Assembly (NCBI RefSeq): GCF_022814725.1
Contig: NZ_CP093442.1
Location: 2,728,001-2,792,000 of the forward strand
Direction: 5' to 3'
DNA length: 64,000 nt
Origin: Bdellovibrio reynosensis
GTDB taxonomy: Bacteria > Bdellovibrionota > Bdellovibrionia > Bdellovibrionales > Bdellovibrionaceae
The number at the start of each line of letters is the position of its first letter. Position 1 is the first letter of the stretch. Shown here piece after piece: positions 1 to 64,000 of this stretch. Both the position numbers and the translations under genes were made by a program. Below the pieces are notes generated by a model. That model was not told the DNA's origin. It made no database searches and saw only the letters and a list, made by a program, of their open reading frames with translations.

Positions 1-375
1 CAAATCTTTTTTGATCATTTCTATCAGCGTATGAAAGTCGACGGGCTTACTAAGGAAGCGAGCTGCCCCAAGTGATGCCGCTTTCATTCTATATTCAGGC
101 GACTCATAGGCGCTCACCATATAGACAGGAATTTTGCTGTGGTTTTTGCGAAGTTCCTGCAACAGCTCGAAACCGTCCATATCAGGCATATTAATATCAG
201 AAAGAATAAGATCTACTGGCGGGGTGGTCGGCTTATTTAGATAATCCAGCGTCTCTGGCGCTGAAAGAAACGAGACAAGATTCAATTCACCGATGCTGGC
301 GAAAAGTTTTTTAAACTTTAGCTTATATAGAAGATGGGTGTCGGCCTCATCATCTACAATCACGATATGAATCAT
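1..375 (-). CDS. Response regulator, CheY-like receiver domain (cut by window edge)
   Basis: This is the N-terminal 125 codons of a response regulator; the reading frame runs off position 1 without a stop. The receiver fold is clear: an acidic pair (VDDE) near residues 8-11, the phospho-acceptor Asp at about residue 60 in SDINMPDMDGF, and the conserved Lys at about 110 in LSKPVDF. The ATG (373-375) overlaps the TGA of the histidine kinase downstream in coordinate terms by the ATGA arrangement, so the two are translationally coupled and the kinase is probably the partner. Whether an output domain follows cannot be seen; a single-domain protein would end soon after the edge. Confidence 0.93.
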   Translation of the reverse strand, partial: MIHIVIVDDEADTHLLYKLKFKKLFASIGELNLVSFLSAPETLDYLNKPTTPPVDLILSDINMPDMDGFELLQELRKNHSKIPVYMVSAYESPEYRMKAASLGAARFLSKPVDFHTLIEMIKKDL

Positions 376-1904
376 GCATTAGGTCTTTCATGTACTAACG
401 GTAATGCCATAACGAACTCAGTCCATTGGCCAAACTCACTCGTATATTTTAGAGTGCCGCCATGTTTCTGGGCAATATTAAAAGCTACCGTTAGACCCAA
501 ACCAGCCCCTTCGCCTGCAGATTTTGTGGTCAAAAATGGATCAAAAATTTTCTCCCCAAGAATTGCAGGAATACCGATTCCATTATCGCGAATAGAGATC
601 TCAATCATATCACCACGGACGGCTGTAGATAATGTCAACTCCGGTTCGAAATTCTTATTCGTGATAACTTTCTTTTCTAAGGCATGAATAGCGTTATCTA
701 CGATATTTGATAAAGCACGTAATAACGACGTCGAATAAACCGGAGCCAAGGCTTTATCGGCCAGTCGATAGTTCACCTTCGGCGGAACATAGCTTGATCC
801 TAAAGAGCGGCTAGAGACTGTTTCTTGATAAGCTCTTTTAACGATTTCGTTCACGTCAGATGTTTCTAAAATATCGCTATCGTACCCAGAAAGAATCTGC
901 ATAGAGCGAACAATCTGATCGATTCTTTGAGAGTGTTTTAAGACCACGCGGCTGATCTCTTTAACTTCCGCGATATTTTCTGTATCCGTTAAGAGTTCGC
1001 TAAAGTTCAAAACAAAGTTTAATGGATTGCGAATCTCATGGGCCACACTGGCAGTTAAACTTCCTAAAGAAGCTAAACGCTCTTGTGCGACTAAAGTGGC
1101 TTGCATGCGCTTGATCTGCAGCATGGCTTTTTCAAGACTTTCGTTTTTAGTCGTTAACTGGCGCGTGCGATCAGTGACTTTTTGTTCAAGTGCCTGGTTT
1201 AAAGTTTCAAGCTGCTCATTGGCTTGCAAGAGTTCGCGCCTGAATCGGTTTAAAGAGTCTACAAGAACGTCAAGTTCATCTTCGCCCTTGTGATGAGGCC
1301 GCCGCAGTTTGAGCTCTTCAGCGCTTCGCCCTTTACCTTGCCCTCGTAAGTATTCAGCTATGTCTTGAATATGTACGACCAGGATGTGATTGAAGATAAA
1401 GTAAAGACAGAAGACAACAACTAAGGTCTTTCCGGCTTGTCGAATGAAAATCCAAATCGCTTCTTGGAAGTATTTTGCCCGCAGATTTTTAACATCTAAT
1501 TCGACATCCAAGGTACCTAAGATCTCGTTGGTATTCTTGTGATAAATATCAAATCGTTTGTAGTTATCATCTGTCGGATCTGATTTGCCGGTTTCGTAAA
1601 TGTCTTTGTTATCTGCCACTAGACGTAGATAGCTCACGCCTTGAAGTCGACTTAAACCGTCTAATTGAATCTCTAAAAGACGAGTATCATAGGACCACAA
1701 ATGTTCTGCCATGGAATCAAGATAGGAATTCTTTATGATCGCAAAGTTGTTCTGCAACTTTTCGAAATCCCTTTGATAATCCATAATTAATTGGAAGGCC
1801 GTTAGTACTAACGTGGCAAAAGAACTCACCGCCCATGTAGCAATGAGGAGCTTAAGAGAAAGTGAATTTCGGCGGAACCATCTACTGGCAAAACTTGGTG
1901 TCAC
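372..1904 (-). CDS. Membrane sensor histidine kinase
   Basis: A 510-residue sensor kinase. Two membrane helices (about 19-41 and 149-177) enclose a periplasmic sensor region of about 110 residues. A coiled coil of about 225-270 then leads to the HisKA domain. The phospho-accepting His is about H289 in AHEIRNP. The ATPase domain shows the N box (NIVDNAIHAL, N404), the G1 box DNGIGIP (about 440-446), the F box FDPFLTTK and the G2 box GAGLGL (about 466-471). The stop overlaps the start of the receiver gene by 4 bp, which indicates a two-gene operon. The ligand cannot be predicted from the sequence. Confidence 0.93.
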   Translation of the reverse strand: MTPSFASRWFRRNSLSLKLLIATWAVSSFATLVLTAFQLIMDYQRDFEKLQNNFAIIKNSYLDSMAEHLWSYDTRLLEIQLDGLSRLQGVSYLRLVADNKDIYETGKSDPTDDNYKRFDIYHKNTNEILGTLDVELDVKNLRAKYFQEAIWIFIRQAGKTLVVVFCLYFIFNHILVVHIQDIAEYLRGQGKGRSAEELKLRRPHHKGEDELDVLVDSLNRFRRELLQANEQLETLNQALEQKVTDRTRQLTTKNESLEKAMLQIKRMQATLVAQERLASLGSLTASVAHEIRNPLNFVLNFSELLTDTENIAEVKEISRVVLKHSQRIDQIVRSMQILSGYDSDILETSDVNEIVKRAYQETVSSRSLGSSYVPPKVNYRLADKALAPVYSTSLLRALSNIVDNAIHALEKKVITNKNFEPELTLSTAVRGDMIEISIRDNGIGIPAILGEKIFDPFLTTKSAGEGAGLGLTVAFNIAQKHGGTLKYTSEFGQWTEFVMALPLVHERPNA

Positions 1905-2236
1905 AGTGCGTATTTATAATCTAATCCGGATAAAAAGGGACCATTTAATATCTGTGGTAAATTACATTTAAGAAATATAATCGGATTTTGTCCGCAATTA
2001 AAAAGCTTTTCGGTTAACATTAGCCGTTTTTATACTGCCTAGTTCTTAAGCAGATTATTTATTTGTCAGGGCCAGAACTGTTTTTTCTCGTGATATATTT
2101 ACTTCCCAGTAATCGAACACATAGTTAGACTGAGTTTAGGAATTTGCTCACGGTTGATAAGGATATTAACCCCCGCAAAAACCTCTTGTGTCTTTAAGTA
2201 GCGCAAGTGCTCGTTAACCACAGGGAGGGATCGGAT
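1905..2236. other. Divergent intergenic region between kinase and lon
   Basis: About 330 bp separate the minus-strand kinase from lon. The region is AT-rich and must hold promoters for both sides. I could not fix a -35/-10 pair. A stretch at about 2150-2177 (TTGATA, then CCCCC) loosely recalls a heat-shock promoter but its spacer is too short. No repeat or RNA gene is evident. Confidence 0.5.
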
Positions 2237-4759
2237 ATGAGCGAGGGAAAAGTACAACAACTACCACTTTTACCCCTAAGAGACCTCATCATATTTCCAC
2301 ATATGATGATGCCGTTGTTTGTAGGTCGCGAAAAGAGCATCAATGCTCTAGAAGAAGCGATGAGCAAGCAAACAGACATTGTCTTGGCGGCACAAAAAGA
2401 CGCCAAAACAAACAATCCCGAACCTAAAGATATCTTTGCAATCGGAACAGTCGGTACAATCATCCAACTTTTACGCCTGCCAGATGGAACTGTGAAAGTT
2501 CTTGTTGAAGGCAAACGTCGCGTAAAGATTAAGAATTTCATTAACAATGAGAACTTCTTTATGGTGGCTGCAGAGCCCTTAGAAGAAGACGCTACAAACG
2601 TTGTTGAGGCTCAAGCTTTGGTTCGCTCAGTCAAATCAACGTTTGAAACCTACGTAAAACTGAATAAGCGTATTCCACCAGAAATTTTGATGCGTGTATC
2701 GACTATCGAAAACCCTGGTGAACTAGCTGATATCATCGTTGCTCAATTGAACTTAAAGCTTGAAGACAAGCAAACGGTTCTAGAGATCATCGATGCATCT
2801 AAACGCTTAGAACATTTGTTGAATTTAATGACCGGCGAGATCGAAATCCTAGAAGTAGAGAAAAAGATCCGCACGCGCGTGAAAAAGCAAATGGAACGCT
2901 CGCAAAAAGAATACTACTTAAACGAGCAAATGCAGGCGATTCAAAAAGAACTTGGTGAAAAAGACGACTATCAAGCTGAATTGCAGGACTTAGAAGTTAA
3001 AACTAAGAATAAAAAAATGAGCCAAGAAGCCAAAGACAAGGTCATGAAAGAGATTAAAAAACTCAAAATGATGTCCCCTATGTCTGCGGAAGCAACCGTA
3101 GTTCGTAATTATATCGACTGGGTGCTTTCTCTTCCTTGGTATGATTATAACGAAGAAAAACATGACATTAAGAATGCTCAGCGCATCCTTGATGACGACC
3201 ACTGGGGTCTAGAAAAAGTCAAAGACCGTATCCTTGAATACTTGGCGGTTCTTTCAATCTCTAAAGATATGAAAGGTCCTATCCTTTGCTTAGCAGGTCC
3301 TCCAGGGGTGGGTAAAACTTCTTTGGCTAGATCCATCGCTGAATCGTTAAACCGTCCATTCGCCAGAATTTCTTTAGGTGGCGTAAGAGACGAAGCGGAG
3401 ATTCGTGGTCATAGAAAAACATACGTGGGTGCGATGCCAGGTAAAATCCTGCAAGCTCTTCGTAAAGTTGATAAAGGTAATCCGCTTGTATTGCTGGATG
3501 AGATCGACAAAATGGCCAACGACTTCCGTGGTGACCCAGCCGCAGCGATGTTAGAAGTGTTGGATCCAGAACAAAACAACAACTTCCAAGATCACTACTT
3601 GGAACTTGAGTATGACCTTTCAAAGGTGATGTTTATCGCGACAGCGAACTCGCTGCACACGATTCCTCGTCCGTTACTGGATCGTATGGAAATCATCAAT
3701 CTTGAAGGTTATATCGAGCAGGAAAAATTCCATATCGCTAAGAATTATCTAGTTCCTAAGCAATTGGAAAACCATGGTCTGAAAGATTATAAAGTGACGA
3801 TCAAAGACGAAACTATTCGTGATGTGATCCGTTACTACACTCGTGAAGCGGGTGTGCGTAATCTAGAAAGACAAGTTGGTAACGTGGCTCGTAAAGTTGC
3901 TAAAGACATCGTGATGAACGAAACTTTAGAAACTTTCAGAAACGATACTAAAACTTCAGAATCAACAGGTAAGAAAGCCGCAGCGGCTGCTAAAAAGGGA
4001 GCTGGAAAATCTGCGAAGGCGACGGCGACTACCACGGGTAAAAACGCTGGTTACGTTGTAACTCCGACGAAACTTGTTGAGCTTCTTGGTCCGCACAAAT
4101 TCAAGTTCGGTGTTATTGAGACTGAAAATGAAATCGGTCTGACTAACGGTATGGCTTGGACTGAAGTGGGCGGTGACCTGTTAGCCGTAGAGGTGAGTGT
4201 GGTACCTGGTAAAGGTAAATTCACCGTCACTGGTCAACTAGGCGACGTGATGAAAGAGTCTTGCTCAGCAGCGATGAGCTACGTTCGTTCAAGAGGTCCT
4301 TTGTTCGGTTTGGACAAAGAATACTTCTCTAACATCGACGTACACATCCATTTGCCAGAAGGTGCTGTTCCTAAGGACGGTCCTTCAGCAGGTATCGCTC
4401 TGACGACTTCGATTGTTTCAGCAATCATGAAAGTGGCAGTAAAACGTACTGTGGCAATGACTGGAGAGATTTCACTTCGCGGTCGGGTGATGGCTATCGG
4501 TGGTTTAAAAGAGAAAATCTTAGCTGCTCATCGTGGTGGTATTAAGATTATTATCTGCCCTAAAGAAAACGAAAAGGATCTTAAGGACATCCCTAAGGAT
4601 GTTATGAAAGACCTTAAAGTGATCTTGGTAGACCATGTGGACCAAGTATTGATCAACGCTCTTGATATCAAATCTCCGAAAGAACTTTTCAAAGTTCAGA
4701 AGGAGACAGAGTTCGGTATCAAAGCTCAATACACAGGCCAAGCGGTTCATCATCACTAG
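2237..4759 (+). CDS. lon: ATP-dependent protease La (Lon)
   Basis: Lon is the soluble AAA+ serine protease that degrades misfolded and regulatory proteins. The 840-residue protein has the N-terminal substrate-binding domain (about 10-210), a coiled coil, Walker A GPPGVGKT (about 354-361), Walker B LVLLDEID (about 417-424), and the protease domain with catalytic Ser about 717 (KDGPSAG) and Lys about 760 (LKEKILAA). I start at the ATG at 2237, preceded by GGGAGG; a longer in-frame reading to 2207 lacks such a site. An Ala/Lys/Thr-rich linker (about 575-605) sits between the ATPase and protease domains, and the tail ends in three His. A terminator follows. Confidence 0.97.
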
Positions 4760-4782
4760 ATTTTAAGAAACAATTAAAACTT

Positions 4783-4810
4783 AAAAAGCCCTCGCAAGAG
4801 GGCTTTTTTT
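4783..4810 (+). terminator. Rho-independent terminator after lon
   Basis: AAAAGCCCTC, a GCAA loop and GAGGGCTTTTTTT form a GC-rich stem followed by a T run, 23 bp after the lon stop. Confidence 0.92.
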
Positions 4811-5243
4811 ATTCTTAAAACTAGCAGTCAAAAAATCAGCAACCTATTCTTCAACTGTTTTGCCTTCAAACTGAAAGCAATTTATAGATATTTCAGAAAT
4901 TGTGATGATTCGATAAATTTCTAAACTGATCTTAAATCCCATTACTTTTATCAAAGGGCAGTGAAGTTTCGGTTTCCTTTTTAAATGCCTTAAACCCCTT
5001 GAAATGCCTCATTTTCAAGGCAAACACGGCAGTATTTAAAAAGCGTTTTTTTATTAAATTTCGCAACTTCGCCTGTCGCGTCAATGCCTTACAGGCGGGC
5101 AGTTACATTAAATTACTGAAATCAATTCCAACTCTGCCCGGTTTTTATGCAACTGTTCGCGTCTTACATTGACGAAATACTGACAATCTGAAAAAACAAC
5201 TCCCTCGCAAGTAATTCTTCTTTTGTTTGGAGTTGGAAGAACC
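4811..5243. other. Intergenic region with two hairpins upstream of the TPR regulator
   Basis: About 430 bp without a supported gene. Two stem-loops stand out: CCTTGAAA/TTTCAAGG (4997-5004 with 5013-5020, loop 8) and GCCTGT/ACAGGC (5071-5076 with 5091-5096, loop 14). Neither has a T run, so they look like operator or RNA elements rather than terminators. TTGACG near 5170 could be a -35 element, but I cannot pair it with a good -10. Confidence 0.45.
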
Positions 5244-6347
5244 ATGAATCAACTAGAGCGCGCTTTTGAGCTCGGCAAACTGTATTGTGATCGAGGTGAA
5301 TTCGATCCAGCTGTTCAGCATCTTCTTGATGCTTCGAAAGGCTATTTTGCTGAGAAAAATTTCTCTCACTACCTGAAGTGCTTAAACCTATTGCTACGTA
5401 TCTATGCAGAGCGAGAGCAATTTGAAGAAATCAATTCTACAAAAGAAAAACTTCAAGATTTAGTTCTTAAAGAAGGCTTCGAGCTTAACTCCAAAACTTA
5501 TTACACGCTTGCGGTGTGCGCTTCTTACAAAGGACAACTAGAGACAGCGATGGACTATTTGCAAAAAGCATTAGCTATCGCTTTAGCTGCGGATAACAAA
5601 GAAGATATCTGTCATGCTATTTTCGGTCTTGCGATGGTTTATTCTCATCCAGCAGTGGGCCGCCACTCTGACGCTTTAAAAGAAATCTACAATCTCCAAG
5701 TATTCTTCCAAGTTTACCAAATGCCTGATCTGCAAGCGTCTTCATTGTTCTTGAATGCTGACATTCTAAAACAAATGAAAAAGTACGATGAAGCGATCGA
5801 GGTTCTTTGGAAGGCTTACGACATCGTGAAGGAGACTCGCAATGTCGTCATGTCTAACTACCTTATGGGTGGTTTGGCTGATGCTTACTTTGAAATCGGC
5901 GATAAAGATATGGCAAGAACATACATCACTCTTGCCCAACGTTCTGTCGATGGTGAAAACCACAAACGTTTAGGCAGAATGGTTCGCCAGCTTGCTGAAA
6001 AAATTGGCGGCGAAACGCAAACAAACTTCGATCTTATCTTTGATGAACCAAATCATTCTGTTATCGAAAAGAAATTGGGTCGCATCGACTTTAAGAATCA
6101 GTTCATTTTGTTAGATTTGCTACGTTTATTTGTTCAGAATCAAGGACAGATCTATTCTAAAGAATACCTTGTTGAAAACGTATGGAAGCAGCCTTATGAT
6201 CCTGCAATCCACGACAATAAGATTTACGTGACGATCAAACGTTTACGTAAGCTGATTGAACCGGATTATGAAAAACCAAAGTATATTTTTAGAGCCAAGA
6301 ACGGGTATTACATGAATAAAGCGGCTCGAGTTCATTTCGAGCACTAG
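5244..6347 (+). CDS. TPR protein with C-terminal OmpR-type winged-helix DNA-binding domain
   Basis: The first ~270 residues form TPR-like helical repeats with alternating small and aromatic residues. The last ~90 carry an OmpR/PhoB-type winged helix: the region KNQFILLDLLRLFVQN, then VWKQPYDPAIHDNKIYVTIKRLR, ending in a GYYMN wing. There is no receiver domain, so activity is probably set by protein contacts through the TPRs. The ATG at 5244 has GGAAG just upstream; an in-frame TTG at 5223 is a weaker choice. A secreted protein gene follows 9 bp later in the same direction. The targets are unknown. Confidence 0.85.
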   Translation: MNQLERAFELGKLYCDRGEFDPAVQHLLDASKGYFAEKNFSHYLKCLNLLLRIYAEREQFEEINSTKEKLQDLVLKEGFELNSKTYYTLAVCASYKGQLETAMDYLQKALAIALAADNKEDICHAIFGLAMVYSHPAVGRHSDALKEIYNLQVFFQVYQMPDLQASSLFLNADILKQMKKYDEAIEVLWKAYDIVKETRNVVMSNYLMGGLADAYFEIGDKDMARTYITLAQRSVDGENHKRLGRMVRQLAEKIGGETQTNFDLIFDEPNHSVIEKKLGRIDFKNQFILLDLLRLFVQNQGQIYSKEYLVENVWKQPYDPAIHDNKIYVTIKRLRKLIEPDYEKPKYIFRAKNGYYMNKAARVHFEH

Positions 6348-6356
6348 GGGGGATTC

Positions 6357-6932
6357 ATGTTGCGCAAAATTTTATTTACAGCACTGATTTTATTTACCGG
6401 CTTAAGCATCTCTTTGAATTCTCACGCAGTTTATCCAAGAGAAGAACATGTCATGCCAGCCAGCGATGATCGTTGGGTTCCATGGCCATGGAGCTTGGCT
6501 CAACCATTCCCTTGGCAAGATATCCAAGGTCTATGGAAAGTAGAGCAAGACGAGTTCGTATCTTACTTTGCTTTAAAAGTAGTTCGTCAGAAGAGCACGG
6601 GTCTTCGTCAGCTTCAAGTGAAGCAGTACGATGGTGACACTTGCCGCTTGCTAGCTACGGGCGTAGGCATCGAAAATAAACAAAAAGTATTGGCGCAAAT
6701 GACTAGCAAAGCGGGAACTACTTACCGTGTGCAGTTGACAGCGTTTAAGGAAAGCGATTCTCCAATTCCACCATTAAAAGGCCGCGTTGCTGTTCAAGGC
6801 GTTATGGTTCTTTCAATGGGTGCTCTGGATAATAAAGGCCCTGAAGAGATGGTTCATATGCAAATTATGAAGGTCTCAGCGTACCTGACGCAAAAAACTT
6901 GCATGGAAGATATAAAAAATCAGGATTTTTAA
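6357..6932 (+). CDS. Secreted protein of unknown function
   Basis: This 191-residue protein begins with a signal peptide (MLRKILFTALILFTGLS..., cleavage near NSHA) and is probably periplasmic or surface-located. The rest is a compact domain with several Trp/Pro residues near its start (WVPWPWSLAQPFPWQD) and two Cys (CRLL, KTCMED) that could form a disulfide. It lies 9 bp after the TPR/winged-helix regulator with GGGGGG as ribosome binding site, so the two are probably cotranscribed. I do not recognise the family. Confidence 0.8.
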   Translation: MLRKILFTALILFTGLSISLNSHAVYPREEHVMPASDDRWVPWPWSLAQPFPWQDIQGLWKVEQDEFVSYFALKVVRQKSTGLRQLQVKQYDGDTCRLLATGVGIENKQKVLAQMTSKAGTTYRVQLTAFKESDSPIPPLKGRVAVQGVMVLSMGALDNKGPEEMVHMQIMKVSAYLTQKTCMEDIKNQDF

Positions 6933-6988
6933 AAAAAGATATTGTATTGAGGTCGGACCCTTGTTACAAAGTGGTCCTTCTACACAAT

Positions 6989-7064
6989 AGGGAGTTAGCT
7001 CAGTTGGTAGAGCGCCACCCTTACAAGGTGGATGTCGCAGGTTCGAATCCTGTACTCCCTACCA
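6989..7064 (+). tRNA. tRNA-Val (anticodon TAC)
   Basis: The cloverleaf is complete. Acceptor AGGGAGT (6989-6995) pairs with ACTCCCT (7054-7060). The D stem is GCTC/GAGC, the anticodon stem CCACC/GGTGG with loop CTTACAA (anticodon TAC), and the T stem GCAGG/CCTGT with loop TTCGAAT. The CCA end is encoded (7062-7064). Confidence 0.97.
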
Positions 7065-7072
7065 AATAAAAC

Positions 7073-7097
7073 AACCGCCCTCTGGCGGTTTTTTTAT
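7073..7097 (+). terminator. Terminator after tRNA-Val
   Basis: AACCGCC, CTCT loop, GGCGGTT followed by a run of T, 9 bp after the tRNA. Confidence 0.9.
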
Positions 7098-7110
7098 TTG
7101 TGCCGTTAGC

Positions 7111-7247
7111 ACTCCAGCTTCGCTGGAGTAGTTTCTAAAGTTTCCCGCCTTCGATTGTCGTTTTTGGGTTTAGTCGTAAATTGCCGCCGGCAATTTACTC
7201 CGTGTTTTTTGTGGATGGATTGTCGTTTTCTGCCTTTGGCAGAAAAC
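7111..7247. repeat. Cluster of three short-loop hairpins at the 3' end of the chemoreceptor gene
   Basis: Three perfect hairpins with 3-nt loops lie in a row: ACTCCAGC/GCTGGAGT (7111-7129), GTAAATTGCC/GGCAATTTAC (7176-7198) and GTTTTCTGCC/GGCAGAAAAC (7225-7247). Read on the minus strand, the last two share the frame GGAGT-arm-TGCC-loop-GGCA-arm-ACGAC, with different but complementary arm tips. They could end the chemoreceptor transcript, but no T run follows on that strand. They look like a REP-like family. Confidence 0.75.
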
Positions 7248-7251
7248 TCCT

Positions 7252-8682
7252 TTAGGTTTGATTTCTTTGGCCTGAGATTAGTTGGTTTAGGTCTTCTACT
7301 ATTTCGTTCATTCTTTTCGATAGGCCTGACATTTCTTCGCTGTTTTGGGCTACCTCTTGAGCTACTTGGGCGTTGCTTTGTGAAGATTGATCTACTTTGT
7401 TCATTGCTTGGTTTATTTGCGATATGCCCATTGCTTGTTCTTTGCTGGCTTCGCTGATTTGATTGTTTAATTCGCTGACGGATTTTGCTGATTCGAAGAA
7501 TTTTTCTATCAGTGTTGCGCTTTGTTCGGCGGCTTGTCCGCCTTCTTGTGTTCTCGTTACGCTATTTTGGATCATCTTTGAAATGTCTTTTGCTGATTCG
7601 GCACTTCTTGCGGCTAGGCTTCTTACGGCTTCTGCTACGACTGCGAAGCCTTTACCCATTTCTCCGGCTCTTGCAGCTTCTACTGAGGCGTTTAGCGCTA
7701 ATAGATTGGTCTGAAAAGCGATGTCGTCAATGACCTTAATGATCTCTTCCATTTTCTTTGAGGATTCTTGGATCTCGCCCATAGAGGTTGTTAATTTTTT
7801 GATCGCGTCTGATCCTAACCTTGATTGTTCAACGCTTTCATTTGAAAGTTCTGAGGCTTTTGCTGCGTTTTCGGAATTCAGTCGAACCATGCTTGAAAGT
7901 TCTTCTAACGAGGCGACAGTTTCCTCTAATGAAGCAGCGGATTCGCTGGCTCCTGTTGCTAGCACCTGACTTGCACTACTTAATTGAAAGCTTGCTGTTT
8001 CTAGCGAACTGCCAGCGTGATGGATTTTTTGCGAAAATGCATTCATGGTCTTAATCAAACCAATCGTAATGAAAGATCCAAACACCAAGCAAAACAGAAC
8101 TCCGATAATTGATATTACTATATTCAGAGTAGTATAAATGCCACCCGAGGCGTGCGCTTTGGCGGCGTCTTTTTCAATCAATTCACCCAAGGTTTCCATT
8201 CGGCCTTCAAGGTCTTTAAAGCTCTTATCAAACTCTGGAAGTAAAGTTTTTGCGCTTTCATAGCCTTCATTGGCTGCGGATTGAACGATTTTATTTGTTT
8301 GATCAATATAGGTGTTCATTCTGGGTTTTGTTTCCAGAATGGCGGCCTTTGTATCTTGATTTAGTGGAAGTCTTTCTAAGTTTTCTAAATAGGCTGTGAA
8401 GTCAGCAGCTTTAGCTTTGGCCTCTTCAATGGCTTCTTTTAATCCTTGTTCATCTTTGCTTTCGGCAGCCACCAAGGAAGCTAGTACCACGGATCTTAGC
8501 CCGTCATGCATCATATCTGCCAGGGTCATATTCCTAACTGCAGGCAGTTGCACATTGGCCACGTTATCAAACTGTGTGGTTAAATGTGATGAGCTGAAGT
8601 TAGAAATTATGGCGACTAAAAGAAGGATAACTAAAAAGCCGCCACACAACATCCATAGTTGAGTCTTCAAAGTGAACTTCAT
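7252..8682 (-). CDS. Methyl-accepting chemotaxis protein
   Basis: This 476-residue chemoreceptor has a first membrane helix at about 10-30, a ~150-residue periplasmic four-helix-type sensor domain, a second helix at about 180-208, and a long cytoplasmic signalling coiled coil. The hairpin tip that binds CheA/CheW is clear ([18 protein letters not shown], about 325-345). There is no C-terminal NWETF-type CheR tether. The gene starts 6 bp after the stop of the putative outer-membrane protein upstream, so the two form one transcript. That suggests, but does not prove, that both concern the same nutrient or signal. Confidence 0.93.
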
Positions 8683-8688
8683 TAAGCG

Positions 8689-9498
8689 CTACCAAAGTTT
8701 TGATTCAACCGATAAATAAACGAACACACCAGTTTCATGTTCAACGGCGGATGGTCCCAAACCAAACACCGCACCTAGGCCCGGAACAATTTCTGTTTCT
8801 TCTCCGACATCAAAGGCTGTGCGGATTCCGGGAACAAGCAGGTATGAGGTGCCTTCTGCCTTTTGACCTTCGCCTATCACTTCTTCCTGACTGTTAAACA
8901 CAAACTCGCAAAGTAGATTGGTTTTCTCTGTCATGAAATAGACAACACTGCTAGCGAAATTATATCCGAACAATGATGCTTTTTGGTCGGCAGCATTTTT
9001 TGCATCGGGCAGATAGGTGAAACCCAGGTTCCAATGGTTTGCCCATTTATCGTTCAGGGTGATTGAAACGGATTGGTTGAATTGAAGACCTAAAACTCCG
9101 GAACCAAAACCTTTTTGATAATCGCCCGTAGGCATAATCAGTGACAGACGGGGCGCCATTGAAATCATTTGATTGTTAAAAAGTTGGTATCTGTAATTGA
9201 TTAGCACATCATCGATGCCAGTTTGATCTGCGCCGTTTTGGTCTAAACTTTTATTTACAGGAATTACGTAAGAAATCTGGTGGGCCTCGCCCCCAAGCGG
9301 AATCTCATTAGTGAAAGTATAGTTCCAATCGTTGCTGCGATCGGAATATTGAAAACCTTGGATGAATTGAAGTACGCCTTCTTCCTGGTTATAGGCTTCT
9401 TCGATTAAGAATGAATTGTCTTTCACCGGTGCCGCAAAAACGACAACCGGAGTTATTAAGAATGGAACAAAAATTTTTAATATTGTTTTACCTAGCAC
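8689..9498 (-). CDS. Outer-membrane beta-barrel protein (phenol-degradation MetA/transporter-like)
   Basis: A 269-residue exported protein: a signal peptide ending near VVFAA is followed by a region rich in alternating aromatic and polar residues, ending in ...LSVESKLW with a C-terminal aromatic as in outer-membrane barrels. Repeated patterns such as GLQFNQSVSITL and HWNLGFTYLP resemble the MetA-pathway/outer-membrane channel family. I start at GTG 9498 because AAAGGAAG lies 5 nt upstream; an ATG at 9528 is in frame but less well placed. It is the first gene of an operon with the chemoreceptor. The substrate is unknown. Confidence 0.72.
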   Translation of the reverse strand: MLGKTILKIFVPFLITPVVVFAAPVKDNSFLIEEAYNQEEGVLQFIQGFQYSDRSNDWNYTFTNEIPLGGEAHQISYVIPVNKSLDQNGADQTGIDDVLINYRYQLFNNQMISMAPRLSLIMPTGDYQKGFGSGVLGLQFNQSVSITLNDKWANHWNLGFTYLPDAKNAADQKASLFGYNFASSVVYFMTEKTNLLCEFVFNSQEEVIGEGQKAEGTSYLLVPGIRTAFDVGEETEIVPGLGAVFGLGPSAVEHETGVFVYLSVESKLW

Positions 9499-9666
9499 GT
9501 GCACTTCCTTTTTATTATTAAGATGCACTTAGGGTAAAAAAACTGATCAGGTTCAGGTAGAAAAAATAAGTCTAGATTTCAACCAACACTAATCTAGATC
9601 AGGGTTTGCTTCATACATTCCTTCATCTATACCGAAACGAAAGAACGATGATAGTGGGCTGTGACA

Positions 9667-10845
9667 CTAATTCTTTGGTCCTTTTGGAAGTGTAAAATAA
9701 AATATTGTTCCTTTGCCAGGGCTCGAATCTGCCCATATTTTTCCTCCGTGCAGTTCGACAACTTTTCGACATGTTGCCAATCCGATTCCTGATCCTTGAT
9801 AGGTGTCATTGCCATGAAGCTTTTTATATAATTTAAATATTTCAGTCTTATAGGTGGGATCAAAACCGATACCGTTATCTTGCAGAATGAATTTCCACAT
9901 ACCCCCGTCATCCTCGGCGGTAATAATTATTTTCGGGGGCTCTGCACGTCGGAATTTTATGCTGTTTGATATTAAATTTTGAAAAAGCTGATTAATGAAA
10001 TCCTCATCACCTAGAACCAGGGGAAGATTTTCATAATCTATGGTGGCGCCGGTTTCTTGCACTATTTTTTTTAGATTTTGCTCAGTAGATTTTAAAATTT
10101 CATTAATATCTACACTTTTAAATTCTTTAACGGGAGTAGATAGTCTTGAATAGTTGAGTAGGGAATCAATCAGCCGCATCATTCTTGCTGAGGCCTTTTG
10201 CATTGTTTCTATATATTTGATCGAGTCACTTTCGGGGGGCTCCTTTAATTCGTCTTTAAGAAGCTCTAGATAACCTGCGATTGTTGCAAGTGGCGACTTT
10301 AAATCATGGGCCGCGACTGAGGCAAATTGGTCAAGATCTCGATTGCTGACCTCAGCATCAAATAAAGCATCCTGTATTCCTTGTTTTTGAACACTGGCAA
10401 ATTCTGTAGCCGCAGAAGAAATAACACTATCTATCGATTCATCTATTATCGAGCGAACCTCATACGAAAGGACTTTGTGGTCGTGGAGCTCTTTATTTAT
10501 GATCTGACGTAAGATGCTAAACTCTTTAAAAAGGTCAGGAAGGAAGTATCCGCGAAAAGTTGCGCGAAGCCCACCGTGTTCGCCAGACATTCCTTTGTAA
10601 ATGTCTGCATGCTCGGGATTGTCATTTCTTTCAATTTTTTGAATAACTTCATTTAAAAACAGTTGCAGCGTATTTGACATTTCAGCCGAACTTTTATCCT
10701 TTGCTTGGGATACTAATACCGACCGTACATTTTTCTCCCATTCAGCACGAATCTTTTCACGGTTAGTCCTTAGCACGTCGGCGGCCTTTTTATTGACAGC
10801 CGTGCTTTTTCCAAAAGTATCTCGCTCTGGGGAAGTTGGCTCCAT
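9667..10845 (-). CDS. Soluble histidine kinase with N-terminal helical sensor domain
   Basis: This 392-residue kinase has no membrane segments. The first ~150 residues (TNREKIRAEWEKNVRS...) resemble the helical RsbRD-type sensor domain, but that match is tentative. HisKA follows with the phospho-accepting His in AAHDLKSPLATI, then the ATPase domain with NLISNSIKF, DNGIGFD and GSGIGLATC, in the style of phytochrome-type kinases. I start at ATG 10845 with AGAAGGA upstream; an in-frame start at 10884 also exists. No response regulator is adjacent, so this is an orphan kinase. Confidence 0.88.
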   Translation of the reverse strand: MEPTSPERDTFGKSTAVNKKAADVLRTNREKIRAEWEKNVRSVLVSQAKDKSSAEMSNTLQLFLNEVIQKIERNDNPEHADIYKGMSGEHGGLRATFRGYFLPDLFKEFSILRQIINKELHDHKVLSYEVRSIIDESIDSVISSAATEFASVQKQGIQDALFDAEVSNRDLDQFASVAAHDLKSPLATIAGYLELLKDELKEPPESDSIKYIETMQKASARMMRLIDSLLNYSRLSTPVKEFKSVDINEILKSTEQNLKKIVQETGATIDYENLPLVLGDEDFINQLFQNLISNSIKFRRAEPPKIIITAEDDGGMWKFILQDNGIGFDPTYKTEIFKLYKKLHGNDTYQGSGIGLATCRKVVELHGGKIWADSSPGKGTIFYFTLPKGPKN

Positions 10846-10973
10846 GAAGATGTGTCCTTCTGACTTTGCGATAAAATAAATCAATGGTAGCCGAGGAAAC
10901 TTGGATGTTTAATCTGTATTGAATCAGTAACTACAATAATTCAAATTTGCGAAAAAAAAATATCGCAGGATGA

Positions 10974-11008
10974 ATAAAAAAAGAGAACGGTATCTATCCG
11001 TTCTCTTT
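10974..11008 (-). terminator. Terminator of the RRM/IF-1 operon
   Basis: On the minus strand, AAAGAGAACGG, a 7-nt loop and CCGTTCTCTTT are followed by TTTTTAT. It lies 10 bp after the IF-1 stop. Confidence 0.92.
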
Positions 11009-11018
11009 AAAATGCACT

Positions 11019-11240
11019 TTAGAATTTATGTCGATGAAGAATTAAACCGTGGGTGGGATCGTAAGGTGACATGCCAACTGTCACTCTGTCTCCGACCACA
11101 ACTTTGATTTTAAACTTTTTCATCTTTCCACACAGCTTTGCTGAGATATCAACACCGTTTTCCAACGTTATATAATAAACCCCGCCGCCGGATAGACTTG
11201 AAACTTTTCCGTCAATGCTTACTAGATCGTCTTTCGCCAA
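11019..11240 (-). CDS. infA: Translation initiation factor IF-1
   Basis: IF-1 binds the ribosomal A site during initiation. The 73-residue S1/OB-fold protein matches the family along its length: MAKDD start, GKV.SL, YYITLENG, ISAKLCGKMKKFKI, VVGDRVTVGMSPYD. The start codon is TTG (11238-11240) with AAGGAGG 5 nt upstream. That ribosome binding site sits inside a strong hairpin (see separate entry). The gene follows an RRM protein by 35 bp in one operon, an unusual neighbour for infA and suggestive of cold or stress response. Another infA copy may exist elsewhere in the genome. Confidence 0.93.
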   Translation of the reverse strand: MAKDDLVSIDGKVSSLSGGGVYYITLENGVDISAKLCGKMKKFKIKVVVGDRVTVGMSPYDPTHGLILHRHKF

Positions 11241-11242
11241 AG

Positions 11243-11270
11243 GAACCTCCTTTCAGTGAAAGGAAAGTTC
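11243..11270 (-). promoter_or_regulatory. Hairpin covering the infA ribosome binding site
   Basis: On the mRNA strand, GAACTTTCCTTT pairs with AAAGGAGGTTC around a CACTG loop, with one bulge and one G-U pair. The 3' arm contains the whole AAGGAGG site of infA. No T run follows, so it is not a standard terminator. It could lower infA translation until melted or bound. Confidence 0.7.
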
Positions 11271-11275
11271 TTTTT

Positions 11276-11584
11276 TTAGTAACGAGAACGATTGTTATAG
11301 CTGCTACGTCCGCTGCTGCGGTTGCTGTCTCTTGGAGCCATTGGCTTTGCTTCACTTACGTTTAAAGCTCTTCCAGATTGTTCGCTGCCATTAAGTTTTT
11401 CCATTGCAGTTTGTGCTTCAGAGTCGCTCGACATCTCAACAAAAGCGAAACCTTTGCTGCGACCAGAATCACGGTCCATAACGATGCGTGCAGATTCGAC
11501 TTGTCCGTATTGTGCAAAAAGATCAGCCAAATGTTCGTCACTGATATTGTATGAAAGGTTGCCTACGTATAATTTTTTTCCCAT
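11276..11584 (-). CDS. RRM-type RNA-binding protein
   Basis: This 102-residue protein is a single RNA-recognition motif plus a basic Ser/Arg/Asn-rich tail. RNP2 is LYVGNL (about 4-9) and RNP1 is KGFAFVEM (about 43-50), with the aromatic residues that stack on RNA. It resembles the cold-inducible glycine-rich RRM proteins of cyanobacteria and proteobacteria. The tail (GRSSYNNRSRY) is short and arginine-rich. GGAGG lies just upstream of the ATG. It is the first gene of an operon with infA. Confidence 0.93.
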   Translation of the reverse strand: MGKKLYVGNLSYNISDEHLADLFAQYGQVESARIVMDRDSGRSKGFAFVEMSSDSEAQTAMEKLNGSEQSGRALNVSEAKPMAPRDSNRSSGRSSYNNRSRY

Positions 11585-11860
11585 TTTTGCCTCCTAAAAA
11601 AGCTCGGGGCCATTCGAAGAAAGACAAAAGGAAATCTAATGAATTAAGTGAACGACTATTTAGATCACCATACACCACCTTTATGTGGGCAAAGATACTT
11701 TTAAATTTTTAATTTTGCCATATCGAACACCACTGACTTGAGCGCGTCTAGTCTGTGAATCTTAGGGAGAATGTTTCAAATGGCAGTAGGCTCGGTGAAT
11801 TTACATATTGATCGGTAAATCAGCTAGATCATCATTGAACTATCTATCAGGAGGAATCAC

Positions 11861-12031
11861 ATGGCTACAAATCCCCCTAAAGGTGATGGACACCGTAATG
11901 GCGCAGTCAGAGGTCGTTCTCAAGTTAATAATTCAAAGACGGATCATTGGACTAAGCGTGGGCCTGATGGAAAGTTTTTGGATCAGAAAGCAGATGAAAA
12001 ACCTTTTAAAGGTATTCGCAAAGAAAAATAG
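11861..12031 (+). CDS. Small conserved basic protein (56 aa), function unknown
   Basis: A short reading frame starting at ATG 11861 after a strong AGGAGG encodes MATNPPKGDGHRNGAVRGRS..., ending in KPFKGIRKEK. I recall this pattern (KGDGHRNGAVKGRSQ...KFLD.KAD..PFKG.R.E) from many short hypothetical proteins in unrelated bacteria, so it is almost certainly a real gene. It is hydrophilic and basic, without a signal peptide, and is probably cytoplasmic. The frame that overlaps it on the same strand is only a shadow. A hairpin follows the stop. Confidence 0.85.
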   Translation: MATNPPKGDGHRNGAVRGRSQVNNSKTDHWTKRGPDGKFLDQKADEKPFKGIRKEK

Positions 12032-12062
12032 AAAAGGTTATCGGGTGTTGAAAACTAACTCC

Positions 12063-12095
12063 GACACTCTTTTTCTAAGGAGTGTCACCTTCTTT
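12063..12095 (+). terminator. Probable terminator after the 56-aa gene
   Basis: GACACTC and GAGTGTC (12063-12069 with 12080-12086) form a stem with a T-rich loop, followed by a CT/T-rich tract. The T run is interrupted. Confidence 0.6.
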
Positions 12096-12251
12096 TATTT
12101 TTTAAATTGATACCATCTATCTGGAAATGAGGACCAAATTCTTAGATCTTAGATGGGTCTTTTCTCCAGATCCTTTTAAAACCAGCAATTTTAAAAATTC
12201 CTGGCACCATCCTTGCTGAGTAGTGTTTTACTAACTTTCCAGGGAGGAAAT

Positions 12252-12335
12252 ATGAAAAAGCAGTCAACACTCCTACCGGCACTATTCTTCGGCCTTAAGT
12301 TACGACTATGTCCACGACTTACGATTAATTTTTAA
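12252..12335 (+). CDS. Possible 27-aa ORF, perhaps a gene remnant
   Basis: ATG at 12252 follows GGGAGG with good spacing and opens a 27-codon frame beginning MKKQSTLLPALFFGLKLR. The start resembles a signal peptide (Lys-Lys, then hydrophobic), but the frame stops before a mature part. It may be the surviving 5' end of a secreted protein gene or a leader for the MFS gene 27 bp downstream. I see no coding continuation in the other frames. The remaining bases between 12096 and 12362 show nothing else. Confidence 0.35.
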   Translation: MKKQSTLLPALFFGLKLRLCPRLTINF

Positions 12336-12362
12336 TTGAAGTGAATAATTCTGAAGTTTCCA

Positions 12363-13643
12363 ATGCAAGTATTTAAAAACAAGCACTTTCCTTTTATTTT
12401 TCTGTGGACCGGTGAATTTCTATCTTTGTTAGGTTCGTCCTTAACATCCTTTGGAGTTGCGACGTCTGTTTTTAATAAAACCGGCAGCGCTTCTGCAATG
12501 GCTGGATTAGTCTTCTGGAAGTTTTTCGCGCAGATTTATTTTAGTCTATTTGCCGGGCCTCTGGTTGATCGGTTCCCTAAGAGAAGTCTTCTTTTGCTAT
12601 CAAATACCTCGTTATTAGTGATTTCAATTCTTCTGGTTTTTCATTTCAGAATCGGTGGATCAATGGCGCAGCTATATATTTTGATGGCTGCGATGGGTAT
12701 ATTTGACAGCATTAAAAATTTGACGTTTCAAGCCTCAGTGGTTGAACTAGTAGATGAATCTTCTCTCGGGAGATTTAACGGCGTAGCTTCTATTTTTGAA
12801 AGCTTACCGTTGGTTGTAGGCCCGCCGTTAGCTGCTGCCGCTATTTCTCTGGTTGGAGTTGAGACTTTGCTATGCGCTGATGCGTTTTCATTTATGTTTG
12901 CTTTATTTCCAGTTGTTTTTCTGCCTTCAAAGAAATCATCTTCGATTCAAGTTTCTAAATCTATTTCCTTTGCAAAAAATTTGGTGTTGGGGTTTGAGCA
13001 GATATTCAACAATAGATCCCTATTAAGCATGCAAATCTTTTTCACGATTCAAAATTTTCTTAATGGAATTACCGGAGGACTCGTATCGGCTTTTATACTT
13101 ACGCGATTTTTAGGTGATAATTCTTCATTAGCGCTGGTAAGTTCCTTTATGGGTGCTGCAGCCGTTCTTGGTGGAGTTTGGCAAAGCACCTTTCCTGCTA
13201 AGAAAATTACTTTTTTAATATTCTGTTTAACTGCTTTAGGAGCTTTAGCAGGTAGAATATCTATCGGATTTGGCCTGGGGATTCTTGGTTTAGCTATTGG
13301 TTTTTCAATTCGCTCATTTCTAACTCCAATTATCAATGCTTGTAATCAGACTTATTGGCAGGAACGAGTAGACAAATCTGTCCAGGGGCGAATTTTTGGA
13401 GCACGTCGTGTTTTAGGACAAGGCCTCTATCCCATTGCTGTTGCTGTCGGGGGATTTTCTGCTGGTTACTTTACCGATTCATTAGCAGCTTTTTGGCTAC
13501 CGAAAGCCTTAGCCTCACAGGTTGGGGCAGGCTTAAGTTTGTTGTTTATTGCAGTTGGAACTTTGGAGTTTATTTTTGCCCTCGGAGCAATGTGGCTTTT
13601 ATTTCTATCTGTGAAAAGAAATAACTCGAGCCAGGCAACTTAG
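12363..13643 (+). CDS. Major facilitator superfamily transporter
   Basis: A 426-residue inner-membrane protein with about 12 hydrophobic segments. The loop between helices 2 and 3 carries the MFS signature GPLVDRFPKRSLLLLSN (about 72-88), as in the MFS_3/EntS-like group. The second half has SFLGAA-type small-residue helices and a conserved RIFGARR loop. The substrate is not predictable; relatives export siderophores, drugs or macrolides. It converges on the cyclase gene, with stops 1 bp apart and no obvious terminator between them. Confidence 0.88.
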   Translation: MQVFKNKHFPFIFLWTGEFLSLLGSSLTSFGVATSVFNKTGSASAMAGLVFWKFFAQIYFSLFAGPLVDRFPKRSLLLLSNTSLLVISILLVFHFRIGGSMAQLYILMAAMGIFDSIKNLTFQASVVELVDESSLGRFNGVASIFESLPLVVGPPLAAAAISLVGVETLLCADAFSFMFALFPVVFLPSKKSSSIQVSKSISFAKNLVLGFEQIFNNRSLLSMQIFFTIQNFLNGITGGLVSAFILTRFLGDNSSLALVSSFMGAAAVLGGVWQSTFPAKKITFLIFCLTALGALAGRISIGFGLGILGLAIGFSIRSFLTPIINACNQTYWQERVDKSVQGRIFGARRVLGQGLYPIAVAVGGFSAGYFTDSLAAFWLPKALASQVGAGLSLLFIAVGTLEFIFALGAMWLLFLSVKRNNSSQAT

Positions 13644-13644
13644 C

Positions 13645-15813
13645 CTAGCTTGCATATCTTTGAGAGCTATTTACATCAGTGACATGCCACCACTGTTGTA
13701 ATTGCTCTTTTCCTTTTACCTTTATTGGTTCAAGGGGAGTGGCAACCAACTTTGTTCCTATCTTTTCGTACATTTTATCTGTGACCACTAATTGTTGCCG
13801 TTTTGCTGTGGATTCCGCTCTCTGTGCGGTGTTTACCGTGTCACCTACCACTGTATATTCCATGCGGTCTGAGCTGCCGATACTGCCTGCTACTACTAAG
13901 CCTGTGTTTAAGCCGATGCCCACGCCGATCTCTGGTAAGCCTTGGGATCTTAGTTCTTCATTGATGCTATCTACTTGTCTTAACATCTCTAAAGCTGCGT
14001 CGACTGCTTTTTGTTCTTTGTTTTCAATTGAGTTTGGTACGCCCCAAACGGCCATTAAGTTATCACCAATAAATTTATCGATAACTCCGCCGTGATTTTG
14101 AACGATTTTAACCATGCGTTCAAAGAAGTGGTTTAACATTTTTACGACTTCTTGTGGGCTCGTCTTTTCAGAAAGCGATGTGAAGCCACGGATATCGGCG
14201 AACATCACAACTGCATCTACGCTTTGACCGTCGATGCGCATTTCTGTTTCTAAACCATCTAGAATTCTATCTGCCACTTGGTGATCTACGTATTTTCTGA
14301 AAGTCTTTTCGATCTTTTCACGTTTTTCTAATCCCGCACCCATGCGATTGATCGCGTGACCTAGGTGACCGATTTCGTCTTGGGAAAAGACTCTTACTTT
14401 TGTGTCGAATTGACCTTTTTCAATCATCGCTACTTTTTCCATCATCTCAGTCAGAGGTTGAGTGAAGGCTTGGGCGATAATTTTTCCTAAGTGCAAAGCA
14501 GAGAAAAGAGAAACTCCCCAGAAAACTAAGTAGCTAACTAAGCCATCTACCACTTTTGCGGATGGCATTTGGCCAATTAGTAACGGAGCGCCTAACGTTG
14601 CCCAGTTAGAAACAAAGTAAGAAATCAGATACGGGAATGTCGCTGCGATACCAATCCAGCGCAAAGATACAGAAAGACTTTGGCGTGAATGCAGAAAGCT
14701 CACCATCAACGAACCGATTGTTGCGTATAGAACTAACGAACAGAAAGTGATGATACCGTATTTTAAATCTGGGATATCAATTGTCGGCGCAATCGTTCCT
14801 AACACGACAAGTGTTGTGAAAGAAATGAGAACTCTTGTTCCCGCTGACATCTGCTGCAGTTTTTTAGCTAATAACGTACCATTCAACACGAAATAAAATA
14901 ACTTACCGATAAATTTAAAAATCGGGGAGTACACCATCGATAACAATGGTTTGAAAAGTAAGAACACTTGAACTGCGACAACCAAAAGTAAAGCACCTAC
15001 TGGTAAGGCTTTGCCAGTTTGCCAGAAGCGGAATGCTAGTAATGGCGGAATAAAAAGAATAATCAGCGGCATCCCGATATTGAATTCTTGCCAGTCACTG
15101 AAAGCGCGAATTTTTCTGTACGCTAGAACAAGTCCCAACATCCAAATCAAAGCAACGATCGAAATACTAAGAGCAGTTGGATAAACTAATGCCAACACAT
15201 AGGCCATCAAGTAAATACGGCCCGGATGGTCTGCTGCTTTTTCGATGTAGGTTTTAAACAAGCCTTCAGCCTCATCACGATGTCCGCTTTCAAATTGTTT
15301 TGAAGCTAACATCAATAGCGGACGAGGATCGCCAGGCGCGGCTTTGATAGCTTCCTGCAAAGTGCTGATCTGTTTTTCTGGATCTCCCAAACGCTCATAG
15401 ATCTCATTGATCATCAGATAGTCTGAGATGTCTTTATCCTTTTTCACTTCCACTTCGCGCAGGATCGGCACCAGGTCTTTGACCTGCGCCATATCCAATA
15501 ACTTTGGAACGATGGATAGGATCTTAGATTGTTCAAAGATCTGTTTTGTTTCAGAAGCATACCGACCAATGCTTTGTTCTGATTGCGTGCACTCTGCGAT
15601 GGTTTGCAAGGCTGCTAGGTCTTTGGCATCAAGGGCATAAATAGAACGAGCTAAAGGTAAAGATGAAAGGCATGAACCCTTAGGGGATTCTTGGGCTAAT
15701 TTGTCTTTAAGGGCGCGGAGTTGCTCAGGATTAGCGGTCGCTAAAGCTGCAGGAGTCAGAACAAGTCCCAACACGAAGATCGCTGCGAATGAAAAGTACC
15801 TTAGAAATGCCAC
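13645..15813 (-). CDS. Membrane class III adenylate/guanylate cyclase with N-terminal helical-repeat domain
   Basis: About 722 residues. A signal sequence is followed by a ~170-residue TPR-like region, then about eight membrane helices (about 200-460), a HAMP-like linker (about 470-520) and a C-terminal class III cyclase domain. Metal ligands are visible in FADIRGFT and GDNLMAVWG. The purine-specifying Lys (DKFIGD) and Asp (VVGDTVN) favour ATP, so the product is probably cAMP. I start at GTG 15813 because AAGGAG precedes it; the in-frame TTG at 15837 lies upstream of that site. The periplasmic repeats probably sense an envelope signal. Confidence 0.9.
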   Translation of the reverse strand: MAFLRYFSFAAIFVLGLVLTPAALATANPEQLRALKDKLAQESPKGSCLSSLPLARSIYALDAKDLAALQTIAECTQSEQSIGRYASETKQIFEQSKILSIVPKLLDMAQVKDLVPILREVEVKKDKDISDYLMINEIYERLGDPEKQISTLQEAIKAAPGDPRPLLMLASKQFESGHRDEAEGLFKTYIEKAADHPGRIYLMAYVLALVYPTALSISIVALIWMLGLVLAYRKIRAFSDWQEFNIGMPLIILFIPPLLAFRFWQTGKALPVGALLLVVAVQVFLLFKPLLSMVYSPIFKFIGKLFYFVLNGTLLAKKLQQMSAGTRVLISFTTLVVLGTIAPTIDIPDLKYGIITFCSLVLYATIGSLMVSFLHSRQSLSVSLRWIGIAATFPYLISYFVSNWATLGAPLLIGQMPSAKVVDGLVSYLVFWGVSLFSALHLGKIIAQAFTQPLTEMMEKVAMIEKGQFDTKVRVFSQDEIGHLGHAINRMGAGLEKREKIEKTFRKYVDHQVADRILDGLETEMRIDGQSVDAVVMFADIRGFTSLSEKTSPQEVVKMLNHFFERMVKIVQNHGGVIDKFIGDNLMAVWGVPNSIENKEQKAVDAALEMLRQVDSINEELRSQGLPEIGVGIGLNTGLVVAGSIGSSDRMEYTVVGDTVNTAQRAESTAKRQQLVVTDKMYEKIGTKLVATPLEPIKVKGKEQLQQWWHVTDVNSSQRYAS

Positions 15814-16063
15814 GATAATAAACTCCTTAAGCCTCAAAAGTGATCGACATAAAGTGGCTTTAAATGAATAGGAGGGCTCGGGATTCTGTTCTTAGGTCTG
15901 GGAAAAGCCCTTCGATTTTAGCTAGTTAACTGGTCCTTTCAGAGCATTTAGGTCATTGGGAAAATTTTTTCTGACAGGCCATTTGTTACAACGTGACCAA
16001 AATTTGTACGCGGTTTGAAAAGATTTTGTTAAACCTCCTCCGGCTTGAATTAATAGAATTTTC

Positions 16064-16079
16064 GCAATTCGTGAATTGC
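16064..16079. promoter_or_regulatory. Hairpin just upstream of the L,D-transpeptidase ribosome binding site
   Basis: GCAATTC, GT, GAATTGC is a perfect 7-bp inverted repeat ending next to the AGGAG of the following gene. It may be an operator or an mRNA 5' stem. Confidence 0.55.
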
Positions 16080-16093
16080 AGGAGTTATCGTTC

Positions 16094-16822
16094 ATGAAAA
16101 GACTAGTTACTGTCTTCTCTCTTTTGTTAGTGGCAATGTTGCTTTCGGTTCAATCGTTCGCTCAATCAAAAAAGAATCTTATGATTGAAGATACTTATGA
16201 AGCTCCAGTAGGGCGTCTATTCAACGAAGCCGCTTACTTTAAAGGTAATACCTACCTTAACGAATACACGAACGTCATCGTGATCAACAAAGCTGCTAAA
16301 GGTCCAACGGCGCAAACACTTCGTCTTTACACAAACCGCCAACTGATCCTTACAACGGATGTTTCTACGGGTCGCGAAGACATCGAAAAAATCGGTGCAG
16401 TTCGTGGTGTAGTTAACAAAATCTTTAAAGGTGCTACTTCTTCTCACTGGAGACACACGACTCGCGGTTTTTATTCTGTTAAACGCATTGAAGGACCAAA
16501 CTACAGATCAGGCGAAAGCAAATTCAAAATGCCTTACGCTATGTTCTTTAATGAAAAACGCGGTTTAGCAGTTCACCAAGTGCCACCAGATCTTTCTGGC
16601 GGTGAATCAGCGGGCGAGGCTATGTTAGGCCAACGCGCTTCTTCTGGTTGTGTGCGCGTTCATAAAAATACTATTTACCAAATTCATGCGACTGTTGTTG
16701 CAGCAGACAGAGGCCACATCCCAGTACTGGATACTAAAACTGGGCAACCTCTTCGCGACCAATATGGCCAGGTTCGTTATGAGCGTGGCTATAAAACCCT
16801 TGTGATTGTTGAAGAATACTAG
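16094..16822 (+). CDS. L,D-transpeptidase, YkuD fold
   Basis: A 242-residue exported enzyme that makes or exchanges peptidoglycan cross-links through a catalytic Cys. The signal peptide is MKRLVTVFSLLLVAMLL.., cleaved near SFAQ. The YkuD catalytic region is complete: GLAVHQVPP with the motif His, then ASSGCVRVHKN (about 190-200) with the nucleophile Cys and conserved Arg. The ATG at 16094 has AGGAG upstream; an in-frame TTG at 16076 is less likely. Bdellovibrios carry many such enzymes for prey-wall and self-wall remodelling. A strong terminator follows. Confidence 0.93.
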   Translation: MKRLVTVFSLLLVAMLLSVQSFAQSKKNLMIEDTYEAPVGRLFNEAAYFKGNTYLNEYTNVIVINKAAKGPTAQTLRLYTNRQLILTTDVSTGREDIEKIGAVRGVVNKIFKGATSSHWRHTTRGFYSVKRIEGPNYRSGESKFKMPYAMFFNEKRGLAVHQVPPDLSGGESAGEAMLGQRASSGCVRVHKNTIYQIHATVVAADRGHIPVLDTKTGQPLRDQYGQVRYERGYKTLVIVEEY

Positions 16823-16871
16823 ATTTTACTTCGACGGACACAGTCTTGACCTCTTTTAAAAAGGGGCATAG

Positions 16872-16904
16872 AAAAGGCAGGTATTTTGGTACCTGCCTTT
16901 TTAT
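16872..16904 (+). terminator. Terminator after the L,D-transpeptidase gene
   Basis: AAAGGCAGGTA, TTTTGG loop, TACCTGCCTTT, then TTAT; an 11-bp stem. Confidence 0.93.
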
Positions 16905-16916
16905 TTGGAGCCCACC

Positions 16917-17555
16917 ATGGAACTTTTAGATTTAGTGAACATCCCTGACGAAAAACGTGACCATCAATGGGAAATCGATTTTTTCATGGCAGTGACGAAG
17001 GGAAACCTAAAGCTTCTTCATGATGCTCCTCAAAAAGGACCTGATAACTGGCCATATCTTTTGGCTGAAACTGGGCCTGACGCTACAGAATCCGCAAATA
17101 AGATCATGCAGTGGACAGCACTAAAAGGCGTGGGCTTAGTTGTGAACCCTCGTAAAGACTATCCTGATTATGTTTTTACTTACGGCATGCTTTGGCATTT
17201 TAAAGAAACAGGTTTGTTCTATAGAACCGCTGAAGAAAGCCCCGTTGGAACATTGGAACTACAGGAAGGTCAAAAACTTCATGCGGGTCCGCCGGCGCCC
17301 CATTATCTTCCACAATATGTTCGTAACATCTTAAAAGAATTCTTTAGAGACCAAGGTGTTCATCGTCCAAAAATTCTAGTGATGAGCATGGATCGTAAAC
17401 ACTACGATCTGGCATTCTCTTTAGAATCACTAGGCAACCCACCAACCAGAGAGCATCAAGGCATCGCTGAAGCGATCAGCTGGTTCTTGCCGCCACATTA
17501 TTCGGTGGCACTTGTGTCTGAAAAGGGTTTGCCAGCCTTCGTTGATTTAGCTTAG
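16917..17555 (+). CDS. Conserved-looking cytoplasmic protein, family not recognised
   Basis: A 212-residue protein without signal peptide or membrane helices. I start at ATG 16917 after TTTGGAG. It is rich in Trp, Pro and aromatic residues (DNWPYLLAETGPD, YGMLWHFKETGLFY, GPPAPHYLPQYVRNIL, ISWFLPPHYSVAL), which suggests a globular alpha/beta domain. The last part resembles the SseB-type C-terminal fold loosely, but I would not name it on that basis. It stands alone between two secreted-protein genes, starting just after the transpeptidase terminator. Confidence 0.75.
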   Translation: MELLDLVNIPDEKRDHQWEIDFFMAVTKGNLKLLHDAPQKGPDNWPYLLAETGPDATESANKIMQWTALKGVGLVVNPRKDYPDYVFTYGMLWHFKETGLFYRTAEESPVGTLELQEGQKLHAGPPAPHYLPQYVRNILKEFFRDQGVHRPKILVMSMDRKHYDLAFSLESLGNPPTREHQGIAEAISWFLPPHYSVALVSEKGLPAFVDLA

Positions 17556-17627
17556 TTAGATTTCCCTAATGAAATTTGAATGGTGACGGATTAAAGGGTA
17601 CTTGCTTCCTATGAAGGAGGTGTCCTT

Positions 17628-18053
17628 ATGAAATTTCTAGGCGCCGTTTTAGTTTTTGTTTTTTTCGGTTCGATCGCATCTGCAAATACTACTTATGAAC
17701 TTAAGTGCAAAATGTCCGATATGGGTGCTGTTTGGAGATCTCTAAATTCAAGCAATGTGCTTTCTTGGATGTCGTTTAAGCAGTCACCAACGAAATATAC
17801 TGATAGCTTACCCCAAGGCTACTGTGCGTGGATGGATCGCGGAATGCATCCTAGTGAGCCTACGACTCTTGCTGAAATCTCGATAAATATAATGAGCATC
17901 TATGAGGTGACTTACAAAGGAATGCCGACTCTGGTTTCGGCGCCAAGTGCTTGGGTTGCGAATAGCAAAGTTCCTGGAAAAGTTATGACCTTTAAAGTTT
18001 TTGCGACAACTGTTCCTGGCTTGGCGAACCCAGTGCTAAGATATATTCCGTAA
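17628..18053 (+). CDS. Small secreted protein
   Basis: A 141-residue protein with a clear signal peptide (MKFLGAVLVFVFFGSIASAN) and AAGGAGG before the ATG. The mature part has two Cys (LKCKMS and GYCAWMDRG), possibly a disulfide, and short motifs PQGYCAWMDRGMHPSEP. Such small periplasmic proteins are common in this lineage. I do not recognise the family. It ends at a terminator shared with the convergent PilZ gene. Confidence 0.75.
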   Translation: MKFLGAVLVFVFFGSIASANTTYELKCKMSDMGAVWRSLNSSNVLSWMSFKQSPTKYTDSLPQGYCAWMDRGMHPSEPTTLAEISINIMSIYEVTYKGMPTLVSAPSAWVANSKVPGKVMTFKVFATTVPGLANPVLRYIP

Positions 18054-18054
18054 A

Positions 18055-18083
18055 TAAAAAAAGGGACCGCGAGGTCCCTTTTT
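18055..18083. terminator. Bidirectional terminator between convergent genes
   Basis: AAAAAGGGACC, GCGA, GGTCCCTTTTT has an A run on one side and a T run on the other, so it serves the secreted-protein gene (+) and the PilZ gene (-). Confidence 0.92.
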
Positions 18084-18085
18084 AA

Positions 18086-18478
18086 TTAATCCAATTCGCC
18101 TGGATTCGGCAATAAATCCATCAGACATTCACGCCAGTACTCTGGCGCCTCATCACTGTAATCAACAGCCACATAGAAACCTTTTTTACCTAAAAGCTGC
18201 GTTCGTGTGATGATACCTGAAACTTCCAGATTCATTTCTTCAAGATGCATGAATACACGATCACCGATCAAAGCATCTAAAGTCAGATTTTTGCGTAAAG
18301 CTTGCGGGATTAAATCTTCTCTTTTTATCAAAAGCAAAAGTCCCGTTGATGAAGCTTCTACGATCTCACTATTCTTTGCGATTTTTGCAAAGTCATCCAG
18401 CGACGTGAGATATGAAATATGAATGGGAGAGACTTCTTTCCTTGGAGCCACTCTGCGATTTGTTTTTGTGCTTCCCAT
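18086..18478 (-). CDS. PilZ-domain protein (candidate c-di-GMP receptor)
   Basis: A 130-residue single-domain protein. The RxxxR motif is present in the N-terminal arm (RRVAPRK, R9 and R13). The second motif, usually D/NxSxxG, reads EASSTG here, so the first acidic/amide residue is Glu. The remaining strands (GVRVFMHLEEMNLEVSGIITR-like) fit the PilZ barrel. C-di-GMP binding is likely but the variant residue leaves doubt. No partner is adjacent; the PPTase gene upstream is on the same strand about 65 bp away. Confidence 0.8.
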   Translation of the reverse strand: MGSTKTNRRVAPRKEVSPIHISYLTSLDDFAKIAKNSEIVEASSTGLLLLIKREDLIPQALRKNLTLDALIGDRVFMHLEEMNLEVSGIITRTQLLGKKGFYVAVDYSDEAPEYWRECLMDLLPNPGELD

Positions 18479-18542
18479 TTTTACCTACCTTAAAGAGTTC
18501 AATATCCTTCTTACTAAACTCTTCGGCAGTCCTGGACCAAAG

Positions 18543-19073
18543 TTAAGAGTGAAATATAAAAAAGCTGTAAGAGTGAGTGTCGGTGTGAATGCATACGCCT
18601 CTATTTTCAGAGGGAGAATTGAAGTTTGCGGCGTTCAGTAATTTGAATGTCTCAAGATGAGAATCAATTTTTTGCCAGTCCCCTACAGTAATTGCAGAGA
18701 CTACCGAGGGCTGTTCGAAGGTTTTTAGAGCCTTGAAAGCGGCTTCCTTCGCGCACCACAAAGCGGAAAAGGATGGAGCAGCGTGAAGTTCACCCTCTGA
18801 TGAAATGCGCGCTATCACGGCTTCAGACACTCTGGTTTTTAATTCCACATCAACACCAATTGGGAAAGTGCAGCTAGCTAAGACTCCCACATCCGCACAA
18901 TGGGAAATGGATGAAAAGATTTTTTCGGTAAGACCCAAGGAACTGCGGAAGCTGTGAATAAGCTCACGATGCCCAGGGTTTTTTGATCCCCAGCATTCGT
19001 CTGTATAAATATTTAAATCAGAATTTTGCAGATATTTTTGCAGGGACTCGATAACGCTTTTTGAAAGAGTCAT
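18543..19073 (-). CDS. 4'-phosphopantetheinyl transferase superfamily protein
   Basis: This enzyme type moves phosphopantetheine from CoA to a Ser of carrier proteins. The 176-residue protein has the two metal and CoA-binding motifs: GVDVEL (about 94-99) and WCAKEAAFKA (about 146-155). The length is nearer the small single-unit or Sfp-like half than a full Sfp. No carrier-protein or PKS/NRPS gene is present in the window, so it may activate the fatty-acid ACP or a distant pathway. It lies 19 bp after nadA on the same strand. Confidence 0.88.
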   Translation of the reverse strand: MTLSKSVIESLQKYLQNSDLNIYTDECWGSKNPGHRELIHSFRSSLGLTEKIFSSISHCADVGVLASCTFPIGVDVELKTRVSEAVIARISSEGELHAAPSFSALWCAKEAAFKALKTFEQPSVVSAITVGDWQKIDSHLETFKLLNAANFNSPSENRGVCIHTDTHSYSFFIFHS

Positions 19074-19092
19074 AACAAGTCCCCGTATAAGA

Positions 19093-20058
19093 CTAAACTG
19101 TGAATGCCTCAGGCCAAGAGACTTGTTTGCCGCTAGTGATATCCATCATGCGGTCTAAGGAAACTTTGGCTTTCAGGCGTAAAGCTTCATCAAGTTTTAC
19201 TTCTGGCTTGTAAGTTTCTAAAGCCCATTTGATTTTTTCCATGTTGTTCATCTTCATGTAAGGGCAGTTATTGCATGAACAGCCAGAATCAAGAACCGGA
19301 GCTTGAATCAGTTCAACATCGGGACGTTTTTTTTGCATCTGATGGAAGATTCCTGTTTCAGTTGCCACGATGAATTTCTTTGCTGGATTTTTTTCTACTT
19401 CTTCCAGCAGGCGAGAGGTAGAGCCAATCACGCTTGCGTACTGAAGAACGGAATCATCACACTCTGGATGCGCGATGACGACGGCATCTGGGTGTTGAGC
19501 GATCAATTCAACCAGGCGTTTTGCATTAAATAGAACGTGCACTTCACAAGCGCCATTCCAGTATTCAAAGTCACGACCTAGTTTTTTAGATAACCAACGA
19601 CCCAAGTGTTGATCTGGGCCAAATAGGATTTTGCGATCTTTAGGAATTGATTCAACGATTTGCTGAGCGTTGGAAGAAGTGATGATCACATCAGAGATGG
19701 ATTTAACTTCGGCGCTAGAGTTGATGTAGGTCACAGCAACCGCATCTGGATATTGTTGGCGCCAAGCTAGGTACTTGTCATAGGGCGCACCCTTAACAAG
19801 GGAACAGCTCGCTTCCATATCAGGAACTAAAACAGTCTTAGTAGGATTTAAGATCTTCACACTTTCAGCCATGAACACAACACCAGCTAACAAGATTGTA
19901 TCCTGCTGAACTTGTTGCCCCATCTTAGCTAAATAAAAACTGTCGCCCACATAGTCGGCCACATCTTGGATGTCTCCGTCTTCATAGTAGTGAGCAAGAA
20001 TGACTGCGTTTTTTTCTTTTTTAAGTCGCTGAATATCAGCCACAATATCGTAAGCCAT
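19093..20058 (-). CDS. nadA: Quinolinate synthase A
   Basis: NadA condenses iminoaspartate with dihydroxyacetone phosphate to quinolinate in NAD synthesis, using a 4Fe-4S cluster. The 321-residue protein is full length for the family. Cluster ligands are probably C85 (EASCSLVKG), C171 (NGACEVH) and a Cys of SGCSCNNCPYM (about 258-265). Substrate residues HYYEDGDIQ and HPECDD are in place. nadB and nadC are not nearby. The 316-bp upstream region contains a large inverted-repeat element, so the nadA promoter must lie within or after it. Confidence 0.97.
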   Translation of the reverse strand: MAYDIVADIQRLKKEKNAVILAHYYEDGDIQDVADYVGDSFYLAKMGQQVQQDTILLAGVVFMAESVKILNPTKTVLVPDMEASCSLVKGAPYDKYLAWRQQYPDAVAVTYINSSAEVKSISDVIITSSNAQQIVESIPKDRKILFGPDQHLGRWLSKKLGRDFEYWNGACEVHVLFNAKRLVELIAQHPDAVVIAHPECDDSVLQYASVIGSTSRLLEEVEKNPAKKFIVATETGIFHQMQKKRPDVELIQAPVLDSGCSCNNCPYMKMNNMEKIKWALETYKPEVKLDEALRLKAKVSLDRMMDITSGKQVSWPEAFTV

Positions 20059-20239
20059 AACCCAATCCCTTTAAGGTTTCATTCTATCAAAAACAAACCT
20101 TGAGAGGGCTCATATACTCCCGAAATAGCCCCTTTGACTAGCCCAAAAGCCATACCCAACAAGACTTCTCTGTTGAAGAAGCTAAAACTGCCAACTTCTC
20201 GAATTTCTTCTTAATGCTAAAAACGATTTAAAGCACAGA

Positions 20240-20365
20240 GCTTGAGATTGGGAGGGAAATCTTTGATCAAGTTCCGCAGACGAGGGCAAAAGCCGAGTAA
20301 AAAACGAGAAAAATCACGAGCGAGGACTGTCCGAAGAGCAAAGAGCTCCCTCCCAATCTCAAGCG
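20240..20365. repeat. 126-nt element with 18-bp perfect terminal inverted repeats
   Basis: GCTTGAGATTGGGAGGGA (20240-20257) is exactly complementary to 20348-20365. The 90-nt interior is A-rich on the plus strand and carries repeated ACGAG/CCGAG words plus small stems (GGC-AAAA-GCC; GGAC-T-GTCC). It starts 9 bp after the mglA stop and lies upstream of nadA. It could be the 3' end structure of the dnaX operon, an sRNA, or a MITE; no target-site duplication is visible at its edges. The other bases between 20059 and 20239 show nothing else. Confidence 0.8.
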
Positions 20366-20374
20366 TTCGTGTTT

Positions 20375-20968
20375 CTAAAGCGTAGTTCCGCCTTTAAGGA
20401 CGTTAATAATAGATTTAGAAGCAGTTTTAAGCGATTCAAATACACCTTTTCCCTCAGATGCGCAGCCTTCGATTTCAGGGGCATTGTAAGGATTTAGGGC
20501 GCTTCTCATTTCAGCTAAAGAAGCTACATTTGGAAGATCCCGCTTATTGTATTGCATGATCAAAGGGATTTCGCGGATGTCATAGCCTTGTTGTTCAAGG
20601 TTGCGCTCTAGATTTCTTAGAGACTCTAAGTTTTCATCCATACGCTCAATTTGCGAGTCAGCGACGAAGATGACTCCATCAAGACCTTTTAGGATCAGCT
20701 TTCTTGATGCATCGTAAACAACCTGACCTGGAACAGTATATAAGTGAAAGCGCGTCTTAAAGCCTCGGATTTCACCGACGTTCAAAGGTAGGAAGTCAAA
20801 GAACAGTGTACGCTCAATGTCGGTATTCAATGCCACCAGCTTGGATTTTTGATCCTCAGCCGTTTTTTGGTAAACCCACTGAATGTTCGTTGTTTTACCG
20901 CCCAATGAAGGACCGTAATAGACAACTTTGCAGTGAATTTCTTTAGCATTGTAGTTAATAAAGGACAT
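20375..20968 (-). CDS. mglA: MglA-type small GTPase
   Basis: MglA is the Ras-like switch that sets cell polarity and gliding in Myxococcus and acts at the invasive pole or in motility in bdellovibrios. The 197-residue protein shows the P-loop GPSLGGKTTN (about 19-28), switch motif TVPGQ (about 78-82), and base-recognition NKRD (about 131-134). The initiating ATG overlaps the recR stop (TAATG), so translation is coupled to a DNA-repair gene. The MglB GAP that often sits next to mglA is absent. The inverted-repeat element follows directly. Confidence 0.95.
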   Translation of the reverse strand: MSFINYNAKEIHCKVVYYGPSLGGKTTNIQWVYQKTAEDQKSKLVALNTDIERTLFFDFLPLNVGEIRGFKTRFHLYTVPGQVVYDASRKLILKGLDGVIFVADSQIERMDENLESLRNLERNLEQQGYDIREIPLIMQYNKRDLPNVASLAEMRSALNPYNAPEIEGCASEGKGVFESLKTASKSIINVLKGGTTL

Positions 20969-21582
20969 TACAGCTCCACTCTGTTTTGCAGGGCGCGACC
21001 CATAGTTCTATCATCTATGAAATCGATGTCGCTGCCAATAGGAACTCCATGGGCAATGCGAGAAAGTTTCAAACCTTTCCCTTGAAGTTGCTTTGCTAAG
21101 TACAAAATGGTCGTATCGCCTTCAAGATCGGCATCCAACGCTAGGATAACCTCTTTAATCACCGGGCCGTTGCCCTTGATTCCTTCGTCGATACGCTCAA
21201 TTAGTTCTTTAATTTTCAATTCTTGGGGACCAATGCCTTCTAGCGGAGAAATAGCTCCGTGAAGAACATGGTAACGACCGCGGAAAGCGCCCGAAGATTC
21301 AATTCTCATGATATCAGCAGGTTCTTCGACCACACAGATTGAGTCGTCAGCGCGGTGAGCGTCTTCACAATAACGGCAAAGATCTGAATCCGTGTAGTTA
21401 AAACAACGTGGGCATTCGTGGATCTCTGCCTTTACGCGAAGAAGGGCTTCGCTTAAATGCTCAGGGTAGTCGTTATTGGTCTTTAGAATAAAATAAGCCA
21501 AGCGCTGAGCAGTCTTTGGCCCGATACCGGGAAGACGGCTCAACTCATGGACTAATTTTTCTAAAGCGCCAATGTGTAACAA
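20968..21582 (-). CDS. recR: Recombination protein RecR
   Basis: RecR is the ring-forming clamp that works with RecO (and RecF) in gap repair. The 204-residue protein is full length: N-terminal helix-hairpin-helix (LSRLPGIGPKTAQRLA), a four-Cys zinc finger (CPRCFNYTDSDLCRYC), and the Toprim domain with the acidic residues in CVVEEP and LALDADLEGD. The start is TTG directly after the ybaB TAG; the site GGGA lies 8 nt upstream within ybaB. It is the fourth element of the SRP RNA-dnaX-ybaB-recR-mglA block. Confidence 0.97.
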   Translation of the reverse strand: MLHIGALEKLVHELSRLPGIGPKTAQRLAYFILKTNNDYPEHLSEALLRVKAEIHECPRCFNYTDSDLCRYCEDAHRADDSICVVEEPADIMRIESSGAFRGRYHVLHGAISPLEGIGPQELKIKELIERIDEGIKGNGPVIKEVILALDADLEGDTTILYLAKQLQGKGLKLSRIAHGVPIGSDIDFIDDRTMGRALQNRVEL

Positions 21583-21906
21583 CTAGAACATCCCTGGAAT
21601 ATTCATGCCGCCAGTGATTTTTTCCATCTCTTTTGAAGATGTATCTTTGGCAGTTTTGATTGCTTCGTTCGTGCAAGACAAAATCATGTCTTGAAGCATT
21701 TCTACGTCGCCAGCTTTCAACACTTCTGCATCGATAGTCAAAGAAGTAAGAAGATGATCGCCGTTTACTTTAACTTTTACAGCCCCACCACCAGAAGAAG
21801 CTTCATATTCTTTCTTAGAAAGCTCTTCTTGAGCCTTTTTCATTTTCATTTGCATTTGATTGGCTTGCTTCATCAGCTGAGCCATTCCACCAGGCATGCC
21901 TTTCAT
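21583..21906 (-). CDS. ybaB: YbaB/EbfC nucleoid-associated protein
   Basis: A 107-residue DNA-binding protein that coats the nucleoid as a dimer. Family features are clear: the Met/Gln-rich N-terminal helix (GGMAQLMKQANQMQMKMKKA), the central strand region (GGGAVKVKVNG), and a C-terminal helix (AIKTAKDTSSKEMEKITGGM). The position between dnaX and recR is conserved in many bacteria. GGGAGA before the ATG is part of the last dnaX codons; one base separates the dnaX stop from this start. Confidence 0.95.
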   Translation of the reverse strand: MKGMPGGMAQLMKQANQMQMKMKKAQEELSKKEYEASSGGGAVKVKVNGDHLLTSLTIDAEVLKAGDVEMLQDMILSCTNEAIKTAKDTSSKEMEKITGGMNIPGMF

Positions 21907-21907
21907 A

Positions 21908-23683
21908 TTATCTCCCTGCGCCGTCGCGCTTAGTGTCCACTATGGATTTGATTTGCCCTTTGAAAACATCTTGGGCGGCTTTCACCATAGGGTTTTCAGC
22001 GATCTTATTGCGAAGATCTTCTTCAGCCATTTGCACCTTTTTTTGCTGCAAAGCCTGAGCAGATTCTCCGACTTGATCGCGTGTCATTAATACCTCAAAA
22101 GAATACCCACCACCCCAGTACGAATCAATAAATCCTTGAAGTTTTTTGCGCACTTGCGGGTCAGCCATTTGCTCTTTTAAAAACGCTAATTTTGCAGGAA
22201 CGCCAAGGCTGATCAGCTTTCCTTCTTCTTTCGCAAAAAGTAAATTTTCAACCTTCGCAGCAAACAGAGCATCATCTTGGCGAATCAGTTCAACAAAGTT
22301 CACCCATTTTTCAGCAGGAGTGCTTCCTGTTGCCACTTTAGGTGATGCTTCTGCACTCGCAGGGGCTTCAGCTTTTGTTGGTTGTGGAGTTGTTTTAGGA
22401 GCCGCAGCTTTTTTATCCAGAGCTGCTTTCATCGCCTCTAATCCTGCAGGGGCATCACTGACTTTTTGCGATTCATTCAGTCTGCGATGTCCTTTAACGG
22501 CAGGAGCTACCGGCGGAGTGTAGGGCCTGGCCCCACCTGCGCTGTGAGAAGATGGAAGACCGCCCTGTAACAAAGTTTTCAAATCAACAAGCTTAGGGGC
22601 AGAAGCCATTCTCAAAAGCGTCACTTCTAAAACGATTCTTGGATCTTGGGCACGGGGAATATCGTTACCGCCCTTTAAAGCCATGTCGAAGAGCATGTGA
22701 ATGTCTTCTTCAGAAAGTCTCTGCGACATTTCAGTTAAAGTTTGTAATTCAGAATCAGGCATTTCTAAAATTTGACCCGCTTGGCTTTCAGAAACCTTCA
22801 CCAACAACAGATTGCGGATCATTTCTAAAAGATCTTGAGAGAATAAATGCGGTTCAAAACCAGCAGCGGCGATTTTTTCGATCACTTTTAAAACTGCTTG
22901 GGAGTCGCGATCGATCAGGGCGTTTACTGTTTCAAATAAAAGCGCGCGATCAGTAAGACCAAGAATTTCGACAACGTTCGCGCGAGTAAGAGCACCATTT
23001 GCAAACGTGATCACTTGGTCTAATAAACTTTGCGAATCACGCATGGAACCGTCACCTTGGCGGGCGATCACCCACAAAGCTTCATCTTCAGCTGAAACGC
23101 CTTCTTGATCACAGATCAGTTTTAATCTTTCCGTGATTTGGCGAGTGGAAATTCTTCTAAAATCAAAACGCTGACAGCGCGACAAAATCGTTTGCGGGAT
23201 TTTGTGCACTTCAGTTGTCGCCATAATGAAAACCACATGGCTTGGTGGCTCTTCTAAAGTTTTTAAAAGAGCATTGAAGGCACTTGTCGACAACATGTGA
23301 ACTTCGTCGATGATGTAGATTTTGTAGCTGCCACTTGAAGGCATGAATGCCACGGTTTCGCGAAGTTCACGAATGGCATCAACACCGTTGTTGGAAGCTC
23401 CATCGATTTCGATCACGTCAACGCTAGAACCCGACGCAATTTCTTTACAAGAGTAACACTCGTTACATGGCACAAAACCTTGAGCATTCGGGCAACGAAG
23501 GGCCTTAGCTAAGATTCGCGCAGAGGAAGTTTTACCAGTACCACGAGGACCTGTGAAAAGAAGTGCGTGAGGAAGGCGGCCATTTTTCAGAGCATTGGTC
23601 AGAGTTTGGGTAATATGATTTTGCCCGACGACGTCAGTGAAAGATTGTGGACGCCATTTGCGTGCAATCACCTGATAAGACAA
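21908..23683 (-). CDS. dnaX: DNA polymerase III subunit tau/gamma
   Basis: DnaX is the ATPase of the clamp loader. The 591-residue protein has Walker A GPRGTGKTS (about 45-53), a four-Cys zinc module (CPNAQGFVPCNECYSC), Walker B IIDEVHML, the SRC arginine-finger region (LSRCQRFDF), and an Ala/Pro-rich linker before the C-terminal tau domain. The start codon is TTG with AGGGG upstream. An A6 run in the linker (complement of 22409-22414) opens a -1 frame that stops five codons later, so a shorter gamma form is possible but unproven. SRP RNA lies just upstream. Confidence 0.96.
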   Translation of the reverse strand: MSYQVIARKWRPQSFTDVVGQNHITQTLTNALKNGRLPHALLFTGPRGTGKTSSARILAKALRCPNAQGFVPCNECYSCKEIASGSSVDVIEIDGASNNGVDAIRELRETVAFMPSSGSYKIYIIDEVHMLSTSAFNALLKTLEEPPSHVVFIMATTEVHKIPQTILSRCQRFDFRRISTRQITERLKLICDQEGVSAEDEALWVIARQGDGSMRDSQSLLDQVITFANGALTRANVVEILGLTDRALLFETVNALIDRDSQAVLKVIEKIAAAGFEPHLFSQDLLEMIRNLLLVKVSESQAGQILEMPDSELQTLTEMSQRLSEEDIHMLFDMALKGGNDIPRAQDPRIVLEVTLLRMASAPKLVDLKTLLQGGLPSSHSAGGARPYTPPVAPAVKGHRRLNESQKVSDAPAGLEAMKAALDKKAAAPKTTPQPTKAEAPASAEASPKVATGSTPAEKWVNFVELIRQDDALFAAKVENLLFAKEEGKLISLGVPAKLAFLKEQMADPQVRKKLQGFIDSYWGGGYSFEVLMTRDQVGESAQALQQKKVQMAEEDLRNKIAENPMVKAAQDVFKGQIKSIVDTKRDGAGR

Positions 23684-23725
23684 AATTACCCCTACGTAGC
23701 AGACTTGATTCTGACTTAGTCAGAA

Positions 23726-23857
23726 CAAAAAAGTGGCCGAGCACCCCATATCACATAGTCCCTCGAGTGCCGTTGCTTCCTTCCGGACCTAGCGGATTCG
23801 TCAAGGGCGCTATTGTATGGGACCCGGCCATGGGCAGGTTTACCTGACTCGGGGGCT
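23726..23857 (-). ncRNA. ffs: Signal recognition particle RNA (4.5S/scRNA)
   Basis: The minus strand carries the near-invariant Ffh-binding segment AGGTCCGGAAGGAAGCA, flanked by pairing arms: CCG/CGG and CCCTTGA/TCGAGGG next to it, then ATAG/CTAT, CCCATA/TATGGG and CCGAG/CTCGG further out. A small TCAGG-TAAA-CCTG stem lies near the 5' end. A T run (complement of 23726-23732) ends the transcript. The RNA is about 120 nt; the 5' end is approximate. SRP RNA next to dnaX-ybaB-recR is the arrangement known in Bacillus (scr), which supports the call. Confidence 0.93.
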
Positions 23858-23881
23858 TGTTTCATTCGATAACTCTCTGTG

Positions 23882-24021
23882 CCATCGAGGGAATCTTTGG
23901 AGGTAAATTCCTGCTGATCGGCACGGCCTTCCAGGCCTCGTCGCTTCCCCTTCGGGGAGGGCCATCCAGGCCCCGCGAAGGCCGACCAACAGGAATTTAC
24001 CTCCAAAGATTCCCTCGATGG
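23882..24021. repeat. ~140-nt near-perfect palindrome upstream of the SRP RNA gene
   Basis: The 32-bp outer arms are perfect: 23882-23913 (starting CCATCGAGGGAATC) matches the complement of 23990-24021. The inner part also folds: TCGGC...CCTTC with GAAGGCCGA, and a tip TCCCC-TTC-GGGGA. Almost the whole 140 nt can form one rod. It ends about 25 bp upstream of the SRP RNA 5' end. No target-site duplication or coding frame of its own is evident; because of symmetry, both strands read IEGIFGGKFLL. It may be a mobile MITE-like element or an RNA. Confidence 0.85.
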
Positions 24022-24078
24022 AACCGAGGTCCTCGTAGGAAAGTTCCGTCAGATAGAACTGCTTCCATCTGAGCAGGG

Positions 24079-24175
24079 TTTCTGGCTGGTGCGCTTGGCG
24101 CACTTCGCGGTTTGCTCGTGCGCTATGCGCCCTCGAGGGTAGGCTGGTGCCTTTGGCACTTCGCAGTACCGGAAG
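24079..24175. repeat. Pair of related short-loop hairpins (GGCTGGTGC type)
   Basis: Two copies of GGCTG-GTGC..GCAC-TTCGC occur about 65 bp apart: GTGCGC-TTG-GCGCAC (from about 24085) and GTGCC-TTT-GGCAC (from about 24149). Flanks match while arm lengths differ and stay complementary. GCGC-TAT-GCGC and the palindrome CCCTCGAGGG lie between them. The class resembles the hairpins at 7111-7247. Nothing else is seen between 24022 and 24262. Confidence 0.65.
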
Positions 24176-24262
24176 GTGCCTGCTTCTTTTTTGGGTCTAC
24201 AGCGCGTTACTGATGGGAGTGCTTTATTTTGCGATGATAGGATTTTTTCTAAAGGAGATCTT

Positions 24263-24634
24263 ATGAAAAACCTTATTTGCGCTTTGATCATTCTTCCGTT
24301 TCTTGCTTCTGCTCAAACTATTGGGGTTAAAGACATTCCTGCTGATGGTGAATCTTCTACTACCATTGAAGTTAAAAAAGGTCGCAACACCGATCGTGAA
24401 TTTGAAATCGTCACTAACGAAGATGAACTTGAAGGGGAGGCGGCTCCGCTTTTGAAAGAGGCTCGTGCTAATTGGAAAAAGGCTTGTGCTGATTGGAAAG
24501 CTGAAACGAAAGATCTTAACAAAGAAAACCAAGTTCTTTCTTTAAGCTGCGGGAAGATGACTTGTACTACTGTGGCTATGGAGTCTACTTGTTCTTCGAC
24601 TTCGAAGTACAAAGTTAAGGTTCGAGTAAAATAG
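24263..24634 (+). CDS. Small secreted protein
   Basis: A 123-residue exported protein. AAAGGAGAT precedes ATG 24263; the frame is open much further upstream but that part crosses the hairpin repeats and is not coding. The signal peptide MKNLICALIILPFLASA is followed by an acidic, Lys/Glu-rich mature chain with three Cys (KACADW, LSCGKMTCT, ESTCSS, so up to four). The family is not recognised. A terminator with G-U pairs follows. Confidence 0.75.
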   Translation: MKNLICALIILPFLASAQTIGVKDIPADGESSTTIEVKKGRNTDREFEIVTNEDELEGEAAPLLKEARANWKKACADWKAETKDLNKENQVLSLSCGKMTCTTVAMESTCSSTSKYKVKVRVK

Positions 24635-24658
24635 TTTTCTACATTTGAAAATCTATGG

Positions 24659-24688
24659 AGCTCAGTCGTTTTCCGGCTGGGCTTTTTT
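24659..24688 (+). terminator. Terminator after the small secreted protein gene
   Basis: AGCTCAGTCG pairs with CGGCTGGGCT (two G-U pairs) around a TTTTC loop and is followed by TTTTTAT. Confidence 0.85.
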
Positions 24689-25256
24689 ATTTTCCTATGT
24701 CACACAATTTTCTTTTTTCTGTCAGGCCGCCCTCTTGTGGGGTCGTAAAAAAGTCGCAGGTGTCGTAGTCCCGATCTTCTAGGAATCTGGTTAAGTCAGC
24801 GAGTGTGTCGTCGGGAATCCCAGGGGTTCTTGAAAGGATCCATCCGTATTTTCTTGTAGGGTGCCCTACTACGGCGATTTGGTAATCGTCGTCTAATTTA
24901 ATGATCCAATAATTTCCTGCTAGCAGATAAATGTATTTGTCCTTGAAGTTGGCGAAGGTGACTTTTAGTTTCGCGTTGGTTTTTGGTTCAACTACTTTTC
25001 CTCGGCCTTCAGCAACTATGCGTTCGTCTTTTTCAGTTGTGCAGGAATTTAAAACTCTAATTTCTTCTCTTGATAGCACAGTGTATTCAGCGGTTGTGTC
25101 TTTAACGCATTTTCTTTGGAAGAATTGAGGGATGGAGGCGATTTCGTGCCAGGTGCCTTGGTATCTTGCTAGATCCACGTACATCACGGTTTCTAAGGGT
25201 TTTGCTTCTAAAGAAAACGCAGCAAGGAATAGGAATAAAACTATTAAGAGTTTCAT
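24687..25256 (-). CDS. blc: Lipocalin family protein (Blc/apolipoprotein D-like)
   Basis: Bacterial lipocalins bind lipids or other hydrophobic ligands in the envelope. The 189-residue protein has a signal peptide (MKLLIVLFLFLAAFSLEA) and the lipocalin N-terminal motif YQGTWHEIASIPQFFQRKC (about 34-52). Further conserved strands are YTVL, NAKLKVTF and DDYQIAVVGHP, then WILSRTPGIPDD. E. coli Blc is a lipoprotein, but no lipobox Cys is present here, so this form is probably soluble in the periplasm. It stands alone, divergent from the region before icd. Confidence 0.9.
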   Translation of the reverse strand: MKLLIVLFLFLAAFSLEAKPLETVMYVDLARYQGTWHEIASIPQFFQRKCVKDTTAEYTVLSREEIRVLNSCTTEKDERIVAEGRGKVVEPKTNAKLKVTFANFKDKYIYLLAGNYWIIKLDDDYQIAVVGHPTRKYGWILSRTPGIPDDTLADLTRFLEDRDYDTCDFFTTPQEGGLTEKRKLCDIGK

Positions 25257-25392
25257 TAGCCACCTCTTTTGTTTTCTTAATTATATGTTGTCCTTAGCAG
25301 CTTCTAAACGGGAGTGGTGAAATACAGCTGTCTTAAGTCAGGCGATTATCGAGTTTTTAATGAATAGGTATTTCGTCGCACAGGCCAAGGTC

Positions 25393-25426
25393 AAAAAAAA
25401 GCCCCTGGTTTTATCCAAGGGCTTTT
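25393..25426 (-). terminator. Terminator of icd
   Basis: On the minus strand, AAAAAGCCCTTGG, an AT-rich loop and CCAGGGGC are followed by eight T. It lies 25 bp after the icd stop. Confidence 0.9.
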
Positions 25427-25450
25427 TGGGAATCAGATTTAAAAATCTAA

Positions 25451-26680
25451 TTACATTGAAAGAGCTTTTTTCAAGTTTGAATCAAGCTTTTCAAGGAACG
25501 GCTCAGTGTTCATGTATTTGTCTGCAGGAACTTTGTCGCCGTAGATGCAAACTGCAAGGTCTTTAGTCATGTAGCCAGCTTCAACTGTTTCTACGCAAAC
25601 TTTTTCTAAAGTCTGAGCGAACTTCACTAGATCAGTGTTGTTATCCAAGTTTCCACGGTGCTCAAGACCACGAGTCCAAGCAAAGATAGAAGCAATTGGA
25701 TTTGTAGAAGTTGGTTTACCTTGTTGGTGCTGACGGTAGTGACGAGTCACTGTTCCGTGGGCAGCTTCAGATTCCATTGTTTTTCCGTCTGGAGTCACTA
25801 GAACTGAAGTCATTAAACCTAAAGAGCCAAAACCTTGAGCAACGGTATCTGATTGAACGTCGCCGTCGTAGTTCTTACAAGCCCATACGAAGTTACCATT
25901 CCATTTCAAAGCAGATGCAACCATGTCATCGATCAAACGGTGTTCGTATGTGATGCCAGCAACGTCGAATTTTGCTTTGAATTCTTTTTGGTAGATTTCT
26001 TCAAAGATGTCTTTGAAACGACCATCGTACTTTTTCAAGATTGTATTCTTAGTAGAAAGGTACAAAGGCCATTTTTTAGAAAGAGCTTGGTTGAAGCACG
26101 AACGAGCGAAACCAGTGATGGATTCGTCAGTGTTGTACATAGTCAAAGCAACGCCGTCGCCTTTGAAGTTGTAAACTTCGTGAGTGATTGTTTCGCCACC
26201 GTTTTCAGGTTGGAAAGTCACAGTCAATTTACCTTTACCTTTAGTCACGAAATCAGTTGCACGGTATTGATCACCGAAAGCGTGACGACCGATGCAGATT
26301 GGTGCTGTCCAGTTAGGAACTAGGCGAGGTACGTTTTTGCAGATGATTGGTTCACGGAAAACAGTACCGTCCAAAATGTTACGGATAGTGCCGTTTGGTG
26401 ATTTCCACATTTGTTTCAAATTGAATTCTTTTACGCGAGCTTCGTCAGGAGTGATAGTCGCGCACTTGATACCTACGTTGTACTTTTTGATCGCCTCAGC
26501 AGCATCAACAGTTACTTGGTCGTTGGTAGCGTCACGATGTTCCATGCCCAAATCGTAGTACTTAATGTCGATATCTAGGTAAGGAAGGATTAGTTTTTCT
26601 TTGATGAATTTCCAGATGATTCTTGTCATCTCATCGCCATCGAGTTCAACGACGGGATTGGCAACTTTGATTTTATTCAT
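25451..26680 (-). CDS. icd: NADP-dependent isocitrate dehydrogenase, eukaryote-like dimeric type
   Basis: Converts isocitrate to 2-oxoglutarate with NADPH production in the TCA cycle. The 409-residue chain belongs to the type II (IDH1/IDH2-like) family: [19 protein letters not shown] near the start, substrate-binding [19 protein letters not shown] (about 94-112), [14 protein letters not shown]-like central region, and the NADP segment [17 protein letters not shown] (about 305-321). I start at ATG 26680 with AAAGGA upstream; the 23 extra in-frame residues look non-coding. This is not the E. coli-type icd regulated by phosphorylation. Confidence 0.95.
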
Positions 26681-26878
26681 AGGTCGGGTCCTTTGTTCTT
26701 TGATTGCTAAAAGCTCTGGGAATATAGAATGAACAGGCTTTTGTTTCAAAGAAAAATAGCCTGAAAATCTGTCAAACCCACTCTAGACCCAGTAATGACA
26801 AGGTCGGTCACAAATTGCTGGTCGCAGGAACTTAAATAGGGTTATGTTTTTCCTTCAAGCCAAAGGAGAAATCTACCC

Positions 26879-27529
26879 ATGTTCCTAAGTCACTTTGGAG
26901 TCGCCTTTGCTGCCAAAAAGATTGCACCCAAAATTTCTTTAGGGACTTTGGTTCTTGGCTGTCAGTTGATGGACCTTGTTTGGCCAATGTTAGTGTTATT
27001 GGGAATTGAGAAAGTTTCTGTACAGCCAGGAGCGACCGCCTATAATTATTTAAATTTCGAATCCTATCCGTATTCGCACAGTTTGGTGGGGAGCCTTCTT
27101 CTTTCTGCTCTTGCAGCCATTGTTTATTTTCTCGTAAACCCTAAGAAATTGTGCGCGGTGATTTTGGGTGCGGTGGTTTTCAGTCATTGGATACTGGATT
27201 ACATTTCCCACCGTCCTGATCTACCAATCACCGATGATTTGTCCCAAAAAGTCGGTCTGGGATTGTGGAATTCAATCCCTGCCACGGTGTTTGTTGAATT
27301 GTTATTCTTCTTTGTCGGGGTTTTTATTTATCTTAAATCATATCCGCCAAAAACAACGGCGAGAAAAATAGGCTTAGCTGTCTTCGCTGCCTTTTTACTA
27401 ACTATCTTTGGCTTTGCTTCCTTTGGACCGCCTCCACCAAGTGAAGCAACAGGAATTATGATTGCAGCACCTGCTTTAGCAATGTGGATTTTTGTTCCAT
27501 GGGCCATGTGGATCGACCGAGACAACTAA
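26879..27529 (+). CDS. Inner-membrane protein, YdjM/metal-dependent hydrolase-like
   Basis: A 216-residue protein with about six membrane segments. The N-terminus MFLSHFGVAFAAKKIAP and the patterns YPYSHSLVGS and FSHWILDYISHRPD place His and Asp residues at the membrane face, as in the LexA-regulated YdjM-type membrane family. Enzyme activity has not been established for that family as far as I know. AAAGGAGA precedes the ATG by 9 nt. It is a single gene, followed by a secreted protein gene in the same direction. Confidence 0.75.
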   Translation: MFLSHFGVAFAAKKIAPKISLGTLVLGCQLMDLVWPMLVLLGIEKVSVQPGATAYNYLNFESYPYSHSLVGSLLLSALAAIVYFLVNPKKLCAVILGAVVFSHWILDYISHRPDLPITDDLSQKVGLGLWNSIPATVFVELLFFFVGVFIYLKSYPPKTTARKIGLAVFAAFLLTIFGFASFGPPPPSEATGIMIAAPALAMWIFVPWAMWIDRDN

Positions 27530-27645
27530 GGGCAGAATGAAGAATATTGAATTTTGCTAATGTGGTGATTCATCACAACGGGCTTGAATTTATTTAGACT
27601 TAGATGGTACCGCTCCCCAGGATATTTATAAATTTGGGGGACCCC

Positions 27646-28053
27646 GTGAAAATTTTTATTATCTTCATTGCAGTTCTTTGTTTATCACTCATTTCATTAG
27701 TGGCTTCAGCGTCAACTTTGACGTCACTCGTGACAAACTCTCAAGGCGAGCAACTTGTAGCCGATGCATACCGAAGAACCCTTTATGTTTTCGATGCGGA
27801 TCTAAATCAAACAGTTCCAGCCTGCAACGGGGATTGTGCCGAAGTGTGGCCGCCTTATTTGCTTACTGATCAGGATGCGGCAAGCTTAAGTGGACCTTTA
27901 GGAAAAATCATAAGAATGAATGGTCGACAACAACTCACCTACGAGGGTCGCCCGGTTTATACCTACGCCTATGATCGCTCTGTTGGTGATGATTTAGGTA
28001 ATGCAGTCGGGGGAGTTTGGCACTCAATTGTTGTTGGCGATATCGGAAAATAA
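27646..28053 (+). CDS. Secreted repeat protein, COG4315/Lipoprotein_15 type
   Basis: A 135-residue exported protein made of two related repeats. The first is LVTNSQGEQLVADAYRRTLYVFD with NGDCAEVWPP; the second is GKIIRMNGRQQLTYEGRPVYTYAYD with VGGVWHSI. This matches the secreted repeat family often annotated as lipoprotein, though no lipobox is present here. I start at GTG 27646 because GGGGGA precedes it and a signal peptide (VKIFIIFIAVLCLSLISLVASA) follows. Function is unknown in the family. A hairpin terminator follows. Confidence 0.82.
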   Translation: MKIFIIFIAVLCLSLISLVASASTLTSLVTNSQGEQLVADAYRRTLYVFDADLNQTVPACNGDCAEVWPPYLLTDQDAASLSGPLGKIIRMNGRQQLTYEGRPVYTYAYDRSVGDDLGNAVGGVWHSIVVGDIGK

Positions 28054-28055
28054 AA

Positions 28056-28082
28056 AAAGGGAGACCCCGTGGGATCTCCCTT
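28056..28082. terminator. Hairpin terminator between convergent genes
   Basis: GGGAGA and TCTCCC pair around a CCCC-GTGGG region, with an A run before and TT after. It lies between the secreted repeat gene (+) and the 99-aa gene (-). Confidence 0.75.
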
Positions 28083-28088
28083 AATGAA

Positions 28089-28388
28089 TTACCCTTGCAT
28101 AAAAGGGTTTCGGATGCGGGACTCAAGTTGATAAGTCGATAATTCAACCTGCTCATACATTTTTTCTGGAGCAGAGTAGCGTACCAGTAGCGGTCCTCTG
28201 AACATAGCAGATGCTATCGCAAGCATTCCTCCTAAGATTTTGTACACTAGGTACACGAGGAAGCTTGTTAGTAGACCGGCCTTTTTTACGCTTTCAATCG
28301 ACATATCAGCTGAGGTTTCAACGAGCTTTAATAAGTATCGCTCGTTCTGGAATTCCCATTCTTTTTTCTTACGCAATAGTGCGTTCAT
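28089..28388 (-). CDS. Small membrane-associated protein of unknown function
   Basis: A 99-residue protein with one or two hydrophobic segments in the middle (AGLLTSFLVYLVYKILGGMLAIASAMF, about 37-63) between a charged N-terminal part and a polar C-terminal part. No signal peptide. GGAGGAAGCT gives a strong ribosome binding site before the ATG. A short leader-like ORF lies about 180 bp upstream on the same strand. I do not recognise the family. Confidence 0.65.
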   Translation of the reverse strand: MNALLRKKKEWEFQNERYLLKLVETSADMSIESVKKAGLLTSFLVYLVYKILGGMLAIASAMFRGPLLVRYSAPEKMYEQVELSTYQLESRIRNPFMQG

Positions 28389-28566
28389 AGCTTCCTCCTC
28401 AGGATTGATAATGCTTGCGAAAGCGCTACGACAAAGGCCGTTGTGCAGAGCTCACGCAAGAGTTGAATAATTGTTTTGGGTTAAAGACTAAGAAAAATAA
28501 AACCAAATCGATTTTATCGATCTTAGGTAAAGTTCAAGTTTTTTAAATGAATTAGAACTTGGTGCT

Positions 28567-28647
28567 TTAGAATTGATTGGTGGAGGCCACGTCTGTTCCG
28601 TATACACACTGAGAACTAATATGATTTTCAATCGACATCATAACCAT
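28567..28647 (-). CDS. Short leader-like ORF (26 aa) with self-complementary ends
   Basis: On the minus strand AAAGGAGG lies 6 nt before ATG (28645-28647), opening a 26-codon frame beginning MVMMSIENHISSQ and ending at TAA 28567. The segment GGAGGCCA over the ribosome binding site (28650-28657) can pair with TGGCCTCC near the end of the frame (28582-28589). Translation would therefore compete with a structure that hides its own start. It could be a leader peptide for the 99-aa gene. The other bases between 28389 and 28752 show nothing I can support. Confidence 0.4.
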   Translation of the reverse strand: MVMMSIENHISSQCVYGTDVASTNQF

Positions 28648-28752
28648 GATGGCCTCCTTTCAATAGAGTGATCGCTAATATCTTAGAGAAACTTAAAAAA
28701 GTAAACTGAAATGATTGAAATGTAGAGAGAAAATCAGTTCCATCTTGGAACT

Positions 28753-29619
28753 TTATTTTTTCGAAAGCACATCAATCAGATTTTTAAAATAAGGAGCCAT
28801 TGCTGAACGACCATACCAAGCCATCACCATCGGACGCTCTAGGCATACAGAATGATTTAAACAGAACAGAGATCCGGATTTAACATAGGGTTTCGCAAAC
28901 TCTTCACTTAAAGCGCAGTATCCTGCTTCTTGCTCGGCCAGTGTGACGATGGAATCAAGATGATTTGCGAAGTGACGGTGTTTGGAAAATTTACTGACTC
29001 TGTTCTTTTTAAGAAGATCAAATGTCAGTGAGCTTTCCGGCTTTAAATCTATGATGGATTCGTTTTCTAGAATGTCTTCGAACTTTCTTTTCTTCCATCT
29101 TGTAGATCCATAAAGAAGATAGCGTTCGCTATTAAGCGGCTTTGAGCTTAACTCTTTAACAAGATCAGCTTTCGGCAAAATACCAATATGAGCAAAACCT
29201 GATTTTAATTTTCCTAAAACATCGCCGTCTTCACTGAAATCAAAACGCAAGCGCAGTTGCGGGTATTTTTTTAGTACGCTACCTGTTTCCTCAACCAGGC
29301 GTGAACGAAGGATGCTTGTTGGGCCGCTAATACAAACTTCTGTCACGGCTGTCGCGCTTTTACCACTGAGATTAGAAAGAGTTTCCCCTTCTAAATCACT
29401 TGCTGCCTGCACGTAACGAAGAAGGGCTTCGCCTTCTGCGGTTAAACGCATGCCTTTTCTGGATCTGGTAAATAACGTCACACCCAGTTGCTTTTCCAAG
29501 CTCCGGATTCTTTGAGTCACCCCGGTCTGGGTGAGATTCACTAAAGTAGCCGCCTCCAGGACCGTGCCAGCTTTGACAACGGCCCAGAAGGCTTCAAGGG
29601 AAGGGCTGAGTAAACTCAT
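28753..29619 (-). CDS. LysR-family transcriptional regulator
   Basis: A 288-residue regulator. The winged helix-turn-helix is at the N-terminus (LEAFWAVVKAGTVLEAATLVNLTQTGVTQRIRSLEKQLGVTLF; LF at about residue 50). A type 2 periplasmic-binding-like effector domain follows (CISGPTSILRSRL onward). I start at ATG 29619 (MSLLSP), which matches the usual LysR N-terminus; the frame is open to 29706 but that stretch is extremely AT-rich and hydrophobic. No clear target gene sits divergently; srkA upstream is on the same strand. Confidence 0.92.
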   Translation of the reverse strand: MSLLSPSLEAFWAVVKAGTVLEAATLVNLTQTGVTQRIRSLEKQLGVTLFTRSRKGMRLTAEGEALLRYVQAASDLEGETLSNLSGKSATAVTEVCISGPTSILRSRLVEETGSVLKKYPQLRLRFDFSEDGDVLGKLKSGFAHIGILPKADLVKELSSKPLNSERYLLYGSTRWKKRKFEDILENESIIDLKPESSLTFDLLKKNRVSKFSKHRHFANHLDSIVTLAEQEAGYCALSEEFAKPYVKSGSLFCLNHSVCLERPMVMAWYGRSAMAPYFKNLIDVLSKK

Positions 29620-29798
29620 TAATAATGATAATAAATGATTATTTATGATTTTTTCAAATACTTTATTTAAGATAATTTCATTTTTTACAAAAAATAAATG
29701 CAGCACTAAAGTTCTCTAGAAACTGCAATAGCAAAGGATCTTATCCACATTGGGATTGTGGATAAGTTATTAGTTTTTGTTGTTAGGTATAAATGAAC

Positions 29799-30773
29799 CT
29801 AGCGGATCTGCCAGGCGATTTTTTCTAAGGCTTCAACTTCTTCAGCCCAGTAGCGATAAGTATTAAACTCAGGGAACAAGCGCGGGAAGCTCGGATCATC
29901 CCAGCGTTTTGCAATCCAACCAGCGTAGGATATAATTCTTAAACCACGCAAAAGTGGAATCCATGACCATTGATGGTCAGGAAACTCGCGCAGCTCTTCA
30001 TAACCTTGGATGATTTGCATTTTTTCTTCATCCAAAGTTTCGTTATCACCTGATAAAAGCATCCAAAAATCTTGGATAACGGGACCGTTTACGAAATCAT
30101 CAAAGTCGACTAAGAAAAATTCTTTGCCGTTGTTTAAAAGATTTCCCTTATGGCAGTCACCATGAATTCGGATAAATTCTGAAGTATCAAAGCTATCGTC
30201 GATAGCAAAAAGAATATCTTCAGCAGCTATGGTATAGCGATCACGCAGTTCTGGGGTGATCCAGTTTTGTAAATCATCTAAGGTAATCCAACCACCATAA
30301 TAACTTGTATCAAGGATGGGACGGTGAGGAGCTGATTTTTTTGCACCTACATTGTGAACTTGCGCCATCAGACGTCCCACTTTTTGCAACTCACCTTGCA
30401 AGAATTCTTGCGGCATTCTTCCTAAAACTTTTGGGAAGAAAGTCACATACATGCCGTCTGCTTCCGAAATAGTCGAATCACGACCCTGTAAAAGCGGGGC
30501 GACTGCGGGTATGCCTTCCGCTTGCAAAGAAAGTAAAAATTCGTGTTCTTCGGCGATAGCTTCTTTGCTCCACCGGTTGGGGCGATAAAATTTTGCGATG
30601 ACGTTTTTAGTTAGTGAGCCCTTCGAAGGAAGTTCTTCTAACTTAATATCAAACACGCGGTTTTCATAGGAATTAAGCTGAGTGAATTCGCCGGTCGGAT
30701 AGAAGCCCGCTGCTTCTGCAGCTTGCAGAACCTTTTCAGGGCTTAAATCGTAGAAGGAAGCATTTTTATCCAT
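29799..30773 (-). CDS. srkA: Stress-response kinase SrkA (YihE/RdoA-like)
   Basis: SrkA is a Ser/Thr protein kinase of the APH fold that protects stressed cells and in E. coli counters MazEF-type killing. The 324-residue protein has LNSYENRVFDI with the nucleotide-binding loop, the catalytic Lys region VIAKFYRPNRWSKEAI, the catalytic loop IHGDCHKGNLL (about 205-215), and the metal-binding VDFDDF (about 224-229). Length and order match the family. It is a single gene between LysR and the divergent YgjP-like protease. Confidence 0.94.
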   Translation of the reverse strand: MDKNASFYDLSPEKVLQAAEAAGFYPTGEFTQLNSYENRVFDIKLEELPSKGSLTKNVIAKFYRPNRWSKEAIAEEHEFLLSLQAEGIPAVAPLLQGRDSTISEADGMYVTFFPKVLGRMPQEFLQGELQKVGRLMAQVHNVGAKKSAPHRPILDTSYYGGWITLDDLQNWITPELRDRYTIAAEDILFAIDDSFDTSEFIRIHGDCHKGNLLNNGKEFFLVDFDDFVNGPVIQDFWMLLSGDNETLDEEKMQIIQGYEELREFPDHQWSWIPLLRGLRIISYAGWIAKRWDDPSFPRLFPEFNTYRYWAEEVEALEKIAWQIR

Positions 30774-30853
30774 AGCACCTATAATTTTGAAAACAGCTCA
30801 CTATCAGTTAACAAACTTGCCACTGAAGCTGGCATAAGTCATTCTCTGACTTG

Positions 30854-31609
30854 ATGAGCGGTAAAGAAACCTTCCTATTCGCAAAATGGCCTGTTGAAGT
30901 GCATCGACGAAATTTTCGCCGTTCTGTTTCTATATACATCTATCCGAAGAAGCCCATCAAAGTCATGGCAGCAAAAAGTACCAGTCAGAAAATGATCGTG
31001 GACTTTTTGATGTCTAAAAAAGATTGGATTGAAAAAACCTTCGAAAAGTTTGCCGCCATCGAAGAAAAGTTTCCTGATAAACGCATCAGATCTCTAGAAA
31101 CTTTTCCGTTTTTAGGTAAAGAGCGAAAATTGAAAGTGGTCATCACGTTAAATAAGAAAGCCTTCGTTTCGGTCACTGATGAAAATTTGTTGCTTCATAT
31201 TCCGCGCAATAGCTGGAGCGCAACAACATTAATTGAAGAACACCCCACGGCTTTAAAAGAAATTAGGCATTTTTATAAACGCGAAGCAGTTCAACATCTG
31301 TCGGAGCGTGTAAAGTATTGGGCAGAACAAATGAATCTGCATCCCGCACAACTTAAATTCCGCGAACAAAGAACTCGCTGGGGAAGTTGTACTTCAAGAA
31401 AATCCATAAACTTGAATTGGCGTCTGATCGTGTTTGCTGAAGAAATAATTGATTACGTCATCATTCATGAACTTGCTCACCTAGAGCATATGAATCACTC
31501 AGACAGATTCTGGGGGTTGGTGGAAAAGTATTCCGAGAACTATAAAGATATTATGAAGGCACTAAGGGAATCCCAATATCTCGTGGAATTCCTTACGGAA
31601 ACAAATTAA
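30854..31609 (+). CDS. YgjP-like (DUF45) zinc metallopeptidase
   Basis: A 251-residue cytoplasmic protein of the YgjP/WLM-like group. The conserved block RWGSCTSRKSINLNWRL (about 178-194) is followed by the zinc motif VIIHELAHLEHMNHS (about 209-223), with HExxH plus a third His, as in metallopeptidases. Start is taken at ATG 30854; an in-frame TTG lies one codon before. No strong ribosome binding site is visible. The stop overlaps that of the convergent PAP2 gene by 3 bp. Substrates are unknown. Confidence 0.9.
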   Translation: MSGKETFLFAKWPVEVHRRNFRRSVSIYIYPKKPIKVMAAKSTSQKMIVDFLMSKKDWIEKTFEKFAAIEEKFPDKRIRSLETFPFLGKERKLKVVITLNKKAFVSVTDENLLLHIPRNSWSATTLIEEHPTALKEIRHFYKREAVQHLSERVKYWAEQMNLHPAQLKFREQRTRWGSCTSRKSINLNWRLIVFAEEIIDYVIIHELAHLEHMNHSDRFWGLVEKYSENYKDIMKALRESQYLVEFLTETN

Positions 31610-32298
31610 TAAAGTCCTGCTTTAGTTTTAGTTTGCATATAGAACATAGAAAGCAAACTTCCCACATACCCCACGCAAGCTCCAAAAATAATGTCACTTA
31701 AGAAGTGATCGTGAACTACGACCCGAGTAAGACAGATTAGAATTGCTAGCGGAATCCAGAACCAACGGAATTTTGGAAAAGCCACGCTCATCATAGTTGC
31801 CACAGTGAAGATGACTTGGGAATGGCCTGAAGAAAAAGAATGCCAATGCCAGTGAGTCGTCATTGGAGTAAAAACATAAGGATCGAAATCGGGGGTCTTA
31901 TGCGGCCTTTGTCTTCCCACTGAAAACTTGATTACATGGGTGACGATGCCAGCAAAAATTTGCGCGGCAAAAAAGTTTATTCCCCAACGACGGAAGAATT
32001 CTACTTTTTGCGCATACCCATCAAAAAGTTTCGTGCGAGGAGCAACCCATTTAGCAAAAGCCCACACACTGAGTGCCAAAATTAACCAATATTCCGCTAA
32101 GGCGAAATCTGTAAGGAAGCGAGCGGGAGCTCGGATCGATGCTTTTACCTCTTGAACTGCAAAAAATGCAGATACTTTTTGATCAAGAAAGTACATCGCA
32201 ATAAGTGCAAAAATAAAAGAAATCACGATCACTTTTATTAGATGCTTAGTAAGCCTTTTAGGATCCGCTAGCAAGTCGCCGAATTGTTGTACACGCAT
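31606..32298 (-). CDS. PAP2-family membrane phosphatase
   Basis: Type 2 phosphatidic acid phosphatases remove phosphate from lipids such as phosphatidate or undecaprenyl diphosphate at the outer face of the inner membrane. This 230-residue protein has about six membrane helices and all three catalytic motifs: KFSVGRQRP, SFSSGHSQ and RVVVHDHFLSD. I start at ATG 32298, which has GAAGGA 5 nt upstream; the longer open frame to 32445 runs into the divergent lipoprotein promoter. Which lipid it uses cannot be told. Confidence 0.92.
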   Translation of the reverse strand: MRVQQFGDLLADPKRLTKHLIKVIVISFIFALIAMYFLDQKVSAFFAVQEVKASIRAPARFLTDFALAEYWLILALSVWAFAKWVAPRTKLFDGYAQKVEFFRRWGINFFAAQIFAGIVTHVIKFSVGRQRPHKTPDFDPYVFTPMTTHWHWHSFSSGHSQVIFTVATMMSVAFPKFRWFWIPLAILICLTRVVVHDHFLSDIIFGACVGYVGSLLSMFYMQTKTKAGLY

Positions 32299-32421
32299 GT
32301 AATTCCTTCCAAAACCGAGTGTAAAACCTAAACCAATCGCAATACAAGGCCTGATGAGGGGTGACGAAAACTGGCCCAGTGCTTGCTTATTGGGACAGCG
32401 ACGATTTATTTGGAGGTTTTT

Positions 32422-33672
32422 ATGTTCCCAACAATGACTAAGCACGCCGTGATCACTTCTGCGCTTTTGGCGACTTTAGCCTTATCAGCATGTGGTAAGA
32501 AAAAAGAACTTGTCGGTCCGGGCGCAGTTAAAGCGCAAACTAAAACCGAAACTCAAGATACAACTGGCAACTTAGGTGGCGGTTTGCCTGAGCCTAAAGG
32601 AACTGAACTAAATCCTCCTCCGGTAAATAAAGTTCCACCGGTTGTTGATTCAATCCCAGAGGTTAAAGATAAATATCAATTGCCTGAAGACTATAAAGCT
32701 AACGATGCTTCAAACGTGGATCGTAAAGGTCTTTCGAAAAGACTGACGGGTGGAACAACGGCAGAAGGTTTGAACTATACTTCTACTTCGACAGATGAGC
32801 TGTTGAACTTTCTTAGAGCACGTAATCAAAAAGTAAATCACGATACTCGCAGATTAAACCTTGAAGCAGCGGCTTCGATCGTTTCTGCAAAGATGACTGT
32901 TGATAAAGCAACTAGAGACACGGCAGTCACCTTGAAAATTCAAGAGGGTAGCGAAGTTAAAGTCTATAATTTAGCTGGTTATCTAGCAGAAGACGAATAT
33001 GCTTCTGCATTAACTACGGTGATTAGCGCTAATGGCGAAATTGCTACAGGTATTCGTCCAGTTGACGGGACAATTAAGTGTCTTGATATGGATGGCGGTT
33101 GTGAAACTACTTTCGCGAGACTTAAGATTGGTCAAAGTCCAAACAGTGCGATCGCTAATATCGTCTTTAGAAATTCTAAAGCAGACGTTCATTTTGATCT
33201 ACCGGGCGAGTATTCAAACAATCCAGAATATTTAGTTATTCGTGAACTTGTCCACTCCAGCATTAAAAGACTGAATCACGATAACACAATTAAATCTGTA
33301 ACGATGAATTCTTGGGAAGTTGTCAATGGCCGTTCGGGTGTTGCATTAACAATTAAAGCAAGAAACGGTGAGCTTCTAGGTTTTGCTGGTCCATTGCTTG
33401 CGCCAGAAACTGGCACCCGCGTGAACGTGAAACTTTCGCGTATCGCCAAAGAAGACGATGACTCTCTAGATTTGATTTCTCTTAACAGCGCTAAGTTAAA
33501 CTATGCAAACTCCGTTGGTGAAGCTCGTATGGTAGCTAACAATGGTTTAGGCCAAGTGAAAATTCTTGTTAAGATGAGACAACGTGGCAGCCATGCTCAA
33601 GATCAGTTCTTAGTTACGTTCATGAGAACGATTAAACCGATCGTTGAGTTGTCTGACGAAAATTTAAAATAA
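32422..33672 (+). CDS. Secreted lipoprotein of unknown function
   Basis: A 416-residue lipoprotein: signal MFPTMTKHAVITSALLATLA followed by lipobox LSAC, giving acylated Cys about 23. A Pro/Lys/Thr-rich tether (about 25-90) leads to two beta-rich domains without Cys. GGAGG sits before ATG 32422; the open frame further upstream overlaps the divergent PAP2 gene's 5' region. Residues at the +2 position (Gly, in CGKKK) would direct it to the outer membrane by the E. coli rule. The family is not recognised. A terminator follows. Confidence 0.85.
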   Translation: MFPTMTKHAVITSALLATLALSACGKKKELVGPGAVKAQTKTETQDTTGNLGGGLPEPKGTELNPPPVNKVPPVVDSIPEVKDKYQLPEDYKANDASNVDRKGLSKRLTGGTTAEGLNYTSTSTDELLNFLRARNQKVNHDTRRLNLEAAASIVSAKMTVDKATRDTAVTLKIQEGSEVKVYNLAGYLAEDEYASALTTVISANGEIATGIRPVDGTIKCLDMDGGCETTFARLKIGQSPNSAIANIVFRNSKADVHFDLPGEYSNNPEYLVIRELVHSSIKRLNHDNTIKSVTMNSWEVVNGRSGVALTIKARNGELLGFAGPLLAPETGTRVNVKLSRIAKEDDDSLDLISLNSAKLNYANSVGEARMVANNGLGQVKILVKMRQRGSHAQDQFLVTFMRTIKPIVELSDENLK

Positions 33673-33704
33673 ATCCCAAAGTCCCAATAGTTCCTTCCCC
33701 CCTA

Positions 33705-33737
33705 GGCCTAAGATCCCCAATCTTGGGCCTTTTTTAT
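33705..33737 (+). terminator. Terminator after the lipoprotein gene
   Basis: AGGCCTAAGAT, CCCCA, ATCTTGGGCCT followed by TTTTTTATT. Confidence 0.92.
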
Positions 33738-33823
33738 TGGTGTCAAAGTGTTCCTAAAAAACTTGGTATGGCGGTTGCTTTAGAAGGCTTTCGGGGAACT
33801 ACTTAAAACCATTGGGGGACACA

Positions 33824-34732
33824 ATGACTCTAAAAAATTCTTTATTGCTCGCTTTTGCTGGAATCACTTTAACTTCTTTAGCTGCTGAAGCTTTTATCGT
33901 ACCGGGGCCACGACAACCGCCAGGCACACCCCGGCACGAAGGACCCCGTTATCCCGGTGATGATTTTAATCAACCCGGTGACTCTTTTCCCGGCCGTGAT
34001 GACTTTGGAAATGGTTCCGGCCGACAAGAACAAAAAATCATCTATCTTAACCGCCGTCTTGCCAACGAAACTTTAGAGCTTCGTCACTTAGCCGGTATCA
34101 CAGAACAATATCGCGGATACACGGTTGAGTCCGTTGAAGTTGATGTGCGCCGAAGTGGGCCTCGCGCTGAAATCGCATTGCTTGCTGATGGTCGACAAGA
34201 AGACAGTGCTTTTTCCCCGCAAGGTCGCATTCAGTTGCGCCCACGCTATGGTGCTGTTCTTGGCAGAGACTTCCGCGCCTTGCAATTGCAAGTACGTGGG
34301 AATGCTGCAATAGACACTGTGATTATTCACTTAACTGAAAATAGAAATGATCGTCCAGATCGCCCTGGCAGACCCGGTCGCCCAGGTCACGGTGATTATC
34401 ATCAAACAGAAACAGTGAACTTAGGAATCTATCGCCGTCTTTATGGAACGGATCGTTTAGATCTTACTCAATACATCGATATGTATAGATATCGCGGTTA
34501 CAGAATCGAAGCGATCGAGATTGATGCTACTGCAGTTTATGATTCTGCGTTGCTTGATGTACTTGTGAATAGTTTCTCTCAAGGTCCATCTCTGCAAATC
34601 AATCGCGGTGGATACAGACAAGTTGTGCATCTACAAAATGCCGTACTCGGTCAAGGCGCTGATAGCATCGTGTTCGTAACTCGCGGTGATCTTGATATTC
34701 GCGCGGTCACTTTGCGCTTATCTCGTTACTAA
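33824..34732 (+). CDS. Secreted protein with two related domains and a Pro/Gly/Arg linker
   Basis: A 302-residue exported protein: signal peptide ending near SLAAEA, then a Pro/Gly/Asp-rich low-complexity segment (about 25-70). Two similar domains of ~90 residues follow, each with LEL/LDL, YRGY.VE/IEA, and (I/V)E(V/I)D motifs. They are joined by a collagen-like DRPDRPGRPGRPGHGD linker (about 176-192). The duplication is visible without alignment. There is no Cys. I start at ATG 33824 with GGGGGA upstream. It may be a surface or matrix protein; the family is not recognised. A strong terminator follows. Confidence 0.8.
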   Translation: MTLKNSLLLAFAGITLTSLAAEAFIVPGPRQPPGTPRHEGPRYPGDDFNQPGDSFPGRDDFGNGSGRQEQKIIYLNRRLANETLELRHLAGITEQYRGYTVESVEVDVRRSGPRAEIALLADGRQEDSAFSPQGRIQLRPRYGAVLGRDFRALQLQVRGNAAIDTVIIHLTENRNDRPDRPGRPGRPGHGDYHQTETVNLGIYRRLYGTDRLDLTQYIDMYRYRGYRIEAIEIDATAVYDSALLDVLVNSFSQGPSLQINRGGYRQVVHLQNAVLGQGADSIVFVTRGDLDIRAVTLRLSRY

Positions 34733-34762
34733 GAAAGGTTTTTTCAGAATTTTACATTCACG

Positions 34763-34792
34763 AAGGACTCCAGTTTTTGGAGTCCTTTTTTT
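34763..34792 (+). terminator. Terminator after the two-domain secreted protein gene
   Basis: AAGGACTCC, AGTTTTT, GGAGTCCTT followed by TTTTT. Confidence 0.93.
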
Positions 34793-34889
34793 ATGCCTTG
34801 CAATAAGGTAACTCTTCTTCGGCACAAATTGCCTTGTTTTGATCATTTATTTCAGGTGAACTATTTGGGTACAAGGAGATCTGATTTCT

Positions 34890-36005
34890 ATGCAGAACGT
34901 TCATCCAGAGTTTAACAAAGGCAAAGAAATTTCAATGGGTTCGGCGAAACCTCCCGTTCTTGCTGATTACATGAATTATCGCGAATTCCTCGGAGATTTC
35001 TATAAATTCAAGCGTAAGAGTTCAAAGGGTTCTCTAAGAGCTTATAATTACGCGGTTTTTTCTGCGGCTGCGAACATCAAATCGCCAAACTATTTAAAAA
35101 TGATCATCGAAGGTAAGAGAAATCTTTCTGACGATATGGTTTCTAAATTTGGTAAAGCCCTTGGCTTCATGAAGGATCAAACTGAAGAGTTCCGTTTGCT
35201 TGTGCACTTTACTCAGGCAACGGATCCTGCTGAACGTAACATGTATCTTAAGAAATTAAGTGAACACCGTGTAGGTGCAAAACTTAAATCTGGTGAAATT
35301 GATCGTAAGACTTGGGAAAAAGTTCCGAACTGGGTGACATGGATGATTTATGCCATGGTTGACCAAGAAGGTGTTCGCTTTGATACCTCGTCATTGAAAA
35401 AACTTTTGCGCGGAAAAGCGTCGGAAGACGAAATCGAAACAGCTCTTGAAACTTTAATCGCCTCTGGCGAGCTTCGTCGTGATGAAGCTACGGGTGAGAT
35501 TAGAAAGAACAGAAGCTTGATTGAATCGCCTGAAGAAGTTCCGGTAGCGCTTGTTCGTAAACTTCAATCTCAGTTAATGTACTTGGGCCTAGAGTCTTTG
35601 TATCAAGATCAACCGACTGAGCGTGAGTTTGGAACTTTGACGTTGTCGTTAACGAAAGCTGAGTTTGAAGAAATTAAATTCAAGCTTCGTCAAATGCGCA
35701 AAAATCTTCATAAAGATAACTCTATCGCCCGTATGAAAGAAAAAGGCGAAAGAGTTTACCAATTGAACATTCAATTGTTCCCGGTGACAAATGCCGTTGC
35801 AGGGGTTGAGAAAACTCAAGCTCCAGTTCTTAAACCATCATTGGACATCAAACCTGAACCAACGATCGTTGAAACACCTGTTTCTGTGGCAGCAGCGCAA
35901 GTAGCAGCAACTGCTCAAGCGCAAGCTCAAGCCGCTGAAAACAACCGTTCAAATGTAAGTTCCTTGGCTGCAACCGCAGCGTCCGCTGCTGATCTTTTCA
36001 GATAG
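34890..36005 (+). CDS. TIGR02147-family protein (DUF4423-like)
   Basis: A 371-residue protein of a family that is expanded in Bdellovibrio and Fibrobacter. The N-terminal segment YMNYREFLGDFYKFKR with SPNYLKMIIEGKRNLS (about 25-80) resembles a helix-turn-helix recognition region, and the family is usually taken as regulators. A long helical middle follows, then an Ala/Gln-rich tail (about 325-371). AAGGAGAT is 10 nt before ATG 34890; an internal ATG at 34935 has no such site. Targets are unknown. Confidence 0.85.
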   Translation: MQNVHPEFNKGKEISMGSAKPPVLADYMNYREFLGDFYKFKRKSSKGSLRAYNYAVFSAAANIKSPNYLKMIIEGKRNLSDDMVSKFGKALGFMKDQTEEFRLLVHFTQATDPAERNMYLKKLSEHRVGAKLKSGEIDRKTWEKVPNWVTWMIYAMVDQEGVRFDTSSLKKLLRGKASEDEIETALETLIASGELRRDEATGEIRKNRSLIESPEEVPVALVRKLQSQLMYLGLESLYQDQPTEREFGTLTLSLTKAEFEEIKFKLRQMRKNLHKDNSIARMKEKGERVYQLNIQLFPVTNAVAGVEKTQAPVLKPSLDIKPEPTIVETPVSVAAAQVAATAQAQAQAAENNRSNVSSLAATAASAADLFR

Positions 36006-36022
36006 TTTTGCCTAAAAAATGG

Positions 36023-36048
36023 GCCATCGTAAAATGCGATGGCTCCTT
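36023..36048 (+). terminator. Probable terminator after the TIGR02147 gene
   Basis: GCCATCG, TAAAATG, CGATGGC, then TCCTTTA; the T run is short. Between here and the tmRNA (36049-36362) lies an AT-rich region with one perfect stem, TTTAGGC/GCCTAAA around 36229-36248; the tmRNA promoter must lie here but I cannot fix it. Confidence 0.65.
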
Positions 36049-36362
36049 TACATTAATTTAAGATTCTTAAATTTTAGTGTCACATTTACCCCATTTTTTA
36101 AGCAGGTCTGTGGATAACTCTGTGGAATAGGCCCATAAATGGTGGATATCTTTCCCTTTTGGCGTAAATTGTCTCTTGCTTAAGTTAGGATATCGTTAAG
36201 GTGGTGCAATAATGCCTGGACCAAAGTTTAGGCAAGCATGCCTAAAAAGTTTGCGTCATTGGTTTTATTCACCTTGAAAGCGAATCGAAAAATCGGAAGT
36301 ATAAACGACTTTTATTCCGTTCAAATTGAGCGATAATAAAACGGTTATGTTTTGCAAATCAT

Positions 36363-36708
36363 GGGGGCGTACTGGCTTCGACGTGGATGCTGAAACATAA
36401 GGAGCATACCGGGGCGGATGAGGACCTCGTTAAAAACGTCCATTTTGTAATTGGCAACGATTACGCACTTGCAGCTTAATTAGCCTGCACGATCAACCTT
36501 GAGGTGGTTCCGCTCTTGGATTGATCGTCATTTAGGGACCTCGGAGTGTTGGGTTTTCTCCAGCAGACACTCTTAAATTTACTGGGGGAGAGGTCTTAGG
36601 GATTTTGTCTGTGGAAGCCCGAGGACCAATCTAAAACACTGACTAAGTATGTAGCGCCTTATCGCGGATCATTTGCGGACGGGGGTTCAATTCCCCCCGC
36701 CTCCACCA
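36363..36708 (+). ncRNA. ssrA: Transfer-messenger RNA (tmRNA)
   Basis: tmRNA rescues stalled ribosomes and tags the nascent peptide for proteolysis. The 346-nt RNA starts GGGGGCGTACTGGCTTCGACG and ends TTCAATTCCCCCCGCCTCC-ACCA; the 5' GGGGGCG pairs with the 3' CGCCTCC. Pseudoknot 1 (GGGGCGG...CCTCGTT) precedes the tag frame. By alignment to the E. coli resume region I read the tag as GNDYALAA, ending at TAA in GCAGCTTAA. The degradable ALAA end would feed ClpXP and possibly Lon. A terminator follows directly. Confidence 0.97.
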
Positions 36709-36723
36709 ATTTAGAAAATAAAG

Positions 36724-36748
36724 AACCACCCACCGGGTGGTTTTTTAT
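36724..36748 (+). terminator. Terminator after tmRNA
   Basis: AACCACCC, ACC, GGGTGGTT followed by TTTTATTT. Confidence 0.92.
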
Positions 36749-36778
36749 TTTCTAAATTGTTCGAGAGCTGAGTGATTG

Positions 36779-36891
36779 GACTCAAAGTGTTCAGGGGGTT
36801 CGCAAAAATGCCACGAAGGCATTTTTGGGGTGACGTAGTCAGCGCCGAAGGCGCCGAGGGCCAGGATGGACCGAGCCCCATTCCCCCCGCC
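36779..36891. repeat. Hairpin-rich stretch ending in a 12-bp copy of the tmRNA 3' end
   Basis: AAAAATGCC/GGCATTTTT (about 36804-36826, 5-nt loop) and GCGCC/GGCGC (about 36842-36854) form two hairpins. ATTCCCCCCGCC at 36880-36891 repeats tmRNA bases 36690-36701 exactly, 190 bp apart. The minus frame across it (78 codons) has a protein-like look but no supported start, and I do not call it. Confidence 0.5.
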
Positions 36892-36981
36892 GACCCACCG
36901 AGATCTCTGTTTGTGATTATCCGAGACTGCCTTCTGCCATGCTGCTAAGATCTTCATATCAGCAGCATGGAGGAACGTCAT

Positions 36982-37377
36982 ATGGCAGTCGAAAACACAA
37001 AACTAAAAATTTGGGTCGGAAGAATACTAAGCGGATTGGCAGTTCTATTTTTATCATTTGACGGCGTTACAAAGTTCTTCATGGATAAACTCCCACCCGA
37101 AGCTCTGGAAGCAGGCGCTGCTCTTCAATGGCCGATCGAAAAAATGCCACTTGTAGGCACAATTCTCTTAACCTGCTTACTTTTATACGTGATTCCAAGA
37201 ACTGCAGTGCTTGGGGCAATCCTGCTTACGGGTTACCTGGGCGGAGCGATCGCAAGCCACGTGCGCGTTAGTAGTCCTCTGTTTACCCATACTCTACTTC
37301 CAATATACCTCGCCATCTTCATTTGGCTCGGACTTTACCTTAGAGACTCGAGGGTTAAGACTTTGATTTCCAAATAG
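36982..37377 (+). CDS. DoxX-like membrane protein
   Basis: A 131-residue inner-membrane protein with four helices: about 9-29, 48-68, 73-93 and 101-121. The loop region GAILLTGYLGGAIASHVRV..PLFTHT(L)LP with a final LYLRD is the typical DoxX_2-like pattern. GGAGG lies 8 nt before ATG 36982, so that start is preferred over the ATG at 36967, which contains the site. Function in the family is poorly known; links to redox stress are reported for DoxX proper. Single gene. Confidence 0.88.
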   Translation: MAVENTKLKIWVGRILSGLAVLFLSFDGVTKFFMDKLPPEALEAGAALQWPIEKMPLVGTILLTCLLLYVIPRTAVLGAILLTGYLGGAIASHVRVSSPLFTHTLLPIYLAIFIWLGLYLRDSRVKTLISK

Positions 37378-37478
37378 GGACGCACCGTCCAACCATATAC
37401 ATATAAATTCTACCTATCGCTTTTAGGCTTCGCTTCACATTAAGATGCGCCGGTCACCAAAAACACTAAGGAGAATTT

Positions 37479-37877
37479 ATGAACAAACTGGTTTTCTTAT
37501 TAGTTCTTTTATTGGGATTTTCAGCTCAGGCAAAGACAACAACTGTTGAAACGTTAGTAAAGTGCCAACAAGACGATGGCGACCAATGGATTGAAGTGGG
37601 CATTGGTTTGAATGATGGCCCGGGCTTGCGTGCTTACGTAGTTGCGCATAACGATGACGATCTAAGTGCGAAATTAGTTACCTCAGTCGTAGTTACTAAA
37701 TCCAATAGTAATGGCGAAGTTGTTTTCCAAGATAAATTTGGAACTATTCAACTAGCTGTTGCTGACCGTGGTACTTTCTTAGAAGGAAGCTTCAAACTTC
37801 TTCAAGATGGACCAAACAGCATCGTGCAAGACAATTTGAAATGCTACGAAAAGCTGCCAATGTCTTTTGAAAATTAA
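37479..37877 (+). CDS. Small secreted protein
   Basis: A 132-residue exported protein: AAGGAGA before the ATG and a signal peptide (MNKLVFLLVLLLGFSAQA). The mature chain is beta-rich with two Cys (VKCQQD and LKCYEK), placed near its ends, so a disulfide may close the fold. No motif I recognise. A strong bidirectional terminator separates it from the convergent glycosylase-like gene. Confidence 0.75.
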   Translation: MNKLVFLLVLLLGFSAQAKTTTVETLVKCQQDDGDQWIEVGIGLNDGPGLRAYVVAHNDDDLSAKLVTSVVVTKSNSNGEVVFQDKFGTIQLAVADRGTFLEGSFKLLQDGPNSIVQDNLKCYEKLPMSFEN

Positions 37878-37882
37878 TTATC

Positions 37883-37915
37883 AAAAGTAGGGCGAGAGTT
37901 CTCGTCCTACTTTTT
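37883..37915. terminator. Bidirectional terminator, overlapping the glycosylase stop region
   Basis: AAAAGTAGGGCGAGA, GT, TCTCGTCCTACTTTTT: a long stem with A and T runs on each side. It overlaps the last codons of the minus-strand gene. Confidence 0.92.
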
Positions 37916-38632
37916 CTGACAGTGGTTGCAGAAGTGACTCCACCGTTTTAACTTTCCTGTGACCTTCTTTTTTATGTTCCTCCCGCAAATGGGGCAGGAC
38001 TTCTTACGCATTACTTGCCAGTTCCTTTTAAGAACATTCTCTTTTTTCCATTCGTAGAACTGCCATGCATAACGATTTGCTTCCTTCACCAAAGCTTTCA
38101 GGCGAGGTAGGGAAAGGTCTTTCACCTTGGTTTCGGGGTGAAGACGCGTGTTAAATTGAATTTCATTCTTCATGATATTACCAAGACCAGCAAAAATATC
38201 CTGATCCATAAGAACATCACAGACTTGCGCGTCCTGGTTCGCTTGGACGTTTTTTAGTGCCTTCTTACTGTCCCATTCAGGGGACATCAGATCTATGCTC
38301 CAATCATAATTTTTCTCAAAGCCCTTGGGTTGTTCCTTGATAGCACAACTATAAAAATAAATTTTAGAATCCCCGTAATCGAGCTCGAGTTTGGGAATCC
38401 GATTTTCGCGGGGATTATTGATGCGATAACTTCCGAACATCAAAAAATGTATTCTTAAGTTAACATCCGAAAAAAACAGCAGCAGGTGTTTTCCCCAGCT
38501 TCTAGCTGATTTAAGTGTTGAGCCACTGATAGCTCGAAGTGGAATCTTCGCAGTACCTGTAGCTTTTTTAATTTTTTTCTTTAGGAACGGTTTTAACTCT
38601 TCGCAAGCTATTACTATGGATGGACCTTCCAT
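37907..38632 (-). CDS. Fpg/Nei-family DNA glycosylase-like protein lacking Pro2
   Basis: Fpg/Nei enzymes excise oxidised bases using the N-terminal Pro as nucleophile. This 241-residue protein has the family's helix-two-turn-helix (DQDIFAGLGNIMKNEIQF, about 143-160) and a C-terminal zinc finger (CPICGRNIKKK...FCNHCQK). However it begins MEGPSIV, whereas relatives I know begin MPEGP. A TAG codon stands immediately before the ATG in frame, so no upstream start can restore the Pro. Either the enzyme is inactive as a glycosylase, works differently, or only binds DNA. Confidence 0.87.
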   Translation of the reverse strand: MEGPSIVIACEELKPFLKKKIKKATGTAKIPLRAISGSTLKSARSWGKHLLLFFSDVNLRIHFLMFGSYRINNPRENRIPKLELDYGDSKIYFYSCAIKEQPKGFEKNYDWSIDLMSPEWDSKKALKNVQANQDAQVCDVLMDQDIFAGLGNIMKNEIQFNTRLHPETKVKDLSLPRLKALVKEANRYAWQFYEWKKENVLKRNWQVMRKKSCPICGRNIKKKVTGKLKRWSHFCNHCQKK

Positions 38633-38815
38633 CTAAACCTTCCGGATAGATTTGTTCTGGATCATTATCTGCAGAGTCTTCGCATTAACCAAGGCTCAAT
38701 GTAAAAAAGCAGGCACCCTTAAGAGCGTAAGGCAACAGACCAGTCTCTTTCTTCTTCAATCTAACTCCATTTTCTGAAAGCCCAAAGTGGGCGTTTTTCA
38801 GCCCTTGAGGTTTGT

Positions 38816-39754
38816 ATGCTTTTCTTTCTACAAATTCTAGGAGCCATATTTATGAACTTTGCATTTCCCCAGACCGAGGGCGCTGAACCGCGCGCGAACA
38901 TAGATCGTTTACGTGCTGATGTGACTGCTCTGACTTCAACAAAAATCCCTCGCTCTTATGAAAACTTAGCCGGATTAAAGGAAGCTGCAAAATATATTGA
39001 AAATGAATGGAAAAAATCGGGCTTAAAGGTTGCGTATCAAAAGTTTAAGGCTGGCAAAAATACTTACGAAAATGTTGTGACCACCATGGGCCCTAGCAAG
39101 GGTCCACGCATAGTAATAGGGGCGCACTATGATGTGGCAGGTCCTCTGCCTGGGGCTGATGATAATGCTAGTGGGATTGCTGGTTTACTTGAAATAGCAA
39201 GGCTCATACAACAGCGAAAGCCCACGCTTAAGTATCGCATTGATTTGGTAGCTTATACTTTAGAAGAGCCACCTTTTTTTGGATCAGATCAAATGGGAAG
39301 TGCGGTGCATGCGAAGTCATTGAAAGAATTAAAAGCAGAAGTACTTTTTATGTTGAGCCTAGAAATGGTCGGCTACTTCAGTGATAAAAAGAACTCACAG
39401 AGTTTTCCTATCCCTGAACTTGCCAAGATTTATCCTTCCACTGGGAATTTTATTGGGGTTGTCGGCGATCCGACAAGTAAAGCACTGGTAACGCAGGTGA
39501 CTCGTCTTATGAAACAGGCATCTAAAGTGGATGTTCAGGCACTGAATGCTCCGCGAGAACTTCCGGGTGTGAGTCTTTCAGATCATAGTAGTTATTGGGA
39601 GTACGGTTATCCGGCGATAATGTTGACAGATACCGCGTTCATGCGGAACCCACACTATCACACTAAAGGCGATACCGCTGATACCTTAGATTATAAATCG
39701 ATGGCTGAAGTCGTTGAAGGTGTATACAATGTTCTAATAAATTTTAGTAAATAG
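38816..39754 (+). CDS. M28-family zinc aminopeptidase
   Basis: A 312-residue peptidase with an N-terminal hydrophobic segment that may export it (MLFFLQILGAIFMNFAFP). Zinc ligands are visible in order: His and Asp in GAHYDVAG (about 102-109), Asp in GADDNASG (about 115-122), Glu-Glu in LEEPPFFGSD, Asp in SDHSSYWEYGYPA, and His in NPHYHTKGDT. This matches the dinuclear M28 site. It is the first gene of a same-strand run of small enzyme genes, and the next starts 15 bp after its stop. Confidence 0.92.
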   Translation: MLFFLQILGAIFMNFAFPQTEGAEPRANIDRLRADVTALTSTKIPRSYENLAGLKEAAKYIENEWKKSGLKVAYQKFKAGKNTYENVVTTMGPSKGPRIVIGAHYDVAGPLPGADDNASGIAGLLEIARLIQQRKPTLKYRIDLVAYTLEEPPFFGSDQMGSAVHAKSLKELKAEVLFMLSLEMVGYFSDKKNSQSFPIPELAKIYPSTGNFIGVVGDPTSKALVTQVTRLMKQASKVDVQALNAPRELPGVSLSDHSSYWEYGYPAIMLTDTAFMRNPHYHTKGDTADTLDYKSMAEVVEGVYNVLINFSK

Positions 39755-39769
39755 GTAGAAGGTCCCATA

Positions 39770-40348
39770 ATGGATTCTAAAGTTGATAAGTTTCTAAAAA
39801 AGTCTAAGAAATGGCAGGAAGAAACGAAGGCATTACGTGGCATTCTTCTTCAAACAAAACTGGAAGAGGACTTAAAGTGGAATCTTCCGTGTTACACTCA
39901 TGAAGATAGTAACATCGTTATCATTCAGCCCTTTAAAAACTACCTTGGTCTGATGTTTTTTAAAGGTGCTTTATTAAAAGATCCCAAAAACATTTTGGTC
40001 GACAATGGGCCTAATTCAAGTTCACCAAAACGTTTTGAATTTCGTTCTTTAGAAGAAATTAAACGCTTAAAGACCACAATTAAATCTTATATTAAAGAAG
40101 CAATCGCGATTGAAAATTCGGGGGTAAAGCTTGAGGTAAAGAAGAAACCTCAGACTGTTCCTGATGAACTTAAAAAAGCATTTGCAAAAAAGCCGGCTTT
40201 AAAAAAAGCATTTGCATCACTGACTCCGGGCCGTCAAAGGGCTTACCTGATGCATTTTTCTAGCGCGAAACAAGCTTCAACCCGTGAAGCGCGAATTGAA
40301 AAATACATTCCAAAAATAATGAAGGGCATTGGCCTTAACGATCGCTAA
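39770..40348 (+). CDS. YdeI/OmdA-family protein with DUF1801-like N-terminus
   Basis: A 192-residue cytoplasmic protein. The first part (ALRGILLQTKLEEDLKWNLPCYT...NYLGLMFFKGALLKDP) is DUF1801-like. The C-terminal part (LKKAFAKKPALKKAFASLTPGRQRAYLMHFSSAKQASTREARIEKYI, about 133-178) is the OmdA motif of the YdeI family. Function is uncertain; YdeI homologues have been linked to antimicrobial peptide resistance. It starts 15 bp after the M28 gene and is followed within 13 bp by a DHFR-like gene. Confidence 0.85.
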   Translation: MDSKVDKFLKKSKKWQEETKALRGILLQTKLEEDLKWNLPCYTHEDSNIVIIQPFKNYLGLMFFKGALLKDPKNILVDNGPNSSSPKRFEFRSLEEIKRLKTTIKSYIKEAIAIENSGVKLEVKKKPQTVPDELKKAFAKKPALKKAFASLTPGRQRAYLMHFSSAKQASTREARIEKYIPKIMKGIGLNDR

Positions 40349-40361
40349 CAAAGGAGAGCTC

Positions 40362-41003
40362 ATGAGTCGTCTACGCGTAGAAAGCTTTGCCATTTCCCTA
40401 GATGGATACGGGGCTGGTCCAAATCAAACTCTTGATAATCCCTTAGGTCTGCGTGGTGAGACTCTGCATAACTGGTTTTTTCCTACATTAACCTTTAATA
40501 AAATGATCGGCAAACCCGGAGGCACAACCGGGATTGATGAAAAGTTCGCTTCACGCGGCTTTAATAATATTGGCGCCAACATCATGGGGCGCAATATGTT
40601 TGGTCCGATCCGTGGTCCTTGGAAAGATGAAGATTGGAAAGGGTGGTGGGGGCCGAATCCTCCGTATCATTCGCCAGTTTTTGTCCTGACTCATCACGCG
40701 CGCGAACCGATTGTGATGGAAGGCGGAACTACCTTTTATTTCGTCACAGATGGAATCGAGTCCGCGCTTGAAAAAGCAAAAAAGGCTGCAGGTGGCAAAG
40801 ACATTCGTTTAAATGGTGGCACCTCGGTGATTCGCCAATATTTATCTAAAGGTTTAGTCGATTACATGCATTTGGCTATTTCCCCGGTGTTGTTAGGCTC
40901 GGGAGAAAATCTTTTTGCTGGCCTTGATCTGCTAAAATTAGGTTACTCCGTGAAAGAAACGGTTAACGGCGAAAATGCAACCCACGTCATTATCGAAAAA
41001 TAG
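40362..41003 (+). CDS. Dihydrofolate reductase-like (RibD C-terminal domain) protein
   Basis: A 213-residue protein of the RibD_C/DHFR fold. The N-terminus MSRLRVESFAISLDGYGAG is characteristic, and GGTSVIRQYLSKGLVDYMHLAISPVLLGSGENLF (about 147-180) is the family's nucleotide-binding and substrate end. AAAGGAGA precedes ATG 40362. Such stand-alone paralogs are probably NADPH-dependent reductases but their substrates are mostly unknown. There are three intact members and one fragment in this window. Confidence 0.9.
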   Translation: MSRLRVESFAISLDGYGAGPNQTLDNPLGLRGETLHNWFFPTLTFNKMIGKPGGTTGIDEKFASRGFNNIGANIMGRNMFGPIRGPWKDEDWKGWWGPNPPYHSPVFVLTHHAREPIVMEGGTTFYFVTDGIESALEKAKKAAGGKDIRLNGGTSVIRQYLSKGLVDYMHLAISPVLLGSGENLFAGLDLLKLGYSVKETVNGENATHVIIEK

Positions 41004-41016
41004 CAACGGAGAAATC

Positions 41017-41457
41017 ATGGCGAAAAGTAAACTGCTACGAATGGACAACATCGGAATCATGGTCAGCGATATGAAAAAGACGGTGGCCTTCTTTAAAGAA
41101 CTTGGTTTAGAAGTACAAGGCGAAGCCACCGTTGAAGGCAAGTGGGTTGATAAAATTCTCGCACTTGAAAATGTGAAGTGCGACATCGTCATGATGCAGA
41201 CCCCAGGCAGCGAAGTGCGACTTGAATTAAGTGAATTCAAAAGACCGAAAGCGATAAGTGGGGAGCCTGCTCCAGTAAATACAGCGGGCTTGCATCGAAT
41301 CATGTTCGCCGTCACAGATATTAATGAAACGATAGAACGTCTGCGTGGTCATGGCGCGGAGATGTTAGACGAAATAGTTCAGTACGAAAATGCTTACTTA
41401 CTTTGTTATCTTCGCGGACCCGATGGCATCATCGTGGCCTTAGCGCAGGAGCTTTAA
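41017..41457 (+). CDS. VOC-family (glyoxalase/bleomycin-resistance fold) protein
   Basis: A 146-residue metalloenzyme-fold protein made of two beta-alpha-beta-beta-beta units. The first starts LLRMDNIGIMVSDMKKTVAFFKELGLE and the second LHRIMFAVTDINETIERLRGHGAE. The usual His and Glu metal-ligand positions are partly visible (LHRIMF, but DNIG in place of the first His), so metal binding is uncertain. CGGAG precedes ATG 41017. Its TAA overlaps the next ATG (TAATG). Confidence 0.9.
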   Translation: MAKSKLLRMDNIGIMVSDMKKTVAFFKELGLEVQGEATVEGKWVDKILALENVKCDIVMMQTPGSEVRLELSEFKRPKAISGEPAPVNTAGLHRIMFAVTDINETIERLRGHGAEMLDEIVQYENAYLLCYLRGPDGIIVALAQEL

Positions 41458-42026
41458 TGCAAAAGTTAAAATACTCTATCAATACAACTCTTGATGGTTG
41501 TTGTGATCATGAATCCGTTATTCCTACCCAAGAAATGCATGAACACGCAGCTAATGGAATCGAACAGGCTTCTATCCTTCTTTTTGGTCGGATCGTTTAT
41601 GACATGATGGAATCCGCATGGCGACCAGTTGCTGAAACGGGTGTAAAGCCTGAGTGGATGGATGACTGGATGGTGCCTTTCGCTCATACAATCCATAAAG
41701 CAAAAAAGTATGTTGTTTCCAATACGCTTAAGCAAGTTGATTGGAACGCAGAAATAATTCGTGGTGATGAACTTAAGAATAAAGTTCTGCAGTTAAAACA
41801 ACAACCAGGTAGGGGAATCTTAACTGGTGGGGTGACTCTTCCATTAAAATTGGCAGAGCTTGGATTGATCGATGAGTATGAATTCATTGTTCACCCAAGA
41901 CTTATTGGTCATGGTCCAAAATTGTTGGACGGACTTTCAAAAGCTATTGATTTGAAACTTGTTAATAAGAAGGAATTCAAATCTGGGGCATTCGTATTGA
42001 GCTACGAACCTACAAAGACGAAGTAA
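41457..42026 (+). CDS. Dihydrofolate reductase-like (RibD C-terminal domain) protein
   Basis: A 189-residue RibD_C-fold protein. MQKLKYSINTTLDGCCDHES begins the fold, FGRIVYDMMESAWRPV is the typical NADPH-side helix, and GILTGGVTLPLKLAELGLIDEYEFIVHPRLIGHGPKL (about 119-155) gives the C-terminal signature. Its ATG overlaps the VOC stop, so it is translationally coupled. A broken paralog of this very gene lies at 46580. The substrate is unknown. Confidence 0.9.
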   Translation: MQKLKYSINTTLDGCCDHESVIPTQEMHEHAANGIEQASILLFGRIVYDMMESAWRPVAETGVKPEWMDDWMVPFAHTIHKAKKYVVSNTLKQVDWNAEIIRGDELKNKVLQLKQQPGRGILTGGVTLPLKLAELGLIDEYEFIVHPRLIGHGPKLLDGLSKAIDLKLVNKKEFKSGAFVLSYEPTKTK

Positions 42027-42055
42027 TGTAAGGTCAGAAGAATTATGATTTAACT

Positions 42056-42537
42056 ATGAATCGATGAGACCCCTTTTTAGTAACAGCGCTTATTTCCACC
42101 GTATCGTTCGCACAAAACGTTTCAACAGCAGAGATGCCTGCAAAGCAGCTGGTGATTCTGTAAAAATGGACACCGCAATGGGTCTAAGTATTGGATATGT
42201 TAGTCTTCCAGTTCAACAATTAGGTTGGACATCGAATCTTTCATTCATCCAAGCCAAAAAAGAACAACTTTCATTAAACTATATCCGTTTAGACGGTAAT
42301 CTGGCTTACGCTCTGAATGAGAAATTTTATTTTAAAGGCGGATTAAACGGTACTAAAATTATTGGTAAAGAAGGCGAATCACTTAAGACAGGTTATGACT
42401 TGCAAGTTGGCGTCGGTTATCAAGTCGACAGCACGATTTTTGAGCTTGGTTATTCAAGCACTCACTTCCTGACGGAGCTGCCAGGTTTTGGTATGACCGT
42501 TTCAGCCCTTGAGTTAGGTGTATCTGCAACCTTCTAG
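42056..42537 (+). pseudogene. Decayed outer-membrane beta-barrel protein gene
   Basis: The frame from 42064 ends in a good small-barrel protein (GLSIGYVSLP...LELGVSATF, C-terminal Phe), but its first ~35 residues look wrong. In another frame, 42056 reads MNR, a TGA, then PFLVTALISTVSFAQ, a clear signal peptide, continuing to MPAKQLVIL and a stop near 42155. So the original gene has a premature stop at 42065 and a frameshift at about 42140-42155. Two independent lesions argue for a pseudogene, unless the sequence has errors. Confidence 0.7.
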
Positions 42538-42559
42538 CTAACTAAAGATTTTTATAGAA

Positions 42560-42590
42560 ATAAGCCGACCAAGCGTCGGCTTATCCTTTT
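42560..42590 (+). terminator. Terminator after the barrel pseudogene
   Basis: ATAAGCCGAC, CAAGC, GTCGGCTTAT, then CCTTTT. Confidence 0.85.
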
Positions 42591-42624
42591 AGGGATAACG
42601 TTGCCGAAAGAGCGGTAAGAAGCA

Positions 42625-43488
42625 CTATTCGTAGGATTTTGGGTCTTCGATAACATCGATAAGCTTTTTGGAATATTCCTTCACATAAAATTGAGTGAAT
42701 GCAGCAGTATGATAGCCATAATTAATCGTCCAAAAGACTTTTGGTTCTGGAAGGTGGTTAAAAAGATCTTCGCCAAGATCATAGCGAATGACGGGATCCT
42801 TTTTACCGTGGATCACCACTTTGGGCATTGAACCAAGCTGTTTCAAATGATCCTTTGGCGCGTATTCATCTGAAAAAGCTAAGTATGAGAAGGGGATGAG
42901 AGGATACAAAAACCATCGCTGTTTTAAAACCGACCTTGCAGCAGCTTTGTAAGATGCAAATGAAGAATCTAAAACCAAAACCTCTGGGTGCTGACTTATT
43001 GGCGCATTAGACAGTGCCTTAAGCATCACAGCTCCGCCTAAACTTTGACCAACGAAAATTCTTTTCTGCTTAGGAAACTTTAAAGACACGTATTCAATGA
43101 TTTTTTTGGCATCCTCGGTGGTGCTTTCAGGCGTTGGTTTATACGGTGTACTTTGCCCATAACCGCGATAATCAAAAGTGACAAGATCATAACCTTCACT
43201 TAATACCCAATATAAGAATTGAAAGTGAGCAGTTAAATTCTGGGCATTACCGTGAAATTGGACAAAGACACCTTTGGATTTCTTAGCGGGTGTTTTCAAA
43301 ATCCATAGGTTCAGACTTTCTGACGGATTGACCTGCACCCGTTCTTCCTGGGGTTTAATCGGCATTGCCGAGGTATCAACGTAGACATCGCTAGTCGGCC
43401 AATACAGAAAGCTTGAACAGCCGGTTAAATTAATAGTGATAAATAAGAAAATTAATTTTAAATATTTCACGGTCTTTTTCTTGTACAT
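42625..43488 (-). CDS. Alpha/beta hydrolase lipoprotein
   Basis: A 287-residue serine hydrolase anchored as a lipoprotein: hydrophobic signal LKLIFLFITI followed by lipobox NLTGC. The nucleophile elbow is GQSLGGAVML (about 150-160), with oxyanion HGNAQNL near 80, catalytic Asp in DPVIRYDLG, and His in GYHTAAF. It resembles the YfhR/BAAT-like esterase group. The start (43488 or a GTG at 43455) lies inside the 3' end of the DUF4105 gene, an overlap of about 25-59 bp, so the two are coupled. The substrate is unknown. Confidence 0.87.
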   Translation of the reverse strand: MYKKKTVKYLKLIFLFITINLTGCSSFLYWPTSDVYVDTSAMPIKPQEERVQVNPSESLNLWILKTPAKKSKGVFVQFHGNAQNLTAHFQFLYWVLSEGYDLVTFDYRGYGQSTPYKPTPESTTEDAKKIIEYVSLKFPKQKRIFVGQSLGGAVMLKALSNAPISQHPEVLVLDSSFASYKAAARSVLKQRWFLYPLIPFSYLAFSDEYAPKDHLKQLGSMPKVVIHGKKDPVIRYDLGEDLFNHLPEPKVFWTINYGYHTAAFTQFYVKEYSKKLIDVIEDPKSYE

Positions 43489-45388
43489 ATCCGAAATCGA
43501 CATTCAGGTTTTTTTCAAAATGATATCGTACGTTAGCGCTTATAGAATATAAATTTTGAAATTCATTAATTTCATTAGGAAAGTATTTGCCTTCTAATAA
43601 CCATCCCCAGGATCTTTTAAACGGTATAGATTTAATAATTAAGCTAGGGCCAACCAGAGCTTGCAAAGCTCTATCGTAATCATTTGCATAGAGCCCATTG
43701 ACGTCGGCCATTAATGAAACGTCCAGTTTACTTAGGCCCGTAGTAAGTCCCACTCCTAAATTTAAATTCGTGGCAAGGCAACTGGAACACGTTTGATAAG
43801 GGCTTTCTTCCAAAGCTAATCTGACTTTCCAACTGATGTCGCGATCCCAGCGATTCCATAATGGTGATGACCTTATATCAAACGGAGAGAAATTAAGAAG
43901 TTTAAGATCTTCATTTTCGATAGCGCCTTGAATCTTAAAGATCTCGATGTGCGCTCTCTGTGGCGCCCCTTGTTGGTGATCTAAGTAATCATGAAATGCA
44001 AATCTATAGCCAAGTAAAAGGCTATGTTCATTATAATCATTAGATTTAGCCTCACTGTAACCAAGTTCCACACGACCACTTCCGTGGGATTTATCCGGAG
44101 AGTTTTCAGAAAGTGTTGTTTTTGGTGATAAATCATAGGTAGGTAGCTCTGCTCGTGCGATTAGCAAAGATCTTTTTACTTTAATATAGGGTTCTTCCCC
44201 TAAGATCACTTTTTTGCTATAGCGAAAGTCGTAATAGTCGATAGCAGCATCAAGAACTTTGGCGCGTTCAAGTTCTGATTTCGCGGTAAGTGCTTTTGGT
44301 AAGGAAAAGGAAGTCTGATCCTGCATTACTGCATTAGTCATTTCGTTAAACAGTTCTGAAACTAAATCCTGATCTTCAGAGTTTAAGGTTTCAATCTTTT
44401 CATAAAACTGAGTACGAATGGACTTTCTTAAGATGGGTTTTTGTAGCGCACCTTCTTGCGCTAACGCCGCTAATGTTTCTGAGGGAATGACCCACTTTCT
44501 AAGTCTTGATGTCAGGTTGTATCTAGGGGCTGCAGCTTCGACTAGTGCTACGATGTAATAGCCACAGTTTTCGGTTAAGAAATAATAGTCATAATGATTT
44601 GAACCTTGCTCCCAAAGCAGGTCTGTCATCTTTGAAACTTCAGCTGGCGTCAGATTAAGTTCATACTCCCACAGATCTCTAGAATCATAGTCATTGTATT
44701 CACGGACTTTGTAGTAATAGGGAATGGCAATGAAGTTCCCTGGAAAGGCCCCTGACATTCCTAAGACAGCATACAGGAAAGGATTTTCAGTCCATGGAGA
44801 AGCCCCGAAATTAATACCTTGATCTAATAGTTCTTTTTGCGTTTCAGAACCTAACTGCTTCTTTCCCATTCTTAAAAGGATATGACCGAAGGAGGACGAA
44901 GGATTTCCGAGGTAATAAGATGAAAAAACCAAGCTTGCGCGATCAGCTGAAATACGTTGCCGCCATGCTTGATAGTCTTTGCATCCACTGCGATCGAATT
45001 GAAATCCTAATTTTAACACTTCATTTAGATAGTTGGCGCGGGCTGGAAATCTGCAAACGAAGTTTTGGTCACTAAATGGGGGTTTTTCAGTGGTTAAAAG
45101 ATTTAAGCTTTCTTTTAATTCATCGATGGCAGAATTTTTGCCGCGCTTACTTACAAAAAATTTGGGTGAATCTGATCTTGATTGAACTGTCAAAGTCCAG
45201 TCTGTTTCGGTGTAGTAAATGATCGTGGTCCATTCTCGGGATTCAGCGATTTGCTTAAGATCAGATTCCGAAATAGATGCCGCATAAGTTAACTGCGAAA
45301 ACAGAACTGCAGAAATGAAAAAGAGCAGTCTTCCGTAAGACTGCTCTTTTATATAATTTGCTATCAATTTTAAAACTATGTTCCGCAC
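43430..45388 (-). CDS. DUF4105 outer-membrane/periplasmic protein
   Basis: A 652-residue exported protein typical of Bdellovibrio. The DUF4105 core has SSSFGHILLRMG (about 160-171), YNDYDSRDLWEYELNL and YYFLTENCGYYIVALVEAA (with a Cys/His-like active-site arrangement reminiscent of NlpC/P60-type folds). The last ~220 residues are beta-barrel-like. The 5' end is uncertain: the open frame reaches GTG 45388, inside the upstream DUF3015 gene, and a 13-bp terminator-like hairpin lies over residues 14-23. A TTG at 45367 could also start it. It is followed by the lipoprotein hydrolase with overlap. Confidence 0.85.
   Translation of the reverse strand: MRNIVLKLIANYIKEQSYGRLLFFISAVLFSQLTYAASISESDLKQIAESREWTTIIYYTETDWTLTVQSRSDSPKFFVSKRGKNSAIDELKESLNLLTTEKPPFSDQNFVCRFPARANYLNEVLKLGFQFDRSGCKDYQAWRQRISADRASLVFSSYYLGNPSSSFGHILLRMGKKQLGSETQKELLDQGINFGASPWTENPFLYAVLGMSGAFPGNFIAIPYYYKVREYNDYDSRDLWEYELNLTPAEVSKMTDLLWEQGSNHYDYYFLTENCGYYIVALVEAAAPRYNLTSRLRKWVIPSETLAALAQEGALQKPILRKSIRTQFYEKIETLNSEDQDLVSELFNEMTNAVMQDQTSFSLPKALTAKSELERAKVLDAAIDYYDFRYSKKVILGEEPYIKVKRSLLIARAELPTYDLSPKTTLSENSPDKSHGSGRVELGYSEAKSNDYNEHSLLLGYRFAFHDYLDHQQGAPQRAHIEIFKIQGAIENEDLKLLNFSPFDIRSSPLWNRWDRDISWKVRLALEESPYQTCSSCLATNLNLGVGLTTGLSKLDVSLMADVNGLYANDYDRALQALVGPSLIIKSIPFKRSWGWLLEGKYFPNEINEFQNLYSISANVRYHFEKNLNVDFGYVQEKDREIFKINFLIYHY
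45319..45348 (-). terminator. Terminator-like hairpin at the DUF3015/DUF4105 junction
   Basis: AAAGAGCAGTCTT, a 4-nt loop, AAGACTGCTCTTT: a perfect 13-bp stem, with TTTTTC after it on the minus strand. It lies 28 bp after the DUF3015 stop, inside the predicted DUF4105 coding start. Confidence 0.8.
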
Positions 45389-45822
45389 TTTGCAGCCGAA
45401 GCATTATTTTCAACAACCATCATCAAGCGAGATGTGATTTGCTGAGTATTTTCAGAATTAAAGATAGTTTTGTAGTGAGTTTTTACAACGCCACCGAAGG
45501 AACCTTTATCACAACCCATCATTTCAGAAAGGTTAGCTAAAGTTTCACCTTGGCCACGAGCTGCATCGTTCGACAAAGCAACTTTGTTTGTATCAATGAA
45601 ATTTTCAATTTGCGCTTGTCTTGAAGAATCAATGCAATTTGAAGTACCTGATGTGATACCGAATGTTTGTGTGCCAGAAGATCCGTTAGTTGTTGATGCA
45701 AGGATTTGATTGTCAGTACCGAAGATTTGGTTACCCAATCCGCAGCCTGCAGGACCAACTTCGCCTTGTGCAGCAAATACGCTAGTAGAGATAAGAGATA
45801 GAAGTAAGATTAATGTTTTCAT
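45376..45822 (-). CDS. DUF3015-family secreted protein (copy 1)
   Basis: A 148-residue exported protein: signal peptide MKTLILLLSLISTSVFA, then the DUF3015 signatures AGCGLGNQIFG and QTFGITSGTSNC, then AARGQGETLANLSEMMGC. Four Cys are conserved with its neighbour, likely two disulfides. The function of the family is not known. It is the second of a tandem pair; the copies share the motif order but differ clearly in sequence. The last codons are followed by a terminator-like hairpin. Confidence 0.92.
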   Translation of the reverse strand: MKTLILLLSLISTSVFAAQGEVGPAGCGLGNQIFGTDNQILASTTNGSSGTQTFGITSGTSNCIDSSRQAQIENFIDTNKVALSNDAARGQGETLANLSEMMGCDKGSFGGVVKTHYKTIFNSENTQQITSRLMMVVENNASAAKCGT

Positions 45823-45839
45823 TATTTTTATTCCTTAAA

Positions 45840-46343
45840 TTAACCAGCTACTGAGCAGTTTTTTGCAAGCTCAGAGTCGTTTTTAATAGTTGATAAAATT
45901 TTAGATGATTGAGTGTAACCATTGTCAGAAGTGAAAATTTCTTTGTAGTTTGCTTTCACTTTAGAAGAGAACAATTCAGCATCTTGGCAGTTGTAGATCA
46001 CGGCAAGATCAACCAATGTTTCGCCTTCACCGCGAGCTGCATCTTTTGCTACAACTTCTTGGTTTGCTTCAAGGTAAACTGCTGCTGTTTGACCCATTTT
46101 TGGGATATCACAGTTAGAAGTTCCTGAAGTGATTCCGAACGTTTGGATGCCGTAGATACCGTTGGTAGTTGCTGCAGGGACTTGAATCATACCAGGTTTA
46201 GCACCGAAGATAACTGAACCTAATCCACAACCAGCCACGCCGTAACCAGTGCCGGAATATTGATCATGCAATGATGCCTTTTTTCCTTGAGCATTTGAAA
46301 CTGACGCTAGAAGAATAGCGACAGCAAAAACTAATTTTTTCAT
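45840..46343 (-). CDS. DUF3015-family secreted protein (copy 2)
   Basis: A 167-residue paralog of the next gene, 17 bp apart. Signal peptide MKKLVFAVAILLASVSNA, then YGVAGCGLGSVIFG, IQTFGITSGTSNC, AARGEGETLVDLAVIYNC and a C-terminal NCSVAG. The Cys positions match those of copy 1. AAGGAG precedes the start. It is the first gene of the minus-strand envelope block that continues through DUF4105 and the lipoprotein hydrolase. Confidence 0.92.
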   Translation of the reverse strand: MKKLVFAVAILLASVSNAQGKKASLHDQYSGTGYGVAGCGLGSVIFGAKPGMIQVPAATTNGIYGIQTFGITSGTSNCDIPKMGQTAAVYLEANQEVVAKDAARGEGETLVDLAVIYNCQDAELFSSKVKANYKEIFTSDNGYTQSSKILSTIKNDSELAKNCSVAG

Positions 46344-46579
46344 TTAAAACAACTCCTTGTGTTTTGCTTTTGTAAATCTCAACATATTTAGTTTGGGTTG
46401 GCAAAATAAAGATTGTTAATACAGACATCTAGAAGTCGGGCTGGGCATGAACAAATAAGTAGGCCAGTTTTTGACTATATCAAAAATTAGGATTTTCACA
46501 AAAGCGGGTTTTTGTGATTGATGGCATTGCAATTGCTGAGCTTATCCTTAAATGAAAGAATTGTTGGTAGAGTTATAGA

Positions 46580-46785
46580 ATGCAAAAGATTCAATCAATG
46601 TGACCTTAGATGGTTGTTGCGATCATCAAGTGGGAATAGCTGATGAAGAATTACACCAATACGCTGCTAACAATATAGCACAAGCCGATGCGCTTATCTT
46701 TGGCAGGATCATCTATGAAATGATGGAATCAGCGTGGAGACCTGTAGGTCAAACGGGAGTAAGACCAGAATGGATGGTCAATAGG
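46580..46785 (+). pseudogene. Truncated and frameshifted DHFR-like (RibD_C) gene
   Basis: The 46600-46785 frame (TLDGCCDHQVGIADEELHQYAANN...FGRIIYEMMESAWRPVGQTGVRPEWM) closely matches residues 12-67 of the DHFR-like gene at 41457. Its ATG (46580, MQK) is in another frame and stops after a few codons, and the homology ends at 46779 before a terminator, so about two thirds of the gene is missing. It is a relic of a duplication. The other bases between 46344 and 46579 hold the DUF3015 promoter region and nothing else I can name. Confidence 0.8.
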
Positions 46786-46791
46786 TTGCTC

Positions 46792-46821
46792 AAAAGCCAA
46801 TCTTATTGGATTGGCTTTTTT
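46792..46821. terminator. Bidirectional terminator
   Basis: AAAAGCCAATC, TTATTG, GATTGGCTTTTTT. It ends the Cys-rich protein gene on the minus strand and caps the pseudogene on the plus strand. Confidence 0.9.
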
Positions 46822-46839
46822 GAACTTCCTAGAACTTTT

Positions 46840-47181
46840 TTATTGAGGGCCCATACCATTATTGCAGATATAGCTGTTGTGGCCCCAAACGCAGTCAGGT
46901 TGGCGTTCTTTGCAAGCTGTACCGCAGTGATAGAATCCGTGTCTCCATCCGCCCCAGCAGTATTTCTTCAAAGCTACGTATCCACTTGGGCAACCTTTGC
47001 CTTTTGAATCACAGGTATCGGCTTTTCCGTTTGTAGGTTGCGGAGCATCTTCATCACAGCTGCCATTCAATTGCTGAATAGTCGTTTTGCCGTCAAGACC
47101 TAGAACCGCAATACCCTCATAAGCTAAAGCAGCCGAAGATAAAGTCATTAGAACCAATAAAGTTGAAAAGAATTTTTTCAT
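46840..47181 (-). CDS. Small secreted Cys-rich protein
   Basis: A 113-residue exported protein: GAGAGG before ATG 47181 and signal peptide MKKFFSTLLVLMTLSSAALA. The mature chain of about 90 residues contains nine Cys (NGSC, DTCDSKGKGC, YC, HCGTAC, DC, IC), so it is probably disulfide-rich and stable outside the cytoplasm. The WGGWRHGFYHCGTAC region is notable. I do not recognise the family. An odd number of Cys suggests one free thiol. Confidence 0.75.
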   Translation of the reverse strand: MKKFFSTLLVLMTLSSAALAYEGIAVLGLDGKTTIQQLNGSCDEDAPQPTNGKADTCDSKGKGCPSGYVALKKYCWGGWRHGFYHCGTACKERQPDCVWGHNSYICNNGMGPQ

Positions 47182-47307
47182 TATGAACCTCTCGATATTT
47201 GAGAATATATAAAGTAACAGGTTCATAAGTCATACTTACAAAAGATGAATTGAAACGGACATGGGTAAGAACTTATTCCGCGAAAATTCACGAATCGAGG
47301 TAAATAG

Positions 47308-49050
47308 TCAAGGAGTGAGTTCTTCAGCGAAAATCTTTTCGGTCACTCGCCAGAATTTGTCCTGCTTACGGGCGATGATGTAGCTTGGGGCGCGGAAGAG
47401 CTTTTGGAATCTGATGACTTGCTGAGGAGAGATTAAATCCACCGCAAGTTCTGGCTGTCTTAAATGCGAACGAAGGAAGTTGATATTGAATTTTTTAATA
47501 GCCGACGAGTTATTAAAGAAGTGCACTTCGCTTAAGTAGTTCGATTCAAGATCGTAATAACGAATTTCTAAGAATGGATTCGAATTTTTATCTTTGCGTT
47601 CTTCAAAGGTAATACGATCCGGAGTCATGACGTGGGCATTCTTCGACAGCTTAGCCTGTTTTAACTTGGCTTCAGCATCGATAAGCACGGCTTCGCACTT
47701 TTCGCATTCTTTTGCGGTGATATCATTTTCAGAACTGCAGCTATGACAAAGTTTAAATCTGAAGCGAAAGCCACAGGGAATGATTTCAAAAGTATTTGGA
47801 TCTTGCGAAGCCCCCTTGCACTTACGGCCGAAGTGTTCAAAGACGTTTCCGTCATCATCCGCGTAACCCCAGAAATCGTTTTCAAACGAACATTTTGGAC
47901 AAGTGACTTTTACAGGACTTGTGTCCTTGGCGGGTCTTTTATCGCTAATTTCAGGTGCATAAATATCAAGACCGACACCTGTATAATCTAGAACATAACA
48001 GTCTTTTTTATCTTCAGATAAACGAAGACCACGGCCGACAATCTGTTGATAAAGACTGTTCGATTCCGTAGGGCGAAGAATCGCAATTACATCGACGTGT
48101 GGGGCGTCAAACCCCGTCGTCAAAACAGAAACATTCACCAGATATTTGAATTTGCGATTTTTAAAATCCTTGATGATTGCTTCGCGCTCTTTAATATCAG
48201 TATCACCAAGCACAACACGCGATTGATCCGCTGGCAAATAAGTCATGATTTCTTCAGCATGCTTAATCGTGCTACTAAAGATCATGACCCCTTTGCGATC
48301 ATAGCGTTCAGTAATATCGATAATATTATTTATAATCAGCGGGGTAAGACGCTTCTGACTATGTAAAACCTCTTCGACTTCCGCCGTCGTGTAGGCACGA
48401 TCTTTTCCTAATAGATCTGAAAAGTCGTAGCAAGTAACCGGAATATCCACTTTCACAGGGATAGTCAGGTATCCATGCCTAATCATATAGGTTAGTGGAA
48501 GTTCATAGACACACTGTTTGAAAAATCTTTTCTGTTCAGTCTTTAGTTCCCCACCTTGATTGAATTCATAAATCCAACCCACACCCAGGCGATAAGGTGT
48601 TGCCGTTAATCCCAAGATACAAAGACCGGGATTGCGATCTTGAAGCTTTTTTATAACTTCTTGATATTGGGTTGCACCTTCTTCAGCGACGCGGTGACAT
48701 TCATCGATGACTAACAAAGAAAAATTGTCGAAAAAATCATCTGATGCGCGGGCGACTGATTGTACGCTGCCGAAGATCGCTTTTTGTGTACGCTCCTTTT
48801 TTCCCAAACTTGCAGAAAAGATTCCGGCTTCTAGTCCGTAGCTTTTATATTTTTCATAGTTCTGTTCAACCAACTCTTTAACGTGGGCTAAAACCAGAAT
48901 GCGGCCTTTTGCAATTCGCGCAAGTTCTGCGATAACAAGACTTTTCCCGGCGCCCGTAGGTAAAACTACGACGGCAGGTTCCCGTTTTTTTTGAAAATAC
49001 CGAATGGTATTTTGCACGGCTTGTTGTTGATAATCGCGTAACTTGTACAT
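47308..49050 (-). CDS. SF2 DEAD/DEAH helicase with C-terminal Cys clusters
   Basis: A 580-residue superfamily 2 ATPase of the COG1061 type. Motif I is LPTGAGKSL (about 31-39), motif II VIDECHR (about 117-123), motif III GLTATPYR, and motif VI QQIVGRGLRL (about 335-345). After the helicase core come two Cys clusters (CPKCSFENDF; CHSCSSENDITAKECEKC), likely zinc fingers for nucleic acid, and a C-terminal domain of ~110 residues. It lies 54 bp downstream of the UdgX gene on the same strand, so it is probably in one DNA-repair operon. Confidence 0.9.
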   Translation of the reverse strand: MYKLRDYQQQAVQNTIRYFQKKREPAVVVLPTGAGKSLVIAELARIAKGRILVLAHVKELVEQNYEKYKSYGLEAGIFSASLGKKERTQKAIFGSVQSVARASDDFFDNFSLLVIDECHRVAEEGATQYQEVIKKLQDRNPGLCILGLTATPYRLGVGWIYEFNQGGELKTEQKRFFKQCVYELPLTYMIRHGYLTIPVKVDIPVTCYDFSDLLGKDRAYTTAEVEEVLHSQKRLTPLIINNIIDITERYDRKGVMIFSSTIKHAEEIMTYLPADQSRVVLGDTDIKEREAIIKDFKNRKFKYLVNVSVLTTGFDAPHVDVIAILRPTESNSLYQQIVGRGLRLSEDKKDCYVLDYTGVGLDIYAPEISDKRPAKDTSPVKVTCPKCSFENDFWGYADDDGNVFEHFGRKCKGASQDPNTFEIIPCGFRFRFKLCHSCSSENDITAKECEKCEAVLIDAEAKLKQAKLSKNAHVMTPDRITFEERKDKNSNPFLEIRYYDLESNYLSEVHFFNNSSAIKKFNINFLRSHLRQPELAVDLISPQQVIRFQKLFRAPSYIIARKQDKFWRVTEKIFAEELTP

Positions 49051-49104
49051 GGAGCCTACAATAATTGATTAGTCAGAGTAAGCAAGCCACGAAACGCTGC
49101 ATAC

Positions 49105-50496
49105 TCATAGATTTAACTTCTTTAAAGTTGCTAGTTCGAATGCTTTTCTTAAATCAGAAATTAGATTCTGCATACGTTCTAATTTTTCTTCTTCGCTCAT
49201 CGCGCGTAAAATCGCCGAGGGGTGCCAAGTGATTGTCAGAGCTTCAGCAAAAGCACTTTTCGTATTTATTCTTTCCCGTTCACTTTGCACCTGCACCAAG
49301 CGCCCATAAAGAGCCGTTCCGGCTGTCACACCTAAAGCGATTATCACTTTTGGTTTTACTAAGGCAATCTCTGCTTCTAGCCAAGGTTTGCAAGCGTGCA
49401 TTTCAGTGCCGCCAGGTTTTTTATGGATTCGCGCCTTTCCCTCAGGGGATTCACCCGCAGTCCACTTAAAATGTTTTACAGCGTTAGTGACATAAACTTT
49501 TTCGCGAATGATGCCGGCTTTTTCCAAGGCTTCAGCCAAAACTTTTCCGGCAGGACCGACAAAGGCTTTCCCGGATAAATCTTCTTCGTCCCCAGGTTGT
49601 TCACCAACAATCATTAAGTCAGCTTCAAGACTTCCTTCACCAAAGACGGTTTGGGTAGCTTTACTAGCAAGGGGACAAGCGCTGCATTTCGCAGCAGCAT
49701 CTTTAAGATCCTGCCAAGAGTAAGATGTCGGCACTTGCGCCAAATATTTCGGGGCTTCTGCCATATCTTGTAAGCGCTTTGGTGTATCGCGAATAAGATC
49801 TTTAATGATTTCAGCTTCTGGCAGACTGCTCCAGTATTTGGGCGACATCTCTGCTTTCATCGCTTTGATTTTCAGCCTAGCAGGATTAAAGATGGACTTA
49901 TAATAAGTTTTCCAAACCTCATCAAAGGGATCTTCGTGTTCAAATTCTTCTTGGGGCATGCCTTTAGAAAAACTTAATTCTTCTAAATTCCAGTGCGCTG
50001 AACCATCAGGAGTAAAAATCGACCAAGGCTTATCACCAAATCTTCGCGCAAAAAACGGCGCCGCCATTTTAATAATTAAATGTTCCGGTTTATGCCAGGC
50101 TACGTAGGCTTCTTCGCCATCAATGAAGGTTTTTTTAAATCGCACGAAGGCATGCATTTTATGAATGTCACGGCGAACTGATTTTGCAAGAAGCTGAGCT
50201 TTGCGAACATCGTCATCGACAAGAATATTGAGCAGTTGTGGATTTTCGACATTCAATCGATATAGCAGGCGGTATAAAAGAAGCCAGCGGTCATCATCCC
50301 GGGCACACGATACGGCCTGGGCTAATTCTAAAAATTCTTTCGGAACTTTGGGTGCAGTGACGGGAGTTTTCTTTGCACTTTCAAAGACAAAACCAAGTTC
50401 GCTTCCCCAGGATGTATCCTGCGGCAGAGTTCCCTGCACAAGATATTCTCGAGCCTTGCTTCGCCAGCCTTCAAAATCAAGGGAATCTAAACTCAT
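49105..50496 (-). CDS. udgX: UdgX-type uracil-DNA-binding protein fused to DUF4130
   Basis: A 463-residue fusion. The N-terminal ~240 residues are DUF4130-like (LLYRLLYRLNVENPQLL...; the TIGR03915 type). The C-terminal part is a family 4-like UDG: CSACPL (C271, C274), GEQPGDEEDLSGKAFVGPAG, and the UdgX-specific R-loop ARIHKKPGG with H358, which in UdgX forms a covalent bond with uracil-DNA. The final SAILRA and TWHPSA complete the active site. The start overlaps the stop of the radical SAM gene by 4 bp, so the two proteins are co-produced. Confidence 0.93.
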   Translation of the reverse strand: MSLDSLDFEGWRSKAREYLVQGTLPQDTSWGSELGFVFESAKKTPVTAPKVPKEFLELAQAVSCARDDDRWLLLYRLLYRLNVENPQLLNILVDDDVRKAQLLAKSVRRDIHKMHAFVRFKKTFIDGEEAYVAWHKPEHLIIKMAAPFFARRFGDKPWSIFTPDGSAHWNLEELSFSKGMPQEEFEHEDPFDEVWKTYYKSIFNPARLKIKAMKAEMSPKYWSSLPEAEIIKDLIRDTPKRLQDMAEAPKYLAQVPTSYSWQDLKDAAAKCSACPLASKATQTVFGEGSLEADLMIVGEQPGDEEDLSGKAFVGPAGKVLAEALEKAGIIREKVYVTNAVKHFKWTAGESPEGKARIHKKPGGTEMHACKPWLEAEIALVKPKVIIALGVTAGTALYGRLVQVQSERERINTKSAFAEALTITWHPSAILRAMSEEEKLERMQNLISDLRKAFELATLKKLNL

Positions 50497-51764
50497 AACT
50501 CCCCAGTTTTAGCAGTGGTCGCCAAATCAAAAAGTGAAAGTTGAGTATGCTCAGGGACGATGGAGCTTTTTAAATTTGCCGAATCTAAAAGTAAGACATC
50601 GGGGTTATGATCTGAAGTAACGACAAAATATTTCGCGCGTTTTAAAGACACGTTTAATTTAGTTAAATCAGTTAAAGATATTTTTCGGTGGGGCCGCATC
50701 TGTAAAATGCGCTCGACATTGCGAACACCAAAGCCAGGAACTCTTAATAATTCCTCCCGACTAGCTGTATTTACATCGACTGGAAAGAAAGCCCGGTTTC
50801 TTAAGGCCCAAGCAGTCTTTGGATCCATGTCTAAGGCAAGATTTGGTGAACTATCATCAACAATTTCAGAAGCATCAAATTTATAAAATCTTAATAGCCA
50901 GTCAGCTTGATAAAGGCGATTTTCGCGAATCAACGGAGGTTGCTCACGGGGAAGTAGAACATCGGCGTGGGGAATCGGACTGTAAGCAGAATAGTAAACT
51001 CGGCGCAGTCCATACTTTTTATAAAGGCTTTGCGACGAAGAAAGAATCAAAGCATCAGAGCTGGGTGTAGCCCCAACGATCATTTGCGTCGTCTGTCCTG
51101 CAGGAGCAAACTTCGGCGCTTTAAAAGTTTTCTTTTGTTCTTCTTTTGATTCCGCCACTTTATCGGCAATTTGATTCATCGAAGTGGTCGCTGAATCAAT
51201 GGTCTTTGCTGGAGCTAATAGATCCAAATCAGGTTGAACAGGCATTTCAATATTTGCACTGACTCTGTCTGCCCATAGACCTGCTTCTTCAATTAATTCT
51301 TGCGATGAGCCAGCGACAACTTTTAGATGGATGTAGCCTTGAAACTTATGAACTTGGCGTAGGGTCTTTGCCACCTGAATAAGTTTTTCCATGGTGGCAT
51401 CAGAACTTTCCATGATGCCCGAGCTTAAGAAAAGTCCTTCGATATAATTTCTACGATAAAATTCTAAAGTAAGTGTGACAACTTCTTCCGGCGAAAAGCG
51501 CGCGCGTTTGACATCACTTGAAACTCGGTTGATGCAATACTTGCAATCAAATATGCAGAAGTTGGTCATTAGGATTTTTAAAAGACTGATACAGCGACCA
51601 TCAGGAGCGTAGCTGTGGCAGATACCCATTCCTTCAACATTTCCCATCCCTTTCGGATCACGTTTTCGTTGTGATCCGCTGCTTGAACAAGAGGCATCGT
51701 ACTTAGCGGCATCTGCTAAGATAGAAAGCTTGTTTTTTAGGGAGTTCCAGTCGGGAAGGCTCAT
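50493..51764 (-). CDS. Putative DNA modification/repair radical SAM protein (TIGR03916 type)
   Basis: A 423-residue radical SAM enzyme. The 4Fe-4S motif is CIFDCKYC (about 93-100; C-x3-C-x2-C). The barrel continues with LFLSSGIMESSDATMEK and GYIHLKVVAGSS. The last ~130 residues hold a helix-hairpin-helix (DVNTASREELLRVPGFGVRNVERIL), which suggests DNA binding. This family is known to occur next to the UDG-DUF4130 fusion, as here, but its reaction is unknown. It is the first gene of the block. Confidence 0.93.
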   Translation of the reverse strand: MSLPDWNSLKNKLSILADAAKYDASCSSSGSQRKRDPKGMGNVEGMGICHSYAPDGRCISLLKILMTNFCIFDCKYCINRVSSDVKRARFSPEEVVTLTLEFYRRNYIEGLFLSSGIMESSDATMEKLIQVAKTLRQVHKFQGYIHLKVVAGSSQELIEEAGLWADRVSANIEMPVQPDLDLLAPAKTIDSATTSMNQIADKVAESKEEQKKTFKAPKFAPAGQTTQMIVGATPSSDALILSSSQSLYKKYGLRRVYYSAYSPIPHADVLLPREQPPLIRENRLYQADWLLRFYKFDASEIVDDSSPNLALDMDPKTAWALRNRAFFPVDVNTASREELLRVPGFGVRNVERILQMRPHRKISLTDLTKLNVSLKRAKYFVVTSDHNPDVLLLDSANLKSSIVPEHTQLSLFDLATTAKTGEL

Positions 51765-51934
51765 TAATTTACATATTACTTACATATCCTTTTTTCGCAA
51801 GAAAAAGCTCTGAATGCGAGTAAAACCATGAAACTTCCTGGCCTAAACGCAACTATTGAGTTCCCAAGGTTTATGCGAAAGGCCAGGCGCTCGGCCTGAT
51901 TGCTTTCATTCCCGAATTAGAATGAGATGAATGC

Positions 51935-52354
51935 ATGTCGACTTTTCAAACTTCTCGAAAAATTGCCGCTCCGATTGAATCTGTTTTTGCTGCTATCAGC
52001 ACTCCAGAACGTTTAGCTCGCTGGTGGGGACCAGAAGGTTTTACGAACACGTTTGAAATCTGTGAATTTAAACCCGGCGGTCTTTGGAAATACATCATGC
52101 ATGGACCTGATGGACGTGATTATCCAAATGAAACTGTTTTTGCAGAAATCGAATCACCAAAAAAAGTGGTTATCCAACATGCTTCATTACCGAAATACAC
52201 ATTGGTTATCACTTTAGCTTCTGAAAAAAATGAAACATTAGTTTCTTGGGCGCAAACTTTTGATAAACCTGAAGTAGCAAAAGCGATTGCCCATATTGTT
52301 GTTCCCGCGAATGAACAAAATTTAGATCGCCTGATTGCTGAGGTAACTCGTTAA
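51935..52354 (+). CDS. SRPBCC/AHSA1-like domain protein
   Basis: A 139-residue single-domain protein of the START-like fold with a hydrophobic ligand cavity. AAPIESVFAAISTPERLARWWGPEGF (about 12-37) and FKPGGLWKYIMHGPDG match the AHSA1 (activator of Hsp90 ATPase) group. Ligand and function are unknown. No ribosome binding site with a strong match is visible. The gene stands alone. A second member of this family lies at 56110. Confidence 0.88.
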   Translation: MSTFQTSRKIAAPIESVFAAISTPERLARWWGPEGFTNTFEICEFKPGGLWKYIMHGPDGRDYPNETVFAEIESPKKVVIQHASLPKYTLVITLASEKNETLVSWAQTFDKPEVAKAIAHIVVPANEQNLDRLIAEVTR

Positions 52355-52503
52355 CTTCTGATGGCTAACGTTTGCGAATTAGCAACTTGGCCTATTTGTT
52401 CCCATACCTGATTTAAAACACTTTCAAGTTTTACTTTCCAATTTCATTTGGAACTCGGCGTATTCAATCTGAAAATTTCACTTTAAACCAAAGTCATAAA
52501 TAG

Positions 52504-54717
<2,214 letters not shown>

Positions 54718-54721
54718 TTTG

Positions 54722-54752
54722 AAAGGAGGAAGCTTTTGCTTCCTCCTTTTTT
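54722..54752. terminator. Terminator after katG
   Basis: AAAGGAGGAAGC, TTTT, GCTTCCTCCTTTTTT: a 12-bp stem. It overlaps the end of the convergent DHFR-like gene. Confidence 0.94.
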
Positions 54753-55410
54753 ATCCCTCTCGCGCCCAACGTTCGCGGCGTTTTAATTCAGCTTCAGAGG
54801 GCGCCTGAGTTTCAAAGGTTCCAGTCGGAACTTTTCCGTTGGGCTGATATCTCGCCATAATAACTCCAGATGGTGAAACTTCGGTGTTAATTAGTTTCAT
54901 ACCTATTGGAGGAGTTCCATTTCCAAACAATCGTTTTCCTTTTCCTAGAGTAATAGGAAAGGTCAAAATCAAGATCTCATCAATAAGATCAGCGGCAAGC
55001 AGTGTTGGATATATAGTGGAGCTTCCTTGTATAAGAAGCGAACTCCCATTACCTGCCTTTATCTTTTTAAGTTCTTCTACGTTTTTAACACGATGGCTGG
55101 TTTTCCATTCAAGTGGTGTATCGCCTCGGGTTAAGACGTATTTATCAGCTTTGGCAAACGCAGAGCTTATCGGATCACTCTCAGGAATATAGGGCCAGTA
55201 GGCAGAAAATATCTCATAGGTTTTTCTTCCTAAAAGTAAATCAAAGTTCCCGCTAAAGAGCGGTTCCATAACCGTATTTATTTTTTCATCCCAGAAGGGC
55301 TGAACCCAACCACCTAAGCCAAATCCACCGGTTTTGTCTTCATCCGGTCCGCCAGGCGCTTGCATGATTCCATCGAGTGATTGAAAGACTCCACCAATTA
55401 TTTTTCTCAT
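54751..55410 (-). CDS. Dihydrofolate reductase-like (RibD C-terminal domain) protein
   Basis: A 219-residue RibD_C-fold protein. MRKIIGGVFQSLDGIMQAPGGPDED is a classic N-terminus of this group, followed by LLLGRKTYEIFSAYWP, then GSSTIYPTLLAADLIDEILILTFPITLGKGKRLF (about 128-160). It ends with a polar tail ERWAREG. It stands alone, convergent to katG. The substrate is unknown; see also 40362 and 41457. Confidence 0.92.
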   Translation of the reverse strand: MRKIIGGVFQSLDGIMQAPGGPDEDKTGGFGLGGWVQPFWDEKINTVMEPLFSGNFDLLLGRKTYEIFSAYWPYIPESDPISSAFAKADKYVLTRGDTPLEWKTSHRVKNVEELKKIKAGNGSSLLIQGSSTIYPTLLAADLIDEILILTFPITLGKGKRLFGNGTPPIGMKLINTEVSPSGVIMARYQPNGKVPTGTFETQAPSEAELKRRERWAREG

Positions 55411-55579
55411 TTCGGAAACCTCTCTTTATTCTTACTCAGTTCATTTGCTCTTAAAGAAGAAGCCAAGCTTCATTCTTATTTCTAAATAAAAAACAAGGCG
55501 ACCCTATTTGGCCCAAGGGCCAATATCTCTATAGACACTCACATGGGCCTGGTTCTAGAATTTCTTAAGGAGTTGTCTA

Positions 55580-56071
55580 TTGCTTTCTCAACAAAGTACC
55601 TTTCAAAAAGAAATTAGTTTTTCAATTGCGACAGAACAGGAACTGATCGAGTCATTCCGTTTGCGCGACCAAAAGAAGCTTATTCTTCCTGAAAACTTGA
55701 AATTTCCGTTCAACGTACGCTCTTACTTTACTTGGAAGGAACCTTCTGGGAACTACGTCTATCTTGTATTTAAAGCTCCGAACTGGGATTTGGCGCGAGG
55801 CGTGGCTTTTAAGCGTACCAGCGGTGAACCCGTGGGCGGACTTTGCAGTTGGTGCAATGCCTTCGGTTCAGCACAAGAACTTGGAATGTTGTCGGTCGCA
55901 ATGAGCTCAACTGTCAGCAGTTCTTATTTTCTGTGCAGTGATTTAAGATGCATTGAAAAAATTGAGGACATGACCGCTATGGGCGGAAAAAATCCTGAAA
56001 AATATATTGCTGATCTTTATCACAGAATCGAAAAGCTGTTCGAAAACATTAGCAATTATAAAAAGGAATAG
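55580..56071 (+). CDS. FBP (EF-G-binding protein) zinc-finger domain protein
   Basis: A 163-residue protein that fits the FBP_C-type fold: a treble-clef zinc site is formed by GGLCSWCNAFG (about 91-101) and FLCSDLRCIEK (about 121-131). FusB-type relatives bind EF-G and release it from stalled ribosomes, giving fusidic acid resistance in staphylococci; whether this one does so is not known. The start is TTG at 55580 with AAGGAG 7 nt upstream. SRPBCC follows 38 bp downstream. Confidence 0.8.
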   Translation: MLSQQSTFQKEISFSIATEQELIESFRLRDQKKLILPENLKFPFNVRSYFTWKEPSGNYVYLVFKAPNWDLARGVAFKRTSGEPVGGLCSWCNAFGSAQELGMLSVAMSSTVSSSYFLCSDLRCIEKIEDMTAMGGKNPEKYIADLYHRIEKLFENISNYKKE

Positions 56072-56109
56072 TTACCTTTCTAGTTCACCACTTTAACGAG
56101 GGGATCAAG

Positions 56110-56559
56110 ATGCCTGGAACAGTTAAACTTCATCGCGTGATTGCGGCGCCACCAGAAAAAGTATTTCGGGCCTTTACCGATGTGAATGCCATTGTTAAAT
56201 GGTTCCCCCCGCATGGCTTTGTCGCCAAAGTTGATAAATTCGATGTCAAAGAAGGCGGTGAATACAGAATGTCTTTCACGAACTTCACCACGATGAAAAG
56301 TCATTCTTTCGGTGGCAAGTACCTTGAAGTAAAACAAAACGAAAAACTTCGTTTTATCGATAAATTTGATGATCCAAATTTACCAGGGGAAATGACTAAT
56401 ACGATCACCTTCCGCAAAGTCAGTGTCGGAACGGAACTTAACGTAACCCAAGAAGGCATTCCCGATGTGATTCCGGTGGAAGCGTGTTACCTGGGCTGGC
56501 AACAATGTTTAGAATTGTTAGTTCAATTGGTAGAACCTAATATTCCGGATGAAGGCTAA
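56110..56559 (+). CDS. SRPBCC/AHSA1-like domain protein
   Basis: A 149-residue START-like protein. APPEKVFRAFTDVNAIVKWFPPHGF (about 13-37), DVKEGGEYRMSF and GGKYLEVKQNEKLRFIDKF are the usual AHSA1/YndB pattern. GAGGGG is 5 nt before the ATG. It may share a transcript with the FBP-type protein before it and the 64-residue ORF after it. The ligand is unknown. Confidence 0.88.
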   Translation: MPGTVKLHRVIAAPPEKVFRAFTDVNAIVKWFPPHGFVAKVDKFDVKEGGEYRMSFTNFTTMKSHSFGGKYLEVKQNEKLRFIDKFDDPNLPGEMTNTITFRKVSVGTELNVTQEGIPDVIPVEACYLGWQQCLELLVQLVEPNIPDEG

Positions 56560-56564
56560 TACTT

Positions 56565-56759
56565 GTGGATGAATCTGATTTTGAAGGAACTTTAGTTCTA
56601 GAAAAGCTTGCAGAGATCGGAAAGGTCGAAGCCTTCTTTGAGGCCATTGATTCTGACGATTTTGATAAAGCCAAAGCTTTGATGAAAAGAGCTGATATCG
56701 ATGCAAAAACCATCGGCCAAGTCATACGAAAAATGACTGAGGCCGACGGAAGTCACTAA
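56565..56759 (+). CDS. Small acidic protein (64 aa)
   Basis: A 64-residue, acidic, helical protein starting at GTG 56565, 5 bp after the SRPBCC stop. It is rich in Asp, Glu, Lys and Ala and carries no Cys. The charge pattern (FEAIDSDDFDKAKALMKRADIDAKTIGQVIRKMTEADGS) is protein-like with amphipathic helices. I do not recognise a family; confidence that it is expressed is moderate and rests on its placement. Confidence 0.55.
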   Translation: MDESDFEGTLVLEKLAEIGKVEAFFEAIDSDDFDKAKALMKRADIDAKTIGQVIRKMTEADGSH

Positions 56760-56770
56760 GACCTGGGAAG

Positions 56771-57262
56771 TTAGTTATTAGCCTTAATGACTAAGACATT
56801 GATTTCTTTGCTATCTTTACTGATAAGTTCTAACGAATATTTATGATTTCCTTTAAACTTAAAGCGTAAGGATTTGCGAATTGTGTCGCATTCGCGCACG
56901 GGACCATAGGTTTCAACCTGCATCTCTTTTTTACTTTCTAAATCAGTCACATTCATTCGTGGATAGAAGTCTGAAGATAAAAAGTAATCTCCGGCATCTT
57001 TTGTTTTGAACCCCACAAACCCTGAAGATGTCTTGCCGTTATTCTTAAGCATCACAGCCGTGCGTTGACCAATTTCCAAGTTTGGACTGCCTTCAGCCTT
57101 TTCTGAAGCGACAATATTTTTCGCCGGAAGTATCCAAGCGGCGTGGGCATCGGGGGAAATGTTATTCTTACCCACGCAGCCAACTGGCGTCGTTGTTTTC
57201 GCGAAAGAGAAAAGTGGCATTAACGAGACTAGAAAAAATAGAGTGGTATAACGTGCTGACAT
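56771..57262 (-). CDS. Secreted protein of unknown function
   Basis: A 163-residue exported protein with signal peptide MSARYTTLFFLVSLMPLFSFA. The mature chain has two Cys (VGCVGK and RECDTIRK), one near each end, and beta-rich segments such as HAAWILPAKNIV and GFKTKDAGDYFLSSDFYP. No family is recognised. It is convergent with the small acidic gene; the region up to the Met/His-rich gene (57263-57483) holds no other supported feature. Confidence 0.72.
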   Translation of the reverse strand: MSARYTTLFFLVSLMPLFSFAKTTTPVGCVGKNNISPDAHAAWILPAKNIVASEKAEGSPNLEIGQRTAVMLKNNGKTSSGFVGFKTKDAGDYFLSSDFYPRMNVTDLESKKEMQVETYGPVRECDTIRKSLRFKFKGNHKYSLELISKDSKEINVLVIKANN

Positions 57263-57483
57263 TCAATCTCCGAATCCAAAAATAGGGGGTCATATTAGCA
57301 AGGTTTTCCAAATTCGTAACGGTAAATAGCACTGGACTTAGCGATATATGACAGGAAATCACTAAAAATCATATTCGTTTTAATGCAATTATCCGCGAGC
57401 ATTTGAGTGCTATTAACGAATCTGTATCATGAATGCGTTCGTCGAATTAACGACATTAATAAAACCGTGAATAAGGAGTATTC

Positions 57484-57831
57484 ATGAAAACTGCAATCAT
57501 CATCACAGTCGCTGCATCAATGCTTGTATTTGGTTCTGCCTTCGCTAACGAAATGAAGGGGATGGGCAAGGACATGAAAGAGATGAGCAAAGAAGATCGT
57601 CAAAAAATGGCTGATATGCACATGAAGATGGCGGACTGTCTTAAAACTACGAAGCCTATGACTGAGTGTAAGAATGAAATGATGAAAAACTGTGAAGGCA
57701 TGGGTAAAGAAAGCTGTGCAATGATGGGTCATCATAAAGGCATGAAGGACCATCACATGATGGGTGATCATCACGGCAAAAAGACTTCTAAAGACTCAAC
57801 AACGACTAAGCAGCCTGAAACTAAAGAATAA
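57484..57831 (+). CDS. Secreted Met/His-rich protein
   Basis: A 115-residue exported protein: signal peptide MKTAIIITVAASMLVFGSAFA, then a mature chain with very high Met, Lys and His content, such as MADMHMKMADC, MKNCEGMGKESCAMMGHHKGMKDHHMMGDHHGKK. Met and His clusters of this kind are usual in periplasmic copper-binding proteins such as CusF/CopC-like and PCuAC-type proteins. That is an inference from composition. Four Cys are also present. AAGGAG lies before the ATG. Its stop is 1 bp from that of the convergent exonuclease gene. Confidence 0.78.
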   Translation: MKTAIIITVAASMLVFGSAFANEMKGMGKDMKEMSKEDRQKMADMHMKMADCLKTTKPMTECKNEMMKNCEGMGKESCAMMGHHKGMKDHHMMGDHHGKKTSKDSTTTKQPETKE

Positions 57832-57832
57832 A

Positions 57833-58606
57833 TTATTTTTTCAAGGTTAAGCGAACAGGGCAGTGATCTGAGCCCATCACATCTGGGCAAAGCACTGCCG
57901 CTTTTAAGCGGTCGGACGCCTCTTTATTCACTAAGAAGTAATCTAGGCGCCATCCAATGTTTCTTTCGCGAACACCGGGGCGATAACTCCACCAGGTATA
58001 ATGCTCGGGTCCTTGTTCAAACTTTCTAAAACTGTCGACCCATTCCAATTTATTTAAAAAGCGTTCCATCCATGCGCGCTCTTCAGGAAGGAAGCCCGCA
58101 TTTTTCATATTGGTTTTTGGATTCTTTAAATCGATTTCTTTATGAGCAATGTTAAAGTCACCGCAAATCATCACTTCGCGCCCTTTTTTTCGTAAAGCTT
58201 GCAGACGCTTTTCAGCAGCGGCACAGAATTCTAATTTGAATGGCAATCTTGCGTGATCGCGCTGACTGTTTGGCCAGTAACTGTTAACGACTGTGATGGG
58301 ACCAAAATCGGCCTCTAACCAACGGCCTTCATTGTCAAATTTTGAAATTCCTAAGCCAACACGGACGTCGTCTGGTGCTTTTTTAGAATACAGTGCTAGG
58401 CCTGAATATCCGGGTTTTTCAGCAAAGGCCCAAGAAGAATGATAACGGGCCGGATGATAGAATGTTTCATCCTCTTGAATGGCTTCTTCAGAAATTTTAA
58501 TTTCCTGAAGACAAACAACATCGGCCTTTTCATTCTCGAACCATTCGCGAAAGTTTTTCTTATGAACCGAACGAAGACCATTAACATTCCATGAGATTAA
58601 TTTCAT
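57833..58606 (-). CDS. xth: Exodeoxyribonuclease III
   Basis: An AP endonuclease and 3' exonuclease of the base-excision repair pathway. The 257-residue protein has all active-site blocks: SWNVNGLRS (N-terminus, about 4-12), the Glu of VVCLQEIK (about 30-37), GDFNIAHKEIDL (about 146-157) with the metal and catalytic residues, and GSDHCPV (about 246-252). I start at ATG 58606; the longer frame to 58642 has no ribosome binding site. It may back up the UdgX and Fpg-like proteins in this window. Confidence 0.95.
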   Translation of the reverse strand: MKLISWNVNGLRSVHKKNFREWFENEKADVVCLQEIKISEEAIQEDETFYHPARYHSSWAFAEKPGYSGLALYSKKAPDDVRVGLGISKFDNEGRWLEADFGPITVVNSYWPNSQRDHARLPFKLEFCAAAEKRLQALRKKGREVMICGDFNIAHKEIDLKNPKTNMKNAGFLPEERAWMERFLNKLEWVDSFRKFEQGPEHYTWWSYRPGVRERNIGWRLDYFLVNKEASDRLKAAVLCPDVMGSDHCPVRLTLKK

Positions 58607-58730
58607 AGACCCACCATAGGCGTTTCCATGGACTGGGGTCAAGGCTAGCTCTGATTTTTAGCGGATTCTGTCTGAATCGCTACTCTGTCTCATATCTATC
58701 ACCCACACTTTTCCTGTGGAGGAGGTTCTT

Positions 58731-59201
58731 ATGCCCGACAAGAAGACAGTAAAGCGCGCTCAGAAGGCGGCACGCCAAGGAAAATCAGCATCTACTCAGG
58801 CTGGCGAATTTGTTCGTGAGGAAATTCACAAGGTGCGCCAAGGTAAACACGGCGTAAGAAATCCGCAGCAAGCTATTGCCATCGGACTTTCTGAGGCACG
58901 AAGAGCAGGTGTAAATATTCCTGAAAAAGCAGGACAAAAGAAAACAGCGAAGAAATCAAAGCGAATTGCGCAGCCAAAAACTTCTAAGACAAGAGCAAAA
59001 GCAACTTTGAATGCTTTGAAAAAAGAACCTACTTCGACCGTTTCGGAAAAGTCTCTTTCTAAGTTTACTAAGAAGGCAGCGAAAAAAAGATCTTCGCAAG
59101 ATCGCCATCGTTCAGCCATGAAGGCTGTTAAAACGAAAGGTAAGCATGGTCTTGTTCGTGCGGCGAAGAAGGCAGCTCATACTAGGTCTGCGCACGCTTA
59201 G
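58731..59201 (+). CDS. Lys/Ala-rich histone H1-like protein (DUF6496-like)
   Basis: A 156-residue very basic protein. The first ~65 residues carry a repeated pattern, KKTVKRAQKAARQGKS and RQGKHGVRNPQQAIAIGLSEARRAG, that I recall from DUF6496. The remainder is Lys/Ala/Thr-rich like histone H1 tails (GKHGLVRAAKKAA near the end). It is probably nucleic-acid binding in the cytoplasm. GGAGGAGG precedes ATG 58731. It runs into the erythromycin-esterase-like gene, 8 bp downstream. Confidence 0.8.
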   Translation: MPDKKTVKRAQKAARQGKSASTQAGEFVREEIHKVRQGKHGVRNPQQAIAIGLSEARRAGVNIPEKAGQKKTAKKSKRIAQPKTSKTRAKATLNALKKEPTSTVSEKSLSKFTKKAAKKRSSQDRHRSAMKAVKTKGKHGLVRAAKKAAHTRSAHA

Positions 59202-59209
59202 GATCAATA

Positions 59210-60466
59210 ATGAAAAATTCCATTACAAGCGCGGCTAAGGAAATCGCTGAAAAGTTAAGTTATGCCAAGATTGTGATGCTTGGTGAAGCAAGTCACGGCA
59301 CCCATGAATTTTATGAATGGCGACGACTTATTTCCCAAGAGCTTATCACCCATCACGGATTTAGTTTTATCGCTGTGGAAGGCGACTGGCCGCCTTGTTA
59401 TGCGGCTAACAGGTTGATCACTTCAAAGCGAAGTTATGCCGAAAAAGAATTAATCCATCATTTTCATCGCTGGCCCTCATGGATGTGGGCGAATACGGAA
59501 GTCGTTGAACTTCTAAATTGGATGAAAAGCCACAATCAGAAATTGAAAGCAAAAAAGCCCGTGGGATTTTATGGGCTTGATGTTTATTCCCTGTTTGAAT
59601 CCATTGACGAAGTCCTAAGTACTCTGAAAAAATTAGATCCAGCCTTAGCTAAAGCCGCAAAAGAGCAATACGCCTGTTTTCAAAAATTCCATCGGGATGA
59701 AAAACGATATGCCCAATCTCTGTATTTTTCTTCTGGCTGTGAAACCCAAGTGCTTCTTGTTCTACAAGATCTATTAAAGGCAAAACACCTAGAGCTTTCA
59801 GGGGAAACGTTATTTGACGCTCAACAAAATGCGCGTATCGTAAAGAATGCCGAAGACTATTACCGCACCATGATACACGGTGATGAAGATTCTTGGAATG
59901 TTCGTGATCGCCATATGATGGAGACGTTAAACATTTTGCTTTCCCATCATGGTGACAATGCAAAGGCCATTGTCTGGGCCCATAACACCCACATCGGAGA
60001 TTATCGCGCAACTTCCATGGTTGACGAAGGGCAAGTGAATCTAGGCGGCTTGGCTAGAATAGAGTGGGGAATTAACAAGATAGCTCTTTTAGGTTTTGGT
60101 ACCTACGAGGGATCAGTTGTAGCCTCTCGCGCCTGGGATGGTCCCGTGCAACTTATGCAAGTTCCGAAAGGAAAAAGCGGAAGTTATGAAGATCTCTTTC
60201 ATCAGAAATGTCTGAATGAAAAATCGGATTATATATTTTCCTGGCTGCAGGGAAGCACGGATTTAGAATTAAACCAAACCCGTGGTCACCGTGCCATAGG
60301 TGTAGTTTACGATCCGCGCTTTGAAAGTTTCGGCAACTACGTTCCGACGAAACTAGCTTCTCGCTATGATGGTTTTTTATTCATAGATCAGACTCGAGGG
60401 CTGACTCCGCTTTCTGTCAGTGTGGATCGTCGGGAATTCCCGGAAACTTTTCCCGGTGGATTTTAA
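59210..60466 (+). CDS. Erythromycin-esterase-family protein
   Basis: A 418-residue protein of the EreA-like superfamily. MLGEASHGTHEFYEWR (about 23-38) and the His/Glu-rich FIAVEGDWPPCYAANR (about 56-71) carry the conserved Glu and His, and VWAHNTHIGDYRAT (about 262-275) another His. Esterase activity on macrolides is shown only for Ere members; many relatives act on other substrates. Its last ~17 codons overlap the 3' end of the ABC-F gene on the opposite strand (60417-60466). Confidence 0.86.
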   Translation: MKNSITSAAKEIAEKLSYAKIVMLGEASHGTHEFYEWRRLISQELITHHGFSFIAVEGDWPPCYAANRLITSKRSYAEKELIHHFHRWPSWMWANTEVVELLNWMKSHNQKLKAKKPVGFYGLDVYSLFESIDEVLSTLKKLDPALAKAAKEQYACFQKFHRDEKRYAQSLYFSSGCETQVLLVLQDLLKAKHLELSGETLFDAQQNARIVKNAEDYYRTMIHGDEDSWNVRDRHMMETLNILLSHHGDNAKAIVWAHNTHIGDYRATSMVDEGQVNLGGLARIEWGINKIALLGFGTYEGSVVASRAWDGPVQLMQVPKGKSGSYEDLFHQKCLNEKSDYIFSWLQGSTDLELNQTRGHRAIGVVYDPRFESFGNYVPTKLASRYDGFLFIDQTRGLTPLSVSVDRREFPETFPGGF

Positions 60467-61940
60467 ACTCTTCCGTGATGCCACTGTTTTGCAAAAAGAT
60501 CTCATCATGGGAAATGGCTAAGACAGCTGCTTTAAATTCTTTTACTAATGATTCAAGAAACTGAATATTCACCAGGTCTAAATTATTTGTAGGCTCATCC
60601 AAAATTAATAATTCAGGCTTTTTGTTACTTAAAATTCCTTTTGCCAAGGCCGCTCTTAGGCGTTCACCACCACTTAAGGAAGATACTTTTTGAAAAACCG
60701 CATCTTTAGCGAACAGAAACTTGGCTAAACCATTTCTGATCTCACTTTCTGTAAGCAAAGATGAATCAGCGACGTTTTCTAAGACAGTTTTGGTATCGTC
60801 TAAGATTCTGCATTGTTGATCTACGTAAAGAGTCGAGACATCACCGACTCGCAGTTGACCCTTCGTTTCAAACTTTTGACCCATGATTGCTTTTAATAAA
60901 GTGGATTTGCCCGAACCATTCAGGCCTTTAAGTGCCAAGCGGATATTCCCGCGCCAGGAAAAGTTAAGGTCTTCACCATAAAGCCAATCTTTAAAGCGAA
61001 TGTTAAATCCGCTGGTTTCGGCTATAAGCTTTTGCGCAGGCAATTCCTGTCCCATAAGGTCTGCATACATCACCGGATCTATTTTCATTTCGCTATAGGC
61101 TTCAAATGCGGCTGTAACGGCAGAATTACTTCTCTCGAAAGATAAGGTATCCACTTTTCCAGTTGTAGCTTCCGCTTTTCTTTTTCGTGCACCAAGAAGA
61201 ATTTTTGGTATTCCCCCACGGGCGGCTTGTTCAGCACCACGTTGATTTCTTTTTTCTTGGCGAAGTATTTGTTCGTGGCGCTCTGCTTTGGCTTTTTGTC
61301 GCTGGTTTTTGGCAGTGGACAATTGCTGAGCCAAATTATCCCGTTCATGACCTTTCGTATGTTCATATTCGGAAAAATCGCCTCCATATTTGGCTAATCC
61401 TTGATTGGAAAGTTCCAGTATCTCTTCACAGATGGCTAATAGCTCGCGATCATGGGAAATAATAAGAACTCCGCCCGAACGAGCATTCAAAAATTCAATG
61501 AGGACCTTACGGCCTTCGCGATCAAGATCATTGGAAGGTTCATCTAAAATCAGAAAATCGTCATTGAGCGTCTTTGCCAGACGAACGCGCATCCATTCAC
61601 CGCCACTTAAGGTAGTGCAAAGATTGGATCTATCTATTCCTTCTAATAACTTTTCACCAAGCTTAGACCATTCGTAATCTAAGGCGAGAAATTCATCGAC
61701 GCTGAATGCTTCTGGAGTCAGACGCTGGGGAAAGAAGGTCACCGAGGATCGTTTGATAATCGATCCAGACGTAACCTCAAGTTCACCCACCAAAAGTTTT
61801 GCGAGGGTGGTTTTGCCTACGCCATTAGGCCCAACAAGTGCCGAAGTCTTGGAGGTGATGGAAAAGTTGAGATTTTTAAAAATGGTGTGGCCGTTTGCAT
61901 ACTCAAACGTTAAGCCACTTGCAGTGACAAGGGATTGCAT
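60417..61940 (-). CDS. ABC-F-family ATPase
   Basis: A 507-residue soluble protein with two ABC domains and no membrane part. Domain 1: Walker A GPNGVGKTT (about 37-45), signature LSGGEWMRV (about 113-121), Walker B ILDEPSNDLD (about 130-139). A charged linker (about 205-245) follows. Domain 2: GLNGSGKST (about 345-353), LSGGERLRA, LILDEPTNNLD (about 457-467). ABC-F proteins act on ribosomes; some confer antibiotic resistance, others regulate translation. It is convergent with and overlaps the Ere-like gene by 50 bp. Confidence 0.92.
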   Translation of the reverse strand: MQSLVTASGLTFEYANGHTIFKNLNFSITSKTSALVGPNGVGKTTLAKLLVGELEVTSGSIIKRSSVTFFPQRLTPEAFSVDEFLALDYEWSKLGEKLLEGIDRSNLCTTLSGGEWMRVRLAKTLNDDFLILDEPSNDLDREGRKVLIEFLNARSGGVLIISHDRELLAICEEILELSNQGLAKYGGDFSEYEHTKGHERDNLAQQLSTAKNQRQKAKAERHEQILRQEKRNQRGAEQAARGGIPKILLGARKRKAEATTGKVDTLSFERSNSAVTAAFEAYSEMKIDPVMYADLMGQELPAQKLIAETSGFNIRFKDWLYGEDLNFSWRGNIRLALKGLNGSGKSTLLKAIMGQKFETKGQLRVGDVSTLYVDQQCRILDDTKTVLENVADSSLLTESEIRNGLAKFLFAKDAVFQKVSSLSGGERLRAALAKGILSNKKPELLILDEPTNNLDLVNIQFLESLVKEFKAAVLAISHDEIFLQNSGITEEFKIHREKFPGIPDDPH

Positions 61941-62125
61941 AAATAAACCTTCAGCACATTGTGCCTATTTAAGAGAGTTAGATAAAAAAGGAGTATTGAT
62001 TAATTTATGCTTCCATAGACTCTGGATTTGTGCCCAGAGGATTACAGGATAAAGACATTCCCTGCATTTTTCAAGGTCCGACCTAATTAATTGCCCATAA
62101 ACGAATATATGCGGTATGAAGCCAT

Positions 62126-63481
62126 ATGCCTTTAAAGATTTCGCGAATTTTGCATGCTGGATACGTCTTTGATTGCGACGGGACTAAGATCGCCTTTGAT
62201 CCTATATTTGAAAATCCCTTTAGCAGAAACTGTTATGCCTTTCCCAGTGTGCGCTTTGATATCGAAGCAATAAAACAGCAAAAGTTTTCTGCAGTTTTTA
62301 TTTCCCACTATCACGACGACCACTGCTCTTTAGAAAGTTTAAATCTTTTAGATCGTGATACGCCCATTTACATCTATTGTTTGTATGATGAAATTTTTGG
62401 TTTCATTGAAAACCTTGGATTTAAAAATGTCTTTCCGTTGGCGATAGATGAGCCCGTGAAACTTGGATCACTCGAAATCATTCCAAGACGAGCCTTAGAT
62501 GCTGACGTTGATTCTTTGTTTCAAATCAAAGCTGCAGGCTTAAATGTATTAAATGTTGTTGATTCGTGGATTGATTACGACACTCTGGATTTACTGGTCA
62601 AGAAGGGTCCGTGGGATATGGTGCTGTGGCCATTTCAAACAATGCGAGAAATTGACGTACTTTCTCCGCATCGAGTGCCAGCTCCGTCCTTAGAGTTGCC
62701 ACCAGAATGGATAGAGCAGCTAAGGGCTTTAAATCCTAGATACGTGGTTCCAAGTTCCTGCCAGTTCACGCAAGAAAGTTGGTCTTGGTATAATCACGCC
62801 TTTTTTCCAATCACCTATAGGCAATTTGAAAAAGAAGTGAAAACAGCTTTGCCAAATTGCCAAGTGGTGCGAATGAACCCTTCCGTGACATTTGAGTTAA
62901 CGAAGAATTCAATTAATTCTGCAGAAGCCCTAACTTGGGTTCTTCCCCAAGGTGAGCAAGATGTCGATTATGAATTTAATCCATCACTAAAAATTCCAAG
63001 CACTGCAGAGATCGCAAAAAAATTTCCAGGCCTTTCTGTCGCCCAAAAAGAATTCACACTGAATTACTGCAAAAAAGGACTTATTGAAAAATTCGGCATC
63101 CTTGCTGAATCAGAAGATCCCTTCTTTGCAAGACCAAGACTCTGGCAGTTGTCAGTGTTCGATGAAAATGGCAAAGAAAAAACTTTTCGCTATTTGCTTG
63201 AAGGAAATAAGATTGAAGAAGTTCCAATCAATGACGATCCCATAGAGTGGCTCACCGAAGTTCCGTTGACGAAACTTTATGCAGCTATAGAAGAAGGCGA
63301 ATCTTTAACTTCGATGTATGTACGGATTAACGATCGAATGTTTAATTCCACAGTCGAAAAAGAAGTTCAAGAAGCTGACGTTGTCGAAGATCCACTGATC
63401 CGCTGTTTATTCACTGGCGTGTTCGGCGGCTATCAGGCAGCGCAACTTAGAAAACTTAATGAGGAAAAAGTCCATGGGTAG
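62126..63481 (+). CDS. MBL-fold metallohydrolase
   Basis: A 451-residue protein with a metallo-beta-lactamase N-terminal domain: the HYHDDH motif FISHYHDDHCS (about 62-72) and YVFDCDGTKIAFDPIF near the start, as in the UlaG/ribonuclease Z-like branch. The later region (about 185-260) includes more His, then a C-terminal domain of ~170 residues I do not recognise. The closest pattern may be the CMP-Neu5Ac hydroxylase-like group, but that is only a guess. The GyrI-like gene overlaps its end by 8 bp. Confidence 0.82.
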   Translation: MPLKISRILHAGYVFDCDGTKIAFDPIFENPFSRNCYAFPSVRFDIEAIKQQKFSAVFISHYHDDHCSLESLNLLDRDTPIYIYCLYDEIFGFIENLGFKNVFPLAIDEPVKLGSLEIIPRRALDADVDSLFQIKAAGLNVLNVVDSWIDYDTLDLLVKKGPWDMVLWPFQTMREIDVLSPHRVPAPSLELPPEWIEQLRALNPRYVVPSSCQFTQESWSWYNHAFFPITYRQFEKEVKTALPNCQVVRMNPSVTFELTKNSINSAEALTWVLPQGEQDVDYEFNPSLKIPSTAEIAKKFPGLSVAQKEFTLNYCKKGLIEKFGILAESEDPFFARPRLWQLSVFDENGKEKTFRYLLEGNKIEEVPINDDPIEWLTEVPLTKLYAAIEEGESLTSMYVRINDRMFNSTVEKEVQEADVVEDPLIRCLFTGVFGGYQAAQLRKLNEEKVHG

Positions 63482-63944
63482 TGAAATGAAACTGACTGAA
63501 ACACCTGACACAGTAAATTGGCCAGCAACTTATTACGTATACATAGAAAAGAAAGGCCCGTTTCAAGAAACCGCCATGAAAGCATGGAAAGAGTTTCATG
63601 AAAATATCGACGAGCTTCTGAAGCAAGTAAAGATCACAGGGTACACCAGTTTTTATAAAGTAAAACCTGAAATGATTTATCGAGCTGGCGCGACCATCGA
63701 TGCAAAGCCCGCAGTGTTACCTGCAGGTTATCAAGTCACCCAATTCCAAGGCGGGAAATATTCGCGCTTCATCATGACAGGTCCTTATAAGAACCTGCCT
63801 GAAGCTTGCGGAAAAGTTTTTGAAATCGTTGAAAAAACCAAGATGCCGGTGCGAGATGATTTCTTTATCGAAAACTATGTCAACGATCCGCGGGTGACTC
63901 CTGAAGAGCAGTTAATCACGGAAATTCAGATCCCCACGGTTTAG
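63474..63944 (+). CDS. GyrI/AraC effector-binding-domain-like protein
   Basis: A 156-residue protein that fits the GyrI-like small-molecule-binding fold: TYYVYIEKKGPFQETAMKAWKEFHENI (about 21-47) and FQGGKYSRFIMTGPYKNLPEACGKVFEIV (about 95-123) with its characteristic strand-helix repeats. The ATG at 63474 follows GAGGAAAAAG and overlaps the end of the MBL gene. Ligands are unknown. The last ~55 bp of the window hold no further gene. Confidence 0.83.
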   Translation: MGSEMKLTETPDTVNWPATYYVYIEKKGPFQETAMKAWKEFHENIDELLKQVKITGYTSFYKVKPEMIYRAGATIDAKPAVLPAGYQVTQFQGGKYSRFIMTGPYKNLPEACGKVFEIVEKTKMPVRDDFFIENYVNDPRVTPEEQLITEIQIPTV

Positions 63945-64000
63945 TCTATTGGTTACAAGAAACCTGAATGCTTTCGCTAGGTAATGCTAAACCTAGTTTA

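Follow-up and report, generated by a model that had tools for sequence, protein, structure and literature searches.

A palindromic repeat of Bdellovibrio with a conserved folded centre and locus-specific, complementary arms

The palindrome at the SRP RNA locus

The window analyzed here is a 64,000-nucleotide stretch of the Bdellovibrio reynosensis genome (contig NZ_CP093442.1, positions 2,728,001 to 2,792,000). It carries the gene for the signal recognition particle (SRP) RNA on its minus strand, and a long palindrome lies upstream of this gene (Table 1). As the preliminary description had stated, the palindrome at 23882-24021 is nearly perfect, with arms of 32 bp that pair without a mismatch. 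If mismatches are allowed, 48 nt pair on each side (23875-23922 with 23981-24028, 92%). RNA folding yields a minimum free energy of -104.8 kcal/mol, against -56.1 +/- 4.4 for dinucleotide shuffles (z = -11), which places the palindrome far beyond chance. Two details of that description have to be corrected. The interior does not continue as a single rod down to a TTC tip, but forms a 68-nt branched core made of three hairpins and two three-way junctions, a structure supported by covariation. The spacing to the SRP RNA, given as about 25 bp, is in fact 52 bp, since the RNA runs from 23829 to 23732 on the minus strand.

Table 1. Features of the palindrome and its surroundings (window coordinates)
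Feature	Position	Strand	Basis
Entire palindromic element with its imperfectly paired outer arm extension	23875..24028	.	Inverted repeat I1, 48-nt arms, 92% complementary
Left arm, perfect 32 bp	23882..23913	.	Inverted-repeat match and folding
Right arm, perfect 32 bp	23990..24021	.	Inverted-repeat match and folding
Conserved core shared by the dispersed copies (models R1, R2)	23918..23985	- (SRP-sense)	R1 94.8 bits, R2 88.1 bits
Core hairpin a, GGGCC-UGGAU-GGCCC	23959..23973	-	Helix 3 of the core structure; loop GGA in most copies
Core hairpin b	23946..23958	-	Helix 4 of the core structure; stem length-variable, compensated
Core hairpin c	23925..23937	-	Helix 5 of the core structure; GGA-bearing loop
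SRP RNA (neighbor, outside the element)	23732..23829	-	RF00169, 52.9 bits
Conserved SRP promoter-like block (GAGTTATCGAATG ... GGTAAA), lying clear of the perfect palindrome	~23838..23877	-	Alignment of 30 SRP loci

Sequencing error, the origin that would have removed the palindrome altogether, is excluded because the same design recurs across many independent assemblies. At the SRP loci of two other genomes (G005 and G008; L014 and L016), gaps of Ns interrupt the assembly precisely at the tip of the hairpin, as expected for a palindrome that is difficult to sequence. The interval from the palindrome to the next gene holds three tandem 29-nt units (24084-24170), each of them a small hairpin. 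Their stems are varied and mostly compensated (GTGCGC..GCGCAC, GTGCGC..GCGCCC and GGTGCC..GGCACT), and the units were not seen anywhere else in the genome.

A dispersed family

A plain DNA similarity search of the window's own genome gave only one copy of the element, because every locus has arms of its own and the cores have diverged. Two covariance models were built on the core, both leaving out the arms: R1, from 13 core sequences (alignment A3) and their three-hairpin structure, and R2, which is broader. With R2, at least 17 copies are found in the window's own genome, and at least about 350 across 23 of the 24 Bdellovibrio genomes; these counts are lower bounds, since the initial scoring covered a limited number of candidates. 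R1 matches are spread over the whole of Bdellovibrio and extend to further genera and families of its order, and all those with E <= 1e-4 are inside the order (369 genomes of the phylum searched). The search for further copies that had been proposed thus finds them at unrelated loci in the same genome and in congeners, and the idea of a local accident is not borne out. Elements are about 125-200 bp long, with a core of ~68 nt and arms mostly of 24-46 bp. In the window's own genome the arms measure 32-44 bp and contain 0-4 mismatches.

At the gathering score, Rfam returned no family for the window or for five further copy-bearing loci, and a relaxed threshold gave only chance-level matches. The element has no match in a plasmid collection, and the exact core pattern has none in GTDB contigs, a set from which close relatives may be missing. 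Neither Rfam 15 nor the open literature searched yielded a description of the repeat. As far as these searches show, it is an undescribed one, having a conserved folded center and long arms that change quickly yet stay complementary.

The copy beside the SRP gene

A DNA search of the family places the palindrome upstream of the SRP gene in many congeners, with different arms whose complementarity is retained, and also detects the interior at other loci. The promoter-like block consists of GAGTTATCGAATG followed ~18 nt on by a GATACA-like hexamer. Located in the interval separating palindrome and SRP gene, it is kept also in relatives without the palindrome, as an alignment of 30 SRP loci shows. 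Four loci have an intact SRP gene and no palindrome (L020, L024, L026 and L027). Beside the intact SRP genes of G011 and G021 (L015 and L019) there are truncated remnants, consisting of the left arm plus some of the core, or of a portion of the left arm alone. From these comparisons, the SRP-side copy is one that part of the genus has inherited and that is decaying or absent elsewhere. The suggestion that the promoter might be located inside the palindrome is thus unsupported, and the copy is probably incidental to SRP expression. That the palindrome is part of the SRP promoter, or an accident of this locus, would fit its position adjoining the gene and the comparatively conserved outer arm there. 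It is nevertheless extremely improbable, given the family members elsewhere in the genome, the promoter-like block outside the palindrome, and the relatives in which the palindrome is absent or truncated.

Core covariation and the folding strand

The 13 core sequences provide 268 pair cells, 99.6% of them canonical. Two-sided changes number 35 and one-sided ones zero, and every slid control of the structure is at most half paired. Covariation across homologs, a check that had been proposed, is therefore strong. Most copies carry GGA in two of the hairpin loops. Despite the 35 two-sided changes, there is no G.U among the 268 core pair cells.

The arms indicate which strand folds. Mismatches were counted in 119 non-redundant arm pairs, away from the junction with the core. 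On the SRP-sense (R1) strand, G.A, G.U and G.G together occur 189 times, versus 25 for their mirror images C.T, A.C and C.C. The bias holds class by class (G.A 107 vs C.T 8; G.U 69 vs A.C 15; G.G 13 vs C.C 2). A process acting symmetrically on DNA would produce the two sets equally often, so it is the folding of the R1 strand that matters. The order of mismatch stability in DNA resembles the excess of G.A over G.U, and a functional RNA stem does not show this pattern. We infer that the excess of G.A in the arms and the lack of G.U in the core suit single-stranded DNA better than RNA.

Private arms that change in concert

Inverted arms enclose 154 of the 157 core-model matches, and they are long, locus-specific and nearly perfect. 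Their median length is 35 bp (range 15-71, first 137 matches). When the right flank was swapped between copies, a score of 14 was reached in only 3 of 400 cases, while the real median is 27.5. Because the arms are absent from both models and yet found at almost every match, they confirm the family independently. Arms of different copies are mostly unrelated to one another, and fall into 119 non-redundant groups at 65% identity.

Comparing orthologous copies shows how the arms change. Between L141 and L158, all five differing sites are altered in both arms. A one-base indel is present in both arms when L159 is compared with L085, as is a two-base indel between L144 and L163. Orthologous copies whose arms are similar gave 26 comparisons, in which both arms differ together in 118 cases and one arm alone in 68; some of the one-sided cases are conserved mismatches or alignment noise. 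Matched changes in close orthologs, indels included, would be expected of palindromes corrected by template switching, and they are seen here. In the three species represented by L142, L150 and L165, some mismatches are common to all while adjacent pairs change in concert. Since mismatches are conserved across species, selection on structure must act too, and copying alone is insufficient.

The arms could also be imagined as inverted copies of target DNA made on insertion, but this is unsupported, as arms within the same genome share end motifs (G038, G115 and G014). In most G115 copies, one foot carries GTGCC(T/A/C)G and the opposite foot TTAA. At L128 of this genome, the foot motifs are exchanged relative to the core when compared with L087-L094, as if the core had been inverted between the arms.

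Gain and placement of copies

Two copies in G014, at L046 and L047, lie 25-38 nt past genes conserved in the genus, and their orthologous sites are empty in 21 and 12 other genomes, respectively. As both are absent from the same site in all congeners examined, these copies have been gained. Empty orthologous sites often carry an ordinary terminator, which is usual for the L046 site in relatives. Such polymorphism of presence and absence at orthologous sites is what characterizes a mobile element, and on these sequence comparisons mobility is indicated. The first proposal of a mobile or structural element is therefore supported, by copies at unrelated loci, by lineage-specific gains, and by structural covariation.

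Copies are mostly intergenic and just downstream of genes, with 41 of the 109 resolved sites between convergent genes. The stop codon of an opposite-strand gene is within 45 nt of the 3' foot of R1 in 47 of 72 cases, compared to 11 of 64 for the other foot; the median distance of the close stop codon is 27 nt. Inverted pairs of copies occur. The possibility that these pairs enclose a common gene was rejected: one pair encloses trpS, and the others only non-coding DNA that is unrelated from pair to pair. No gene is consistently inside or adjoining the copies, and neither a target-site duplication nor a fixed foot sequence was found.

Comparison with known systems and rival explanations

Among the known systems nearest to the element are REPs, REPINs and BIMEs with their RAYT transposases, which are likewise dispersed extragenic palindromes with compensated stems, occasional inverted pairs and presumed non-autonomous mobility. 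It is unlikely that the element is itself a REP-like repeat moved by resident Y1 (RAYT/TnpA-REP) transposases. Y1_Tnp genes are present in 11 of the 12 genomes tested, and the extragenic placement after genes and the inverted pairs do resemble REPs and BIMEs. However, REP/RAYT families are tagged by GTAG or CGTC (PMC3733652; PMC3116915), and here GTAG is found at 2 and 2 of 150 feet and GGAG at 10 and 8, which is background level. There is no Y1_Tnp match in G004, which has 19 copies, and no consistent link with RAYTs: the one in the window's own genome is flanked by a different repeat, GGTGCCTGCTTCTTTTTTGGGTCTAC, and no copy was seen beside the RAYTs examined. REPs are palindromes of 20-40 bp with a conserved stem, whereas the present element is ~125-200 bp long, with a conserved 68-nt tip and a sequence-free, locus-specific stem mostly of 24-46 bp. 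A second dispersed repeat, GGTGCCTGCTTCTTTTTTGGGTCTACAG, is found in the window at 24172-24200 and has many copies in this genome and related ones. Three of its copies surround a Y1 (RAYT) transposase gene (G000:1958715-1958951, L177), so GGTGCCTGCTTCTTTTTTGGGTCTACAG looks like the REP belonging to this RAYT.

Integron attC sites (PMC2727003) are comparable in that structure is kept and arm sequence is not, the folded hairpin is strand-selective, and the sites are placed after genes. Their arrangement is the reverse of that seen here: in attC the feet are conserved, carrying R boxes, and the tip varies, whereas the element has variable feet and a conserved tip, and its copies are dispersed, unlike the cassette arrays of integrons. 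The R boxes GTTRRRY / RYYYAAC occur at 1-4 of 150 feet, versus 2-6 of 300 in the background. Hairpins maintained by template switching, or quasipalindrome correction (PMC8794818), share the two-sided changes without intermediates and the matched multi-base changes, but here the effect involves 30-46 bp arms and spans a whole dispersed repeat family.

Foldback elements and MITEs are also short and non-coding with long inverted repeats, and their termini are common to copies, unlike the arms of the element, which are private to each locus. In sum, the element would resemble REP or attC as a hairpin recognized by its structure, yet by the features tested it is a member of neither.

Alternatively, the element could be a dispersed structured RNA, either an sRNA or a 3'-UTR element, transcribed from the core strand and folded as a long stem, with GGA-loop hairpins, binding for example a CsrA-type regulator, and with arms kept paired by compensatory selection on the RNA. 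The two GGA loops in most copies agree with this, as does the part of the strand bias that favors G.U over A.C (69 vs 15), and one HD100 copy is within a mapped sRNA. That copy (L214, HD100 1338700-1339600) is inside APsRNA6 (1338787-1339441, plus strand), a published attack-phase sRNA of B. bacteriovorus HD100 (PMC3627812). There, though, the core is antisense, on the other strand, and the remaining seven AP sRNAs of HD100 overlap no copy (sRNA coordinates from PMC3627812). In the same genome (G003), a c-di-GMP-I riboswitch is exactly inside the published merRNA coordinates (PMC3627812). The pairing data also speak against an RNA, since G.U is missing from the 268 core cells in spite of 35 two-sided changes and is less common than G.A in the arms, and the nearest gene is transcribed on the strand opposite to the one that folds. 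We thus consider an RNA rather unlikely. That the hairpins are intrinsic terminators or stabilizers of mRNA ends, selected for a perfect stem, is distinctly unlikely. The sites between convergent genes, the short distance to the close stop codon, and the ordinary terminator that usually holds the empty L046 site in relatives would all suit such a role. But a G+C-rich hairpin followed by a T-run is rarely seen, with T-runs after 19 of 150 hairpins read on one strand and after none on the opposite strand, and no intrinsic terminator is listed at the SRP-side palindrome either. In addition, the mRNA of the close gene would carry the destabilizing C.U and A.C mismatches, and a 3' role needs no conserved branched core.

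A model for spread and arm matching

Our best explanation, which as a whole has about an even chance of being right, is that the SRP-side palindrome is one copy of a dispersed, non-coding and non-autonomous mobile element of Bdellovibrio and its relatives, that this element acts as a folded single strand, and that its arms are matched by template switching and/or selection. The element would act and spread with its core in the SRP-sense orientation, more likely as single-stranded DNA than as RNA. A putative structure-specific protein would recognize the folded strand through the core loops and the junction. The arms would serve only as a clamp, so that their sequence could drift freely. A change in one arm would be copied to the other via replication template switching at the hairpin, a process that makes and keeps hairpins (PMC8794818). 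Changes without a partner would be purged by selection unless they left G.A, G.T or G.G on the folding strand. Counting against this explanation, no mobilizing enzyme was found, and G004 combines 19 copies with no PF01797 transposase.

The loss of SbcCD may be a permissive condition. This nuclease restricts long palindromes, as established in E. coli (PMC3315005). Its palindrome nuclease subunit, SbcD, stayed below the cut-off in all genomes of the genus and its family, and within the order it was found only in family f7; of 14 control genomes, the model detected SbcD in 13. The f7 copies examined in G088 (L103 and L104) have 21-bp arms, shorter than elsewhere, in what is a tiny sample. G024 has neither detectable SbcD nor copies, so a missing SbcD is insufficient: it would permit the elements but not cause them. 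The persistence of such palindromes may be due to the lack of detectable SbcCD in these bacteria. It is possible, if doubtful, that the element represents a new mobile class recognized as folded single-stranded DNA by way of its conserved tip, with a sequence-free clamp of 24-46 bp matched by template switching in hosts that have no detectable SbcCD, and with its own putative enzyme, following an attC-like logic turned inside out.

Implications

Long palindromes are normally unstable and seldom kept. Hundreds of copies with private, matched arms form a natural archive of palindrome arm evolution, through two-sided changes and matched indels, and the mismatch spectrum reports which strand folds. 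This makes it possible to test template switching against compensatory selection directly, using the natural variation in SbcCD status within the order. Such hairpins may also underlie intergenic gaps in the genome assemblies of these predators. The element points to a putative structure-specific protein, and the family offers a natural system for understanding how long palindromes spread and stay paired.
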